Below are positions 1 to 45,260 of a stretch of DNA of 45,260 bases, in pieces. The stretch is from positions 1-45,260 of IMG/VR virus record IMGVR_UViG_3300033388_005395. One strand, written 5' to 3'. Every line of letters starts with the position of its first letter. Position 1 is the stretch's first letter. The stretch comes from a virus. Made by a program: the position numbers and the translations under genes. The notes under the pieces are model-generated. The model saw only the letters and a program-made list of their open reading frames with translations, ran no database searches and was not told where the DNA came from.

Positions 1-18
1 CCATTTTTTTTTTTTTTT
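1..18. other. Poly-T run at the window edge
   Basis: Fifteen T residues (4-18) lie directly against the stop codon of the giant minus-strand gene. On the minus strand this is an A-run that leads into an ATG at 4-2 with no ribosome site near it. It could be a genuine homopolymer between genes or an assembly-end artefact; the window alone cannot decide. Confidence 0.3.
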
Positions 19-3000
19 AAGGAAGCCCGTTGATTGCATTTGTGATTTTTTTCGTTAATCCAACAGCATCAATTTCGTTCCATTGGTCTATAGACATATA
101 GGTATTGTCAATCACACGCCTGAAAGCACCTTTAGATATTTCAATATCCAACTTGTGTGAAAGCTCGCTTACCAATATTGTATCGGTATTAATATCTATG
201 CCACTAATTGAGCCCAGTTTAACCTGGTCATTTTTTTTGCCAGCAAAAATCTTTCTAATTTGTTTAATTAATACAGCGCCAAATTCTTTTCGTTCTGTAA
301 AGGTTTTTTTGCCGCTCTTTGCATCAATCTTAGGGCCAATATATTCAGGAAGAGACTCTTCAATAGATTCAAAATCTTCAATCTCACCCTGATTTTCAGA
401 TATATCCCTCTCAAGTTTTCGCTTATCAGACGACAAGGTTGCCTGATTCGTCCGATGAGCGCCTTCAAGAAGATGTAATCTTTCAATATCAGAACGTAAA
501 CCAACAAGCTGGATTATCCTTTCGTCACCAGACGCCAAAGCAGCAGCCATTTCATACTGGCTGGATTCAGAAACATCCTCGATAGACCTTACGTTTTTAT
601 CACCGACAAAAGCCTGGTCTATAAACTTTGATTTCCTGGCAACCATCTGCCATAAAGTTGCGTCATAACTCCCCTTCGTGGCATATCGCTTTAAAACAAC
701 CTCTGTGTTTTGATTTCCTTGCCTAACAATTCGGCCATCCGGTTGCTCGACATCTGCCGGATACCATGGCGCATCTAAATAATGTAAATGCGTTAATCTG
801 TTTTGGACATTAACACCGGTACCCATTTTCTTTGCAGAACCAAGTAGAATCCTTTTTTTTCCGTCCCGCACAAGCTTGAACAAGGTCTGTTTTTGTGGAG
901 CAGTTTTATAATCATCAATCCATCCAATATGTTTTGTAGGAATATTAGCGGTTTTAAGACGTTTCATCAAAAATGCCTTAGAATCAAAACCCCTGCGTTC
1001 TATTACACCGCTCCCAAACCCATTGTTATAAAAACATATTTGAACACCGCCTTTTATTGGCGATTTTTTGGTTAAGCCATATTCTGTTGAATAGGTTAAA
1101 TCTTTTGTTGCTTTGTATGTTTCTATAATTCCATCAATCCATTTATTTAATTTGCTTTCCGGATCATTAATCGCTTTCCGATCAACGAAACGCATATCAA
1201 TAGAAGCTAATTTACCATCAGTTATGATATTAATGATTGGATCTGGGTTCCCTGGTTGCCCTAGAGATGGTTTCCATGCTCGGCTGGTCTCTATCCTTGG
1301 TTGCAACACTTCGTCCTGGTACTTTTTAAGAGCTTCGTTCTTTGGTGCAAGGACTATCTCAGCCGCACCGTCTTTGATTTTTGGGCGTTCAACTCTCGTC
1401 CCCAATTGAGAATCCGTTAAAACATCCATAAACATTCTAATGCGTGACATCAATTCAGGGATATTGACAAATCTCGAAAACCTTTCTACTGGCTCATAGC
1501 TGCCTGATGCTGTCATTTCATAGCTGGTTGCCGGTTCTCCGAACATATTTGCCCAGGCATCAAAATGGTTTATGCCATCCTCTTCCATTGCTCCTTGATC
1601 GAAAAATCTTTGCAAAGAATATAATTCGCCAAGAGTGTTAACGATAGGAGTGCCGGAAGCAAAAGCATGTGATCTGCCACGGTGTTGTTTTTCCATCCAA
1701 AGTGTCTTTATGTAAAGATCAATCGCTCTTCTTGAACCTTGGGGGTCAATTCCTTTCATCTGCCTATTTGTAGAAAAATCCAACTTTCTGAACTCATGCG
1801 CTTCATCCACGAACATAAAATCAGTGCCAAGCTCCTCAAAAGAAACAACATTATCACCATCTGAACGTAAAGAATTAAAGCGTTGTTCTGCCTGTTCAAT
1901 TCTTTTTTCCATCCGCTTGATCTTCATTTTTGGTTCGCCTTCATCTTTCATCTCTGATAGGGAGAACCGCATTTGTTCCAGAAATTCATCACGAACAGGC
2001 GCCAAAGTTTCCTCTTTGACACCCAGCATACCAAAGCTTGGATGAGTTAAAATAACAGCATCAGGGTCATTCAAAGTTGCTTGAGCTACAAATCGTTTTC
2101 TATTTTCTGTGTAGAAGTTTTTTTCATCTGCTACCAGAATGTTCGCCATAGGATAAAGCTCTTGAAACTCTTGAGCAAACTGACCAAGCATGTGCTTAGG
2201 TACAACATAAAGAGGCTTATTGATCATCCCCAACCGTCGCATTTCCATGCCGGCAGAGATCATAATAAAGGTTTTACCGGCACCCACGGCATGGGCCATA
2301 TAAGTATTGCCTGTTTGCAATATTCGCCAAATAACACGTTTCTGGTGATCGTATGGGGTAAAGTATTGGCTCATCCCCGGAAGCGTTAAATGTGAACCAT
2401 CAAACTCCCTGCCTTTGATAGTGTTTATTTTTGTATTGTAAATATTCAGCAATATGCCCGCTCTGTCAGCATCTTCCCACGCCCATGAGTTGAATCGCTG
2501 TCTTATCTTTTTAGCAACTTCATTGGCAGCGGCAGTAGCCTCTGCATCAAAGATAGTTTTTCTACTTCCGCCTTCCTCAATGGTATATGTAATCCTGATA
2601 GTCCTATTATTTAAAACAGAGTCCAATATTTCATTAGCTCCACGCTCCTTCGTGCCCCATTCACTGGTGGCCCCTCTTAGCTCTTGAGGTGAATAGCCTT
2701 GCTTGTTTCCATATCGCTGCCAGCTTGGTCTTGTATCTGCCCTGGGTAATACTCTCCATGAATTATCAATCGGCTGGTATGTAACTTCCGTGTTTGGCAG
2801 TTCAAGAACGTCTGTGGCGAACTGGCTGTAATAATCGAGAGGAATCCATGTAGCTCCGGGAGTTATTGTGATCTGCTTAGGCTCTAATGGCTCAGGCTGT
2901 GCTTTCTCTAAAGCCAAGACATTTCGCTTAAATGCGGGATCTGTTTTTGCAGCAATTCTCGCTTCCTCAAGTTTTTTTACAACATTTCCAGATAGATATT

Positions 3001-6000
3001 CGTCCGCCATCAAATAACCGGAACCATCAGGCGTGTCATAAATTAAATCTCCAAGAGCTGCTATAACCTCTTCGCTGGATTTATTAACTGTCTTTGCGAC
3101 ATGATTAATATCAAGCTTGCCTATTGCATCTAATGAAACAGCTAATGCATCAGGAATAGACTTGATTTTCGGCACAGTCGGCTTGTTTATTGTCCTGTCT
3201 TGTAAAACCCTTGATTTAATAACTTCGCCGTCTTGCGTAATCTTTTCCAAAGCCATGACCAATGACGATTCACAATCTATGCGAAGAATTGCTTCATTTT
3301 TATACTTACGATATTCAACTTTCTCGGTTGTGCCATCTTCATTATGCTTGGTCCGCATTGTGCTGGTAAATGCGAGGATATGACCATGCTTTTTTACAAA
3401 TTTGTTATATTCTCTATTGAGAACTTTTAAGGTTTTCTCCCAATCACCATTTTCAAGCTGAGACTTATGGGAAAGCTTTAAGGCGTCTCTTAACTTGATA
3501 TAGCTCTTTAGGAATCCCGTTGTTTTTGTTGTGATGTTCTTATGGATTGAACCGACAGGAACCCCGGAACCAAAGTCAACCTTCATAACAACGCCTTTAT
3601 CAGAAAGATAGATCCCGCCTTCCTTCTTGTTTTTCGGGTCGAAATCCCTCTCGATAACAGCCTTCTCGTTGTATTTTTCTTTAATCTTGGTTGAAACTTT
3701 TTGATATACGTTAGCCGGTAGCTTTTTTACGGCTTGTGCAAAAAGGTCTTCTATTTTGCCCTCGATGGGTTTTACTGTGTATTGCTTCGCTCCATACATA
3801 GAGCCTTCAAGAGAATGTTCGCCAAGTACCATTCCTGGATGATTAACAAAATACTCGTTGATCAGGGATGTATTATCACCAATTGCAATCTCATCTTGCC
3901 CTGCCCATGCTTCGCCTTTTTGCTTTGCCCCTTCTTCTCGCTTTTGAAGGAATAAAACATCTGTGACAACCTCAGTCCCTGCACTTTCAAGGAATGCTGT
4001 TTGAGGCAGCCTTATCGCTCCTAATAAGTCTGCTCTGCCAGCCATGTATTGCCTGGCCTTGTCAGCTTTTGAATCCATTGTATATCGACTGGTTACAAAA
4101 ACCAAAAGACCGCCCGGCTTTACTCGATCAATTGTTTTGGCAAAAAAGAAATTATGTAAGGAAAATCTGTGCTTCCTGTATTCCGGATCTCCAAGGATTT
4201 TAGTTGAACCAAAGGGAGGATTGCCTATGGCAGCATCAAAGAAATTTTTAGGGAATGCTTGATTGACGAAATCTGCTTGCAGAATGTTTTGAGTCGGATA
4301 TAATAGCTTTGCTATGTTGGCCGAAATCGGGTCCATCTCAATTCCGGTATAGTTTGACGTTTTCCGCATTTTGGCTGGGAGCAAACCAATAAAATTTCCT
4401 ATGCCCATGCCAGGCTCAAGAATTTTTCCACCTTTAAACCCCATCCTGCCAAGAGCATTGTAAATAGATTTGATTATTGGTTCGTTTGTGTAGTGAGCAT
4501 ACTGTGTGCTTTTTGCTGCGGGTTTTATTTCTTCAGGGGTTAGAAGTTTGATAAGTCGTTTTACAGGTGCTTCCCATCCGCTTTCTGACCAACCTGTCTT
4601 GACTTCACCAAATTGTGTATATCCAGGGAACATCTTGTTCGCTAATTCGGATGCACCCCACCCTACATATTTTGCGAGGATTGCTTGTTCTTTTGGTGTA
4701 GCAGGTCTTTTTTCGTTATTTATTTTCTTAAGTAATTCAATAGCATCAAGGTTATTATTCGCTGCATCTTTCCAACTTCCTTCACGCTTTAGTGAACCTG
4801 GTTTTATTGTATAGTCGGATCTTTGAAGTCCAGAAATGTTTCCAGTGTCTCGTCCCAGATTCTCTTTAGCGACATCTCCATTTCTTGCACCTGCGCTATC
4901 GGGTCTTTTTTGTCTGTCTCTACCTCGCTGTGTTTTGTCACCGCTTTTGCCCACTCTTCCTTGTACACCGCCATCATCTGTTCCTCTGTCTCTTTCAGGA
5001 ACTTCGGCAGAGCGAGATTCTTTTTCAACTCCTGATACGTCTTTGGCGCTTTCTCCTGCAATGCGTCCTGTATCATCTGCTTTCGCTGTTTCTTGTGGTT
5101 TTTCCCTTCCAGTGTTATTGGTAACATCTTTGCCCTCCTTGCCTATTTCCTCTTTGACAAACCTCTCAATATACGGCTTGCCTTTTGGAGATAGATTTGA
5201 CAGCGCAATCTGGATAAACTCTTTGCCCGATTTTCCAGAAGCAACAACTTCATCCCATGCATATTTTAACAGAGGTTCGATCTCTTTGTAAAGACTTTTA
5301 TCAATTTCTTTGGTAGAAAACGAGCCTCTTTCGCCAAGAATTTTGTTGATATCCTTAAAAGCTCCAAGGGCATTATTAAGATGATCAGCGGTTTCCCTGG
5401 CTTTTTGTTTTGCGGTTGGTCCCTGGTTGCTCTCCTCGATTTCCTCAACCTGGCGATCCAACTCGGCAAGCAGTTCGTCTGCGGTCATTTCGGAAGCGAG
5501 CTTGTCTGCCGTAGCTTTTTCAGGCGCAAGCTTTTTTTCAAGCAAAGCATCGAACTCCGCTTTTTCTTGGGTTGTTAAATAATCGACACGGCCTCTGTTG
5601 TATAACTCCCTGGGAGTATCAGGCTTGAATTTCTCCCCTTGTGGGCCTATTGGCCTTGGCGCATGGCTCTTAAACTTTCCATCAGCAGACATAAGATATC
5701 TGCCGTTTTCGTCTTCATAAATCTTGTCTCCGTTGGTATTTAAACCTATCTCATCAACCTCCTTTCCTGTGTCCTCTGACGGCTTTGCTTCGGGAGGCTT
5801 AGGGGTTGTAGCCTTTACAGCCTCTGGATTATAAATAAACTCGTTTTCAACTCCTTGCGCCTGATGATCGGGATGTAATCTTATTTCAGAGGCCGGGACT
5901 TCCTTGGAAAGCATTATTGTTTCATTTGTTATCCCACGTTTTATAAGATCATTCGCATAGAAATTGGCAACCTCTCTATCTGCCGCTACAAAATCCCCAG

Positions 6001-8356
6001 GTTCAATTTTCCCTTTTGTGCCTGCCGGAATAGCACGATAAACTGTTATGGTTTTATCGGCTTCCATGTTTTTAATATCAGCATAAGATTTTGTATCTTT
6101 TGTTTTAGCAATTCGGATGCTATTTATTTTGGGGGATCTGTCTTTCCCTGGCTGCTCACTTTCAATTTCTGCTTTTGTCGGAATTTCAACCTTTTCACCC
6201 GCAACCGCTTTCTCATATTCAGCCAGATTGGTCATTTCATGTTTGGCAGGATCGTAAACTACTGTGCTTTTTGTGTCTAATTCGTTGACTAATGGGATAG
6301 GTGTTTTGTTTGGCCTTTCTTGCATATCGATAAATTCAACGGATTTCTTTTCAACACCCACCGGCTCAAGAGCTACATCTGTCTTGGGCTCGGTAGGTGC
6401 TGGCTTGACCGCCTTTTCTTTAGCGCCCTCCGGCAAATAATCTGCAATCGTCTCGTCAAATATCTGTTTAAAGGTTCTATTGTAATTATTCTCTATATAC
6501 GGCCTTTCCTGTGATATCTGCATGGAAAAATCTTCTGTAAAATCATCAAGAGCGTCTTCAGGAACACCGGCTTTTTTTGCCTTGTCTCTGGCTTCGTCAA
6601 CAAATGCCATGGAAGCTTCAACCATATCGTTTTCATAGCGTGTCTGTAGATCTTCGTGTTGTGCTTTTAAGGCGACAATTTCTTTCTTAATCTCTTTTTT
6701 ACGGGCAACATCCTCTTTTTTGCGGCTGGATTTCAGGGCTTTAAGCTCGTTGTTAAGATCGTCAATCGCACCAGTATTTTCAGCTTTGACGGCCTCAACA
6801 TGATTCATCATCTGGCCCCACATTTCATTCTCATCCGCAGGAGTTATATCCCAACCTTTTTTGGACTTATGCTTGGGCTTTGTTGTTTCTGTAACAGGCT
6901 TTTTAATCTCTTTAGCTTCCTGCGCTGGAAGGCCCCTGTTTTCAAGCTCCTGTTGAAGCATCCCCAGATTTTGAGTTTGTTTCGCTGACAGACCTCTTGC
7001 GGCTTGTGTGCTTTCAAGGTTGTTTATGCGCTTTGAAATATCATTATCGGTAAGATCGTTCAGCCATTTTGGAGCAGGAGCAGCTTCTTTTTCAAGCATC
7101 TCATCTTCATAGGCGGCTGCGGCTTCTTCGGCATCCAGGGAGGACTCGGCTCCGGCAAAAGTATCAGCAGCAGCAGGTTCTTCTTTCTCTCCGGTCAAGA
7201 GTTCTTTGGCAGTTACATCTTGTTCGTCTTCGCTTAGAAGGGTGTCACGGGCTGCGGATTTCTTGGGAGATAAACCGTCAACCGGTTCGGATATGTCTAT
7301 GGGTAAGCTATTGTCAATCTGGCCATGAGCGTAATGCAACCAAAGGTTAGCTATCGGTTTATCTTTATTATCTTCCTGCGCGCTGATGACCCCAGCTACA
7401 GCGTTAACCGCATCGCGCCTTTTGCTTTCTTCTACGCTTGGATCGGTTAAACCTTTTAAAAGCCTATTAGCCTGAACATTCTGATATGTACCGCCAGCGG
7501 TACCGCTGACTATAGTCATAATGGCGGTAGGAGCAATAACGCTCATAGCCTCTTTTATCGGCTGAGCATCAGGTCTGATATTGTATGCTTTTTCAACAGT
7601 AGCCTCGCCATATTGTTGGCCGATTTCAGTAAGAACCTCTGTAGGCAACGTCTTTAAAAGAAGTTGTTTCCCGAACCTTCCTATTGTTGACTTAAGAAGT
7701 TGTTTTGCACCTGCTTTTGCAAGTGGGATGGTAGGCGCTAACGGGCCAAGCAGTCTGAGAAGCGCCATGTTTCCAATAGTTTCACCAGTGGTTTCAATGC
7801 CGCCTGTAATATAGGGCGCTGCTCCCGGGTCTATTCCCTGTTGTTCAGCCGTTTCTTTTGTTTGTTGCGCTTGAGACAGGCCAAACATTGCAGGCGTTAA
7901 AACATACGATGCTATCTTTAATGCTCCGCCCACAGGACGCGCCCCTGGAACCGGCAAAAACATTATTCCTGTTCCTAAAGCATTCAATGCCATTGGAATA
8001 GCAGCAGAAACAGTGGTCATTTCGCCAGCCTGATAAAAAGCCCCTCTTTCTTTCCTCTCTTCGCCCTCACGTCCCCAGTCAGCCAGTTTTTTACCAGACT
8101 CTATTCCTAAAAATTGACCTGCTTGGCCAACCATTTCAGGAAGTCTATGCTTTATGCCGGAGACAAAGCCTTTGCCATAATCAACGGCCGGAGACATGAA
8201 GGAGCGTTCTTCCGGCTCCCTCCCTTGAGCATAACTCTTCGCATCAACCAACTCACCCTCCCCAAAATCATCAAGAGAAAGCTGTTTGCCACCAGAAGGA
8301 TAAACATCTTGCAGCTCGTTTTCTTCAAAATCGTCTATGGTTAGTTGTCTTGGCAT
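17..8356 (-). CDS. Giant polyvalent phage protein: hydrophobic N-terminus, ART-like segment, N6-adenine methylase, SNF2-type helicase
   Basis: A 2779-residue protein, the last late gene in the window. Two copies of an L-x-x-DDF-x-x-x-E-L motif open it (about residues 5-14 and 26-35), followed by hydrophobic stretches near 113-165, 190-215 and 270-290 and an acidic, coiled-coil-rich region to about 620. Residues about 765-850 (ITVYRAIPAG... to FIYNP) resemble phage ADP-ribosyltransferase-like domains. A charged linker leads to a methylase: YVGWGA near 1235, AdoMet site LEPGMG at 1313-1318, catalytic NPPF at 1379-1382. A superfamily II helicase follows: GAGKT at 2025-2029, DEAH at 2184-2187, motif VI GRIVRQ near 2541. 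This order matches the 'polyvalent proteins' of phages and conjugative elements, including P1 DarB, which is packaged, injected and protects incoming DNA from restriction. The membrane-like N-terminus and late position fit packaging or ejection. Anti-restriction is inferred by family; the domains are seen directly. Confidence 0.9.
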   Translation of the reverse strand: MPRQLTIDDFEENELQDVYPSGGKQLSLDDFGEGELVDAKSYAQGREPEERSFMSPAVDYGKGFVSGIKHRLPEMVGQAGQFLGIESGKKLADWGREGEERKERGAFYQAGEMTTVSAAIPMALNALGTGIMFLPVPGARPVGGALKIASYVLTPAMFGLSQAQQTKETAEQQGIDPGAAPYITGGIETTGETIGNMALLRLLGPLAPTIPLAKAGAKQLLKSTIGRFGKQLLLKTLPTEVLTEIGQQYGEATVEKAYNIRPDAQPIKEAMSVIAPTAIMTIVSGTAGGTYQNVQANRLLKGLTDPSVEESKRRDAVNAVAGVISAQEDNKDKPIANLWLHYAHGQIDNSLPIDISEPVDGLSPKKSAARDTLLSEDEQDVTAKELLTGEKEEPAAADTFAGAESSLDAEEAAAAYEDEMLEKEAAPAPKWLNDLTDNDISKRINNLESTQAARGLSAKQTQNLGMLQQELENRGLPAQEAKEIKKPVTETTKPKHKSKKGWDITPADENEMWGQMMNHVEAVKAENTGAIDDLNNELKALKSSRKKEDVARKKEIKKEIVALKAQHEDLQTRYENDMVEASMAFVDEARDKAKKAGVPEDALDDFTEDFSMQISQERPYIENNYNRTFKQIFDETIADYLPEGAKEKAVKPAPTEPKTDVALEPVGVEKKSVEFIDMQERPNKTPIPLVNELDTKSTVVYDPAKHEMTNLAEYEKAVAGEKVEIPTKAEIESEQPGKDRSPKINSIRIAKTKDTKSYADIKNMEADKTITVYRAIPAGTKGKIEPGDFVAADREVANFYANDLIKRGITNETIMLSKEVPASEIRLHPDHQAQGVENEFIYNPEAVKATTPKPPEAKPSEDTGKEVDEIGLNTNGDKIYEDENGRYLMSADGKFKSHAPRPIGPQGEKFKPDTPRELYNRGRVDYLTTQEKAEFDALLEKKLAPEKATADKLASEMTADELLAELDRQVEEIEESNQGPTAKQKARETADHLNNALGAFKDINKILGERGSFSTKEIDKSLYKEIEPLLKYAWDEVVASGKSGKEFIQIALSNLSPKGKPYIERFVKEEIGKEGKDVTNNTGREKPQETAKADDTGRIAGESAKDVSGVEKESRSAEVPERDRGTDDGGVQGRVGKSGDKTQRGRDRQKRPDSAGARNGDVAKENLGRDTGNISGLQRSDYTIKPGSLKREGSWKDAANNNLDAIELLKKINNEKRPATPKEQAILAKYVGWGASELANKMFPGYTQFGEVKTGWSESGWEAPVKRLIKLLTPEEIKPAAKSTQYAHYTNEPIIKSIYNALGRMGFKGGKILEPGMGIGNFIGLLPAKMRKTSNYTGIEMDPISANIAKLLYPTQNILQADFVNQAFPKNFFDAAIGNPPFGSTKILGDPEYRKHRFSLHNFFFAKTIDRVKPGGLLVFVTSRYTMDSKADKARQYMAGRADLLGAIRLPQTAFLESAGTEVVTDVLFLQKREEGAKQKGEAWAGQDEIAIGDNTSLINEYFVNHPGMVLGEHSLEGSMYGAKQYTVKPIEGKIEDLFAQAVKKLPANVYQKVSTKIKEKYNEKAVIERDFDPKNKKEGGIYLSDKGVVMKVDFGSGVPVGSIHKNITTKTTGFLKSYIKLRDALKLSHKSQLENGDWEKTLKVLNREYNKFVKKHGHILAFTSTMRTKHNEDGTTEKVEYRKYKNEAILRIDCESSLVMALEKITQDGEVIKSRVLQDRTINKPTVPKIKSIPDALAVSLDAIGKLDINHVAKTVNKSSEEVIAALGDLIYDTPDGSGYLMADEYLSGNVVKKLEEARIAAKTDPAFKRNVLALEKAQPEPLEPKQITITPGATWIPLDYYSQFATDVLELPNTEVTYQPIDNSWRVLPRADTRPSWQRYGNKQGYSPQELRGATSEWGTKERGANEILDSVLNNRTIRITYTIEEGGSRKTIFDAEATAAANEVAKKIRQRFNSWAWEDADRAGILLNIYNTKINTIKGREFDGSHLTLPGMSQYFTPYDHQKRVIWRILQTGNTYMAHAVGAGKTFIMISAGMEMRRLGMINKPLYVVPKHMLGQFAQEFQELYPMANILVADEKNFYTENRKRFVAQATLNDPDAVILTHPSFGMLGVKEETLAPVRDEFLEQMRFSLSEMKDEGEPKMKIKRMEKRIEQAEQRFNSLRSDGDNVVSFEELGTDFMFVDEAHEFRKLDFSTNRQMKGIDPQGSRRAIDLYIKTLWMEKQHRGRSHAFASGTPIVNTLGELYSLQRFFDQGAMEEDGINHFDAWANMFGEPATSYEMTASGSYEPVERFSRFVNIPELMSRIRMFMDVLTDSQLGTRVERPKIKDGAAEIVLAPKNEALKKYQDEVLQPRIETSRAWKPSLGQPGNPDPIINIITDGKLASIDMRFVDRKAINDPESKLNKWIDGIIETYKATKDLTYSTEYGLTKKSPIKGGVQICFYNNGFGSGVIERRGFDSKAFLMKRLKTANIPTKHIGWIDDYKTAPQKQTLFKLVRDGKKRILLGSAKKMGTGVNVQNRLTHLHYLDAPWYPADVEQPDGRIVRQGNQNTEVVLKRYATKGSYDATLWQMVARKSKFIDQAFVGDKNVRSIEDVSESSQYEMAAALASGDERIIQLVGLRSDIERLHLLEGAHRTNQATLSSDKRKLERDISENQGEIEDFESIEESLPEYIGPKIDAKSGKKTFTERKEFGAVLIKQIRKIFAGKKNDQVKLGSISGIDINTDTILVSELSHKLDIEISKGAFRRVIDNTYMSIDQWNEIDAVGLTKKITNAINGLP

Positions 8357-8360
8357 ATTG

Positions 8361-9638
8361 TTACCGGCTGTTTATCTGAAATCGTCGAAGTGAACCGTCT
8401 GGATTTCTTGAGCTTCTATTGTCTTCCTGCTCGCCTCCCATCAAAGGCTTTTTGCCTTGTCGGTCTAAAAATGCCTTCCCGGCAGCATTGAAATATACTG
8501 TTTGCCCTTCGTATGGCCCCGGCTTATTAACAACAAGCTTTCTGACCATCTCCTTGCTTTTAGGGTCTGGTTGATAGTCAGGATCTACCCTTGATTTATA
8601 GTCTGCTCTAAGCCTGTTTTCTTCAAGCATAATACCTTCTTCGGAAACATCACTCCCGTATGTTTCGCGATACGTTTTTATGCCCTTTTCAACAGCAGTG
8701 TACATGCTTTTATTCATGGCTATTTGGTCTTTTTTCGTCTTACGGCCTTCTTTCACTCGTTTCGCGTCGGCCTCTTTCTTTTCAACATCGGCCATCTTCC
8801 CTCGGCGTTCTAAGCCAGCTTTTTCGCCAGCCGCTTTAGCCTTCCGATATTCAGGTGATCGAAAAACCAGATCAGATTCAACGACTTGTCCAGTTCTTAC
8901 GTCAAAGCCTTTTACAACTTCCCCCGTTTTAGTATCTTTCCATGTCTCACGCATTGCCCCGTTTTTATCGAGGAAGGTAAAATAATAAACTTCTTTTTTG
9001 CCATCTGGAGTTTTCCAAACATCTCGTTTTAAAATCGCTTTATTATTCCATACCCTTCTTTTCTCCTGAAAAGTTTTATCTACCTCCTGATACGCCTTGC
9101 TGAAATTTTGAGCCATAACAACAGCTTGGTCATAAGGCACGGCGTCCATGGTATATTCTTCATTGGTTCTTTGATCTTTCATTATCCATTGCGCACGATT
9201 ATCAGGATTCACACGCACAAACTCTTGATTATCAGGCATGAAATTGTATATTGGGGCAAGAATTTCCGCTGCTCTAACGGGATCGCCTTGGTCGGCATAT
9301 ATCTTTCCGCTTGAGAGCATATTGTCGAGGTTTGCCTGATTTGCCTTTCGTTGATTGTCCTCTTTAACAAGCATATTGTTTTGGTAGCCAACATCGGCAT
9401 TCAATGCCTGTTGAACCTTCGTCTGCGCGCTCAGATAATCGGTATAATTAAAATCCTTAGCCTTACGATCAGGCTCCTTTCCCTGTTGGACCATTGGGAT
9501 ATATTTCTCTATATTCGCCTCGCTTCGCAGCTTCTTTTCCCTGTCTTCCTGCCTGCCCTGCTCTTGATTGACCATCATAAAGGTTCGGGCAAGGTTCATA
9601 CCCATATTTCCTATTTGCATACCTTCTTGATAAGACAT
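8361..9638 (-). CDS. Putative internal virion / structural protein
   Basis: A 425-residue protein ending 4 nt before the giant polyvalent gene and probably co-translated with it. The N-terminus (MSYQEGMQIGNMG) is followed by a largely alpha-helical, Q/N/K/E-rich sequence. A strongly charged, coiled-coil-like stretch lies around residues 265-310, and there is a polar C-terminal tail. No enzymatic motif, signal peptide or membrane segment is visible. Its place among late structural genes beside a putative ejected protein suggests an internal capsid or ejection protein, but I do not recognise a named family and the role is inferred from position only. The upstream 72 nt separate it from a divergently oriented lipoprotein gene. 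Confidence 0.7.
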   Translation of the reverse strand: MSYQEGMQIGNMGMNLARTFMMVNQEQGRQEDREKKLRSEANIEKYIPMVQQGKEPDRKAKDFNYTDYLSAQTKVQQALNADVGYQNNMLVKEDNQRKANQANLDNMLSSGKIYADQGDPVRAAEILAPIYNFMPDNQEFVRVNPDNRAQWIMKDQRTNEEYTMDAVPYDQAVVMAQNFSKAYQEVDKTFQEKRRVWNNKAILKRDVWKTPDGKKEVYYFTFLDKNGAMRETWKDTKTGEVVKGFDVRTGQVVESDLVFRSPEYRKAKAAGEKAGLERRGKMADVEKKEADAKRVKEGRKTKKDQIAMNKSMYTAVEKGIKTYRETYGSDVSEEGIMLEENRLRADYKSRVDPDYQPDPKSKEMVRKLVVNKPGPYEGQTVYFNAAGKAFLDRQGKKPLMGGEQEDNRSSRNPDGSLRRFQINSR

Positions 9639-9710
9639 TTTTATTTATCCTTTTTTATTTGCGTTTTTATTGCCACCGTGTTAGAAATCCTTACGATAAA
9701 GGAGGAATCT

Positions 9711-10043
9711 ATGATTAAGAAGCTCGCTTCAATCGTTTTTCTGCTCTTTGTTATTGGCTGTGCTACAACCCCAAACCTCAAGCAACTTAATTCCCTTCAA
9801 CCTGGCATTACCAAAACCGAGCTGGTTCAACGGTTTGGAGAGCCAATAAGTACTGAATATGTTGATGACTGTTATATTTTATATTATTCAATGTTTGTTC
9901 CTAACACTCTCGGAGTGACTCAAGGTTATCATTTCTTTTTTAATAATCACGGCAATCTTACCTCATGGAAATATATAAAAACTGAAGGCAAAGGCGATAG
10001 CAAAACAGGGGTCATCGTCCAGTTGCCACTGCCATCACGATAA
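9711..10043 (+). CDS. BamE/SmpA-like lipoprotein (moron in the late operon)
   Basis: A 110-residue lipoprotein read against the surrounding late genes. The start ATG at 9711 is chosen because AAAGGAGG lies at 9698-9705 and a typical lipoprotein signal follows: two lysines, a hydrophobic core and a lipobox ending VIGC, with the lipidated Cys at about residue 17. An upstream in-frame extension exists but lacks a ribosome site. The mature part begins with a BamE/SmpA/OmlA-like motif (L-QPGITKTELVQRFGEP), seen in outer-membrane lipoproteins, and ends in a basic-polar tail. The 3' end overlaps the opposing gene at 10035 by 9 nt. Opposite orientation inside a structural operon is the signature of a moron, possibly expressed in the lysogen to alter the envelope; spanin-like function is an alternative. 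The family call is from the motif; the role is inferred. Confidence 0.75.
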   Translation: MIKKLASIVFLLFVIGCATTPNLKQLNSLQPGITKTELVQRFGEPISTEYVDDCYILYYSMFVPNTLGVTQGYHFFFNNHGNLTSWKYIKTEGKGDSKTGVIVQLPLPSR

Positions 10044-10322
10044 AAAGTAGGCGGCCAGACCTAATCCTGCGCCGATAAGCGTTCCCGCCCCCGGGCTTAT
10101 CGCTGTGCCCTTCATGGCGCCATACATAGCCCCAGACATTCCCATGCCAGCACCAGCCATCATTCCGCCACCAACAGTCTTGCCCGGCCCTTCCGTTTCC
10201 GTCCTGCTCCCACGTTGCATGGCAGACCTTGCGCCTATAGCGTTGCTTGAAAACTGGTTGGCTCTGTCTTGAAAGCTGCCACCCGAAGCCCCTACTCTCG
10301 GTAGTATTCTGTTGTATCCCAT
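10035..10322 (-). CDS. Small Gly/Ala/Met-rich hydrophobic protein
   Basis: A 95-residue protein. The first half is polar and basic; the second half (from about residue 50) is made of GGGMMAGAGMG-type glycine-rich hydrophobic sequence that ends in GLGLAAYFLS. Such glycine-zipper-like tails can insert into membranes and occur in phage ejection proteins, but no family is recognised. It lies between a 263-residue structural-type protein and the 425-residue protein and is part of the same late operon. Its stop region overlaps the convergent lipoprotein gene by 9 nt. Membrane association is inferred from composition. Confidence 0.7.
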   Translation of the reverse strand: MGYNRILPRVGASGGSFQDRANQFSSNAIGARSAMQRGSRTETEGPGKTVGGGMMAGAGMGMSGAMYGAMKGTAISPGAGTLIGAGLGLAAYFLS

Positions 10323-10334
10323 AACAAATCTCCT

Positions 10335-11114
10335 CTATACGACTGCCATGGCGCCACGCAGTCGGTTCCAGCTTTCATCTTCTGCGCCAGTTCTGGCCTT
10401 AGTGCGTGCAAATCCTATAGCCTTTGCCCTGTTGGTTGCCATATCGCCAAAGTCGATGTTGGTAGGATTCCTGCCCATCCGTGCGGCATTCCTACGGACA
10501 ATTCCCTCTGCGCCCGCAAATCCCTGTGCAACATCAGCCTGTGCCAAATTCATTCTTTCGTTTACATCAACGCCTTCCGCAGCTTCTTTAAAGAACTTTG
10601 TTCGCACCGGCGCCCTTTCTTTGATTCCCGCCATGGTATCGCTGATCTGTGTTTTTGCCAGTTCGGTCTGGCCGGGAAGAAGTTCCATGCCTGCGCCAAT
10701 TTTTCCTTGTTCTAATTCCAGTTGAGATAGAGCTGTTTTGGTCTGCGATGGAAGAAGTTCCGTTTCTGCTTCAATCTTCTTTTCTTCAAACCCCATCTGA
10801 GATCGTTCTAATGCTGTTTGGGCAGGAAGCAGCTTCTGGTTGGCATTAATAACATTCTGCATATACTCAAGCTCGCTGGTATCACCAGGCCCCAGTCCTG
10901 ACTTAAACACATCAAACATTTCTCTTGCCCAGCCCTGCTGCTCTTTTGACAAAGCTAACATCCCAGCGTTGTATTCCTTGTCAACGGAGGTGGTGCTTGA
11001 ACTACCACCACCTTTACATTCCGATACGGGGCCTGTGTATTTAAATGAATCTTCTTCGAGTATTTCCCCTGCACCAAAGTCAGCAATTACAATTTTATTG
11101 TATATTTTCATCAT
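10335..11114 (-). CDS. Putative virion protein with internal LLPxQT repeats
   Basis: About 259 residues. I chose the ATG at 11114 because GAGG sits 6 nt upstream; an in-frame ATG at 11126 and another at 11111 are alternatives. It overlaps the 3' end of the acetyltransferase-like gene by about 20 nt, indicating translational coupling. After a Ser/Thr/Gly-rich N-terminal part there are three related helical segments, each with a LLPxQT core (LLPAQTALERSQ, LLPSQTKTALSQ, LLPGQTELAKTQ) spaced roughly 20-25 residues apart, then an Ala/Arg-rich C-terminus. The repeats predict a long helical structure. No family recognised; late-operon position suggests an internal or tail-associated virion protein. 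Confidence 0.7.
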   Translation of the reverse strand: MMKIYNKIVIADFGAGEILEEDSFKYTGPVSECKGGGSSSTTSVDKEYNAGMLALSKEQQGWAREMFDVFKSGLGPGDTSELEYMQNVINANQKLLPAQTALERSQMGFEEKKIEAETELLPSQTKTALSQLELEQGKIGAGMELLPGQTELAKTQISDTMAGIKERAPVRTKFFKEAAEGVDVNERMNLAQADVAQGFAGAEGIVRRNAARMGRNPTNIDFGDMATNRAKAIGFARTKARTGAEDESWNRLRGAMAVV

Positions 11115-11688
11115 CTTGAACCTCATTTCTCACATAGTAGCTTATTAGAGCCGGTTCGCTTCGTTTCTCTTTGTAATCCCATGCTCCAAACGGTAACTCT
11201 CCAACGATCTTCCAGCCGCACAACTGCATATATTTAATAGCGATCTTATTGGAAGAAGGGGTAAGTCCGGTCAACACGTCAAACAGATACCCATCAGAAG
11301 TTTTTTTGCTCATCAGGATATTTAATACCTGCCGACCTATCTTAACACTTCCTTTTTTCCAGCCCTTAAAGAAACCAACATAATGGAATCGTGCTTTTTT
11401 AATCTCGACCCTGTTCAGCCACACTAAAGCCACCACCTTTTTGTCTGCATAAACAACATACAAAAAGTTCTCAGGGCTTTTCATGGCCCGCAACCAGTCT
11501 TCACGGCAATTGATCTTGCCGTCTGTGAAAACAATTTCAGCAGTTCCGGTCTTAACCATGCGATCATAAAAACCGAGGATTTCCGAATCGGTAAAAGTGG
11601 CTATCCCGTCAACCTCGCAATATGGCATGAGGTTGACGTTAATGCTTTCCCCAGAGTTATTTTTTGTCTGCTGGACCTTTTTTGGCAT
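11095..11688 (-). CDS. GNAT-like acetyltransferase-fold protein
   Basis: A 197-residue protein. The central part (about residues 35-175) has the pattern of a GNAT fold: a beta strand NFLYVVYADKKVVALVWLNR, a helix after a G-rich turn (GFFKGWKKGSVKIGRQVL), and a late strand around YMQLCGWKIVGELP. Similar proteins are common next to tail genes of phages and are often annotated as N-acetyltransferases or head/tail assembly proteins; whether acetyl-CoA is used cannot be judged. Its start region lies inside the preceding 52-residue gene (32-nt overlap, other frame), and its end overlaps the next gene, so expression is likely coupled. Family call moderate. Confidence 0.65.
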   Translation of the reverse strand: MPKKVQQTKNNSGESINVNLMPYCEVDGIATFTDSEILGFYDRMVKTGTAEIVFTDGKINCREDWLRAMKSPENFLYVVYADKKVVALVWLNRVEIKKARFHYVGFFKGWKKGSVKIGRQVLNILMSKKTSDGYLFDVLTGLTPSSNKIAIKYMQLCGWKIVGELPFGAWDYKEKRSEPALISYYVRNEVQDDENIQ

Positions 11689-11815
11689 CTTCCTTATCTT
11701 CCTTTTCCCTCTGCACCTTTTCCTGCTGAAGCTTACCTAATTCAGCTCTGAGAATATCGTTTTCCATAACCAACATGCCTATTTTTGCGAATAATTGTTC
11801 GGGTGTTAAGTTCAT
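11657..11815 (-). CDS. Small coiled-coil protein (52 aa)
   Basis: A 52-residue reading frame. The ATG at 11815 is preceded by AAAAGGAG with 8 nt spacing, one of the best ribosome sites of the operon. The sequence starts MNLTPEQLFAKIGMLVMEND, continues with a heptad-like helix (ILRAELGKLQQEK) and ends in a Lys/Glu/Asp-rich tail. It overlaps the start of the GNAT-like gene by 32 nt in another frame. Small LxxE/N coiled-coil proteins of this type sit beside tail-fibre genes in many phages; the function is unknown. Confidence 0.65.
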   Translation of the reverse strand: MNLTPEQLFAKIGMLVMENDILRAELGKLQQEKVQREKEDKEDAKKGPADKK

Positions 11816-11829
11816 TGTGGTTGCTCCTT

Positions 11830-12162
11830 TTAAAGTTTGCCTTCTTCTGTTAATTGCTCTATTGCCATTTTGTGGACGATCTGATCCGCTCTGCTTTGGA
11901 TCAAAGCTTCTCTTGCTTTGGCCGGAGCTTCTTCTATCCTTTTTTGTTCCTCCGCTTCCCTTATCGCCTTCCTTGAAGTTTTATAATCCTTCATTACCTT
12001 TTTTGTTTTTAAATCTATCTGGTCGCAAACATCATCAGCTTTATCTTCAATAACGGCTTCGTTTTCATTATTCACTTGTATTTTTATCATATTTTCAGGG
12101 GCATTGCCTGTTCTAAATATTTCGCCTGTTTTTTTATTATATACTATAAAATCGGACAACAT
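11830..12162 (-). CDS. Small tail-region protein, unknown
   Basis: A 110-residue protein whose ATG overlaps the stop of the upstream tail gene by one base (TAATG), so translation is coupled. The N-terminal third is beta-rich (FIVYNKKTGEIFRTGNAP), like the start of tail-fibre-associated proteins; the C-terminal two thirds are a charged helix with Glu/Ala/Lys runs. No catalytic motif. Tail fibre assembly or chaperone function would be a guess from position. Confidence 0.65.
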   Translation of the reverse strand: MLSDFIVYNKKTGEIFRTGNAPENMIKIQVNNENEAVIEDKADDVCDQIDLKTKKVMKDYKTSRKAIREAEEQKRIEEAPAKAREALIQSRADQIVHKMAIEQLTEEGKL

Positions 12163-14012
12163 TATTTTTTAGTCTCCAAAAGCAATATTGATTTGTTGTA
12201 AAAATCTATCCCGTTACTATCTAAAAGAACACGAATATAATAAGTATGCGCTCCACTTCCTGGTGTGTCGGCCATAGCTATTGTAATTACTTGCCTTTCG
12301 TCCGAATCCAAATCGAATACTGTGTCACACTGATAAATATCAACAGCGTCTCTTCTGATATAAATTTTATATTTTATTTCTGGGGCTGGCGACCCAGGGT
12401 AGGTGGCATTAAGCCCTATTATCACTTGGATCGGCGCACCGGTTGAAGTGATTGCGGCACTAATTATATTTGTTGCACCGTCCCCGGAATAAACCCTTGT
12501 TCCGGTTGAGCTAAAAGCATTTACAGGAATAGTAATAGCCTGATCTTTAATTTTTATTGTTTCCACCGCCAAATCAACGATATTTGCAGTATCTATCCAA
12601 GCCCCAGTGGCGATGATTTCAGAACCATCCCACTTCAAACTTTTTGATGCATTGCCTATATTCAGCTTATAAGCATCCGTATCGTATCCAAAAAATATAC
12701 CAGCCGTGGCATCTGCATAATTATCTTTGCCGGAGGTTCTGATAAAACCAGAACTATCAAGGGTAATGTTCCCTGCCGTTATCGTACCCAAATCAGCATT
12801 AATGGCACCCAGGCTCTCAACAGAGGCAAGTCCCTTAACTGTAAAGGCCGTGCCGTCCCACTGGATATAGTTATTCGCGTCGCCCTTGAAATAGAACTTC
12901 CCGTCTGACCCAATGTATGCCTGCCATGCCGCGCCGTCATAATACCCGAGGTGCGTTGCATCAGCATACAGCCCCGCTCCGGCCAGTGTTGCGGGCAGGT
13001 TAACGATAGCTGCCGCCATATTGTCTCCTGTTACATCGGCATTATCGTCCGGTTTGCCCAGCCCTGTTATGGCAGTCCATACTGTCGCCCCCCGAAAAAC
13101 CCCGCTATTAAACTCAACATCACCATTTGCGTTGATCTGCCAGCCAGATACACCAGGGTCATAAACAGTACTCTGAATCGTCATGCCGATAAAAGCATCG
13201 TCAACGTTGATACATCGTGCCAGTATCGTATCATCAACAACCAGATTGCCGTCTATGCCAACGGTATTCACACCGCCTATGTTACCGGTTATCAATATGC
13301 CGGACTGTTCCCAGTAGGTTGCATTCGGAGGTACTTGGTTAGTATTCGCAAGAATGCACTTATACCTTTTCCCGCCCTGCAAAACCCTGTCATCAACAAC
13401 ATAATCAACTATCGAACTCCAGGCGTCAGGATCAGCGCCTTTCAAAGTGGTCATAATGCTGTCAATCGTGGCGTTAATAGTGGTATGCCCTTCGATATAT
13501 CCATCCTGCCATAAAGACGCTATGCCTGCATAACTGACAGCCCTGATCCAGTAATAATGATCATAGGAAGTTATGGATACTTCGGTATCAACAAACGATT
13601 CTACTGTTTTTGGCACCGACGCAATCTTTATCGCATTACCAACAGTAGGCGCTGCATCACCAGCCGGCACTTTGGCGCGGTAAACTTCAATATACCAGAA
13701 ATTGTCGCTGTTAGGATCATTCCATGTTAGGATGTTACGAAACACTTCGCTGGCTATTTGAAGGTTAGTAGGCGGTTGTGGCGCTGATGTATCGCCTGTA
13801 TAGCCATAATCGGTGTTTACGCGGGTAATAGGGTACTTATAAGCTGAAAGCGCATTGATAAAATCAGGGTCGTACAAGTCTTTCACCTCGACGAATCTAT
13901 TGGGCTTAAGACCTGCTGGACCTACTGCACCGTCTCTTACGTTGATCCACTGTTTGACGCTCTGGCCAAATTGGGGGGAAGAGGGTGCTGGAATTTGTAC
14001 GATCTGCGTCAT
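12162..14012 (-). CDS. Putative tail / receptor-binding protein with FnIII-like and CBM-like segments
   Basis: A 616-residue protein. Residues about 75-170 look like a fibronectin type III domain (APQPPTNLQIASEV..., then TWNDPNSDNFWYIEVYRA). Residues about 200-240 carry a carbohydrate-binding-module-5/12-like pattern: VLQGGKRYKC, a short loop and PPNATYW. The rest is a beta-rich succession typical of host-specificity proteins, including GxIxTSGxDNYADATAGIFFGYD-type segments, and it ends in a jelly-roll-like C-terminus. The start codon overlaps the upstream gene's stop (ATGA). It probably forms part of the tail tip or fibre and contacts surface carbohydrate; this is inferred from the modules and position. 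Confidence 0.75.
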   Translation of the reverse strand: MTQIVQIPAPSSPQFGQSVKQWINVRDGAVGPAGLKPNRFVEVKDLYDPDFINALSAYKYPITRVNTDYGYTGDTSAPQPPTNLQIASEVFRNILTWNDPNSDNFWYIEVYRAKVPAGDAAPTVGNAIKIASVPKTVESFVDTEVSITSYDHYYWIRAVSYAGIASLWQDGYIEGHTTINATIDSIMTTLKGADPDAWSSIVDYVVDDRVLQGGKRYKCILANTNQVPPNATYWEQSGILITGNIGGVNTVGIDGNLVVDDTILARCINVDDAFIGMTIQSTVYDPGVSGWQINANGDVEFNSGVFRGATVWTAITGLGKPDDNADVTGDNMAAAIVNLPATLAGAGLYADATHLGYYDGAAWQAYIGSDGKFYFKGDANNYIQWDGTAFTVKGLASVESLGAINADLGTITAGNITLDSSGFIRTSGKDNYADATAGIFFGYDTDAYKLNIGNASKSLKWDGSEIIATGAWIDTANIVDLAVETIKIKDQAITIPVNAFSSTGTRVYSGDGATNIISAAITSTGAPIQVIIGLNATYPGSPAPEIKYKIYIRRDAVDIYQCDTVFDLDSDERQVITIAMADTPGSGAHTYYIRVLLDSNGIDFYNKSILLLETKK

Positions 14013-15748
14013 GTCGCTATTGCCTCAATTATCTCTTCTGGAGAGGTTGAAATCAAAACCTTGTCTATTTCAGCCTTTCCGGAAACCTCGAATTCATACG
14101 CTTTATACTCTGAATTTAACGGCAGCCTGAAAATGTCTGTTGTGTAAACTGTTTTTGACAACACTTCACCATCATCACCATAAACTTTCAGTGTGACCGG
14201 CACACTTACGCTCTGGTTGCCTATTATCTTCGCGAACATAAAGGCCATGGAAGGCACTATGAATTTCTTAGACTTAAATGTATTCGTTAGATAGGTTGCC
14301 GCTGATTCCCATGCTTTGGCATAATAATCAGGGTTGGTATAAGTCAGCAAATACAATGTATCGGTGATGGGATCTATACATCCGTGATAAATTGTGTCTG
14401 CAACCTCAAAAGTCGTTATATAAGGTTCATCTTTAAAATTAAAAATAAACCCCTGGTTACTCCCTTGCCAAAACCCTATATAAATATTGTCATAGTAAAA
14501 CGAAACCAGATCGGCATGAGTTTTTCCCGCTGGCGGTAAATCAGTCCATTGCTCTTTGGTCAGAACGTTTGCCGTCAAGACTTTGACACCATTTTCATTA
14601 ACCAAGGTCATTCCGTCCGGTGAAGGATATAATGCGCCTATATCGGTTATGATAAAGCCCCTGGCACTCAAACAGCCTTGATTGTACTTTAAGGGTTCCT
14701 CCATTAACGTACTTGAGTCAGCGCCGGTAATGATAGATGGGAAAGCTGTTGTCGCTATAATCGCCATACCTCTATATGTGCCCCATGCCACAGGCGTATA
14801 ACTCAGGGATATCCTGTTTGCTGTTTTCCAGGCATAATGAATAAACGGCTCCGATACGCAAAACTGCTTGCCGGAAAAACCCGCCAATATGCCATTCTGG
14901 TATTGGCCAAGTTGTGCAAGATCGTCTGGCGGGGTTACCCATTTTTCGGTTAAGCACGCTTCGCCAAGATTGCTGTTAAGGTCGTCAGGAGTAGAATCAC
15001 AGTCATATACAAGGGTTGTGTCTAACGGCACATCTGCAACCGGAATATCATATATGGCTGCCGCTCCCGTTGACCCCGGCCTCATTTTAGCAAGCTGATA
15101 CTCTGCCCCAGCATCGCCGCTATTGAGCCTGTAAACCCTGAAATGGGTAACATCGTTGCCAGAAGCTACCAGAGTAGGTTTTACAAAACCGGACACGGCA
15201 AGATACTCACCGCCCTCAATATTAATCACAGCAGTAGCCGCCACAGGCTTCGACTCTTCCTCCGTGCCATCAGCCCATTTAACGACATAGGTATAATAAT
15301 ACGACACTGAATGTTTCGTTACTCCATCGCCGGTACCATAAGGGCCGTTAATGGTCAGGGCTGTTGACGGTGGTGTAACTCCAAGACGTCTGTAATCGTC
15401 TGTGGCATCAGGTATGCCGGTGGCAGGCATCAAAGTATCATTAGTCTGTTTTGGGTATCCGTCTCCGGAATAAAACAGCCTGTTATCCCCATCAGCAAGC
15501 TGTGCTTTCACCACATTGATATCGTTTTCCGTCCAATACAGCCATTTATCAGCCGATTCTTCTTTATACAAAGACCGCAAATCAATTCCGAGGTCTGCCC
15601 AGGTCTTTGTTGTCTCCAGGTCTTTAAGAGGTTTCAGCCTGCCTGTGCGCAGATCACAATTCTTGGCAATCTGCGCAAAGTTTGCAGGCAGCAGGCTTGG
15701 GTCAATCGCTGGAACTTGACCTTTAAGATTTTGTAGAATTTTCAGCAT
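14009..15748 (-). CDS. Virion structural protein (portal-proximal / tail type), 579 aa
   Basis: A 579-residue, beta-rich protein. The N-terminal motif PAIDPSLLPANFAQIAKNCD, followed by LRTGRLKPLKD, recurs in many phage structural proteins, in which a P-x-L-P-x-x-A-Q-x-A-x-N-x-D signature precedes 'L-x-G-x-L-x-P-L'. Alternating strands with Gly/Asp turns over the rest suggest a beta-propeller-like fold, as in tail hub or stabilising proteins of short-tailed phages. It is coupled at both ends: its ATG overlaps the stop of the upstream adaptor gene (TAATG) and its stop overlaps the next ATG (ATGA). The precise role is unknown. Confidence 0.75.
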   Translation of the reverse strand: MLKILQNLKGQVPAIDPSLLPANFAQIAKNCDLRTGRLKPLKDLETTKTWADLGIDLRSLYKEESADKWLYWTENDINVVKAQLADGDNRLFYSGDGYPKQTNDTLMPATGIPDATDDYRRLGVTPPSTALTINGPYGTGDGVTKHSVSYYYTYVVKWADGTEEESKPVAATAVINIEGGEYLAVSGFVKPTLVASGNDVTHFRVYRLNSGDAGAEYQLAKMRPGSTGAAAIYDIPVADVPLDTTLVYDCDSTPDDLNSNLGEACLTEKWVTPPDDLAQLGQYQNGILAGFSGKQFCVSEPFIHYAWKTANRISLSYTPVAWGTYRGMAIIATTAFPSIITGADSSTLMEEPLKYNQGCLSARGFIITDIGALYPSPDGMTLVNENGVKVLTANVLTKEQWTDLPPAGKTHADLVSFYYDNIYIGFWQGSNQGFIFNFKDEPYITTFEVADTIYHGCIDPITDTLYLLTYTNPDYYAKAWESAATYLTNTFKSKKFIVPSMAFMFAKIIGNQSVSVPVTLKVYGDDGEVLSKTVYTTDIFRLPLNSEYKAYEFEVSGKAEIDKVLISTSPEEIIEAIAT

Positions 15749-16404
15749 TATTTAGATCCGGCTTCTGTTTTAATTTCCGATATTTCCTTGCCTGTCAGTA
15801 TCTGAACAAACAGGCCATAATGAAACATAGCTTTTTTACCCGCCGTCTCTGATTGCTTGGCATCGATGCTGTATGCTCTATACAGATCGTAATTCAGGAG
15901 AGCGCTTTCATAGATATCGTCAATCGTTATTACATCGCCGATCTTCGCTATATCTGTCGGCAATACCGATTCAATCCGTTCTGCATAACCCTGGTTTGCG
16001 GCAGGTTGGGGTGGAAACACATAAAAATGCTTGGGGTTTCTGGGGTCGAATGTATATAATTCTATTGTTGCAGATGCGGTGTCTGTGTGCCAATCGGGGT
16101 TATGCCTGTCGAGACTGGCCATATCCACAAAACGAATAACCTTGCCTGGTGTAAGCCCATCTGTGCCCATATTGCGAACCAGCTTAATGAAAGATATGCC
16201 TGTGGCTGATATCGACTGTTTCGTGCCCACTGCAAGCTGAACAGCATCATTGCTAATGCTTATATCCGACTTGATTAGCACAGCCTGTTTCTGGCCTGCA
16301 TTAATGAAATTTAGATGATCAGACGGACCAAACGCATCATAATTGTCGTCAAACAATAATTTCGCAACATCGTCAGCTATCTTAGAGGCAAGTACAGTTC
16401 CCAT
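15748..16404 (-). CDS. Phage adaptor-type protein (DUF6682-like)
   Basis: A 218-residue protein with helical N- and C-terminal parts around a beta-containing middle. The N-terminus (KIADDVAKLLFDD, then HLNFINAGQKQAVLI) and the C-terminal part (DIYESALLNYDLYRAYSIDA, then ETAGKKAMFHYGLF) match the pattern of head-tail adaptor proteins often labelled DUF6682. These bind the portal ring and connect to the tail. A second protein of similar length and layout (18235-18879) lies upstream. The ribosome site AAGGA is about 11 nt before the ATG. The family label is from memory and only moderately certain. Confidence 0.7.
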   Translation of the reverse strand: MGTVLASKIADDVAKLLFDDNYDAFGPSDHLNFINAGQKQAVLIKSDISISNDAVQLAVGTKQSISATGISFIKLVRNMGTDGLTPGKVIRFVDMASLDRHNPDWHTDTASATIELYTFDPRNPKHFYVFPPQPAANQGYAERIESVLPTDIAKIGDVITIDDIYESALLNYDLYRAYSIDAKQSETAGKKAMFHYGLFVQILTGKEISEIKTEAGSK

Positions 16405-16431
16405 AATTCAAATTATCCTTATTCTGATTGA

Positions 16432-16713
16432 TTAAATCACTGCATCGACCCGGAACAGACCTTTAACAATAGTAGTCCTGCTGCTCGCCCCAGTCGCAAT
16501 AATGTTATATTGATACATGCCGGTGTCAGAAGGAACCGTATAATCATAATAATATGTGCCAGCCGCCGATTTCGTCATGTCCTGAGCCGTTACAGCCGCC
16601 GTCCCATCCGGTTTTTGTATGGTTATTTTAATAGTCGATGGATCGGCGGCGGCTGCATCGCTATCGGTCACTGATGCCTGTAGTCTTGCTGTTTCCCCTA
16701 TTTGATATGTCAT
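16432..16713 (-). CDS. Small Ig-like structural protein
   Basis: A 93-residue protein predicted to be one beta sandwich. It opens YQIGETARLQASVTDSD, has a central ITIQKPDGT strand-turn and a G-T-Y-Y-Y-D-Y-T-V-P motif that is typical of Ig-like domains (the 'tyrosine corner' region), and closes with YNIIATG and a final strand. Single Ig-like proteins often decorate capsids or tails and bind carbohydrate weakly. AAGGA lies upstream of the ATG. Role inferred. Confidence 0.65.
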   Translation of the reverse strand: MTYQIGETARLQASVTDSDAAAADPSTIKITIQKPDGTAAVTAQDMTKSAAGTYYYDYTVPSDTGMYQYNIIATGASSRTTIVKGLFRVDAVI

Positions 16714-16732
16714 CGTTCACATCCTTATGATG

Positions 16733-17101
16733 TTAAGTTGGGTCGGCAAGCTCATAATCAAAGGTCGGTATCGTGACAGTATTGCCGGATGTCAACACTT
16801 GCGATGTGCATGTAGTAGTCAACAAAATTGTGCCTCCTAAAGACAAGACTACATGCAAGGCAGTACCCGATCCGGTAACAGCAACATCAGCTTGCTGTGC
16901 TACTGCAATTTTTCGGCCATTAGTGTCGCCCTCTCCTATAACATAATCACCACCAACATCACCAGCAGTCAGCGTAACATTTGCCAAGGTATTGGTTAGG
17001 TCTGCAGGCGTTCCGACGTCGCTGGTAACGTCCATTCTGGTAGCGGTCGCAATCCTGTCCAGCGCATCATCTAACACATCGTTGTGTACGCTTTTCCCCA
17101 T
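16733..17101 (-). CDS. Small beta-rich phage structural protein
   Basis: A 122-residue protein starting after a strong GGAGG site. It shows a short helix (DVLDDALDRIATATRMDV), then a Gly/Thr-rich beta region with GDTNGRKIAVAQQ. This combination ('...LDAALD.I... GD..GRK..') recurs in small proteins near tail genes of many tailed phages. No catalytic residues stand out. Position suggests a minor head or tail component. Confidence 0.65.
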   Translation of the reverse strand: MGKSVHNDVLDDALDRIATATRMDVTSDVGTPADLTNTLANVTLTAGDVGGDYVIGEGDTNGRKIAVAQQADVAVTGSGTALHVVLSLGGTILLTTTCTSQVLTSGNTVTIPTFDYELADPT

Positions 17102-17189
17102 TTTTCCTACCTCCTACTCTGTCGATTTTAATTGTTCCTTTTATATTCTGCACTTCCAAAACAATTGATTTTCTTTTATTTTTTTTCAT
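17067..17189 (-). CDS. Possible tiny basic protein (40 aa)
   Basis: A 40-codon frame starting MKKNKRKSIVLEVQNIKG and very rich in Lys/Arg. TAGGAG lies 10 nt upstream. It fills the only gap between two late genes and overlaps the next gene by about 35 nt in another frame. The ribosome site and position support it, but the size and composition mean it could be chance. Confidence 0.3.
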   Translation of the reverse strand: MKKNKRKSIVLEVQNIKGTIKIDRVGGRKNGEKRTQRCVR

Positions 17190-17208
17190 TACTGTATAGC
17201 TCCTACCC

Positions 17209-17820
17209 CTATAATTGCGACAGCGCGATATTATATTCCGTGGTCTGCGACAGCGCGATATTATATTCCGTGGTCTGCGACAGCGCGATATACATTAACC
17301 CAAAAAGAACTATGCTTAACGCTCCGCTTGATAGTAATCCCTGTACCGCTATTAGGTGTTTTTGAGACAAACCAATGTTATCAAGTGCTCCTGCTGATAG
17401 TAAAGGTTGGATTACGAGGAGATGCTTCTGGGTTAATACAGCATTGTCAAGCGCTCCTGAAGTTATCAATTCTTGTACGGCCAAGAAATGTTTTTGAGTT
17501 AATATGGTATTGTCAAGCATACCAGCCGACAACAATTCTTGGACTCCAAGAAGATGTTTTTGGGTAAGCTCGATATTGTCAAGCATACCAGCCGACAACA
17601 ATTCTTGGACCGCCAGTAAATGCTTTTGAGTTAGCGCAACGTTGTCAAGGGCACCGACACCCGACATGGCTTGAACTATGAGACTATGCTTTTGAGTTAA
17701 ATCTATATTGTCGAGCGTTCCTGCACTTTCAAGAGCTGCAACAACCAGGTTGATAAGCTCTATCCATTCCTCTGGCGTATCAACCCACTCAGAACTATTA
17801 TCATCAACCCATTGAATCAT
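17209..17820 (-). CDS. Tail-type protein built of 22-residue LTQKH repeats
   Basis: A 203-residue protein. After a short N-terminal part with WVDDNSSEWVD it has six consecutive 22-residue repeats with the core L-D-N-x-x-L-T-Q-K-H-x-L-x-V-Q-x-L-L-S-x-G (residues about 33-160). A hydrophobic segment (SIVLFGLMYIALSQ) follows, then two exact 10-residue repeats (TTEYNIALSQ). Related 'DNVxLTQxHxLxV' repeats occur, to my knowledge, in many phage proteins near tail genes; they probably form a repetitive trimeric rod or fibre. Adjacent DNA copies are nearly identical, so repeat number could change by recombination. Function is inferred from repeat type and position. Confidence 0.7.
   Translation of the reverse strand: MIQWVDDNSSEWVDTPEEWIELINLVVAALESAGTLDNIDLTQKHSLIVQAMSGVGALDNVALTQKHLLAVQELLSAGMLDNIELTQKHLLGVQELLSAGMLDNTILTQKHFLAVQELITSGALDNAVLTQKHLLVIQPLLSAGALDNIGLSQKHLIAVQGLLSSGALSIVLFGLMYIALSQTTEYNIALSQTTEYNIALSQL
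17221..17290 (-). repeat. 30-bp tandem direct repeat in the 3' end of the repeat-protein gene
   Basis: Two perfect 30-bp units (17221-17250 and 17251-17280) followed by a 10-bp partial unit (17281-17290). In the coding frame each unit adds TTEYNIALSQ. The unit length is a multiple of three, so copy-number change would keep the frame. Confidence 0.9.
17333..17740 (-). repeat. 66-bp coding repeat array
   Basis: Six 66-bp units encode the 22-residue LTQKH repeats. The two central copies share an identical stretch of about 30 bp at 17511-17543 and 17577-17609, exactly 66 bp apart, which points to recent duplication or homogenisation. Confidence 0.8.
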
Positions 17821-17832
17821 CGTAAACTCTGC

Positions 17833-18228
17833 CTATACTTTAGTTGGATAGCCTTTAAAATAATACGCGGTGCCCCCACTGTCGTGTATCGTAAAAACCT
17901 TTGGCGTACCACTCAACGTCGTATCTACAACATTTTTAGGACGGATTCCTCCACCGCTCCCCTCATCTTCATCATGGTCATGCTCTGGGATTGATGAATT
18001 ACTTTTGCTAACTATCCCGTAATAAACTCCGCTAAGCGATGCATCTAAATCATCGCTGGCAGCCGTTAATACCACCTGCGTATCCGCTACTGGAGTGGAA
18101 ACCGACAATATTGTGCCATATTTCGTTGTATCGCCAATCAGCTTAACTCTTCTGCCAACATGGAATTCCGCTGTTTGGTCTCCACTAACCTCAAAGGTAG
18201 TCGCATTAATATATGTTGCGGCAATCAT
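17833..18228 (-). CDS. Small virion protein (131 aa)
   Basis: A 131-residue beta-rich protein. The N-terminal half has the phage motif FEVSGDQTAEFHVGRRVKL, which recurs in tail or neck proteins of many phages. The middle holds a charged, flexible HDHDEDEGSGGG stretch (about residues 83-95), possibly metal-binding. The end is a short beta hairpin. It sits 6 nt after the upstream adaptor-like gene and 12 nt before the repeat protein. Role unknown beyond virion association. Confidence 0.65.
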   Translation of the reverse strand: MIAATYINATTFEVSGDQTAEFHVGRRVKLIGDTTKYGTILSVSTPVADTQVVLTAASDDLDASLSGVYYGIVSKSNSSIPEHDHDEDEGSGGGIRPKNVVDTTLSGTPKVFTIHDSGGTAYYFKGYPTKV

Positions 18229-18234
18229 TCTCTT

Positions 18235-18879
18235 TTAGTCTCCCAGGAATAAAGACCGGTTATCTGCCGGAATAGTCATTTCTAATACTCGTAACGCTTG
18301 GGTAAGCAACTCTGTGTGCCATATAATTTTCTTAGAGCTATCCTCTCCTTCTCGCAATTGGAATATTTTTTTACACACGGAATTAACAAGCAATGATTCG
18401 GCTAAATGCGAAGGAATCCCGTCGGGTGTTTCATCGTCCTTTGACATATCAACTGGTAACCTGAAAAAGTGGAGGGTCAACGTTTCTGCTACTGTGGGGA
18501 TTTTCTGATAATAAAGATTTCCACCTTGCTCAACCACTGCTTCAACTGCGCCCGATCCATCCATAAGAGGATAATCCTCAGCAAATTCAATCATAGAGTT
18601 ATAAATCTTAATTTTCCTTCCATCGCTATTTGACACGAATTGAAGTGATCTTTGAAAAGTTGCAGGCATTGAAACATAGGCAAGTAAAGTCGATGTCTCA
18701 ATTGTGTCTATTGCAAAAAGATCAGGCAAGGGAGGGGTAAGATAATTACCCAGGGAGGATAACACACCGCCAGCTATTTCAGACACGCTAAGATTCAGGT
18801 CTGCTGTTACTGAATCTGCAAAGACTGCACCATCGGTAATTTCTATTACACGCGCCTTAAGCTTTGCTAATGTTGCCAT
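18235..18879 (-). CDS. Head-tail adaptor-like protein, 214 aa
   Basis: A 214-residue protein with a helical N-terminus (MATLAKLKARVIEITDG), a central beta region around YVSMPATFQRSLQFVSNSDG and a helical C-terminus (SLLVNSVCKKIFQLREGED). Layout and size match phage adaptor/connector proteins and the second adaptor-type gene at 15748-16404. GAGGTG lies about 9 nt upstream of the ATG. It probably binds the portal ring or neck; this is inferred from fold pattern and position. Confidence 0.65.
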   Translation of the reverse strand: MATLAKLKARVIEITDGAVFADSVTADLNLSVSEIAGGVLSSLGNYLTPPLPDLFAIDTIETSTLLAYVSMPATFQRSLQFVSNSDGRKIKIYNSMIEFAEDYPLMDGSGAVEAVVEQGGNLYYQKIPTVAETLTLHFFRLPVDMSKDDETPDGIPSHLAESLLVNSVCKKIFQLREGEDSSKKIIWHTELLTQALRVLEMTIPADNRSLFLGD

Positions 18880-18888
18880 TCAAACACC

Positions 18889-19125
18889 TCACTTCAATTC
18901 GTTGTAAGGATATTCCAAATAAATCGGATCTTTTTCAGGACGCTTAATTTTTACAGTCTGTTTTTCATGCAGGCCTGTAGGCTCTTTATATTGCGGATGT
19001 TTTTCGTCGTAGCAGGTATCAGCACAGACAAAAAGACCATCCCATTGCATCCTGCATTCGCTCGCAAGCCTGCGGAACCCACACTGGTCACAAATCACAT
19101 AATGATCACCTGGCTTGTAAGCCAT
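18889..19125 (-). CDS. Small zinc-ribbon phage protein
   Basis: A 78-residue protein. The ATG at 19125 is preferred over the upstream TTG at 19134 because AAGG lies 9 nt before it. The core is C-D-Q-C-G-F-R-R (about residues 14-21), then LASECRMQWDGLFVCADTCYDEKHPQ, that is a CxxC pair plus two further cysteines in a zinc-ribbon arrangement. This 'CDxCGFRRxxSExRxxWDGLxVCxxxxExRHPQ' protein is widespread among tailed phages, always in the structural region. Its molecular role is not known to me. Confidence 0.8.
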   Translation of the reverse strand: MAYKPGDHYVICDQCGFRRLASECRMQWDGLFVCADTCYDEKHPQYKEPTGLHEKQTVKIKRPEKDPIYLEYPYNELK

Positions 19126-19138
19126 AATCACCAACCTT

Positions 19139-19555
19139 TTATTTTAATCGAACCGTAAGAAAAATATCATAGCTGGACCCGTCTGTGACTCCATCTGTAG
19201 TAAGAAGAATATCACCAGTAAGATCATCGCCTTGATCTGTGATATCGTGTTCACTTTTGCCCCTGCCCGAAAGAACGGCGATTGTGGCATCCGGAGCTCT
19301 ATCCCATTCTAAAAGAATATTATTGAGTCCGCTGATATCCCACTCTATTTTTTCAACAACGGTTCTGTCTGGAGCTACTCCGTCAATTTTTCTAAGCTCT
19401 GAAATATCAAGCTTAACCACATCAACCTCTTCATCGCCCGATGTTTCACACCGACCTGTCAGGTGAAGGATAATTCTTTTCCATCCGCCGTTTTCAGGTG
19501 GGTTTCCATCCCAATTCGGAGGGTGCACCCAAGTAGTATTTGTTGTTAAAGCCAT
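19139..19555 (-). CDS. Beta-rich structural protein (138 aa)
   Basis: The start at 19555 is chosen because AGGAGG stands 7 nt upstream; a longer in-frame extension to 19603 would overlap the previous gene and lacks a ribosome site. The sequence begins MALTTNTTWVHPPNWDGNPP and continues with alternating strands (IILHLTG, VVKLDISEL, VEKIEWDISG, LLEWDRAPDATIAVLSG), a pattern of small capsid- or tail-associated beta proteins. Neighbours are a LamG-like protein and a zinc-ribbon protein. No named family recognised. Confidence 0.65.
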   Translation of the reverse strand: MALTTNTTWVHPPNWDGNPPENGGWKRIILHLTGRCETSGDEEVDVVKLDISELRKIDGVAPDRTVVEKIEWDISGLNNILLEWDRAPDATIAVLSGRGKSEHDITDQGDDLTGDILLTTDGVTDGSSYDIFLTVRLK

Positions 19556-19571
19556 AATGAGTCCTCCTCTC

Positions 19572-20264
19572 CTACCTTTCTTTGGCCACGAATATATAAT
19601 CAATCGACATTGTTTTAGCCACAGCTTCCCCGTTCATTATCCCGAAAGTAATGGTCAGCTCCGTAGTCGGAAGCGTATCAGCCGCAAGCGTACCTTCCTT
19701 TGTGCCGTTGACCCAATATTCGATTGTATCCTTCCCGTCATAATAGAACGCCAGTGTTAGATAGGTATCGTCAGCCACAGTTGCTATTGTCGAAGCCGAA
19801 GAAGTGCTATCCGCTTTGGCAACATGGAAATCCAGGTTGGTATCGCCATCGTCTTTCTGGAAAAAAATTCCGTCAGATGCACTAAGCGGGGTTGTGTCCC
19901 TGTCGGTTATCCCGATAATAAAATCAGATTGTGTTGCGTCAGAAACCTTACAGCGGCATTTAAACCATGCTTTTTTCCCGGATTCTAATGCAAATATTTC
20001 TTTGGCAAGTTGCAGAAAATCCAGATCGTCATCCGCAGCGTCATTAGTCAGTAAAAGAACGCCACCATCAGCATCCTGAACTGCTTCAGTTGCATCGCCT
20101 GCACCTGCTTCCGTGGTAGTTACTACCCAATCGGCTGCTGTATATTTGTTAAAATCGTCAAAAAAGACATGGCATAATGTTGGGTCGGGGAAAAGCAATT
20201 GACCCATCGGGTCTGACGAGGCGCGGTTTACTACGCCGTTTGAATAACGTTGTGGAGTGGACAT
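19572..20264 (-). CDS. LamG/ConA-like beta-sandwich virion protein
   Basis: The start at 20264 (MSTPQRYSNG) is chosen from AAGGAG 8 nt upstream; 230 residues. After a short N-terminal arm comes HVFFDDFNKYTAADW, then a concanavalin-like sandwich: KKAWFKCRCKVSDATQSDFI, FFQKDDGDTNLDFHVAKAD, YLTLAFYYDGKDTIEYWVNG and a last strand ending YIFVAKER. Such proteins occur right after capsid genes in many phages and may be decoration or carbohydrate-binding proteins. Fold call from pattern; role inferred. Confidence 0.7.
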   Translation of the reverse strand: MSTPQRYSNGVVNRASSDPMGQLLFPDPTLCHVFFDDFNKYTAADWVVTTTEAGAGDATEAVQDADGGVLLLTNDAADDDLDFLQLAKEIFALESGKKAWFKCRCKVSDATQSDFIIGITDRDTTPLSASDGIFFQKDDGDTNLDFHVAKADSTSSASTIATVADDTYLTLAFYYDGKDTIEYWVNGTKEGTLAADTLPTTELTITFGIMNGEAVAKTMSIDYIFVAKER

Positions 20265-20278
20265 TTTATTTCTCCTTT

Positions 20279-20329
20279 GAAAGCGTTTGGCCATTCAAAC
20301 GCCCCCTGCCCTATGCTGAGGGCGCTTTC
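20279..20329 (-). promoter_or_regulatory. Structured leader between two late genes
   Basis: Inverted repeats: GCGTTTG at 20283-20289 with CAAACGC at 20296-20302 (6-nt loop), GCCC at 20308-20311 with GGGC at 20320-20323, and an outer GAAAGCG at 20279-20285 with CGCTTTC at 20323-20329. There is no U-run on either side, so it is not an intrinsic terminator. In the mRNA it lies directly before the AAGGAG of the LamG-like gene and could modulate its translation or protect the mRNA end. Confidence 0.45.
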
Positions 20330-20341
20330 ATGGAGATTTAT

Positions 20342-21040
20342 TTAATTGTAAGTAACTATCGGTGTCACTATCGGTTTTTCACAATATTTCAAATATGTTG
20401 AGTCCCCGTGTGCCGCTGCTTGCTCTATCCATGTTTTTATAACGTAAGGTTCAAGGTATTTTGGCGGAGAAAAAATCGGCCAAGGGGCAAAAGCCTCTTC
20501 GATCAAATTCTCTTTAATCCTCCAATCTTCTGTGGTTTGCCATTTGTCCGAAGGTCCCATTACTTTTTCCATCGCGGTGCAACCCTTCTTTAAAATTAAA
20601 GGAAGATCACCAACTTCTTCTTGGATTTTCTCTTTAACCAAACTATATTGTTCTTTTGCTTCCTTTAGGCCATAGTCAAGGGAACAATGCCAAATTGAAG
20701 CCCACCCACCCAAATTACCGGAATAATCTCTTTGTTCCATCCCTGTTTTGGAAGGTAATCCAAGCTTTCTCTGCAAGGTTAACATTTTAAAAGCTTCATC
20801 GAGATTCCTTGGTTTAGCGGCTAACTTCCAGCATTTCATGCAACCCATCGGAATAATCTTGTAACAATTGAACATGATCTTACTCCAAAAACCACAATCC
20901 CGGTCTTTGGCAGGATTTACAAAAATCCAGGGGGAGTTGTATGGGAATACCATCTTGGTCTCAATTAATCCGTCTTTATTAATCCAAAGATGTCCTTGTT
21001 TAAACAATCCTTGAATCGGAGTAATTATATCAAATTGCAA
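20342..21040 (-). CDS. Unknown Cys-containing protein (232 aa)
   Basis: Starts with TTG at 21040, 6 nt after AAGGAG; no nearby ATG fits. The first part is beta-rich (QGLFKQGHLWINKDGLIETKM). A cysteine cluster follows around residues 48-70: CGFW...NCYKIIPMGCMKCWKL, with a CxxC pair that could bind metal or a cluster. The second half is helical and polar with many Trp/Tyr. No family is recognised. It lies between a beta-helix protein and the LamG-like protein, so it may be a minor virion protein or an accessory gene within the operon. Confidence 0.65.
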   Translation of the reverse strand: MQFDIITPIQGLFKQGHLWINKDGLIETKMVFPYNSPWIFVNPAKDRDCGFWSKIMFNCYKIIPMGCMKCWKLAAKPRNLDEAFKMLTLQRKLGLPSKTGMEQRDYSGNLGGWASIWHCSLDYGLKEAKEQYSLVKEKIQEEVGDLPLILKKGCTAMEKVMGPSDKWQTTEDWRIKENLIEEAFAPWPIFSPPKYLEPYVIKTWIEQAAAHGDSTYLKYCEKPIVTPIVTYN

Positions 21041-21091
21041 ATTGTTCTCCTTTTTTATCCCCCAATCTTTTTAAGGAAAGGGAAAGAAAGA

Positions 21092-22543
21092 CTAAGCTGC
21101 AACAACGCTTGCACCAGCGGTTAATGGTATGTACTGGCAATAAAAATCAATATCTCCAGCGGTGAGGTTAACGCCTGTGTGCTTTAACCCAATATCCACA
21201 TCGTTTCCGATAAGGACCCAATCGGCATCCATTTTTGCGGCATTGGCATCCGCCGCAGTTGAAAGCGACCATGAATTACCAACAGCAAACGCTGTATCGT
21301 CAACAGCGTCCTGCACACACAACGCCGCAGTATTGCCGACAACTCCAACTTCGAGGGTTGGGGCAGCGGTTGCCGCTTTTGTGACAGCAACATTAACGGT
21401 AGCACCTACCCTGCAAAGCACATCCCCTGTTACTGTGAACAGCGTGGTTGTAGCAGCGGCCCCTGTTAAATCCCCCGTGGACTTCGGTACTATTCTTGGT
21501 ATTTGAAGTTCAGATATGTATCTGACAACCTCTGCAATCGAAATACCGTTAGCGGCTGGCTCTGCGGCTGGAAACGCCGCAATACCGGCTGCCCCAGATA
21601 AAACAGCCGCAAGCGTATCAACCTTGCCTTCGACGCCGCTGGTAGCCGCCGTTCCGATAGGATCACCACTATAACCGTCTGTGGTGTACCCAAGAGCATC
21701 CGGCGCCCAATTGATATCTGCAACATTATCAACTACCGTACCGTTTGCATTACGCCAATTCAGACGTCTTGCCCATCCTGAACATGCAGTATCAAGCGTT
21801 GCGCAAGGGGCATTGCCAGGATCGGTGTTTTTCAGGAAGTGATCTTCCATTGTCATGCGTAAACATTCATCGGTTCCAGCAATTTCAATGATGCCAACAT
21901 CAAAATCACCTTCTACATGAATATTTCGCAAGGTCAGATCATCAAGCCCGTCAAATTGGAAATGAGATTGTTTCTGTGTGCCCGCTTCGTCAGACTTAAA
22001 ATACTTCCAGCCATCAATGGAAAGCCTGGTAGCGGTGCCAACGCCGACCATACAATCCGTGGTTTCAATACCTGCGGCATCGTGATACTCGCCATTGATG
22101 ATAGTAAAATCAGCGGCATTGATATCAATCGGCCCAGTTAAAGCGTCAATACCTGCTACGAACTTCGGGTTAATCAGCGTGACACTCGCAGCGTCCACGT
22201 CCATATCAGCGCCAACAACGGTAGTGAACGTCACATAAGCCTTGTTTGCTCCTGAACCAAGGAAGATGATTGTGATTCCGGCAACGTCTAAGGCGAGACC
22301 CGCGGCAGCAGTTACAGTTTCAACATGACCGGCCTTCGCTATGATTATATCGCCGTTATCAGCAGTACATCGGCCAACGGTATAATCTATCGTCTCAAAT
22401 GGCTGGTTATGAGTTCCTTTGCCGGTATCAGCTCCTTTATTGGAGTCAACCCAGAATACATTACCGCCGTAAGTGTTTAAAATCGGCAAGCCCTGTATGG
22501 CTACGCCTTGAGCAAAACCGTTTGGATAATTACTTATTGGCAT
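21092..22543 (-). CDS. Right-handed beta-helix virion protein
   Basis: The ATG at 22543 (MPISNYPNGFAQG) is chosen because AGGAGG stands 7 nt upstream; 483 residues. A VDSNKGADTGKGTHNQPFETIDYTV-like beginning and short repeating strands (TIIFLGSG, VTLINPKFV, FTIINGEYHDA, LTLRNIHVEG) are typical of pectate-lyase-like beta helices. The C-terminal third is an Ala/Thr/Val-rich beta domain. Beta-helix proteins in this place, one gene after the major capsid protein, occur in several podovirus-like genomes and may decorate the capsid or bind polysaccharide. No catalytic residues are assigned. Confidence 0.75.
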   Translation of the reverse strand: MPISNYPNGFAQGVAIQGLPILNTYGGNVFWVDSNKGADTGKGTHNQPFETIDYTVGRCTADNGDIIIAKAGHVETVTAAAGLALDVAGITIIFLGSGANKAYVTFTTVVGADMDVDAASVTLINPKFVAGIDALTGPIDINAADFTIINGEYHDAAGIETTDCMVGVGTATRLSIDGWKYFKSDEAGTQKQSHFQFDGLDDLTLRNIHVEGDFDVGIIEIAGTDECLRMTMEDHFLKNTDPGNAPCATLDTACSGWARRLNWRNANGTVVDNVADINWAPDALGYTTDGYSGDPIGTAATSGVEGKVDTLAAVLSGAAGIAAFPAAEPAANGISIAEVVRYISELQIPRIVPKSTGDLTGAAATTTLFTVTGDVLCRVGATVNVAVTKAATAAPTLEVGVVGNTAALCVQDAVDDTAFAVGNSWSLSTAADANAAKMDADWVLIGNDVDIGLKHTGVNLTAGDIDFYCQYIPLTAGASVVAA

Positions 22544-22559
22544 TTCAATTCCTCCTATG

Positions 22560-22574
22560 GACTCTTTTAGAGTC
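22560..22574 (-). promoter_or_regulatory. Short perfect hairpin before the beta-helix gene
   Basis: GACTCT at 22560-22565 and AGAGTC at 22569-22574 with a 3-nt loop. In the mRNA it ends just upstream of the AGGAGG of the beta-helix gene. It may mark the 5' end of a processed transcript or tune translation. Confidence 0.35.
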
Positions 22575-22597
22575 ACTTTGAATTCCCCATAGTTCGG

Positions 22598-22635
22598 GAA
22601 AAACCAGCTCCGTTCTTTCAGGAGCGAAGCTGGTT
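22598..22635 (-). terminator. Intrinsic terminator after the major capsid gene
   Basis: On the minus strand AACCAGCTTC pairs with GGAGCTGGTT (10 pairs, one G-U) around a 14-nt loop and is followed by TTTTT. It lies 17 nt after the capsid stop codon. A partial terminator here would raise capsid mRNA relative to downstream genes, as in many phages. Confidence 0.75.
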
Positions 22636-22651
22636 ATTGATTAAAAAATTA

Positions 22652-23572
22652 TCAACCGCCCGGACTTCCGTAGACACCTCTGGCATCTGACCATCCGAAA
22701 CTCCCACGGAAAGTTGCCTTAAATTTGGCATTTTCAGTATCGAAATCATTCTCGGTACCAAAATTGTCAGCTCTCCGCTCCATATACTTCAGCCCATCGG
22801 GACAGTCAGTCTTCAGGAACCACGCGTCGGCATCGGTCAGGTAATGATTAACCTTCACGCCCTGCGGAATCTTGTTTGAAGCGCGGATAGCATTGATGTC
22901 GTTGTTCGCGGTATCAACACGGCCAATAGACTTCAGTATCCGGTATGCATCGAACTCTAATGCAGTCGGAATGACGAGCTTCATCGGCCTAATCGCAATC
23001 GTTAAACCCTTGTCAGTTGTGAACGCTCCGATATCAATACATGCCTGCTCAAGAGCTGCTTCGCTCAAATCAGCGGGAGTCGCAAGCTCATTGCGCCAAG
23101 TACCACCAGACTTGTTCGGATGATCAGTAGCGCAAAGCTCTTTGCCGTCGCTGTTCGAGCCCATCGTGTAAGATGAGTTAAAGGCGCGGTTGAGAATATT
23201 TGCTCCGATCAGCTCTTTTGTTTGTCGGATTGAAAAAGCCAGAGCGCTTGCGCGTCTCAGGGCTACGGTCACAGAAATACCGTCCTCATGCATTTCACGG
23301 GTGATGATAAAACCAAGCCCGTATGTTACATGAGTATATCTGTTCACATATCCCTGTTCGGTATCGGTAAAAGATATGCCGTCGTTTTCAGTTTTTATTT
23401 GAGCAAGACCAAACCCGGTTACTCCAATTTCTTCCTCAAATGCCCTTGTCGAAACGTTTTTCTCGAAAATATCCAGATACTCAATCGGATATTCTTTGTA
23501 TTTTGTCTGGTACCACGCCCGAACGCCAGGAACGAGGTCTTTTGCAAAATTACCAGTAGTTATAACACCCAT
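22652..23572 (-). CDS. Major capsid protein
   Basis: A 306-residue protein following GGAGG with about 9-nt spacing. It opens MGVITTGNFAKDLVPGVRAW and includes the conserved capsid pattern YTHVTYGLGFIITREMHEDG (about residues 79-98), then a long helix (ALRRASALAFSIRQTKE) and ATDHPNKSGGTWRN, as in the Mu gpT-like / HK97-fold group. The C-terminal part has GVKVNHYLTDADAWFLKTD and ends GSFGWSDARGVYGSPGG. Position after scaffold and a decoration-like gene, a strong ribosome site and a terminator just downstream agree with a highly expressed shell protein. Confidence 0.9.
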   Translation of the reverse strand: MGVITTGNFAKDLVPGVRAWYQTKYKEYPIEYLDIFEKNVSTRAFEEEIGVTGFGLAQIKTENDGISFTDTEQGYVNRYTHVTYGLGFIITREMHEDGISVTVALRRASALAFSIRQTKELIGANILNRAFNSSYTMGSNSDGKELCATDHPNKSGGTWRNELATPADLSEAALEQACIDIGAFTTDKGLTIAIRPMKLVIPTALEFDAYRILKSIGRVDTANNDINAIRASNKIPQGVKVNHYLTDADAWFLKTDCPDGLKYMERRADNFGTENDFDTENAKFKATFRGSFGWSDARGVYGSPGG

Positions 23573-23590
23573 GATACATTACCTCCTTTC

Positions 23591-24178
23591 CTATACGTCA
23601 GTGGACGATCTCATCTCGTGCTCGATAATAAGAACATCCCATTTACAGTGAGCTCCAAGCGCATTATCCTCTTTGTTTGACACTCCGAGAATTTTACACT
23701 GGCCTCCCGCCGTTGCAGTATCGCTGGAATCCAGCTCCATCCCGGATTTACCGGATGAAGTATCCCCAGAGCCAACTGCGATATCGGTGGACAGGCCTAC
23801 CATATCCGCGTCCATGTCGTTGCTGGCATTATCTTCCTGAATCTCGAAGATAACATCAGGGTCATCCACAACGAGACAGTACATGGCCGTACTTGCAGGC
23901 CTGTATGCCCTGTTAAGGTTTGTGGTATCGAGTGCCACGAAAGGCTGATCGCAAAAACCAACCACAACGCCCCTGATTGTTTCGTCTGCTGCTGCCTGTG
24001 TTACTGTTGGATACTTACCAGTGCTATCAGCGCTGCCGGCAGACTTAACAGCATCGCCGATGAAAACCGCCGTGGCGTCAGTGGCAGGGATATAATACAT
24101 CCTTGCCTTGCCGTTCCACGGATTTCCGTTTAAATGTCCGACAGGCTTAAACCCGCAGATTCTATCTACGTTTGCCAT
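23591..24178 (-). CDS. Capsid decoration / head-associated protein
   Basis: A 195-residue, beta-rich protein directly upstream of the capsid gene (18-nt gap). It starts MANVDRICGFKPVGHLNG and has the motif MYYIPATDATAVFIGDAVK, with a later VVVGFCDQP and DPDVIFEIQEDN. Proteins with this 'F.P..... G........Y.I......A.F.GD.V' pattern are common one gene before the major capsid protein and are thought to be cement or decoration proteins. Family recognition moderate. Confidence 0.75.
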   Translation of the reverse strand: MANVDRICGFKPVGHLNGNPWNGKARMYYIPATDATAVFIGDAVKSAGSADSTGKYPTVTQAAADETIRGVVVGFCDQPFVALDTTNLNRAYRPASTAMYCLVVDDPDVIFEIQEDNASNDMDADMVGLSTDIAVGSGDTSSGKSGMELDSSDTATAGGQCKILGVSNKEDNALGAHCKWDVLIIEHEMRSSTDV

Positions 24179-24204
24179 GATTTCACCTCATATATAAACT
24201 GAGG

Positions 24205-24618
24205 CTATGTAATTTTAACACCACCATACATACCCTCGGTTTTTGTATTTAACTTGCGTTTCATGTCATTTTCCGACATTAAAATTCTGTCTTGTTTGGC
24301 TTTTTGATCTTCTTTGTAAAATTCCTCTTTGATCTCCATCAAAACTGCATCTGTTCCACCGCCCACTGGGAGCGACACTCCACTGCCAGGTTTAAGATTT
24401 TTCCCAGCCTTGGGATCTCCTACCTGAACATCTTCTTTAACGACCGAATATCCAGCCGCTTCAAACTGCTGGATTCTGCCCGGCTCATCATTCACAAACC
24501 TGCGAACATAGCCAGGACGTTTCGGGGCTGTAAGCACATTACGAGTGCCAAGCGGAACTCTTTCCGGTCTTTTTTTCTCTACGGCTTCTTTTGTCTCTGG
24601 TTTGTTCTTCTCGCTCAT
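24205..24618 (-). CDS. Small head-region protein (137 aa)
   Basis: A 137-residue basic protein translationally coupled to the scaffold gene (ATGA overlap at 24615-24618). The conserved core is RVPLGTRNVLTAPKRPGYV then RRFVNDEPGRIQQFEAAGY, a pattern that recurs in phages between scaffold and capsid genes. The C-terminal half is a charged helix ending GMYGGVKIT. Role unknown; probably a head assembly component. Confidence 0.75.
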   Translation of the reverse strand: MSEKNKPETKEAVEKKRPERVPLGTRNVLTAPKRPGYVRRFVNDEPGRIQQFEAAGYSVVKEDVQVGDPKAGKNLKPGSGVSLPVGGGTDAVLMEIKEEFYKEDQKAKQDRILMSENDMKRKLNTKTEGMYGGVKIT

Positions 24619-25475
24619 GCTGCACCTCCTGCCACTTTGGCAATATCCTCTATATATTGGTTTTTGGTCATTATTCCCTGACGAACAAACTGATTCATTA
24701 TGCTTTTCTGGCTACTCGTTAGATCGGCTTCAGTAAGTTTTCCAGAAGATGATCCCCGCCGCGCAGAGCCTTCAACACGATTTACATTCACATTCTTTTG
24801 TTCGGAGAATTTCTCGGGGAAAGCTTCTTTAACTTTTTTATCAACCATATTAGCGATTCGCTTGAACGACAGGCCTTTGTTTTCGGTTGCGATGGTGTCA
24901 GCATATTGCCCCATTTCATCATCAGTGATGTACCAGGGATTTTGTTTAACCCATACGTCAAATTCAGGTGTTGATGATTCTCCCTGGCTTTGCGTTTTAG
25001 CAGTTTTTTTAACCGGCTCTGGCTCTTTGATTGAGCCTTTTACAGCATCAATCTGTTCATCAATTTCATTAACCTTTTCGACGTCCCCGTCCTCGATAGC
25101 CACTTTTTTCTGAGTCTTTAGAGATATTAATTCTTTTTTCAGGTTAGCAACCTCGGCTTTGTAAACTCTTTCGTTATGGGCTTTCAATTCTGCTATACTG
25201 TCGGTCATGTCTGACAGTTGCTGCTTTTGGCTTTTGAGGGATTTCCGCATACTGTCCTGTATATCCTGCCCTTTGCGAATATAGGTTTTGGCATTTACAA
25301 AATCAGTCTCATCACCAGCAAAATCCTCCTTCGGTCTCCACCCCATCTCCTTCGCAAGGGCTTCCACATCGCCTCCTTCTTTAGCTCCTTCTCCGGCGTT
25401 CTCTTCGCCAACCTCTTTGTTGTTGCCGGCGGCTTCTTCTTTTTCTCCTTCTATTATTATTTCTTCTTCTGGCAT
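24615..25475 (-). CDS. Capsid scaffolding protein
   Basis: A 286-residue protein; the ATG at 25475 (MPEEEIII) is preferred over one at 25484 that sits directly on its ribosome site. The N-terminal 45 residues are very acidic (Glu/Gly/Ala); ALAKEMGWRPKEDFAGDETD follows, then a long coiled coil (about residues 75-150) and a basic C-terminal helix that is typical of shell-binding scaffolds. Position between co-chaperonin and capsid genes supports the call. A separate prohead protease was not recognised. Confidence 0.85.
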   Translation of the reverse strand: MPEEEIIIEGEKEEAAGNNKEVGEENAGEGAKEGGDVEALAKEMGWRPKEDFAGDETDFVNAKTYIRKGQDIQDSMRKSLKSQKQQLSDMTDSIAELKAHNERVYKAEVANLKKELISLKTQKKVAIEDGDVEKVNEIDEQIDAVKGSIKEPEPVKKTAKTQSQGESSTPEFDVWVKQNPWYITDDEMGQYADTIATENKGLSFKRIANMVDKKVKEAFPEKFSEQKNVNVNRVEGSARRGSSSGKLTEADLTSSQKSIMNQFVRQGIMTKNQYIEDIAKVAGGAA

Positions 25476-25552
25476 AACTCCCATCCTTTCAGGCTCTGCG
25501 CCTATTCTCGGTTACAAAATACAAAAAGCCTCGCTTGGATTAATGGCGTTGT

Positions 25553-25609
25553 CTATTCACCATATCCTCGTATTAACGCTTTAATTGTTTGTGTTTCGGT
25601 TTCAGTCAT
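25553..25609 (-). CDS. Possible 18-residue leader peptide
   Basis: An 18-codon frame (MTETETQTIKALIRGYGE) whose ATG overlaps the stop of the co-chaperonin gene (ATGA). It ends 78 nt before the scaffold start. The overlap could allow reinitiation, but the size is too small to be confident. Confidence 0.25.
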   Translation of the reverse strand: MTETETQTIKALIRGYGE

Positions 25610-25929
25610 TTTGCCAGCACCGCCAGAATATCCTGATCATTTAGTAAAACATAATCTTCCCCGTCTTCGCCCGGCATATTAATGCCGCCATATCTGGCAT
25701 AGAGCACATAATTGCCTGTCTGCGCCCACGGTTTCCCGTCTGCGAATTCTTGCCATGCCGTTGGTCCGATAGCAACTAAAACGCCTTTCGTTGACGCCCT
25801 CTGCTCGTCCTCTCTGGCTTGCGGGGCTAAATATATTCCCCCCGATGTCTTTTCTTCGACCTTGTCTGGTAGAACTAATACATGATGCCCGGTCGGCTTT
25901 ATGCCTGATTTATTCTGTCCCAATTCCAT
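25606..25929 (-). CDS. GroES-like co-chaperonin
   Basis: About 107 residues. The family pattern of Cpn10/GroES is clear: GIKPTGHHVLVLPDKVEEKT, SGGIYLAP (mobile-loop region with GG-I), KGVLVAIGP, G-x-Y-V-L-Y-A-R-Y-G-G and a C-terminal DYVLLNDQDILAVL. It caps GroEL and probably helps fold the phage capsid protein, as T4 gp31 does. AAGGAGG directly touches the ATG at 25929, while a TTG at 25923 has an ideal 6-nt gap, so the real start may be that TTG; a longer TTG frame reaches 25950. It lies next to the scaffold gene and overlaps the upstream gene. Confidence 0.85.
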   Translation of the reverse strand: MELGQNKSGIKPTGHHVLVLPDKVEEKTSGGIYLAPQAREDEQRASTKGVLVAIGPTAWQEFADGKPWAQTGNYVLYARYGGINMPGEDGEDYVLLNDQDILAVLAK

Positions 25930-26158
25930 CCTCCTTTTCTTCGTCCTCAAAGCTAATATTTAAAAGCTGATTGAGACCCTCTATGTTCCCAATCATCCTT
26001 GCCGTGCTCCCCATCGTTGCATCTGCGGTTGAACATAATGTTTGTCCATTGGCGAGGTTGTCTTGCAGCGACTTTTTGAGATCCCCAAGTATTTTATATA
26101 TCTCGATAGTAGTAGGGTTGGATTTCCATTCTTCAAAAGCTTCTTTAGTCATGCTCAT
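25910..26158 (-). CDS. Small helical phage protein (82 aa)
   Basis: An 82-residue protein whose ATG follows the stop of the upstream gene without gap (TAAATG). The opening MSMTKEAFEEWKSNPTTIEIYKIL, then DLKKSLQDNLANGQ and ATMGSTARMIGNIEGLNQLL, form two helices separated by a turn. Similar 'W..NP.t..i...L' proteins lie beside portal genes in many phages. The acidic tail overlaps the co-chaperonin start. Function unknown. Confidence 0.7.
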   Translation of the reverse strand: MSMTKEAFEEWKSNPTTIEIYKILGDLKKSLQDNLANGQTLCSTADATMGSTARMIGNIEGLNQLLNISFEDEEKEDGIGTE

Positions 26159-26470
26159 TTATAAAACATCCTTTAAATTATTATCCACCAACACCTGATA
26201 AATGCCTTCAGACAAAGCTTCTACATAACCTTCTTTGCCATCAAACATATTGTGCCCCGTTATATCGTCTATCCCATGCAAAACTTCATGGATTAACGTC
26301 ACTATAATAGCAGATGCTTTTCTTGGTTCGTTCCCGTACTCTTCAGCAACCCTGATAATTTTTTTCGAGTAATCAATATCCCCGACCCGATCAAACCGTT
26401 CTGTAAAAACATACGGAAAAACAACTTCGTATTGATGGCCGCCAATTTTTAGGGATTTAGGGATTCGCAT
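26159..26470 (-). CDS. HExxH mini-metalloprotein, late copy
   Basis: A 103-residue protein starting at the ATG at 26470 (MRIPKSLKIGGH), 14 nt inside the portal gene. The motif LIHEVLHGIDD (about residues 67-77) is a zinc HExxH, and a conserved EALSEGIYQVLVDN near the end supplies Glu residues that could complete a HExxH...E site. It is closely related (about 70% identical by eye) to the plus-strand gene at 39076-39396. The size suits a minimal zinc protease of the SprT/ImmA type or a phage-specific family. Next to the portal it could be a maturation protease or an accessory protein; the second copy in an early operon argues against a purely structural role. Confidence 0.75.
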   Translation of the reverse strand: MRIPKSLKIGGHQYEVVFPYVFTERFDRVGDIDYSKKIIRVAEEYGNEPRKASAIIVTLIHEVLHGIDDITGHNMFDGKEGYVEALSEGIYQVLVDNNLKDVL

Positions 26471-28553
26471 TATTTGACACCAACCCCCTTTCCGTATACG
26501 GCCCCTGCACATTAGTTTCAGCAGCCTTACCCTTAAACTCAGAGGTTTTATTAATATTCGCTTGCCTTTCCCTGTCTTCAATGGCCGCCAAGATCTTCGC
26601 TTTTTCCAGTTTCAGCTTCTCAGCGTCAAAATTCGTTCCCAGTTTCTTAACTTCCTGTAAAACCCTCTCAGACACTATCTTCTCTAACACCAACTCTGCT
26701 TCAGCAGCGGTCTTCCTTATCTCTGCCACTGTTTTTTCAATCTCAGATTGCTTAGCCTGTATTTCTAATTCTAAAATTGGATCCGGCTGGTCTTCCTTCG
26801 GGATGAGAGCGTCAATATTTTCGATTTGCAGCGCTTCGAGATATCGCTTATTAATTTCCTGGTCATTCAGACCTTGGCCTTTCATTTCAAGCAACGCCTT
26901 GGCCTTCATGATGCGTTGCATGTTGGTTGTAGCGTTTGGGTCTGACACGGGGATAATGTCCATATCAGAGTTGTCATAATCCTGATGTCTGATTGCTTCC
27001 GGGTTATCCAGTACGTTAGCATATGCCTCATCTGACAAATACAGCACGTTAAGGCGTCTGATCTTTTGAAACTCCCGATATAACGACCTGTGAATCCGCT
27101 TGTGAATTGCTGAATATACCTGCAAACCCTGCTCGATCAGGGCAAGCGTTGTTGTCGCAGGCACATTCGGACCTGGACTCTGTCCTGATAAAACTTCTGT
27201 CATACCAGATGTCTCTTTGCCGACGTCAACGAGCAAGCCTAAGAGTTGGAATAAGGTGGGAGAAGGTTCTTTCGTGGGCAACGGCACAATGTTTTTTCGC
27301 AGATCATCGCCTGTTGTCTGCACTGGCTTCCACTCGCCGGACTGAAATTTCAGGCTTGCGCCACGGCCCAATTGAATACCACGGCCGAGAAAACCGCTTT
27401 GCCGGTTAGATAGTGTCCCCGCATCTAATAATTGATTGAGCGCTGTGTTAGAGGCTGAATTGATAGAATGTAGAAGAATACCAAACCCCATGCCGTAAAA
27501 ACTGCCGTCAAATGCCGGCATAAAAAGGAAACGAGTGAAATAATGTGTCGGTTTTATCCTGATTATCTCGCCTTTTTCATTGGCCTCAACTCCCTTAAGC
27601 TCAAACCGTGCGGATATCCTGACTAATTTTTGGGTGGCTTTGTGGACAGTAATGATGTACGGCTCCTGATAGCCGTCTTTGTCGAGATCATACCACCTGT
27701 GCTGCTCAAGGAATATATGCGGCGTGTCTTCATCGACCTGTTCACGTTCCTCACCGGATGCAAGGCCAAGCTCCTCAACGTCAAAATCGAGATAAACACC
27801 ACTCCTGATTCTCTCAACAATTTCATTTCGAGTCAGTTCGATTTCGTGTGTAATCCTGGAGGCTTTTTCGAGTGATTGAGCGTAGTAATGAACTACCAAG
27901 TCATCGGCAAAAACCATCTCGGAAACATTGCGGTTTTCAATAGTGCTGTAATAGGTTTTTTTGAACGCACACCCGACAGCGGGTAGAGTAAACAGCAACT
28001 GGTCAACCCCGTCCTCCCAATCCGGCATGTCATTTAGGAGTTGATATGACATGTGATCGCAGATTCGTTTGCTTCGCTCTGCTTTCTTACCGTCAGGGTC
28101 TTGGCCTATAATCTTAGGCTTGACGACATCCGTGCCCTTAATTATTTCCGGGTATGCCCTGGCAGCGAACTGGATAGCGGCATTTGTAATGATAGGATAT
28201 TTTACATTCGCAACTTGCTCTCCGGCATAAGTCTTCTTTTTAATCTCAAGTTTTGCCAGTTTTAGAATTTCAGCGTTCGATCTCTCCCATGTCGCCCTGG
28301 AATCCTTATCAGTATTGTAGTCGTCAACGACTTTAGCCGCTATGGTATCTATCACGTCCTGCTCAAGGTCTTCGGCTATATTAGTCATAGCATGGCGTGC
28401 TTCGAGCTGGTCAAACATAGACAAAATTTGCTGCTCTTCAGCAGCCTGTTCCGCCTGTTGCTGCTCAATAGCCTGCTGTTCGACTATTTGCTCTGGTGTC
28501 GGTTGCTGTGGCTCTAAATATTGCTCGTTATTGATTAGCTCGTTTTCCATCAT
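26457..28553 (-). CDS. Portal protein
   Basis: A 699-residue protein (start taken as the ATG at 28553; a TTG lies at 28556). The Gln/Glu-rich N-terminus is followed by a portal-like body: ITNAAIQFAARAYPEIIKG, MSYQLLNDMPDWEDGVDQLL, FFLPAFDGSFYGMGFGILLH-like segments (RFLFMPAFDGSFYGMGFG at about 335-355), and SGMTEVLSGQSPG with a long C-terminal helical part rich in Glu/Lys. Length and pattern match large portals of the P22-like group. It sits directly after the large terminase and begins within 5 nt of that stop codon. Confidence 0.9.
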   Translation of the reverse strand: MMENELINNEQYLEPQQPTPEQIVEQQAIEQQQAEQAAEEQQILSMFDQLEARHAMTNIAEDLEQDVIDTIAAKVVDDYNTDKDSRATWERSNAEILKLAKLEIKKKTYAGEQVANVKYPIITNAAIQFAARAYPEIIKGTDVVKPKIIGQDPDGKKAERSKRICDHMSYQLLNDMPDWEDGVDQLLFTLPAVGCAFKKTYYSTIENRNVSEMVFADDLVVHYYAQSLEKASRITHEIELTRNEIVERIRSGVYLDFDVEELGLASGEEREQVDEDTPHIFLEQHRWYDLDKDGYQEPYIITVHKATQKLVRISARFELKGVEANEKGEIIRIKPTHYFTRFLFMPAFDGSFYGMGFGILLHSINSASNTALNQLLDAGTLSNRQSGFLGRGIQLGRGASLKFQSGEWKPVQTTGDDLRKNIVPLPTKEPSPTLFQLLGLLVDVGKETSGMTEVLSGQSPGPNVPATTTLALIEQGLQVYSAIHKRIHRSLYREFQKIRRLNVLYLSDEAYANVLDNPEAIRHQDYDNSDMDIIPVSDPNATTNMQRIMKAKALLEMKGQGLNDQEINKRYLEALQIENIDALIPKEDQPDPILELEIQAKQSEIEKTVAEIRKTAAEAELVLEKIVSERVLQEVKKLGTNFDAEKLKLEKAKILAAIEDRERQANINKTSEFKGKAAETNVQGPYTERGLVSNNANP

Positions 28554-28556
28554 CAA

Positions 28557-30995
28557 TTAATACCCTGTCACATTGTCCACGGTGTCGGTCTGGGATTGCC
28601 TGTCGGAATCCCAAATCTGATAATTTTCCGGCGGTGCTGTGGTTGATATACTCAGTCCGCTCATACAAAGATACCTAACGTCATCCATTAAGTGATCATT
28701 TTCTTTAACGATCTTACCTTTTTCGTCTCTCCGGTAAATTCGATATTCCGCTAAAAAATTGCGCAGTGAATTAAAAACCTTGAGCTTGCCTGTCGAAAAC
28801 CTTTGCCATACATTTAACAATCCGGATTCAACCGAATTGTCTGCGTAGCTAAGGTGCAGTCCTAATGCAATGTATTCATCGACTAATCGTGTTCCGTCCT
28901 TCTGACTCCGCCCCCGTGCAGCCGGATCAATAACACCTGGAATCCACTCCCCTCTGGCCTTAATCCCTTCGGCATGAATTATTGGTTCTGCTTCTCCTCT
29001 GTAATGTTCTGAAAACAGATAAACCACATCTGATTGCTGATCCCATGCTCCCCACAGGGCCGCTGTCCGGTTCCATCCAACATCTAAGGCATAGCATTTT
29101 GGCCACGACGGAGGTATTTCAAACGGTTCAATGGTAATATCGTCTTCTGCGATTGGATAGATGGCACCAGCGCCTAACTGCGGGATACCTTTGGAGCGTG
29201 CGTCTCGTTGATATGGGGGTATTGAAGTAAGTAATTCTGTTTTTTGCTGCTCGGTCAGGTGAGGGGCGTCATCCCATGTGGCATTAACAACATATTTGCC
29301 GGTTTTAGAAAAATCTTCAGGAATTTTTCCGCCCGGCATAAACGATAAAACTGTTTCGGAGAGCCCTAACAACGGCGTAAACGTACACATTACCAGCCCA
29401 TTAGTAGTCATTGTGCGGAGCAAGCATTCGGCATAAATACCCAGATCACACTCTTCATCTAACCAAATTACATCCTGCTCTGTTCCCTGAAACGATTTTC
29501 TTTTCTGGTCGTACGAATTACCTACTCTAAATCCACCGGAAATATATTCATGGCAACCTTCTACACCTATCCCAAATACATTGTGTTTTCCGATTTTGGT
29601 TATTTGGAATATCTCTCCTATCTTATATTTAGGACGAGGTTTTATGTTGCACGTGCAGTCTCTGTTAAATTTACCTATTTCTGTAAACAGCACTCGATTT
29701 TCACCATGCAAGTTTATCGTATGGCTATTAAAATGTTTCCCGTTGAGTTTGACCTTACGGCTTCGTATATTTGCATAAATATTTACACTACGTAATAATA
29801 ATACCACATCCTCCGCCAGCCTATATGAAGCAGACGTATATGAAGCCCTTTTGTTGTTAATTGTGCCATCACACGACCACAACCAAAAAAGAAATGTCTT
29901 TTTTTGCTTTGCCGATAATCCAAATACCCAGTCAGGAATATATTTATGTTTAGACAGTTTGTTCCACAATCCATCCCTTCTAAGGCTTTTTGTCAATTTG
30001 TTGTGATTGGGGGTATTGCTTGAAATTTTATATGTAATAGTATTGCGCATTCGTTCAATGGTTAAATCATCTGGCAGACATTTTCTTAATTCATCAACTT
30101 GCTCAGGGTCGTTACATGTAAAGAACGGAGTTTTACCCCTGGTGCATCCATCCCCAATCATAACGGCAGTCATAATTATCAGCCAGTCTTCCTTGTTGTT
30201 GTCTACTATGCCAGTTTTCTCTATGCCTAATGAAGGCGTAAGGGATAGAATATCTCCAATTTGTAAATCACCCGCATCCACAACTCGTCCATCTCCTCTA
30301 AACACTTTGTGGTTAGGCGTAACTCGCAACCTGCCACCTTCCGCTTGTATCTCAATCACATCAGCATCAGCATAGGAATGTGTTTGCGTTACTATACCAA
30401 TCTTCCCATCGGCTAAAACAACCCCATCTCCTATTTTAATCTCTTCAATGTTTGCCCATGCTCCAGCCTTAGTTAAAATTCGTTCTCCTGCTGGGTGACA
30501 CTTTAAGCCGAGATGTGATGTTCCGCCGGACACATGCTTGACGGCTATTGACTCGACTGTATCTGGTACGCTGCCTGCTTTATTTTTTGTGTTGACTATT
30601 AAGTCGCCTGGAATAAGACCAATACCGTATTCTCCAGGAGGTCCGAGCAGTTTCGTCTGAATAATATCTCGGACGGTCTGCGATGTGTCACCTGCCGCCC
30701 ATGCCTTGATAGGTTTTGTGAATCTTTTCCCTGCCCACCAGCCAGGATAATCACCGGTCAGATGGAGTGTAAGCTCATATCCACCGACGCCCTCGGTCTT
30801 GCCTACCCTGTTGGCGCTTATTATTGCTCGCTCTCGATATTTAGCGCCAGCCTCGAAAAATTGACAATGTGGAATATACAGCTCCCGTCTGAGCGGCCCT
30901 GCCTCTGGATACATGCGGTGTATTCTTGTCCGCCTGTATCTGCGCTCTCTTTCATTGAGCAGGTTAAGGAGTTCTATTTTTTGCTGTCTATTCAC
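28557..30995 (-). CDS. terL: Large terminase subunit (ATPase/nuclease) with an intein
   Basis: An 812-codon frame starting at GTG 30995, overlapping the small-terminase end by 8 nt. The N-terminal extein carries the Walker A-like ANRVGKT at residues 61-67. An intein occupies residues 166-493; after it the sequence continues SYDQKRKSFQG and VIWLDEE (Walker B with catalytic Glu, about 509-515). The C-terminal nuclease region shows CYALDVGWNRTAALWG, GVIDPAARGRSQKDG and HLMDDVRYLC, which supply the acidic metal ligands. Without the intein the protein would have 484 residues, a normal TerL length. It translocates phage DNA into the prohead with the small terminase and portal. Confidence 0.93.
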   Translation of the reverse strand: MNRQQKIELLNLLNERERRYRRTRIHRMYPEAGPLRRELYIPHCQFFEAGAKYRERAIISANRVGKTEGVGGYELTLHLTGDYPGWWAGKRFTKPIKAWAAGDTSQTVRDIIQTKLLGPPGEYGIGLIPGDLIVNTKNKAGSVPDTVESIAVKHVSGGTSHLGLKCHPAGERILTKAGAWANIEEIKIGDGVVLADGKIGIVTQTHSYADADVIEIQAEGGRLRVTPNHKVFRGDGRVVDAGDLQIGDILSLTPSLGIEKTGIVDNNKEDWLIIMTAVMIGDGCTRGKTPFFTCNDPEQVDELRKCLPDDLTIERMRNTITYKISSNTPNHNKLTKSLRRDGLWNKLSKHKYIPDWVFGLSAKQKKTFLFWLWSCDGTINNKRASYTSASYRLAEDVVLLLRSVNIYANIRSRKVKLNGKHFNSHTINLHGENRVLFTEIGKFNRDCTCNIKPRPKYKIGEIFQITKIGKHNVFGIGVEGCHEYISGGFRVGNSYDQKRKSFQGTEQDVIWLDEECDLGIYAECLLRTMTTNGLVMCTFTPLLGLSETVLSFMPGGKIPEDFSKTGKYVVNATWDDAPHLTEQQKTELLTSIPPYQRDARSKGIPQLGAGAIYPIAEDDITIEPFEIPPSWPKCYALDVGWNRTAALWGAWDQQSDVVYLFSEHYRGEAEPIIHAEGIKARGEWIPGVIDPAARGRSQKDGTRLVDEYIALGLHLSYADNSVESGLLNVWQRFSTGKLKVFNSLRNFLAEYRIYRRDEKGKIVKENDHLMDDVRYLCMSGLSISTTAPPENYQIWDSDRQSQTDTVDNVTGY
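29517..30500 (-). mobile_element. LAGLIDADG-type intein in the large terminase
   Basis: A 328-residue in-frame insertion: Cys at residue 166 (CHPAGERILTKAG) starts block A, TPNHKVFRGDG is block B with the TxxH motif, MTAVMIGDGCTRG and FLFWLWSCDGTINN are two LAGLIDADG-type motifs, and VFGIGVEGCHEYISGG is the C-terminal block. Cleavage is predicted before Ser of SYDQKRK. The insertion lies between Walker A and Walker B, so splicing should be required for ATPase activity. The penultimate residue is Gly rather than the usual His (VGN then S). Confidence 0.9.
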
Positions 30996-31587
30996 TATTG
31001 TCGCCCGCCGCCTGTGAAGCTTTAGTATTTAAAATAGCTGCTATTCTGGCGTCTAAATCCGCATCTGATAGATCAGGGAATAACGCCATACCGTCCTTAC
31101 CTGTAAGCTCGTGCCTCTCGATAAACATACCTAAATGCTTTGCAACACTGTCAAGAGCAGGTTTTTTGTCGGCAAACTTGATCTTTTTTAAATCGCCCAT
31201 CATATCGCCGTCTTTGGTGAATATAGTTTGTACATCCATACCTGTTAGTGCAGCAGCTACTTCGGCGGGAAGTTCGTGAATGGGGATTAAATCGCCATTT
31301 TTCTTGTAGAATTTTCGGGGGTCAAGAAAGGCCAGTTTCGCGTATTCTGTAAGAACTCTGTCCTGTGTGATTTCAATCCTATCTGCCCGTTTTTTTATCT
31401 CTTTAGCCAGAAGTGCTTGAATTAATGGTTTTTTAAGGTTTTCAACACCGATTGTGAATGCTGTTTTGGGGGAATATCCTGCGGCTTTGGCTGCCCGTGT
31501 CGCATTAAAATCAACAATATACTCTTTCACAAACAGCGCTTGTTTCGGGGTAAGACCTTTTTTCTTTTTTGAGACACGCTTCGCCAT
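30988..31587 (-). CDS. terS: Small terminase subunit
   Basis: A 199-residue protein of the Terminase_2 type: a basic start (MAKRVSKKKK), then LTPKQALFVKEYIVDFNATR, AAKAAGYSPKTAFTIG, an HTH-like arrangement for DNA recognition, followed by RVLTEYAKLAFLDPRKFYKK and a C-terminal portal/TerL-binding part. It recognises the packaging site and recruits the large subunit. The ATG has no good ribosome site; a promoter (31595-31621) ends only a few bases before it, so the transcript may be leaderless. Confidence 0.9.
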   Translation of the reverse strand: MAKRVSKKKKGLTPKQALFVKEYIVDFNATRAAKAAGYSPKTAFTIGVENLKKPLIQALLAKEIKKRADRIEITQDRVLTEYAKLAFLDPRKFYKKNGDLIPIHELPAEVAAALTGMDVQTIFTKDGDMMGDLKKIKFADKKPALDSVAKHLGMFIERHELTGKDGMALFPDLSDADLDARIAAILNTKASQAAGDNSE

Positions 31588-31594
31588 ATCTCGT

Positions 31595-31621
31595 AATATA
31601 ATTGAAAAAAAAGTCTGTCAA
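31595..31621 (-). promoter_or_regulatory. Late promoter upstream of small terminase
   Basis: On the minus strand TTGACA (31621-31616) is followed after 15 nt by TATATT (31600-31595) or after 17 nt by TATTAC. The start of transcription would fall at about 31586-31588, at the terminase ATG (31587). The -35 box directly abuts a 13-bp tandem repeat array. Confidence 0.6.
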
Positions 31622-31678
31622 AGGGCCATCAGAAAGGGCCATCAGAAAGGGCCATCAGAAAGGGCCATCAGAAAGGGC
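31620..31678. repeat. 13-bp tandem repeats upstream of the late promoter
   Basis: Four perfect copies of AAAGGGCCATCAG (31620-31632, 31633-31645, 31646-31658, 31659-31671) and a 7-bp partial copy (31672-31678). The array ends exactly in the -35 region of the minus-strand promoter. It may bind a late activator or be part of the packaging site near terS. Confidence 0.85.
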
Positions 31679-31793
31679 TTTTTTCATCTTTTTTATTTTT
31701 TTCATTTATTTTTTTTCATAGTTTTTATCTTTCATTATTTTAATGGGTTATCTATTATTTAATCTTTTTCTTGATATTCTTTAAAAATAATGC

Positions 31794-31822
31794 TTGACAA
31801 TCTATATTATATATATTATCAA
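31794..31822 (+). promoter_or_regulatory. Divergent promoter for the RHH gene
   Basis: A perfect TTGACA at 31794-31799, then 17 nt, then TATCAA at 31817-31822, in a very A+T-rich stretch. It would start transcription about 20 nt before the RHH regulator gene. Confidence 0.6.
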
Positions 31823-31849
31823 TATTAACAATCATGATATCGAAAGGGG

Positions 31850-32113
31850 GTGAAAAAAATCAAATCAATGAAATCAACGACGATCAAGAATATTGACCCG
31901 GAGATTTTTCGCAAATTCAAGGTTGCCTGCGCTGAAAACGATATTGACATGCGCTCTGCGATTCTTGGATTCATGGATCAGTTTGGATCGGATCAGATGT
32001 ATGAGATATCAGATGGAGTCAATACTGCCCATTTTGACAATCTTTTCATCGGCTTGGATACCATGCTGCAGTTTCACGCCGAAGGGCGCTGGATCAAGAT
32101 CAGGAAGGTATAG
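31850..32113 (+). CDS. Ribbon-helix-helix regulator
   Basis: An 87-residue protein if the GTG at 31850 is used; an ATG at 31868 (MKSTTIKNIDPEIF) would give 81 residues. AAAGGGGG lies immediately before the GTG and 17 nt before the ATG, so the start is undecided. The sequence TTIKNIDPEIFRKFKVACAE, then NDIDMRSAILGFMDQFG, is a typical ribbon-helix-helix (Arc/CopG) domain. The rest (about 40 residues) ends in HAEGRWIKIRKV and may bind a ligand or partner. It is divergent to the late operon and next to its repeat-flanked promoter, so it is a good candidate for the late regulator. Confidence 0.75.
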   Translation: MKKIKSMKSTTIKNIDPEIFRKFKVACAENDIDMRSAILGFMDQFGSDQMYEISDGVNTAHFDNLFIGLDTMLQFHAEGRWIKIRKV

Positions 32114-32173
32114 GCTCCGGTGACCGGGCCGGAGAAAATAGCCCTGGGATGTTGCCACATCCCGACCGGAGCC
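32113..32173 (+). ncRNA. Three-way-junction RNA element in the leader of the next gene
   Basis: Right after the RHH stop codon: outer stem GGCTCCGGT (32113-32121) with ACCGGAGCC (32165-32173), 9 perfect pairs; inner arm GGGC (32126-32129) with GCCC (32141-32144) around a loop containing GGAGAAAA; inner arm GGGATGT (32146-32152) with ACATCCC (32157-32163), loop TGCC. An alternative stem CTCCGG/CCGGAG is possible with the left half only. There is no U-run. It lies about 33 nt before the ribosome site of the gene at 32219, consistent with a cis-regulatory RNA. Confidence 0.6.
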
Positions 32174-32218
32174 CGAAAAACAATAACACATAACGAACAA
32201 GACCGAAAGGAGAAAATC

Positions 32219-32668
32219 ATGGAAAAGAAAGTATTGGACCTGATAATTCAGGAAGGAAAAAAGCTCGAGTACAAGCGAACTTGGTTGAAAAAGTCATACA
32301 ATGAGATTATAAAAAAGCTCAATGATGAATTGAAAGAAATCCCGGATATGAGCGAAACGCAAATGTCGTACAAACTGAGATCATGGACGGAGGATAACGG
32401 AAACGGATATGAAATATCCTATAAAGTTCGATTAGCCTTGATTTTTCAGAATGATGCATATGTTGAATTGCAAATCGGAGAATACAACGAAGCCAACGGT
32501 TGGGAGTGGGAAGAACTATATTATCCGTCAATGCAATCCATCCGGGCATTCGGCTCCCACCTTCCATACGCGTTATCTTTCTTTCTCGACGCGATCAAGA
32601 AAAGGAATGAAAACTACCGGGATAGTATAGATATTATCGACAACATTTTGAAAAAATTAAACGGTTAG
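32219..32668 (+). CDS. Unknown early protein (149 aa)
   Basis: A 149-residue protein; the ATG at 32219 follows AAAGGAG by 6 nt. The N-terminal half is helical and basic (MEKKVLDLIIQEGKKLEYKR), the middle has aromatic and polar residues (YEISYKVRLALIFQNDAYVE, EANGWEWEELYYPSM), and the C-terminal helix ends IIDNILKKLNG. No motif is recognised. It is transcribed with the RHH gene and preceded by the structured leader, so its expression may be regulated at the RNA level. Confidence 0.65.
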   Translation: MEKKVLDLIIQEGKKLEYKRTWLKKSYNEIIKKLNDELKEIPDMSETQMSYKLRSWTEDNGNGYEISYKVRLALIFQNDAYVELQIGEYNEANGWEWEELYYPSMQSIRAFGSHLPYALSFFLDAIKKRNENYRDSIDIIDNILKKLNG

Positions 32669-32681
32669 AGAGACCAGAAAA

Positions 32682-32755
32682 CCCGTTCCCGGAACGAAAA
32701 AATTTTGTTAAAAAATTTCGTTTCAATCCTTGTTTTAATGGAATCCGGGAACGGG
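32682..32755. terminator. Long inverted repeat between convergent genes
   Basis: A perfect 12-bp inverted repeat (CCCGTTCCCGGA at 32682-32693 and TCCGGGAACGGG at 32744-32755) encloses a second one (ACGAAA at 32694-32699 and TTTCGT at 32716-32721) around an A+T-rich core. It separates the stops of convergent genes at 32668 and 32800. TTTT follows on the minus strand, so it may be a bidirectional terminator; a cruciform protein-binding site is the alternative. Confidence 0.55.
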
Positions 32756-32799
32756 GATATTTTGGTTTATCATACCCCATGATAACTGTCAATATCCAA

Positions 32800-33012
32800 T
32801 TATAGATTGCCGTCATTTTTTTTGGATTTTTTTACCTGGTAGGATATTAATTGTGACGTAAACGCACAGCAGGTCTTGCGTGGCGGGCGTCCGACAAAAT
32901 CATAATAAACAGCGCCGGATTTCAACATTTCTTTCTTCCGGCGCTTTATTTTCGTCAAAGACCAGCCAAAGAATGCTGCTATATTTTTTAATCCTTCGAT
33001 TCGTTCAGGCAT
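32800..33012 (-). CDS. Small HTH DNA-binding protein
   Basis: The ATG at 33012 overlaps the end of the VRR-NUC gene by 8 nt (GGAG 10 nt upstream). 70 residues: MPERIEGLKNIAAFFGWSLT, then KIKRRKKEMLKSGAVYYDFVG. This is the 'I..fFG.S..TI.R..K.L...GA......GRP' pattern of phage HTH proteins in which a helix-turn-helix and a GRP turn precede a short beta wing. The C-terminal tail is basic. Last gene of the leftward early operon; the target is unknown. Confidence 0.65.
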   Translation of the reverse strand: MPERIEGLKNIAAFFGWSLTKIKRRKKEMLKSGAVYYDFVGRPPRKTCCAFTSQLISYQVKKSKKNDGNL

Positions 33013-33394
33013 AACATAAATACTCCAGAATAACCCTCCACGCCTCATCAGCGCCTTTACAAAAATAATGCTGATAGCCCTGGCTGATGAGAAACTTCCG
33101 CCACGCTCGCTGCTCCTTGCTGATCTGGCCCCCTCTCACCCGCTTGAGTTCGATAAACAAACCGCTGCATAGTCCGCGCCGAACAGGCAGAAATATATCC
33201 GGGTAGCCTTTCCGCATCCCAATCTTTTTACATTTCACAGCTTGGCCTATCGTCAGACGTACACCATTGAGCGACCCATTAAGGAATTTTAATTCCGGAT
33301 ATTTTTTACAATAAACTTGAGCTCTACTGAAAATAGCTGCCTGTTCTACATATTCACTCGGGCAGGGTGGTGGTTTTAGTTTCAGCTTTTTCAT
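33005..33394 (-). CDS. VRR-NUC nuclease
   Basis: A 129-residue protein of the VRR-NUC family (PD-(D/E)xK fold): SEYVEQAAIFSRAQ, LNGSLNGVRLT, MRKGYPDIFLPVRRG (the PD motif), GLFIELKRV (the ExK motif), then KEQRAWRKFLISQGYQHYFC. Family members resolve or cleave branched DNA; phage copies often sit in replication operons, as here. Its ATG overlaps the stop of a 33-residue membrane peptide gene (ATGA), and its end overlaps the HTH gene. Confidence 0.85.
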   Translation of the reverse strand: MKKLKLKPPPCPSEYVEQAAIFSRAQVYCKKYPELKFLNGSLNGVRLTIGQAVKCKKIGMRKGYPDIFLPVRRGLCSGLFIELKRVRGGQISKEQRAWRKFLISQGYQHYFCKGADEAWRVILEYLCYA

Positions 33395-33492
33395 TCTATT
33401 TCCTTATGATCGTGCTTAATAATAATCAGCCAGCCTGTTATTGTTATGCCTGTAATTAAACCTATTGCCATTCCTATGAAAAATCCGGTCAT
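33391..33492 (-). CDS. 33-residue single-membrane-span peptide
   Basis: A 33-codon frame MTGFFIGMAIGLITGITITG followed by WLIIIKHDHKEIE. AGGTGA precedes the ATG, and the start overlaps the stop of the upstream DUF6475-like gene while the stop overlaps the next ATG; both are ATGA overlaps. One hydrophobic helix with GxxxG spacing and a short charged C-terminus. The double coupling makes chance unlikely. Role unknown; it could be a membrane anchor or host-inhibitory peptide. Confidence 0.65.
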   Translation of the reverse strand: MTGFFIGMAIGLITGITITGWLIIIKHDHKEIE

Positions 33493-34055
33493 CTTTCACC
33501 TGCCTTCTTTAGTAGCCGTAAAGGTTTTTTAAATTCCCCGATTAAAACCGGCGGCTCCGGTGTGTATTCAATTTTTCCGTTCACACTATTTTCTCGCTCT
33601 ACTATCCCCGGTAAATATTTCACATGATTTTCCAAATTCGACATCGTGCAATATAATCGTTCAAATTCTTTTTGTTTCCATTTTTCGTCATCAGCACTAC
33701 CAGAGCATAAAGCAGGCCATCCACCCATTACCTCAATCACAGAGTGAATAATCGGATCGTCAAACTTGACGCTCTGATAGGCACCTACATTTCTGATCGC
33801 CCTGATCACCTTAATCCAGGCTAAAATAGATTGATTTTCCTGCCTGCCCTGAATAGCTTCAATAATATCAACCGGTTTTGGGAAAAAACGTGAGGATAAA
33901 ATAATCTCATTAAAAGCTTTTTGACATTGATCGTTTGTGAATGGTTCAAGGGCTTTCCAGTAAATTTTACTGAGAATCGGGGTTATCTGTTTATCAAACA
34001 TCTCTCCTATACCCGCCATAAAGTTTTTAAACGCTGATTTGTTTTTCATTTTCAA
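33489..34055 (-). CDS. DUF6475-like replication-associated protein
   Basis: A 188-residue protein starting 29 nt inside the end of the initiator gene. The pattern F...MAGIGEMFDKQITPILSKIY, WKALEPFTNDQCQKAFNEII, FFPKPVDIIEAIQG, AWIKVIRAIRNVGAYQSVKF, DDPIIHSVIEVMGGWPALC matches the DUF6475-type proteins that follow initiator genes in many phages. By analogy with lambda P it could be a helicase loader, but this is only inferred. The C-terminal tail is Pro/Lys-rich. Confidence 0.75.
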   Translation of the reverse strand: MKMKNKSAFKNFMAGIGEMFDKQITPILSKIYWKALEPFTNDQCQKAFNEIILSSRFFPKPVDIIEAIQGRQENQSILAWIKVIRAIRNVGAYQSVKFDDPIIHSVIEVMGGWPALCSGSADDEKWKQKEFERLYCTMSNLENHVKYLPGIVERENSVNGKIEYTPEPPVLIGEFKKPLRLLKKAGER

Positions 34056-34842
34056 TTTCCTCCTGCTCCCACGCGTTTAACGCTTCAATAGACTGTATGG
34101 TCTTATCAGATACCCTGCCACGTAGGGGATGTGCCTTTTCGTTCAGATAACTCTCAAATTTTATACCAAAAAGCGTCTGCGGCCTGAGAAAATCTATCAT
34201 TTTGGGGTCTGTAAGCCATTTTTGGGATTTAACATCAATCACATATTTAAAATCATCCAATCGAAATCCCTGATTCCATCTTGCTTTAATCTTATTTTGA
34301 GTTTCTTTAGATGTGTGTAGGAAATTTTTATCAGTTTTTTGATTTAGATATGAGATGATTTTTTTGTATGGAATTTGATTTTTTTGGGGTTGCTCGACAT
34401 ATAGTTCTTTTTCTTTTGTAATAGTTTCTTTTGTAGTAGTTTCTTTTGTGGGTATCTTTTTTGATAACGACGGATTATCTTTTTTGATAACACTCGTTAT
34501 CTTTTTTGATAACGTTATCTTTTTTGATAACGGTGTCCATTGTTCATAATTCTTATTAAATTCATATACATGCGCTGGTGCGTTATCTTTTTTGATAACA
34601 ACTATTATCTTTTTTGATAACAACCCCTGAATCGCCCTTATAATATTCGGCTTTTTTAACCCTGTCATTTTAACAAATTGAGACAAGGCGATGGCGTCTT
34701 GTCTTTTCCTGAACCCATAAGTTTTTCTAAAAATAGCATCTAAGATTTGCCTTTGTTCTCCAGGAAGCCTGTAATGAATTAATGCATCCATAATCTCATT
34801 AGCTATAGTTGTGTAGCCATTTTCCTTTTGGGGATTAGCCAT
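34027..34842 (-). CDS. Replication initiator (lambda O-like N-domain, Phg_2220 C-domain)
   Basis: A 271-residue protein. Residues about 1-90 (NGYTTIANEIMDALIHYRLP, QRQILDAIFRKTYGF, LSQFVKMTGLKKPNIIRAIQ) are a winged-helix phage_rep_O-type DNA-binding domain. A linker of LSKKI / VIKKDN repeats (about 80-140) is encoded by the iterons of the origin. The C-terminal part (YKKIISYLNQKTDKNF, RWNQGFRLDDFKYVIDVK, FLRPQTLFGIKFESYLN) is the Phg_2220_C domain. It binds the internal origin and recruits replication proteins. The next gene overlaps its end. Confidence 0.88.
   Translation of the reverse strand: MANPQKENGYTTIANEIMDALIHYRLPGEQRQILDAIFRKTYGFRKRQDAIALSQFVKMTGLKKPNIIRAIQGLLSKKIIVVIKKDNAPAHVYEFNKNYEQWTPLSKKITLSKKITSVIKKDNPSLSKKIPTKETTTKETITKEKELYVEQPQKNQIPYKKIISYLNQKTDKNFLHTSKETQNKIKARWNQGFRLDDFKYVIDVKSQKWLTDPKMIDFLRPQTLFGIKFESYLNEKAHPLRGRVSDKTIQSIEALNAWEQEEIENEKQISV
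34395..34621. other. Replication origin with six 17-bp iterons inside the initiator gene
   Basis: Six copies of TTATCTTTTTTGATAAC begin at 34452 (one base different), 34475, 34497, 34515, 34583 and 34605; most neighbours are 22-23 bp apart, about two helical turns. Each is itself an inverted repeat (TTATC / GATAA). An A+T-rich tract with repeated TTTCTTTTGT lies beside them (about 34395-34450), like the unwinding region next to lambda iterons. Confidence 0.85.
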
Positions 34843-34859
34843 AATTTTTTTATATCCCC

Positions 34860-35462
34860 TTATTTCTCTCTTTTTCTCGTGATCGCACCAGCAAGAATTG
34901 AAATTATCATATGCTCGACTGGCAATAAAAACCCACCGGCACCCTCAAAAATAACAGCCTTGAGATCCGGATATCTGCTGAAATCCAAAGTTACGATATC
35001 AGGATTCTTAACAGGTGGCTGGGTGTTGGGTTTTTTCGGTTGAGGTGGCTTTGGTTTTTTGGGAGTTTTGATCTTAGACTTAATATGCACTTGGGACGGC
35101 ACAAACTTACCCAGGGTCGGATGCTCTACCTTTCCCTTTCTCCATTTTTGGTAATGGCCGGAACATAGCCCACGGTTCAAAACTTTTTTTCCACAACCCT
35201 CGACCATGCATTTTTTGTATGTTGGCGGCGGTCCATAGTCTCTTGTTGAATCTTCCATAACGTCTATCCTCCTTTCGTCTATAGGTATTTCAGGATTAGG
35301 TATTTCAGGATACGGCAGGTCTTTATATGGCTTTCCAGCCTGATAAGCTTTGAGGGGCTCACACTTAGAAATACATTTGGTTTTATTAATCCCTGCTTTA
35401 TGGTTTGGGCATTCAAGGCATGGGCTGATGTCGATACAGTCATCATTTCTGGCGTCAATCAT
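34860..35462 (-). CDS. Zinc-binding protein with Pro/Lys linker (200 aa)
   Basis: A 200-residue protein; AAGGAG lies 6 nt before the ATG. It starts with a Cys-rich region (CLECPNHKAG, CISKC). A second zinc-finger-like motif follows at about residues 83-105: CMVEGCGKKVLNRGLCSGHY, Cys/Cys/Cys/His spacing as in HNH or phage zinc proteins. Then a Pro/Lys linker (PKKPKPPQPKKP) and a conserved-looking end (VTLDFSRYPDLKAVIFEGAG, then FLLPVEHMIISILAG). It lies just upstream of the initiator gene and follows a structured leader. Function not recognised; nucleic-acid binding is likely. Confidence 0.65.
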   Translation of the reverse strand: MIDARNDDCIDISPCLECPNHKAGINKTKCISKCEPLKAYQAGKPYKDLPYPEIPNPEIPIDERRIDVMEDSTRDYGPPPTYKKCMVEGCGKKVLNRGLCSGHYQKWRKGKVEHPTLGKFVPSQVHIKSKIKTPKKPKPPQPKKPNTQPPVKNPDIVTLDFSRYPDLKAVIFEGAGGFLLPVEHMIISILAGAITRKREK

Positions 35463-35491
35463 AATAATCTCCTTCGGTGTTTTTTTTAAAA

Positions 35492-35574
35492 GCCCATGTT
35501 CAGACTCTTGGATTCAATAGGTCAATAGGGACCTGAAAGGGAAGCCCTAAGAGCTTACTTCTCCCGTCATGGGC
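35492..35574 (-). ncRNA. Structured 5' leader upstream of the zinc protein gene
   Basis: Nested stems on the transcribed (minus) strand: GCCCATG/CATGGGC (35492-35498 with 35568-35574), CTCTT/AAGAG (about 35505-35509 with 35549-35553), AGGTC/GACCT (35519-35523 with 35530-35534) and AGGG/CCCT (35538-35541 with 35545-35548). The outer stem is followed by UUUU and then the AAGGAG of the next gene. The arrangement suits an attenuator or ligand-binding leader; I do not recognise it as a known riboswitch. Confidence 0.5.
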
Positions 35575-35606
35575 ACCGGGTGGAGGAGGAGGTACACAGA
35601 TAAATT

Positions 35607-35747
35607 TTATTTTTTACACGGCCCCTTGCGACCACCTTTCTGACGGCCTACGCCAGGGCTATTTGTTTGCCGACCTCTGCCTTGCCCTCTGCCGTCCCGG
35701 GGCCCCTGTGAGGTTTTTGGGGGGCCTTTTTGATCTCTACGTGGCAT
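35607..35747 (-). CDS. Small Gly/Arg-rich protein (46 aa)
   Basis: A 46-residue protein; the ATG at 35747 follows GGAGG by 6 nt. It opens MPRRDQKGPPKTSQGPRDGR and has repeated G-x-G / GR motifs and ends KGGRKGPCKK. The composition resembles the DUF5320-like 'MPR-DG-GP' small proteins, found in many anaerobes and their phages. It overlaps the upstream 43-residue gene by 11 nt. Function unknown, possibly RNA or DNA binding. Confidence 0.6.
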   Translation of the reverse strand: MPRRDQKGPPKTSQGPRDGRGQGRGRQTNSPGVGRQKGGRKGPCKK

Positions 35748-35868
35748 TTTTTACCTCCTTTCCGTTTGTCTTGTTTAATTCATTCCTCAGCCGTTCTGGT
35801 GTCTTGCCTTTAGACTCTGCAATCTTTTCGGCTCTGGTTTTTCTGCGTCGCTTTAATCGTGTGCCCAT
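35737..35868 (-). CDS. Small basic protein (43 aa)
   Basis: A 43-codon frame MGTRLKRRRKTRAEKIAESK, then GKTPERLRNELNKTNGKE; about a third of residues are Lys/Arg. The start has no clear ribosome site, so translation may depend on coupling or a different start. It overlaps the next gene by 11 nt. Likely a nucleic-acid-binding helix; the gene call is uncertain. Confidence 0.45.
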   Translation of the reverse strand: MGTRLKRRRKTRAEKIAESKGKTPERLRNELNKTNGKEVKNAT

Positions 35869-35910
35869 TTTAATAATTTATAATTTTTTCACTGAATTAA
35901 TTATTATTTG

Positions 35911-36129
35911 TTAAGACTTCCCTTGAATCTCTTTATACAATTTCTCCCAAACATCGAGATCGTCTGTTTTGCTCAGTAAAATTGCCCTCTTGATAGCTCT
36001 TTTACAGAATGTTGAACGATTAAAATCTGTTTGCTCGCAGACATCATCCAGGAGCTCGATTAACCAGCCGGGAAGGCTGATAGAAACTGTTTCCGATGCA
36101 TTGTTTAGTTTTATGCGTGATAGCGCCAT
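35911..36129 (-). CDS. RHH (CopG/Arc-like) DNA-binding protein
   Basis: The ATG at 36129 follows AAGGAG by 4 nt; 72 residues. MALSRIKLNNASETVSISLP, then WLIELLDDVCEQTDFNRSTF and CKRAIKRAILL form a strand-helix-helix unit of CopG/RHH type, with an acidic C-terminal helix. The end of the upstream HTH gene lies 17 nt before. It is the third small regulator of the leftward early operon; the operator is unknown. Confidence 0.75.
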   Translation of the reverse strand: MALSRIKLNNASETVSISLPGWLIELLDDVCEQTDFNRSTFCKRAIKRAILLSKTDDLDVWEKLYKEIQGKS

Positions 36130-36145
36130 TGTTCTCCTTATAAAA

Positions 36146-36379
36146 TTACATCCAGGGGATACAGCCAAAAAGCTTAGTTATTTTTTTCCGGAATCTTGGC
36201 GAAGGCTTAATCCCTTTAATATCCAGATATGCTGCCTGGCGCGAGATGCCAGCGGACTTGGCTATCTTGGGAACGGAAGTTTGTTTTAATGCTAAAAGTA
36301 GGTTGACAGAGTTTATAAGGGGTAGCTGTGAATCAGCGTTTATTATTTCTTTTATCAGTAAGTTATTTATGGTTGACAT
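36146..36379 (-). CDS. HTH regulator in the cII position
   Basis: The ATG at 36379 gives 77 residues (a TTG at 36394 is an alternative; neither has a strong ribosome site). MSTINNLLIKEIINADSQLP leads to VPKIAKSAGISRQAAYLDIK, a helix-turn-helix with the GISRQA turn, and a basic tail (SPRFRKKITKLFG). Size and place, second gene of the leftward operon, correspond to lambda cII or to an accessory Cro. Its start codon overlaps the -35 of a rightward promoter and a TTGTAATACAA palindrome. Confidence 0.65.
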   Translation of the reverse strand: MSTINNLLIKEIINADSQLPLINSVNLLLALKQTSVPKIAKSAGISRQAAYLDIKGIKPSPRFRKKITKLFGCIPWM

Positions 36380-36402
36380 TGTAATACAAACCAATTTATT
36401 GT
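36373..36402 (+). promoter_or_regulatory. PRE-like rightward promoter
   Basis: TTGACA at 36373-36378, 18 nt, TATTGT at 36397-36402, pointing toward the repressor gene and antisense to the gene at 36463-36729. A perfect palindrome TTGTAATACAA (36379-36389) lies in the spacer. Confidence 0.5.
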
Positions 36403-36462
36403 TAAAATTGGCGAGGGAGTTTGGTGCAAACCAGGTTCACCTCGAAAGCCATACCTGGATTG

Positions 36463-36729
36463 CTATTGAGATTCCCCCGCCTGCTCTTTCGGATATAACA
36501 GCTCCATCCGGGTTACGAGCTGGTCGTGAAGGCGCTCAAGCAATTCTTTTGATCGTAGCGATTGCCGATAGCCCGATAGCGCCATGCATAATGAATTTGT
36601 GTTAACTGTGTCTTCAGGAGTGGAAACCATTTTTGCCAATACGCCCTGGTTTCCGCGTAGCTCAAGATTGCAGTCAACCATGAGTTTTTTGCACTTTTTC
36701 CGTAGGGGTTCGATGTTTATCGAATTCAT
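36463..36729 (-). CDS. Cro-position regulator (88 aa), probably leaderless
   Basis: An 88-residue protein: MNSINIEPLRKKCKKLMVDC, then NQGVLAKMVSTPEDTVNTNS, LSGYRQSLRSKELLERLHDQ and LVTRMELLYPKE. The N..VLA..... pattern followed by LSGYR....S.ELLE.LH resembles small HTH-like phage regulators. No ribosome site exists: a TTGACA/TATCAT promoter ends 8 nt before the ATG, so the mRNA likely starts at the ATG itself, as for lambda cI from PRM. It is the first gene of the leftward early operon, the place of cro. Confidence 0.6.
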   Translation of the reverse strand: MNSINIEPLRKKCKKLMVDCNLELRGNQGVLAKMVSTPEDTVNTNSLCMALSGYRQSLRSKELLERLHDQLVTRMELLYPKEQAGESQ

Positions 36730-36736
36730 AGGTTAA

Positions 36737-36765
36737 ATGATACACAAGACAATGTAGTTTGTCAA
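36737..36765 (-). promoter_or_regulatory. PR-like early leftward promoter with operator
   Basis: On the minus strand TTGACA (36765-36760), 17 nt, TATCAT (36742-36737). An inverted repeat GACAA/TTGTC (36748-36763, 6-nt spacer) overlaps the -35 box. It matches the promoter at 38457-38485 at 23 of 29 positions, including CTACAT and TTGTGTATCAT. Confidence 0.75.
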
Positions 36766-36793
36766 CTTAAAAATACTTTATGGGGTGTATGAT

Positions 36794-37270
36794 ATGCCTT
36801 GGGACCAAGATGTTTTTGTTAAAAATGTTTTAATATTGGTTAATAAGCATTGTGGCGGCGTCCAAAAAACTTTTAACGATAAAATAGACCACCGCGATGC
36901 GGTAACAAAATGGAAAAAGGGGAGTAAGCCCGCGTTGGATATTTTATTAAAGATCCCAAGCAGCTTCCCTTGTTCTCTTGATTGGCTTTTAACCGGTAAA
37001 GAGCCGCCCTTGGGGTTGTTCCCCGGCGATAAAGCAACTTATGCCCTTTCTCCAGAGGCTAAAGACGCATACCCTGAGATTGAAGATATTATAAAATATG
37101 CCAACAAGGCAGTAGAAATAAACGACACCAGTATCCTAAGATCGGTTTTGAAGGGTGTTGCTGAAAGACTCGAGAATATCGAAAGCCAGAAGAAAGAAAA
37201 CATTAAAGAAAAATGCAACGGTGGTAAAGGGTGTAACAACACCCCTTGGGAAAAAACTGTAAACGAGTAG
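36794..37270 (+). CDS. CI-like repressor, short form without protease domain
   Basis: A 158-residue protein from the ATG at 36794 (GGGG 8 nt upstream; a GTG lies at 36785). The N-terminal part has the phage CI helix-turn-helix pattern: DHRDAVTKWKKGSKPALDIL and the hallmark CSLDWLLTGKEPPLG. The rest is not a LexA/S24 protease domain: it contains LSPEAKDAYPEIEDIIKYAN, a helix and a Cys-containing NGGKGCNNTPW tail. It is divergent from the leftward early operon and next to its operator-bearing promoter. Repression without RecA-type cleavage would need another induction route. Function from motif and position. Confidence 0.8.
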   Translation: MPWDQDVFVKNVLILVNKHCGGVQKTFNDKIDHRDAVTKWKKGSKPALDILLKIPSSFPCSLDWLLTGKEPPLGLFPGDKATYALSPEAKDAYPEIEDIIKYANKAVEINDTSILRSVLKGVAERLENIESQKKENIKEKCNGGKGCNNTPWEKTVNE

Positions 37271-37504
37271 GCAATATAATTTATGTAAATTTTAAGAGGA
37301 TGTGAACAGTTTCCATTTTGGAAAGAGTTCCGCATACTCGATGATTGCTTTCAGTTTCCAAGTAAAGCTATGGTCGCATATAGAGGTAATAAAATTACCG
37401 ACACGGTAGAAATAAATATTAAAGGTCAGTGGCAAAAACGTTAAAAGTTGTGATGGCACATTAAGCCCAACGTGTCGATGCGACGATTACTAACGAGGGT
37501 CAAT
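37271..37504. other. Intergenic region without a confident gene
   Basis: About 234 nt. A 24-codon frame (37370-37444, MVAYRGNKITDTVEINIKGQ) has no ribosome site. The same frame is open further upstream without a start codon and reads CEQFPFWKEFRILDDCFQFP, as if a small gene had lost its beginning. No terminator was seen. Confidence 0.4.
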
Positions 37505-37900
37505 ATGAGAAAATATATAATAGTTATTTCTTTGGTTTTTCTCGCCACCTATGCTTTCTGTGAAGAAAAAATTCATCCCCTTATTAAAAACGATATCCGA
37601 TTTAAGATCGACACTCTTTGCTTGAAACACAACCTCGAATCGCTTCAGTGCAAAGCAGCCCTCCTGAAATTTTATTGTCATCAAAACAGTAATCCTGTTA
37701 TGGACGGTGAAGTGCCATGGTATCCTATGACCATTAAGATTATTAAAAACATAGCTCAAAAACATGGTTGTTCCGTAAACTCTTTGGCGGCTGTAGTCGC
37801 TGATTACGAGGCATGGGTAAGCACAGAGGAGAGCGTCAATAGAAATAATGCTTACGAGGACCATGGCGGTGGGGCTGAATTTGACTATGATCAGTTTTAA
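37505..37900 (+). CDS. Secreted Cys-containing protein
   Basis: The ATG at 37505 (GAGGGT upstream) gives 131 residues: MRKYIIVISLVFLATYAFC, a Sec signal peptide, then a mature part with Cys residues (DTLCLKHNLESLQCK, FYCHQ, KHGCS) that could form disulfides in the periplasm. An Asp/Glu-rich end follows (EDHGGGAEFDYDQF). It lies between the repressor and an exported nuclease and overlaps that gene by 14 nt, so both may be expressed in the lysogen. No family recognised. Confidence 0.7.
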   Translation: MRKYIIVISLVFLATYAFCEEKIHPLIKNDIRFKIDTLCLKHNLESLQCKAALLKFYCHQNSNPVMDGEVPWYPMTIKIIKNIAQKHGCSVNSLAAVVADYEAWVSTEESVNRNNAYEDHGGGAEFDYDQF

Positions 37901-38354
37901 TAAAAAAACTATCATTTTTTTAATCTTAATTTTTCTACCAGCAACGGTCTTTGCATGGTCGGGCCAATGCGTCGGTGTTGCCGACGGCGACACAATCAAG
38001 GTTATCCACTATGGCAAGCCCGAAAAAATAAGGTTATATGGCATTGACTGCCCTGAAAAGAAACAGGCATACGGGAAAAAGGCAAAGCAATTTACGGCCA
38101 AACTGGTTTTTAAGCAGATCGTTAATGTTAAGCCTGTTACAACCGACCGATATGGCCGGACAATCGCCTGGCTATATGTAGGCGATAAAAGCCTTAACAA
38201 AGAGTTGTTAAAAGCTGGTCTCGCCTGGCACTATAAACGATATTCTCAAGATGAAGATTTGGCTGTATTAGAGGCGGAAGCAAGAAAAAACAAGATCGGC
38301 CTATGGAACGATAAACACCCCATGCCGCCGTGGGATTTTAGGCGAAAACCATAA
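37887..38354 (+). CDS. Exported thermonuclease (SNase family)
   Basis: From the ATG at 37887: 155 residues with a clear signal peptide (FNKKTIIFLILIFLPATVFA, then WSGQ). The SNase fold follows: VGVADGDTIKVIHYG (metal ligand Asp), KIRLYGIDCPEKKQAYGKKA (Arg and Glu of the active site), VTTDRYGRTIAWLYVGDKSL (second Arg), LLKAGLAWHYKRY, LEAEARKNKIGLW. An upstream ATG at 37863 is closer to GAGGA but would lengthen the signal. The enzyme cleaves DNA/RNA outside the cytoplasm. In a prophage it could degrade incoming DNA in the periplasm or serve nutrient uptake; inference only. Confidence 0.88.
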   Translation: MISFNKKTIIFLILIFLPATVFAWSGQCVGVADGDTIKVIHYGKPEKIRLYGIDCPEKKQAYGKKAKQFTAKLVFKQIVNVKPVTTDRYGRTIAWLYVGDKSLNKELLKAGLAWHYKRYSQDEDLAVLEAEARKNKIGLWNDKHPMPPWDFRRKP

Positions 38355-38427
38355 AAACTATCCAAAAAACCCCAAAAGTTACACCACCCACCAAACCGCA
38401 TAAATAAAACACTAATATGCCTGCAAG

Positions 38428-38453
38428 AAAAATACACATTTAGCTGTATTTTT
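38428..38453. terminator. A+T-rich hairpin terminator
   Basis: AAAAATACA (38428-38436) pairs with TGTATTTTT (38445-38453), 8-nt loop, followed by further T residues to 38455. It ends the repressor-nuclease transcript and lies 4 nt before the next promoter; the reverse strand also has a T-run, so it may work both ways. Confidence 0.65.
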
Positions 38454-38456
38454 TTC

Positions 38457-38485
38457 TTGACTCTCTACATCGCTTTGTGTATCAT
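38457..38485 (+). promoter_or_regulatory. PL-like early rightward promoter
   Basis: TTGACT at 38457-38462, 17 nt, TATCAT at 38480-38485. It shares 23 of 29 positions with the leftward promoter at 36737-36765. Transcription would start at about 38492 and run into a leader of about 350 nt before the first gene. Confidence 0.75.
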
Positions 38486-38635
38486 TGCACTCAAAACAAC
38501 CCCAAAAGCCCAAACCCGAAACCCTATTTTTTTAGGACGTAAACTTTGGACAGGGGTCGTTTAAAGCCAAAACCATAAATCGGCGAGTGCTACTCCCCAG
38601 CGTATGGCAGAGGCAGAAAACTAAAAACAAAATAT
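38486..38635 (+). other. First part of the long untranslated early leader
   Basis: No gene fits here. Small stems are present, such as TAAAC/GTTTA around 38548-38567 and GAGT/ACTC near 38585-38595. The stretch could hold antitermination signals, since the early operon continues for about 6.8 kb, but no known nut or put site was recognised. Confidence 0.3.
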
Positions 38636-38708
38636 CGCGGGCAGATCCGGTGATCAGCCGAGTCTCATAAGCTTGGACAGCAGGATTCGACTTCCTGGCC
38701 CGCATCCA
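38636..38708 (+). tRNA. tRNA-Met(CAT), initiator-like, short D-arm
   Basis: Acceptor CGCGGGC (38636-38642) with GCCCGCA (38698-38704), in which the first pair is a C-A mismatch, the hallmark of bacterial initiator tRNA. Anticodon arm CGAGT / GCTTG with loop CTCATAA (38664-38670), anticodon CAT at 38666-38668. T-arm CAGGA / TCCTG with loop TTCGACT (38686-38692). The end TCCA gives an encoded CCA (38706-38708). The D-arm (GATC/GATC, 4-nt loop) is about 4 nt shorter than in standard initiators, and the three G-C pairs of the initiator anticodon stem are missing. Confidence 0.75.
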
Positions 38709-38760
38709 ACAAACTCATATTTGGTTGAGTGTGATAGCCAAGAATGGCACGAACGAATCA

Positions 38761-38824
38761 CAGGGACTGCTGCGTAATGGTCATGCGCACCAACAGACGC
38801 ACGGCAGGTAAGACCTGCTCCCTG
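38761..38824 (+). ncRNA. Structured leader segment after the tRNA
   Basis: Outer stem CAGGGA (38761-38766) with TCCCTG (38819-38824), inner stems TGCG/CGCA (about 38771-38789) and GCAGGT (38804-38809) with ACCTGC (38813-38818). The three arms form a junction directly before the first early gene at 38844 and its AGGA site. It could be a cis-acting element or a degraded second tRNA; it was not recognised as a known family. Confidence 0.45.
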
Positions 38825-38843
38825 CGACTAACACAGGATAGCT

Positions 38844-39065
38844 ATGCGAAACCAGCCCCACAAAAAAGCAGAGAAATTTTGTATGAACAAAGCCAAAAAA
38901 GTCATAAAAATTTGTGGGAGATGTAAAGGCGCTGGATATGTCATCACCGGCGGGCATCAGATCCTTTGTGCAGACTGCGATGGACATGGACATACTTTGG
39001 TAGACAGGGAAAAATATTATCGTGAGCTACGGAGGGAAGTAAGAGATGCGAGGTACAGAAAATAA
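38844..39065 (+). CDS. Small DnaJ-type zinc-finger protein
   Basis: A 73-residue protein. Two CxxCxGxG-like motifs, CGRCKGAG and CADCDGHG (about residues 24-31 and 42-49), form a DnaJ-like zinc finger with the link YVITGGHQILC. The C-terminal part is charged (REKYYRELRREVRDARYRK). The ATG at 38844 has AGGA nearby; one at 38883 would remove the basic N-terminus. It opens the rightward early operon behind the tRNA-containing leader. Phage zinc-finger proteins of this type are common; the partner is unknown. Confidence 0.7.
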   Translation: MRNQPHKKAEKFCMNKAKKVIKICGRCKGAGYVITGGHQILCADCDGHGHTLVDREKYYRELRREVRDARYRK

Positions 39066-39075
39066 GGGAAGGATA

Positions 39076-39396
39076 ATGCAGATTCCGCACAAGCTTAAAG
39101 TCGGTGGTCACACATACAAAGTAATTTATCCTTATGTTTTTACAGAGCGATTTGATCGTCTCGGGGATATTGACTACTCAAAAAAGACAATCAGAATCGC
39201 AGAAAAATGTGGCAATGAATCAAGGACTGAATCTGCTATTGCGGTAACTTGTATCCATGAGGTTTTACATGCCATAGACGATCTAACAGGTCACAATATG
39301 TTTGGCGGGGATAATGAAAAATTAGTGGAGGCATTATCAGAGGGAATATATCAGGTTTTGGTGGACAACGGTTTTCTTGAGATGGAGGCGCTATGA
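39076..39396 (+). CDS. HExxH mini-metalloprotein, early copy
   Basis: The ATG at 39076 follows AGGGA; 106 residues. MQIPHKLKVGGHTYKVIYPY, VFTERFDRLGDIDYSKKTIR, then CIHEVLHAIDD with the HExxH zinc motif and EALSEGIYQVLVDNGF. It is a close paralogue of the late gene at 26159-26470, colinear over nearly its whole length and about 70% identical by eye. Metal-dependent peptidase activity is predicted from the motif only. Its stop overlaps the next ATG (ATGA). Confidence 0.75.
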   Translation: MQIPHKLKVGGHTYKVIYPYVFTERFDRLGDIDYSKKTIRIAEKCGNESRTESAIAVTCIHEVLHAIDDLTGHNMFGGDNEKLVEALSEGIYQVLVDNGFLEMEAL

Positions 39397-39578
39397 AACT
39401 ATCCGAGATCACAATAGTTTTAATGGCCATAGCTGGCATCCTTCTGGCTTCCTGCGATAGTGAAAGCTGGGCATGGTTTTTATGGTCGAAAGTTATTGCG
39501 GCATGTCTTTTGGGCTTATCGATTATGCTGTGTAATATAATCAAACAAAGAGAGGAGGCAAATCGTTATGAAGATTGA
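39393..39578 (+). CDS. Small two-helix membrane protein
   Basis: A 61-residue protein coupled to the upstream gene by ATGA. Two hydrophobic segments, ITIVLMAIAGILLASC and VIAACLLGLSIMLCNI, with a short SESWAWFLWSK turn between them and a charged C-terminus (KQREEANRYED). No family is recognised; a holin-like or host-membrane-modifying role is possible, but early expression argues against lysis. Confidence 0.65.
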   Translation: MKLSEITIVLMAIAGILLASCDSESWAWFLWSKVIAACLLGLSIMLCNIIKQREEANRYED

Positions 39579-39792
39579 AATTGATATAGGCAGTGAAGAG
39601 GCTAGCGATATTATAAAAGAGCATGTGCTTAGGTACTTTCCGGTAGCTACCACAGACAAAGAGGTTCGGGTGTCTGCGCCTTATGGCAGTTTTACCGTTG
39701 AAATTTCCGAAAAGCCTGAGCCTGCGGATGAAATTTCCGAAAAGCCTGAGCCTGCGGATGAAATTCCCGACGAACAGGGGGCTGAGGAATAA
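39568..39792 (+). CDS. Small acidic protein with tandem repeat tail
   Basis: A 74-residue protein; AGGAGG stands 9 nt before the ATG. The first half (MKIEIDIGSEEASDIIKEHV, LRYFPVATTDKEVRVS) is a small alpha/beta domain. The C-terminal half is acidic and contains ISEKPEPADE twice. It overlaps the previous gene by 11 nt and the next by one base (TAATG). Acidic proteins of this size can mimic DNA; that would be a guess. Confidence 0.65.
   Translation: MKIEIDIGSEEASDIIKEHVLRYFPVATTDKEVRVSAPYGSFTVEISEKPEPADEISEKPEPADEIPDEQGAEE
39700..39759 (+). repeat. Two perfect 30-bp coding repeats
   Basis: Units at 39700-39729 and 39730-39759 are identical, and a third partial copy begins at 39760. In frame they encode ISEKPEPADE. 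Like the repeat at 17221-17280 the unit is 30 bp. Confidence 0.9.
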
Positions 39793-40013
39793 TGCAAGGA
39801 CCGGTTTGCGATAGAATCTTTGAATGTGACGGCTGGAAGAAAAGCTACAGGCAGATCAACGATGCAATAATATTAAAGCTTCGCCTGTCTTCTGATAAGC
39901 CGTGCGGGGCCATAGTTCCTTTTAGGTTTTGTCCCTGGTGCGGCCAAGAAATTAAATGGGAGGAGTGGGAAAGAAAGATAACAGGACAAAACGGAGGAGG
40001 TAAAGGACAATGA
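39792..40013 (+). CDS. Small zinc-ribbon protein
   Basis: A 73-residue protein. Motifs CDRIFEC near the start and VPFRFCPWCGQEI near residue 43-55 form a two-pair Cys arrangement; the 'PFxFCPWCG' ending is a widespread phage signature. The ATG overlaps the upstream stop (TAATG), and its own stop overlaps the start of the next gene by 4 nt. Function unknown. Confidence 0.7.
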   Translation: MQGPVCDRIFECDGWKKSYRQINDAIILKLRLSSDKPCGAIVPFRFCPWCGQEIKWEEWERKITGQNGGGKGQ

Positions 40014-41068
40014 CTAAAGATGTGCAAAAATCAGTTGAAAAGGAGTTGGCTGAATACAAAGAGCAAAACGCCAACATCCTCGGCCCATCAACGAGAATGG
40101 ACGGGCTGTCGGAGTTTCACAAGGTTATTGTGGATTCCGTTTCACTGTCAATCAACCCGGTTGATGGGGATATATACAAACATAAAGACGGATACGGGGA
40201 TGCCCCTGCTCAATACATTATAGCAGGACAGGGGCTACAACGGCTGGCGGTATGCGCTGGTGTTGTCTGGAATCCAATTGAAACCAAAGCAACATCTATA
40301 TCGCAAAAATATGTTGCCTATAACGCCGTGGGCTGTATCCGAAAAGCCGATGGCACTCCTGTGTGCTTCCAGGCAGAATATGATGTTGACATAGACGTTG
40401 TAGAGGATGAGCTCAGAGACCAGTTTAAGGACAAGAAAAAGAAATGGGAAGAAAAGCCCTGGTTCCAGAAACTGTCGCCAGAGTCTCGGGAGGATTATAT
40501 CGAGAGCGCCATCCGCAAAGAGCTGAACTTTAAAAAGAAACACAAAACCAAGATCGCCGCTACTGGCGCAAAAAACAGGGTGGTCAGGGCTCTGCTGGGT
40601 GTCAAAAAAACATATACGATAGCAGAGCTGAAAAAGCCTTTCGTTATGCCACGGGTAATACTCCAGCCTGATTATAGCGATCCGGAAGTCAAAAAACTTA
40701 TGCTGGCAGCATCCATACAATCGCAAACAGGCGTATTTGGCCCTGCTCCAAGCCAATCTCCGGTGATCGATGTGCCTGTTGGTGATTATGACGTCCAACC
40801 TGTACCGGAAGATACCGGCGGCGGTGATGATCGCGAGCCACAGGAGGGGGCTGAACCTGTGCCTGATGATGCCCTGCTGACAAGAGAAGAATATAATGGT
40901 CTGCCAGAAGATGAGCAACTCTTGACGTTAGAGGAAATGGCAACTGAAAAAGGCTATACTGTGCCCGTGCCAATCAAAGAGATGGACGGTCACAACCGGG
41001 GAAGGTTGTTTGATCACCTGAACTCCATGCCGGCGCCAACTCCAATTGATGATGACATCCCGTTTTAA
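40010..41068 (+). CDS. Phage recombination-operon protein with SSB-type C-terminal tip
   Basis: A 352-residue protein. The N-terminal 210 residues form a conserved globular part: LGPSTRMDGLSEFHKVIVDS, VSLSINPVDGDIYKHKDGYG, QYIIAGQGLQRLAVCAGVVW, YVAYNAVGCIRKADGTPVCF, then AATGAKNRVVRALLGVKKTY, a stretch typical of a nucleic-acid-binding or annealing protein. The C-terminal half is Pro/Gly/acidic-rich and flexible and ends DDDIPF, exactly the partner-binding tip of bacterial SSB. It lies next to SbcD-like and SbcC-like genes. A single-strand binding or annealing role is inferred; I know of similar phage proteins annotated only as hypothetical. Confidence 0.7.
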   Translation: MTKDVQKSVEKELAEYKEQNANILGPSTRMDGLSEFHKVIVDSVSLSINPVDGDIYKHKDGYGDAPAQYIIAGQGLQRLAVCAGVVWNPIETKATSISQKYVAYNAVGCIRKADGTPVCFQAEYDVDIDVVEDELRDQFKDKKKKWEEKPWFQKLSPESREDYIESAIRKELNFKKKHKTKIAATGAKNRVVRALLGVKKTYTIAELKKPFVMPRVILQPDYSDPEVKKLMLAASIQSQTGVFGPAPSQSPVIDVPVGDYDVQPVPEDTGGGDDREPQEGAEPVPDDALLTREEYNGLPEDEQLLTLEEMATEKGYTVPVPIKEMDGHNRGRLFDHLNSMPAPTPIDDDIPF

Positions 41069-41088
41069 AAAAAGAAGGAGGTAGCAGA

Positions 41089-42321
41089 TTGAAGATACTT
41101 CACTTGGCTGACATTCACGCCAGAGACAAGGACATCGCAGAGATTGAACGCTGCCTGCACCATATCGTAGCAACGGCCTATAAGGAAAAGCCAGACCTGA
41201 TCATCAACGCGGGCGATACATTCGATAGCGCAGGGATTAAAGCAGACAGCAAGTCAGCTAAGCTGATATTCAGGATATTCAAAGACCTTGCCGATATTGC
41301 TCCGGTTGCAGTGCTGATAGGTACGCCATCGCACGATGGCCAGACCGCCGAAACACTCAAATATATCAAGGCCAGGTATCCGGTATGGGTATCCACAAGG
41401 CCGGAACAGCTCTATCTTGCAGAAGGTGATCTTAACGCTGACCCGTCCGAACTCAGAGCGCCTGCACAGGCTCCGGTTGAGGCCGCAATCTCAATGATTC
41501 CCGCGCCTACCAAGCAATTCTTCAATGCAAACAGCGATATCAAGGGTTCTGATGCAGAGATTGCGGTTGAAATGAGCAAGATGTTTGCAGGATTTGCAGC
41601 GCAGGCAGAGGCATATAAATGCCCCCACATACTTTGCGGCCATTGGAATACAACAGGCTCACTGATATCAGAGACGCAGACATTGACAGGGGTAGATATC
41701 GAAATATCAACCGAACAAATGGCCCTGGCAAACGCAAATCTTGTGTGTCTTGGGCATATTCATAAAAGCCAGCAGCTCAAAGGCAATGTTTTCTATTCCG
41801 GCTCTATCTATCGTAATAATTGGGGCGAAATGGATGACAAAGGTTTTTACATTCACGAGATAGGCCAGATCCCGCCCGACAACAACTATCATCTCACTGA
41901 ATCAAGGGTAATCATCACCCCAACACGCAAACTCATCAAGCTCGACGCTGATCTGACAGAAGATTGCGCTTTTGAAGAACTGGATAGCACGCTGTATTCC
42001 GAGAGCGCAGACGATCTCAAAGACTCTCACCTACGCATTGAACTCAAGGTGTATCAGGACGAAGCTCAAAAGGTCGATACCGAAAGGATTAAAAACTTCT
42101 TTATTTCCGGCGGCGCAAAAGAGGTTGATGTCAAGTTGGTAAGAGTTCCCAGGGAGAACGTCAGGAGCAAAAACATCCTGAAGCTGACAACTCTGCGTGA
42201 GAAACTTGTTGAGCAGGCCAGCCTGAAAAAAGAAACGGTACCGGAATCGATACTTGCAAAGGCCGATCTACTGGAAGCTGAAACATCAGAAAAAATCATT
42301 ACAAGTGTTGCTGCAAGATAA
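41089..42321 (+). CDS. SbcD/Mre11-like nuclease
   Basis: A 410-residue metallophosphoesterase starting at TTG 41089 (AAGGAGG about 6 nt upstream). MKILHLADIHARD gives the D-x-H motif (D8, H10), LIINAGDTFDS the GD motif (D43), GTPSHDGQ stands where GNHD is usual (H82, D83), then ILCGHWN (GH) and CLGHIHKSQ (GHxH). The C-terminal half matches the capping region that binds the ATPase partner. With the SbcC-like protein it should form a DNA-end-processing complex. The GNHD to GTPSHD change removes the canonical Asn ligand. Confidence 0.88.
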   Translation: MKILHLADIHARDKDIAEIERCLHHIVATAYKEKPDLIINAGDTFDSAGIKADSKSAKLIFRIFKDLADIAPVAVLIGTPSHDGQTAETLKYIKARYPVWVSTRPEQLYLAEGDLNADPSELRAPAQAPVEAAISMIPAPTKQFFNANSDIKGSDAEIAVEMSKMFAGFAAQAEAYKCPHILCGHWNTTGSLISETQTLTGVDIEISTEQMALANANLVCLGHIHKSQQLKGNVFYSGSIYRNNWGEMDDKGFYIHEIGQIPPDNNYHLTESRVIITPTRKLIKLDADLTEDCAFEELDSTLYSESADDLKDSHLRIELKVYQDEAQKVDTERIKNFFISGGAKEVDVKLVRVPRENVRSKNILKLTTLREKLVEQASLKKETVPESILAKADLLEAETSEKIITSVAAR

Positions 42322-42347
42322 CCCAAAAACCCAAAAGGAGAAGACCA

Positions 42348-42635
42348 ATGGCAGACAACAGAAAGCTATACAAAGAAGCAGTCAAAACCTTCGGCCATGC
42401 CAGCCAGATTGACATGATGATCGAGGAGTGCGCAGAGCTGATTTTTGCAATACAAAAACATAAAAGGGTATTGCCGTGCGACGTTCCAGGGGAAATCGCC
42501 GATGTTGAAATAATGTGTGCTCAAATGCGCATCATTTTTCCAGGCGTGGCTGATGCGAAGAAGCGTAAACTGGAAAGGCTTTATTTTTTGATAGAGGAAA
42601 GAAAGGACGTGGTGAAAAACAGGGGGGAGGGATAA
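42348..42635 (+). CDS. MazG-like NTP pyrophosphohydrolase
   Basis: A 95-residue all-helical protein: GHASQIDMMIEECAELIFAI, then VPGEIADVEIMCAQMR, which provides the EExxE and ExxD metal-binding motifs of the MazG/dUTPase-like alpha superfamily. It hydrolyses nucleoside triphosphates, perhaps (p)ppGpp-related or modified nucleotides, and is common in phages. Its stop directly precedes the GTG of the SbcC-like gene, so it is embedded within the SbcDC pair. Confidence 0.78.
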   Translation: MADNRKLYKEAVKTFGHASQIDMMIEECAELIFAIQKHKRVLPCDVPGEIADVEIMCAQMRIIFPGVADAKKRKLERLYFLIEERKDVVKNRGEG

Positions 42636-44963
42636 GTGAAAATAAACAAACTTAGACTCAAAGGCTTTATCGGTATCAAAAAAGGGCTTGGCCTCGACGA
42701 AATTGAGCTGGACTTTTCCGATCTTTCCGGATTAATCGCTTTTGCCGGGCCTAACGGCCACGGTAAAACAACCGTTTTGGACTGTATGCAACCTTACAGA
42801 CAAATGGCAAGCCGGAATCGATCATTACAACATCACGTTTTTCTTCGAGACAGCGAAAAAGAACTGGAGTTCGAGTTTCAGGGAGACAGATACCGGACGC
42901 TATTAAAGATCGATGCCGAATCAGAACGCTCCGAGGGATTTATATGGAAAAATGGCGAAAGCCTGGTTGATGGCAAGGTAACCAATTATGACAAAACTAT
43001 AACCAAGCTGCTTGGCTCAGCTACTCTATTTTTCAACAGCGTCTTCTGCGCTCAAAACTCAAAGAAGCTTAACGACATGACCACAGGAGACCTCAAAAAG
43101 CTCTTTTCCGAGTTCCTGCGTCTCGACACCTTGGTCGAATATGAAAACACAGCAAAGCAATGCAATAACCTGCTTACCGGCCAGGCGGAAAAACTTGAAC
43201 GTGAGATTAATTCCCTGAAAGAGCTGGTTGATAGTTATGATCAGGCAACGGGTAGTTTGTCGGCTGCAAGAGGATCTAAAGAAGGGCACGAAGAAAAACT
43301 GGTCGAGTTAACAAACGACCTCAAACAGGCTGAAATCAAGCTGGCCGATATCCGAACCAGCATCCAGAAAAACGAGCTGATCAATGCTCGAATAACAGGC
43401 CTGCAAGACGGCCTTGCCGCCATCGAAAAGGATATTGACGATAACAAGGAACAATCACAAACCGAACTTACCGACCTACGCTCAAAATACCGGACCGTCG
43501 ATCTGGAAATTGTCGAATTACAAAGCCTTTTGGCCAACGAAACGGAGATCCGGAAAGCGGCAGATGTATGTGCTGAGATGACAGCATCCATCGCTGGAAA
43601 CAAGAAGCTGGCTGAAATTATATCAAAAGAACATTTTGCCGCCGCTCAATCTGTATCAAAAAAAGAAACAGAGAAATCAGACTATTCACTGGAGATAGGA
43701 AAGCTAATTAATGCAGGAGAAAATTACGAATCTCAACTATCACTCCAGATTGACCAAGCCAAACTCAAAACAATAGACCTGGATAAGCGGGATAGTTTAT
43801 TAGCTGCGGCAAACGAACCGGAATGTAAATCAAAAGCGTGCCCATTTATTTCAACGGCATTATCGGCCCAGGAAGATATCCCAAAATTAGAAGCTACGTT
43901 GGCAGATCAGCGCGCTGACACAAAAATAAAGAAAAAAGAACACGATATTACTCTAAACCGGATTAATGCAGAGATAGAGGCTCTCAGAAAGCAGGAATCA
44001 GGCAAAAAGAGTGAAAAAGACCAGCTTGAGGCAAAAATCACCGAATCCGAGGCCAAACTTGTAAAAGTTTCAGACTTGGCAAGCGAACTATCAAAGGTAG
44101 AAACAGCTCTGACACGCAAAAATGACCTCGAAAAGCAAAAAATGGAGCTAACAGACGAAGGAATTAAAATTAAGACAACGTGGGAAAAGCGAATTTCCGA
44201 AAAAGAAAAGCAGAAAAAAATAACAGAGAAAAACATCGAGCTTACCCAAGCTGAAATCAACAATATCGCAGAACACAACCTGCCCATTATTTCTAACAAT
44301 ATTGCGCTGATAAAAAGCTCTATCACAGACCGCGCGAATAAGATAACCGAGCTATCCGCGACAATACTCTCTCATGAAAAAGAGGTCGCTCAAAAAGAAC
44401 AGGCAAAAAAAGATTTTCTGGCAAAGGCGGCAGAGCGTAGCCGGATCGTCACAGAATCAAGCGAATGGACATATCTGAAAAGTGCTTGCGGCAAGGACGG
44501 ATTAAGAGCGTTGGAGATCGATTCTGTTGCGCCTGTCATCACTGGTTACGCAAACGAATTGCTTCTTTCAACCTTCGGCCCGTCATACACTGTGAAGTTT
44601 CGCACTCAGGACGAAGAAACCGGCAGGGAAATACTCGATATCGTCGTAATCCGTGATGACGGCTCGGAGGTGTTGCTGGATAATCTTTCAGGTGGGGAAA
44701 AGGTGTGGAGCCTGAAAGCCCTGAGATTGGCAATGACATTAATATCAAAAGAAAAGAGTGGAAAGAATTTTTTGTGTGCTTTGGCGGATGAAGAAGACGG
44801 GGCTTTGGATGTCGATAATGCACAAAACTTTATAAGGCTGTATCGCTCTTTTATGCCTGCGGGCGAATTCGAGGATCTTTTTTTCATCAGCCATAAGGCG
44901 GAATGCGTTGCGATGGCTGATCATGTGTTGGAGTTTGGCAATGGCGAAATTAAAATCAATTAA
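42636..44963 (+). CDS. SbcC/Rad50-like ATPase
   Basis: A 775-residue SMC-like protein starting at GTG 42636 (GGGAGG 5 nt upstream). Walker A GPNGHGKT at residues 38-45; two long coiled coils flank a hook at C397 and C402 (ECKSKACPF, spacing CxxxxC instead of the classical CxxC); ABC signature LSGGEK at 684-689; Walker B around LADEEDGALD (716-725), and SHKAECVAMADH near the end (H-loop). With the SbcD-like protein it opens and trims DNA ends for recombination or host DNA degradation. The coupled MazG-like gene precedes it. Confidence 0.88.
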   Translation: MKINKLRLKGFIGIKKGLGLDEIELDFSDLSGLIAFAGPNGHGKTTVLDCMQPYRQMASRNRSLQHHVFLRDSEKELEFEFQGDRYRTLLKIDAESERSEGFIWKNGESLVDGKVTNYDKTITKLLGSATLFFNSVFCAQNSKKLNDMTTGDLKKLFSEFLRLDTLVEYENTAKQCNNLLTGQAEKLEREINSLKELVDSYDQATGSLSAARGSKEGHEEKLVELTNDLKQAEIKLADIRTSIQKNELINARITGLQDGLAAIEKDIDDNKEQSQTELTDLRSKYRTVDLEIVELQSLLANETEIRKAADVCAEMTASIAGNKKLAEIISKEHFAAAQSVSKKETEKSDYSLEIGKLINAGENYESQLSLQIDQAKLKTIDLDKRDSLLAAANEPECKSKACPFISTALSAQEDIPKLEATLADQRADTKIKKKEHDITLNRINAEIEALRKQESGKKSEKDQLEAKITESEAKLVKVSDLASELSKVETALTRKNDLEKQKMELTDEGIKIKTTWEKRISEKEKQKKITEKNIELTQAEINNIAEHNLPIISNNIALIKSSITDRANKITELSATILSHEKEVAQKEQAKKDFLAKAAERSRIVTESSEWTYLKSACGKDGLRALEIDSVAPVITGYANELLLSTFGPSYTVKFRTQDEETGREILDIVVIRDDGSEVLLDNLSGGEKVWSLKALRLAMTLISKEKSGKNFLCALADEEDGALDVDNAQNFIRLYRSFMPAGEFEDLFFISHKAECVAMADHVLEFGNGEIKIN

Positions 44964-45009
44964 AACAGTTTTCCGTCTATCACCCTGTTAGCTGGCCGGA
45001 GAATGAAAA

Positions 45010-45213
45010 ATGAATGGATTTACTTTTTATTTTTGTGTCGGAAAATATGGTGGATGGAGATTTGGTTTTGATGGTCCGGCTTTGAGAATTGTTTGCGGAT
45101 GGATAGCCGTCGTCTTTGCGTTAAGGGATATCGAGCAAGATATAAAGACGTTACTCGAAGCAGCTAAAAAGCGAATGGAGGCGGACACAAAGGGACGAGC
45201 CGCTCATGCTTAA
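45010..45213 (+). CDS. Small early protein (67 aa)
   Basis: A 67-residue protein with GGAG about 11 nt before the ATG. It starts MNGFTFYFCVGKYGGWRFGF and continues with LRIVCGWIAVVFALRDIEQD, then a charged helix. This 'F.....GKYGG......... RI..GW.A......D.E' pattern recurs in small phage proteins of the early region. No function is known to me. Confidence 0.65.
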   Translation: MNGFTFYFCVGKYGGWRFGFDGPALRIVCGWIAVVFALRDIEQDIKTLLEAAKKRMEADTKGRAAHA

Positions 45214-45236
45214 TCGTTAGTTTTTTTGAGGTAAAA

Positions 45237-45260
45237 ATGAAAATTTTACTTGAATTAAAT
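45237..45260 (+). CDS. Start of a further gene, cut by the window
   Basis: ATG at 45237 follows GAGGT by 5 nt and reads MKILLELN to the window edge. Only eight codons are visible. Confidence 0.45.

Follow-up and report, generated by a model that had tools for sequence, protein, structure and literature searches.

At positions 38636–38708 (plus strand) of the viral DNA analyzed here (the window, 45,260 nt in full), the original prediction placed an initiator-like tRNA-Met with a shortened D-arm. The locus raises the question of whether it is a tRNA gene at all and, if so, whether its product would serve in translation initiation, act as an elongator or merely mimic a tRNA.

Structure of the tRNA Gene

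The 73-nt sequence has a full cloverleaf as its minimum-free-energy fold (−28.2 kcal/mol); 6 of 200 shuffled sequences folded equally well. The cloverleaf also forms within a 301-nt context, and the stability of this larger region is ordinary (z −0.98). The 5′ strand of the acceptor stem, CGCGGGC (38636–38642), faces the 3′ strand GCCCGCA, which is followed by the discriminator U73 and an encoded CCA end (38698–38708). This stem contains a C1·A72 mismatch and the pairs G2:C71 and C3:G70. Position 8 is A, not U, and the discriminator is U73, not A73. The short D-arm, GATC-CGGU-GATC (38644–38655), consists of a 4-bp stem with A11:U24 and a tetraloop. It is joined by AGC to the anticodon arm CGAGU-CUCAUAA-GCUUG (38659–38675), which has a 7-nt loop with the CAU anticodon (38666–38668) and the pairs A29:U41, G30:C40 and U31·G39 in its stem; a sixth pair, C38658–G38676, extends this stem. 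The segment GACAG then leads to the T-arm CAGGA-UUCGACU-UCCUG (38681–38697), whose loop is of the TUC(R)A type.

The C1·A72 mismatch, the CAT anticodon and the encoded CCA named in the original prediction are thus all present in the sequence. The two deviations that it described were found as well: the D region comprises 16 nt vs 20 nt in E. coli tRNA-fMet, i.e., it is about 4 nt short, and the anticodon stem has the pairs given above instead of three G-C pairs.

Detection of the Gene and Chance Expectation

Using a loose cloverleaf scanner, 38636–38708 was found as the sole site on both strands of the window. Applied to 108.5 Mb of random sequence (first-order), the same scanner gave five matches, none of them with CCA; the chance expectation is thus about 0.004 matches per window, and much lower still if CCA is required. 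Neither ARAGORN nor the general tRNA model of Rfam (RF00005) detected 38636–38708. RF00005 also misses other short-D-arm tRNAs, so its negative result is uninformative for the window tRNA, and Rfam was dropped as an arbiter for the compact D-arm. The missed detection by general tRNA tools is a property of the detectors, not of the tRNA family. For covariance scoring, a model was built from 11 short-D-arm tRNAs (10 from viral contigs and 1 from an Acidimicrobiaceae bin), with the window tRNA held out. This model scored the window tRNA at 77.1 bits (E 3.2e-19, model positions 1–73), which is on a par with the members used to build it (78.2–78.9 bits). A chance match is ruled out by the random-sequence test and the held-out model together, and it is confirmed that 38636–38708 is a real, easily overlooked tRNA gene.

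Initiator Determinants and Survey of Phage CAU tRNAs

The determinants of initiator tRNAs have been reviewed as C1×A72, G2:C71, C3:G70, A11:U24 and three G-C pairs in the anticodon stem, the last rule being regarded as highly conserved across all domains (PMC7949028). The window tRNA has every one of these, including all of the formylation determinants (G2:C71, C3:G70 and A11:U24), except two of the three G-C pairs, so that three consecutive G-C pairs are not found at 29–31:39–41.

Phage CAU tRNAs were sampled in viral contigs by the anticodon and the T-loop only, with the D-arm and the acceptor disregarded. Since a sample with the TTCGA T-loop would miss host-type TTCAA tRNAs, a second, TTCAA sample was taken; 87 and 75 tRNAs were parsed, respectively (162 altogether), the sequences not being independent of one another. 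In the TTCGA sample, tRNAs with a 1:72 mismatch had R11:Y24 in 31 of 42 cases and those pairing strongly at 1:72 in 2 of 25 (p = 1e-7), the figures for C3:G70 being 36 of 42 and 5 of 24, respectively; G2:C71 was present in 40 of the 42 mismatch tRNAs. Two independent initiator criteria, the 1:72 mismatch and R11:Y24, coincide in 50 of the 162 tRNAs. The full three G-C pairs occur in only 5 of these 50 (1 of 31 in the TTCGA sample alone, before the TTCAA sample was added) and are absent from 45, while G30:C40 is kept in 48. Only one triplet is commoner in the TTCGA sample than that of the window tRNA (A:U, G:C, U·G; 6/31). As an actinobacterial baseline, a CAU tRNA in which all three pairs are G-C is present in 55 of 60 genomes, and the U31·G39 form was found in 0 of 100 in the host baseline; this contrast is indicative only, because the sequences are related and the baseline is not matched to the phages, whose hosts are mixed. 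These counts are indicative of the absent G-C pairs being normal among phage initiator-type tRNAs, most of which appear to do without the full three.

The most fitting reading of the sequence is that of an initiator-type tRNA encoded by the phage. The central claim of the original prediction is thus supported by the held-out covariance score, by a family of relatives and by a match with the T5-type initiator tRNA-fMet.

Possible Role in Initiation

What the sequence shows is the gene with its fold, family and determinants; we infer, with a probability of about 0.72, that a phage tRNA of the tRNA-fMet class is excised from the early leader and used in initiation. The tRNA would be transcribed in the leader of the early transcript, from which host RNase P and 3′ nucleases would presumably excise it, and host MetRS would charge it via the CAU anticodon. 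An open 1:72 pair together with G2:C71, C3:G70 and A11:U24 would make the tRNA a substrate for the host formyltransferase. The charged tRNA could then enter the ribosomal P site via G30:C40, supplementing or replacing host tRNA-fMet during infection. By analogy with tRNA-Sec, the CGGU loop of the compact D-arm hairpin may still offer GG for docking on the T-loop. Points against this reading are the lack of two of the G-C pairs, the residues U73 and A8, and the failure to find the gene in terminase-related phages, most of them fragments.

A possible second benefit would be nuclease resistance. VapC cleaves tRNA-fMet between A38 and C39 (PMC4105405), and in the altered stem of the window tRNA this bond becomes A38–G39. 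Tentatively, such an initiator tRNA could be kept mainly for surviving host nucleases that cut tRNA-fMet, a reading that refines and does not contradict the initiator-type one. It is consistent with the presence of U31·G39 in the T5-type tRNA and, among the matches listed, in 60 of 93 D-tetraloop tRNAs, window included, as well as with anticodon-loop changes near nuclease sites in other phage tRNAs (PMC10264068). On the other hand, another large phage group, with A29:U41, G30:C40 and G31:C39, retains C39.

An elongator tRNA-Met and a tRNA-Ile2 with C34 converted to lysidine are both unlikely identities for the window tRNA. The CUCAUAA loop is common to both of these tRNAs, and its presence here and the absence of the three G-C pairs would agree with such an assignment; however, C1·A72, G2:C71, C3:G70 and A11:U24 are jointly initiator features, and phage tRNAs with a strong 1:72 pair nearly always have Y11:R24 (23 of 25 in the TTCGA sample), whereas A11:U24 is found here.

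Short-D-Arm Relatives in Viral Contigs

Scanning viral contigs with a pattern for the D-arm and the anticodon loop yielded four contigs, two of which (L116 and L119) have a nearly identical D-arm. The L116 tRNA reads CGCGAGC-A-GATCCGGCGATC, with the 3′ end GCTCGCA-ACCA, and the L119 tRNA carries AGATCCGGTGATC; the compact D-arm GATC-CGGY-GATC is common to the window and other viral contigs. A broader pattern with a YGGY D-loop gave at least 93 distinct tRNAs (92 from viral contigs and that of the window). Among the matches listed, the D-stem positions that the pattern did not constrain form pairs, of several types, in 87 of the 93 tRNAs for one pair and in 67 for the other; most members have longer D-stems, and a short D region of 15–17 nt is present in about a dozen. 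On this comparison, the short D-arm appears to be a recurrent variant and not a product of decay.

Another alternative, namely that 38636–38708 is a leader element resembling a tRNA, or a decayed tRNA gene, that serves as a mimic or a processing signal or is inert, would fit a sequence that stands alone in an apparently untranslated leader, is missed by ARAGORN and Rfam and lacks part of the core, but it is improbable: all four stems are paired, the CCA is intact, the score equals that of the relatives, the D-stem varies across the YGGY class with pairing kept (among the matches listed), and a short D-arm shared with other phages would not result from decay. The short D-arm and the absent three G-C pairs, the oddities flagged when a tRNA mimic was proposed, are class features and point neither to a mimic nor to decay; the proposal of a mimic received no positive support.

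The tRNA gene was not seen in the terminase-related phages searched, most of which are fragments, and a nucleotide comparison of the leader and the tRNA with isolated phages gave nothing convincing. The D-stem of tRNA-Pyl is likewise GATC/GATC; a tRNA-Pyl identity was rejected, the anticodon, T-loop, discriminator and acceptor all being different. In eight Lentzea genomes (L238–L245), the D-arm GATC-CGGC-GATC is found in a CAU tRNA located beside tRNA-Gln on the chromosome, an unusual feature for a bacterial chromosome. A separate group of phage tRNA-Met (L003–L007) has the 3′ end GCATCCA and a D region of 17–18 nt; a CTTATCAAATAT motif precedes these tRNAs, which are mostly located directly upstream of genes.

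Genomic Setting

The window is a tailed-phage fragment. Its minus strand encodes terminase, portal, major head and internal virion proteins, and its plus strand an early block that includes SbcD-like and SbcC-like genes. Some 490 bases separate the end of a thermonuclease-like gene at 38354 from the first of the early genes; this interval has no convincing gene of its own and contains the tRNA. Upstream of the tRNA, a sigma-70-like promoter, TTGACT-17-TATCAT (38457–38485, plus strand), agrees with the consensus at 10 of 12 positions; it is suggestive only, since two such sites were found in the region vs 1.1 expected. Downstream, the early genes (38844–44963) run in the same direction as the tRNA and include the SbcD-like gene (41089–42321), a nucleoside triphosphate pyrophosphohydrolase-like gene (42348–42635) and the SbcC-like gene (42636–44963), all on the plus strand. 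The setting in an apparently untranslated leader of early genes was borne out, but the GTG/TTG starts ascribed to these genes are found in only 2 of about 9, at 41089 (TTG) and 42636 (GTG), both with strong Shine–Dalgarno-like sequences. Judged by the start codons and Shine–Dalgarno-like sequences, no sign of leaderless mRNAs was found among the downstream early genes. The suggested bias of initiation to phage mRNAs, including leaderless ones, is unsupported because the starts are mostly ATG and most have Shine–Dalgarno-like sequences.

A contig that is 99.99% identical over most of 19–34460 (G001) extends beyond the left end of the window and lacks its right-hand 10.8 kb, the part holding the tRNA; positions 11977–12062 and 16555–16753 of the window have no aligned counterpart in it. 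The large terminase gene (28557–30995, minus strand) contains an intein-like insertion (about residues 168–482) with a LAGLIDADG domain, which is absent from most relatives. A 116-aa early gene and the minus-strand gene 26159–26581 are apparently paralogues, with about 75% identity over 250 bases between 39114–39365 and about 26184–26432. Repeats were also observed. A 13-nt unit occurs in 4.5 exact tandem copies at 31620–31678, upstream of the terminase genes; the replication initiation gene region contains several T-rich repeats (34410–34624); and there is a 30-nt tandem repeat (39699–39770) that gives a repeated EISEKPEPAD peptide in a 74-aa ORF (39568–39792).

Novelty and Significance

Phage initiator tRNAs are already known from T5. 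Two points are new: a variant with a compact D-arm that Rfam misses, and the finding that phage initiator-type tRNAs are mostly without the three G-C pairs; a literature search lying outside most subscription journals revealed no paper on this variant or on a group-wide loss of the three G-C pairs. According to two recent phage-tRNA papers, tRNA-fMet is generally avoided or absent in the phages studied (PMC10264068; PMC12482277). In contrast to both, almost a third of the CAU tRNAs parsed here (50/162) combine the two initiator criteria, and most of these break the three-G-C rule. It is conceivable, although doubtful, that phage initiator tRNAs form a distinct and widespread class in which this rule is lost, the middle pair and the formylation signals are kept and the D-arm is often compact and tRNA-Sec-like, supplying phages with a tRNA for start codons that withstands defences cutting tRNA-fMet or works in initiation under a changed quality control. 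The phage tRNAs offer a natural variant set for testing the role of the three G-C pairs and whether these mark the host initiator for attack, and their short-D-arm members reveal a blind spot of standard tRNA finders.

Comparison with Known tRNAs

The E. coli initiator (metZWV/metY) and the window tRNA have in common C1·A72, G2:C71, C3:G70, A11:U24, the CUCAUAA loop and the encoded CCA; E. coli tRNA-fMet differs in its 9-nt D-loop, the three G-C pairs and A73. More than 400 records of the phage collection contain sequences like E. coli tRNA-fMet, with a varying level of match, and at least one of these is a bacterial chromosome record. The D-arm alone resembles that of bacterial tRNA-Sec (selC; E. 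coli selC was checked), where a CGGU D-loop is likewise closed by C-G. tRNA-Sec can dock this loop on its T-loop. It differs in its other anticodon, long variable arm and longer acceptor and D-stems, and no homology is claimed.

The T5-type tRNA (AJ604531, Tequintavirus) is annotated as "initiator tRNA-fMet"; the annotation of its relatives varies between tRNA-Met, tRNA-fMet, tRNA-OTHER, pseudo and none. It has U1·U72 in place of C1·A72 and a longer D-stem (6 bp or more), is located in a tRNA cluster and scores 42.4 bits vs 77.1 for the window tRNA with the short-D-arm covariance model. Both tRNAs, however, have the CAU anticodon in a CUCAUAA loop, a 1:72 mismatch, U73-CCA, the pairs A29:U41, G30:C40 and U31·G39, and a D-stem closed by a short GG-containing loop.

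Follow-up and report, generated by a model that had tools for sequence, protein, structure and literature searches.

Genes and features at the locus

The 45,260-base virus record analyzed here, referred to as the window, carries terminase, portal, and replication genes, with the early and late genes laid out divergently. An open reading frame (ORF) at positions 40010 to 41068 of the plus strand encodes a protein of 352 amino acids that ends in PTPIDDDIPF; the Shine-Dalgarno-like sequence GGAGGAGG, located approximately 10 nt 5′ of its ATG, provides a good ribosome-binding site. The initial annotation had pointed out that the last six residues are those of Escherichia coli SSB, that an acidic linker precedes them, and that SbcD-like and SbcC-like genes lie alongside; each of these observations was confirmed. 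The DNA at 41048 to 41068 reads gat-gat-gac-atc-ccg-ttt-taa, encoding DDDIPF and a stop codon, and DDDIPF is the C-terminal end of E. coli SSB (PMC5928155). The acidic linker is present and is poorly conserved. The SbcD-like gene starts at 41089, 20 nt 3′ of the ORF, the SbcC-like gene starts at 42636, and with a MazG-like ORF between them these genes form a tight run on the same strand. The SbcD motifs (DIH, GDTFD, GTPSHD, GH, and GHIH) are in place, and SbcC has the Walker A sequence GPNGHGKT, the LSGGE signature, and a Cys pair at the apex of the coiled coil. The features are as follows.

40010..41068, plus strand: PHROG_13782 protein, 352 aa, predicted Rad52-superfamily single-strand annealing protein (PHROG 13782, E=1.5e-44)
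40010..40744, plus strand: predicted conserved annealing core, residues 1-245 (identity within the helical-tail clade; hhalign to the zinc-ribbon clade)
40565..40588, plus strand: GAKNRVVR, residues 186-193 (same alignment position as the RMLRHKAxIQxAR-type helix in a Red-beta-like relative)
40865..41029, plus strand: helical domain at the C terminus, residues ~286-340, restricted to the clade of the window protein (model pLDDT 77-87)
41048..41065, plus strand: SSB-type C-terminal tip DDDIPF (translation; tips of relatives)
41089..42321, plus strand: SbcD/Mre11-like nuclease subunit (PHROG 100, E=3.5e-25; TIGR00619, E=3.7e-18, which is below the TIGR00619 cut-off)
42348..42635, plus strand: MazG-like nucleotide pyrophosphohydrolase, 95 aa, between SbcD and SbcC (PHROG 2245, E=3.6e-21)
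42636..44963, plus strand: SbcC/Rad50-like ATPase (PHROG 77, E=4e-45)

Other features of the window were also recorded. The gene for the terminase large subunit (28557-30995, minus strand) is apparently interrupted by an intein between the two terminase halves, with a PF14890 splicing domain (E=2.4e-4, residues 202-488) and a LAGLIDADG domain (E=9e-10) in the insert. A 2779-aa ORF (17-8356, minus strand) with Eco57I-type methyltransferase and SNF2/ResIII helicase domains resembles the giant polyvalent anti-restriction proteins of phages, and a staphylococcal-nuclease-type protein (37848-38354, plus strand; PF00565, E=7e-29) has a hydrophobic N terminus and is possibly secreted.

The PHROG 13782 family

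Residues 3 to 300 of the protein match PHROG 13782 (E=1.5e-44), a family of unknown function that is also matched by more distant members of the group described below. Searches of Pfam, NCBIfam, and the PDB with the sequence of the window protein gave nothing above noise; an unrelated enzyme family, a match to which would have told against the initial reading, was looked for in these searches and was rejected because none was matched. The Pfam families PF03837, PF04404, PF04098, and PF06378 likewise had no match in the 15 family members scanned, at E-value limits of 1 or 5. The description of the protein as undescribed holds as far as it was checked, since PHROG 13782 has no assigned function and the single-strand annealing protein (SSAP) families that have been surveyed differ from it: the survey names seven such families, built from other Pfam families (PMC8093625).

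Two close relatives, 56 to 58% identical to the window protein, are encoded on an IMG/VR contig (L001) and on a contig of a "Candidatus Omnitrophota" metagenome-assembled genome (MAG; L004). In the first of these, the helicase ORF 5′ of the family gene (85-2592, plus strand) contains intein-type sequence (PF14890, E=3e-5) and has the end HNYFADGVLVSNC. A distant fecal phage record led to a much larger clade, with 70 loci and then 53 loci in a separate scan, and all 53 of the latter were confirmed by HMM. Among GenBank phages the sole match was an unannotated fecal record, and plasmids gave no match. Profile-profile comparison by hhalign joined the clade of the window protein (with intermediates) to the zinc-insert clade at 100% (E=1.9e-54). 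The PHROG 13782 family is widespread in phages.

In a tree of the core, the window protein fell inside a single helical-tail branch with a support of 0.91. Pairwise identity among six members of this clade was 0.31 to 0.55 for the core stretches and 0.25 to 0.28 for the linker and tail domain. Outside the helical-tail clade, a zinc ribbon forms the C terminus of nearly all members; the exceptions are L101 and L116, whose tails are of a third type, and L075, whose reading frame stops early. The gut clade (L010-L078) has a second CxxC...CxxC element, inserted within the annealing core, and the intermediates L085, L096, L099, L104, and L134 have the zinc-ribbon tail and lack this core insert.

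Probable relationship to single-strand annealing proteins

The AlphaFold2 model of the window protein itself, built from three sequences, was of low confidence (pLDDT 45), its most confident stretch being residues ~286-340 (pLDDT 77-87). Fold comparison, in which the feature sought was the Rad52 arrangement of a beta sheet and a beta hairpin packed on a helix, was carried out with a relative, L056, which is about 21% identical to the window protein and whose model (49 sequences; pLDDT 82, pTM 0.63) includes a zinc insert as well as a tail that is disordered. Human RAD52 accounted for each of the eight highest-ranking PDB matches of this model (E values of 0.009 to 0.033, probabilities of 0.82 to 0.96), the top match having an E value of 0.009 and a probability of 0.92; no PDB match had an E value below 0.001. 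TM-scores for the first RAD52 matches were 0.17 to 0.41, under the value of 0.5 used as a threshold elsewhere (PMC11783212), and the resemblance is therefore graded as fold-level evidence of moderate strength. Against viral predicted structures, the best functionally named matches were mostly annotated as Rad52 homologue, RecT, phage recombination protein, or Erf, and two viral matches reached E values below 0.001 with a probability of 1.00.

Profile comparisons were made with small Rad52, ERF, RecT, and SSB sets gathered in the phylum Omnitrophota. The trimmed family profile was colinear with RecT/Red-beta over 139 columns (E=0.0011, score 32.7), with an hhalign probability of just 20%, and 150 column shuffles of the trimmed profile scored no higher than 20.1. 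An earlier, untrimmed run with 60 shuffles had given one unexplained outlier, and none was seen after trimming. RecT/Red-beta was thus the set that the family profile picked among Rad52, ERF, RecT, and OB-fold SSB, the motif order agrees, and the best single-sequence match was a Red-beta-like protein (E=0.0009). Comparisons with the Rad52, ERF, and SSB sets were at the level of noise; these sets are tiny, and the known SSAP families likewise missed each other. The motifs follow one another through residues 1 to 245 in the order NP..YK, a GLQRLA helix, a beta hairpin, a KxKxxxxGAKNRxxRxLLG helix, and KPFV.

Based on the fold ranking of L056 and the weak colinear match to the RecT/Red-beta profile, the most likely identity of the core is that of a divergent SSAP of the Rad52 superfamily, paired with SbcCD. 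The fold and profile matches, together with the operon, thus favor the earlier proposal of an annealing-type protein working with SbcCD, as predicted from sequence and models. The accompanying proposal of a single-strand-binding protein in the SSB sense was not supported: no OB fold is present, and in the fold comparison the resemblance is to annealing proteins of the Rad52/RecT type. An OB-fold SSB identity was considered and rejected, with no PF00436 match in the window and an SSB profile comparison at noise level.

Pairing with SbcCD

An SbcD gene or an SbcD-SbcC fusion (approximately 1280 to 1300 aa) was found 3′ of the family gene in every locus with at least about 600 nt of downstream sequence, in all clades; L007, L011, L041, L079, L105, and L085 are too short downstream to be scored. 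SbcD and SbcC are separate in the close relatives of the window protein and fused in the gut clade and in zinc-ribbon members; fused Mre11-Rad50 proteins have already been described (PMC3175470). The arrangement expected of a two-component phage recombinase, in which the operon also encodes a DNA-end nuclease, is seen throughout the family. A survey of SSAPs mentions sbcC only beside sak4, in some streptococcal phages (PMC8093625), and in the literature searched we found no description of a pairing of SbcCD with a PHROG 13782 annealing-type protein.

The C-terminal tip

The window protein has exactly the arrangement of an SSB-type tail, an acidic linker with D-[ILV]-P-F as the final four residues of the protein. 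Tips were compared among six members of the helical-tail clade (L105, which is cut off, was left out), and these end in DDDIPF (window), LEIPF (L001), GDIPY (L004), QDVPY (L129), DGIPS (L131), and SLPFE (L122). The expectation that the DDDIPF end would be conserved in homologues was upheld in part: [ILV]P[FY] is terminal in four of the six members of this one clade, the departures being IPS (L131) and LPFE (L122), and conservation does not extend to the family as a whole, most members of which end in a zinc ribbon. In SLPFE, the extra E would block the terminal carboxylate. Pairwise identity among the six was 0.56 over the last three residues versus 0.21 over the nine before them. Just 5 of the 532 distinct ORFs of at least 250 aa across the fetched loci have [ILV]P[FYW] as their last three residues, and these comprise four family members and one SSB, which indicates that the tip is more than a chance occurrence.

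Most of the Omnitrophota SSBs sampled end in sequences of the EEIPF, EDIPF, DEVPF, or EEAPF type. A few lack such a tip, among them the SSB on the chromosome of the MAG from which L004 comes. Since four of six helical-tail clade members carry the tip and it was not found in the remaining family members, the tip is, by sequence, confined to this clade and matches the tips of bacterial SSBs, two members departing from it.

The idea that the tip stands in for an absent SSB was rejected as a general rule, since SSBs are encoded in the L131 record (ending in EDDIPF) and in the L105 record (ending in DDDIPF); the L129 record has a partial SSB. No PF00436 gene was found in the window, L001, or L122 records, which is weak evidence of absence, as these records may be incomplete. 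As a separate observation, a contig of the Omnitrophota MAG (L080) carries an SSB gene (1363-1812, minus strand) beside a Rad52 gene, and the SSB reads DSDSIPF followed by ITRWGYL, so that its SSB-type tip is not C-terminal.

Proposed function and alternatives

We consider it probable that the gene product is a divergent Rad52/RecT/Red-beta-type SSAP that acts together with the phage SbcCD as a two-component recombinase and whose tip docks SSB partners. In this scheme, SbcCD would generate single strands from phage DNA ends, either at breaks or at the termini of the molecule, and the annealing protein would oligomerize on the single strand via its basic core and pair it with a complementary strand, thereby using the products of SbcCD for annealing. 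In the clade of the window protein, the flexible acidic linker would present the SSB-type tip to the tip-binding pocket of SSB partners. Docked there, the tip would either recruit these partners to where annealing takes place or act as a competitor of SSB for their binding.

A bolder proposal, which we put forward tentatively, is that the annealing protein has acquired the tip of SSB for itself and displays this tail from its own filament, as opposed to Red-beta, which binds the tail of SSB. Host SSB-dependent enzymes could in this way be drawn to phage annealing intermediates, or SSB could be displaced from its own interaction network, and the proteins would represent a new and widespread family of SSAPs for which coupling to SbcCD is obligatory.

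Three alternatives were weighed. The same annealing core may carry an acidic tip that is an autoinhibitory DNA mimic, folding onto the protein's own ssDNA site with no recruitment of SSB partners. Acidic tails of SSB-type proteins can fold back on their own ssDNA site, the linker here is acidic and flexible with a hydrophobic end, and the departures IPS and LPFE suit a loosely constrained tail more than a strict pocket ligand. However, it is the hydrophobic IPF end that is conserved and not the acidic count, LEIPF and QDVPY having few acidic residues, and the likeness both to bacterial SSB tips and to the phage SSBs in two sister-clade records (GPDDDIPF and PEDDIPF) points to the same pocket; we regard autoinhibition as unlikely.

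It can also be envisioned that the variable C-terminal domain, whether helical with a tip or a zinc ribbon, docks the phage's own SbcCD, with the IPF end forming part of the interface. The pairing with SbcD/SbcC is universal, the C-terminal domain of Red-beta offers a precedent in binding both lambda exonuclease and SSB (PMC8303780), and the tail and the form of the partner vary together, SbcD and SbcC being separate in the close relatives and fused in zinc-ribbon members. This explanation nevertheless leaves the identity of the end with the bacterial SSB tip unaccounted for, and L101 and L116 have another tail yet retain SbcD, making it improbable in our estimation. Equally improbable is a role without annealing activity, in which a protein of Rad52-like fold would serve SbcCD as a mediator of recombination or as an end-protection factor: no SSAP Pfam family was matched, TM-scores to RAD52 are low, and the SbcCD pairing is equally compatible with a mediator or inhibitor, but annealing proteins are the best fold and profile matches, and the basic, nearly invariant KxKxxxxGAKNRxxRxLLG helix lies at the position of the Red-beta RMLRHKA helix.

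If the preferred reading, an SSAP that works with SbcCD and docks SSB partners, is correct, a function would be assigned to PHROG 13782, a divergent family linked to SbcCD would be added to the phage annealing proteins, and fresh recombineering candidates would become available for gut and environmental bacteria. Because the tip sits on the annealing protein itself and is removable, the tip-bearing clade would provide a clean test of the entry of annealing proteins into the SSB interaction network.

Comparison with known systems

Bacterial and phage SSBs (PF00436) share with the window protein the last six residues, DDDIPF, and the acidic flexible linker; unlike them, the window protein has no OB fold, PF00436 match, or profile similarity. 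The SbcCD/Mre11-Rad50 systems of other phages, such as T4 gp46/gp47, and their fused forms likewise supply SbcD and SbcC genes for the processing of phage DNA ends, but the literature searched does not describe a strict association of such systems with an annealing-type protein of PHROG 13782. RAD52 and the phage Rad52/Erf/Sak proteins (PF04098, PF04404, and PF06378) ranked first in fold among both PDB and viral models, and in L138, a phage Rad52, the motif ETDAMKRA resembles ETGAKNR of the PHROG 13782 family, whereas no profile similarity was detected with the small sets used and the inserts and tails differ.

The weak colinear profile match would give the family the motif order of RecT/Red-beta (PF03837), with an NP..Y strand, a GLxxLA helix, a hairpin, and a basic helix before an acidic residue, and the family likewise has a DNA-end nuclease as its operon partner, which for RecT/Red-beta is RecE or lambda exonuclease. 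It differs in that it has no Pfam-level match, its partner is SbcCD (Mre11-Rad50 type), and its tail is an SSB-type tip or a zinc ribbon. Dependence of phage recombination proteins on SSB tails has precedents: Sak4 of HK620 depends on the NDYPPF tail of that phage's SSB (PMC5928155), and the K253A substitution in Red-beta abolishes SSB binding and nearly abolishes recombination in vivo (PMC8303780). Red-beta binds SSB via its C-terminal domain (PMC8303780), whereas the window protein would itself bear the SSB-type tail.
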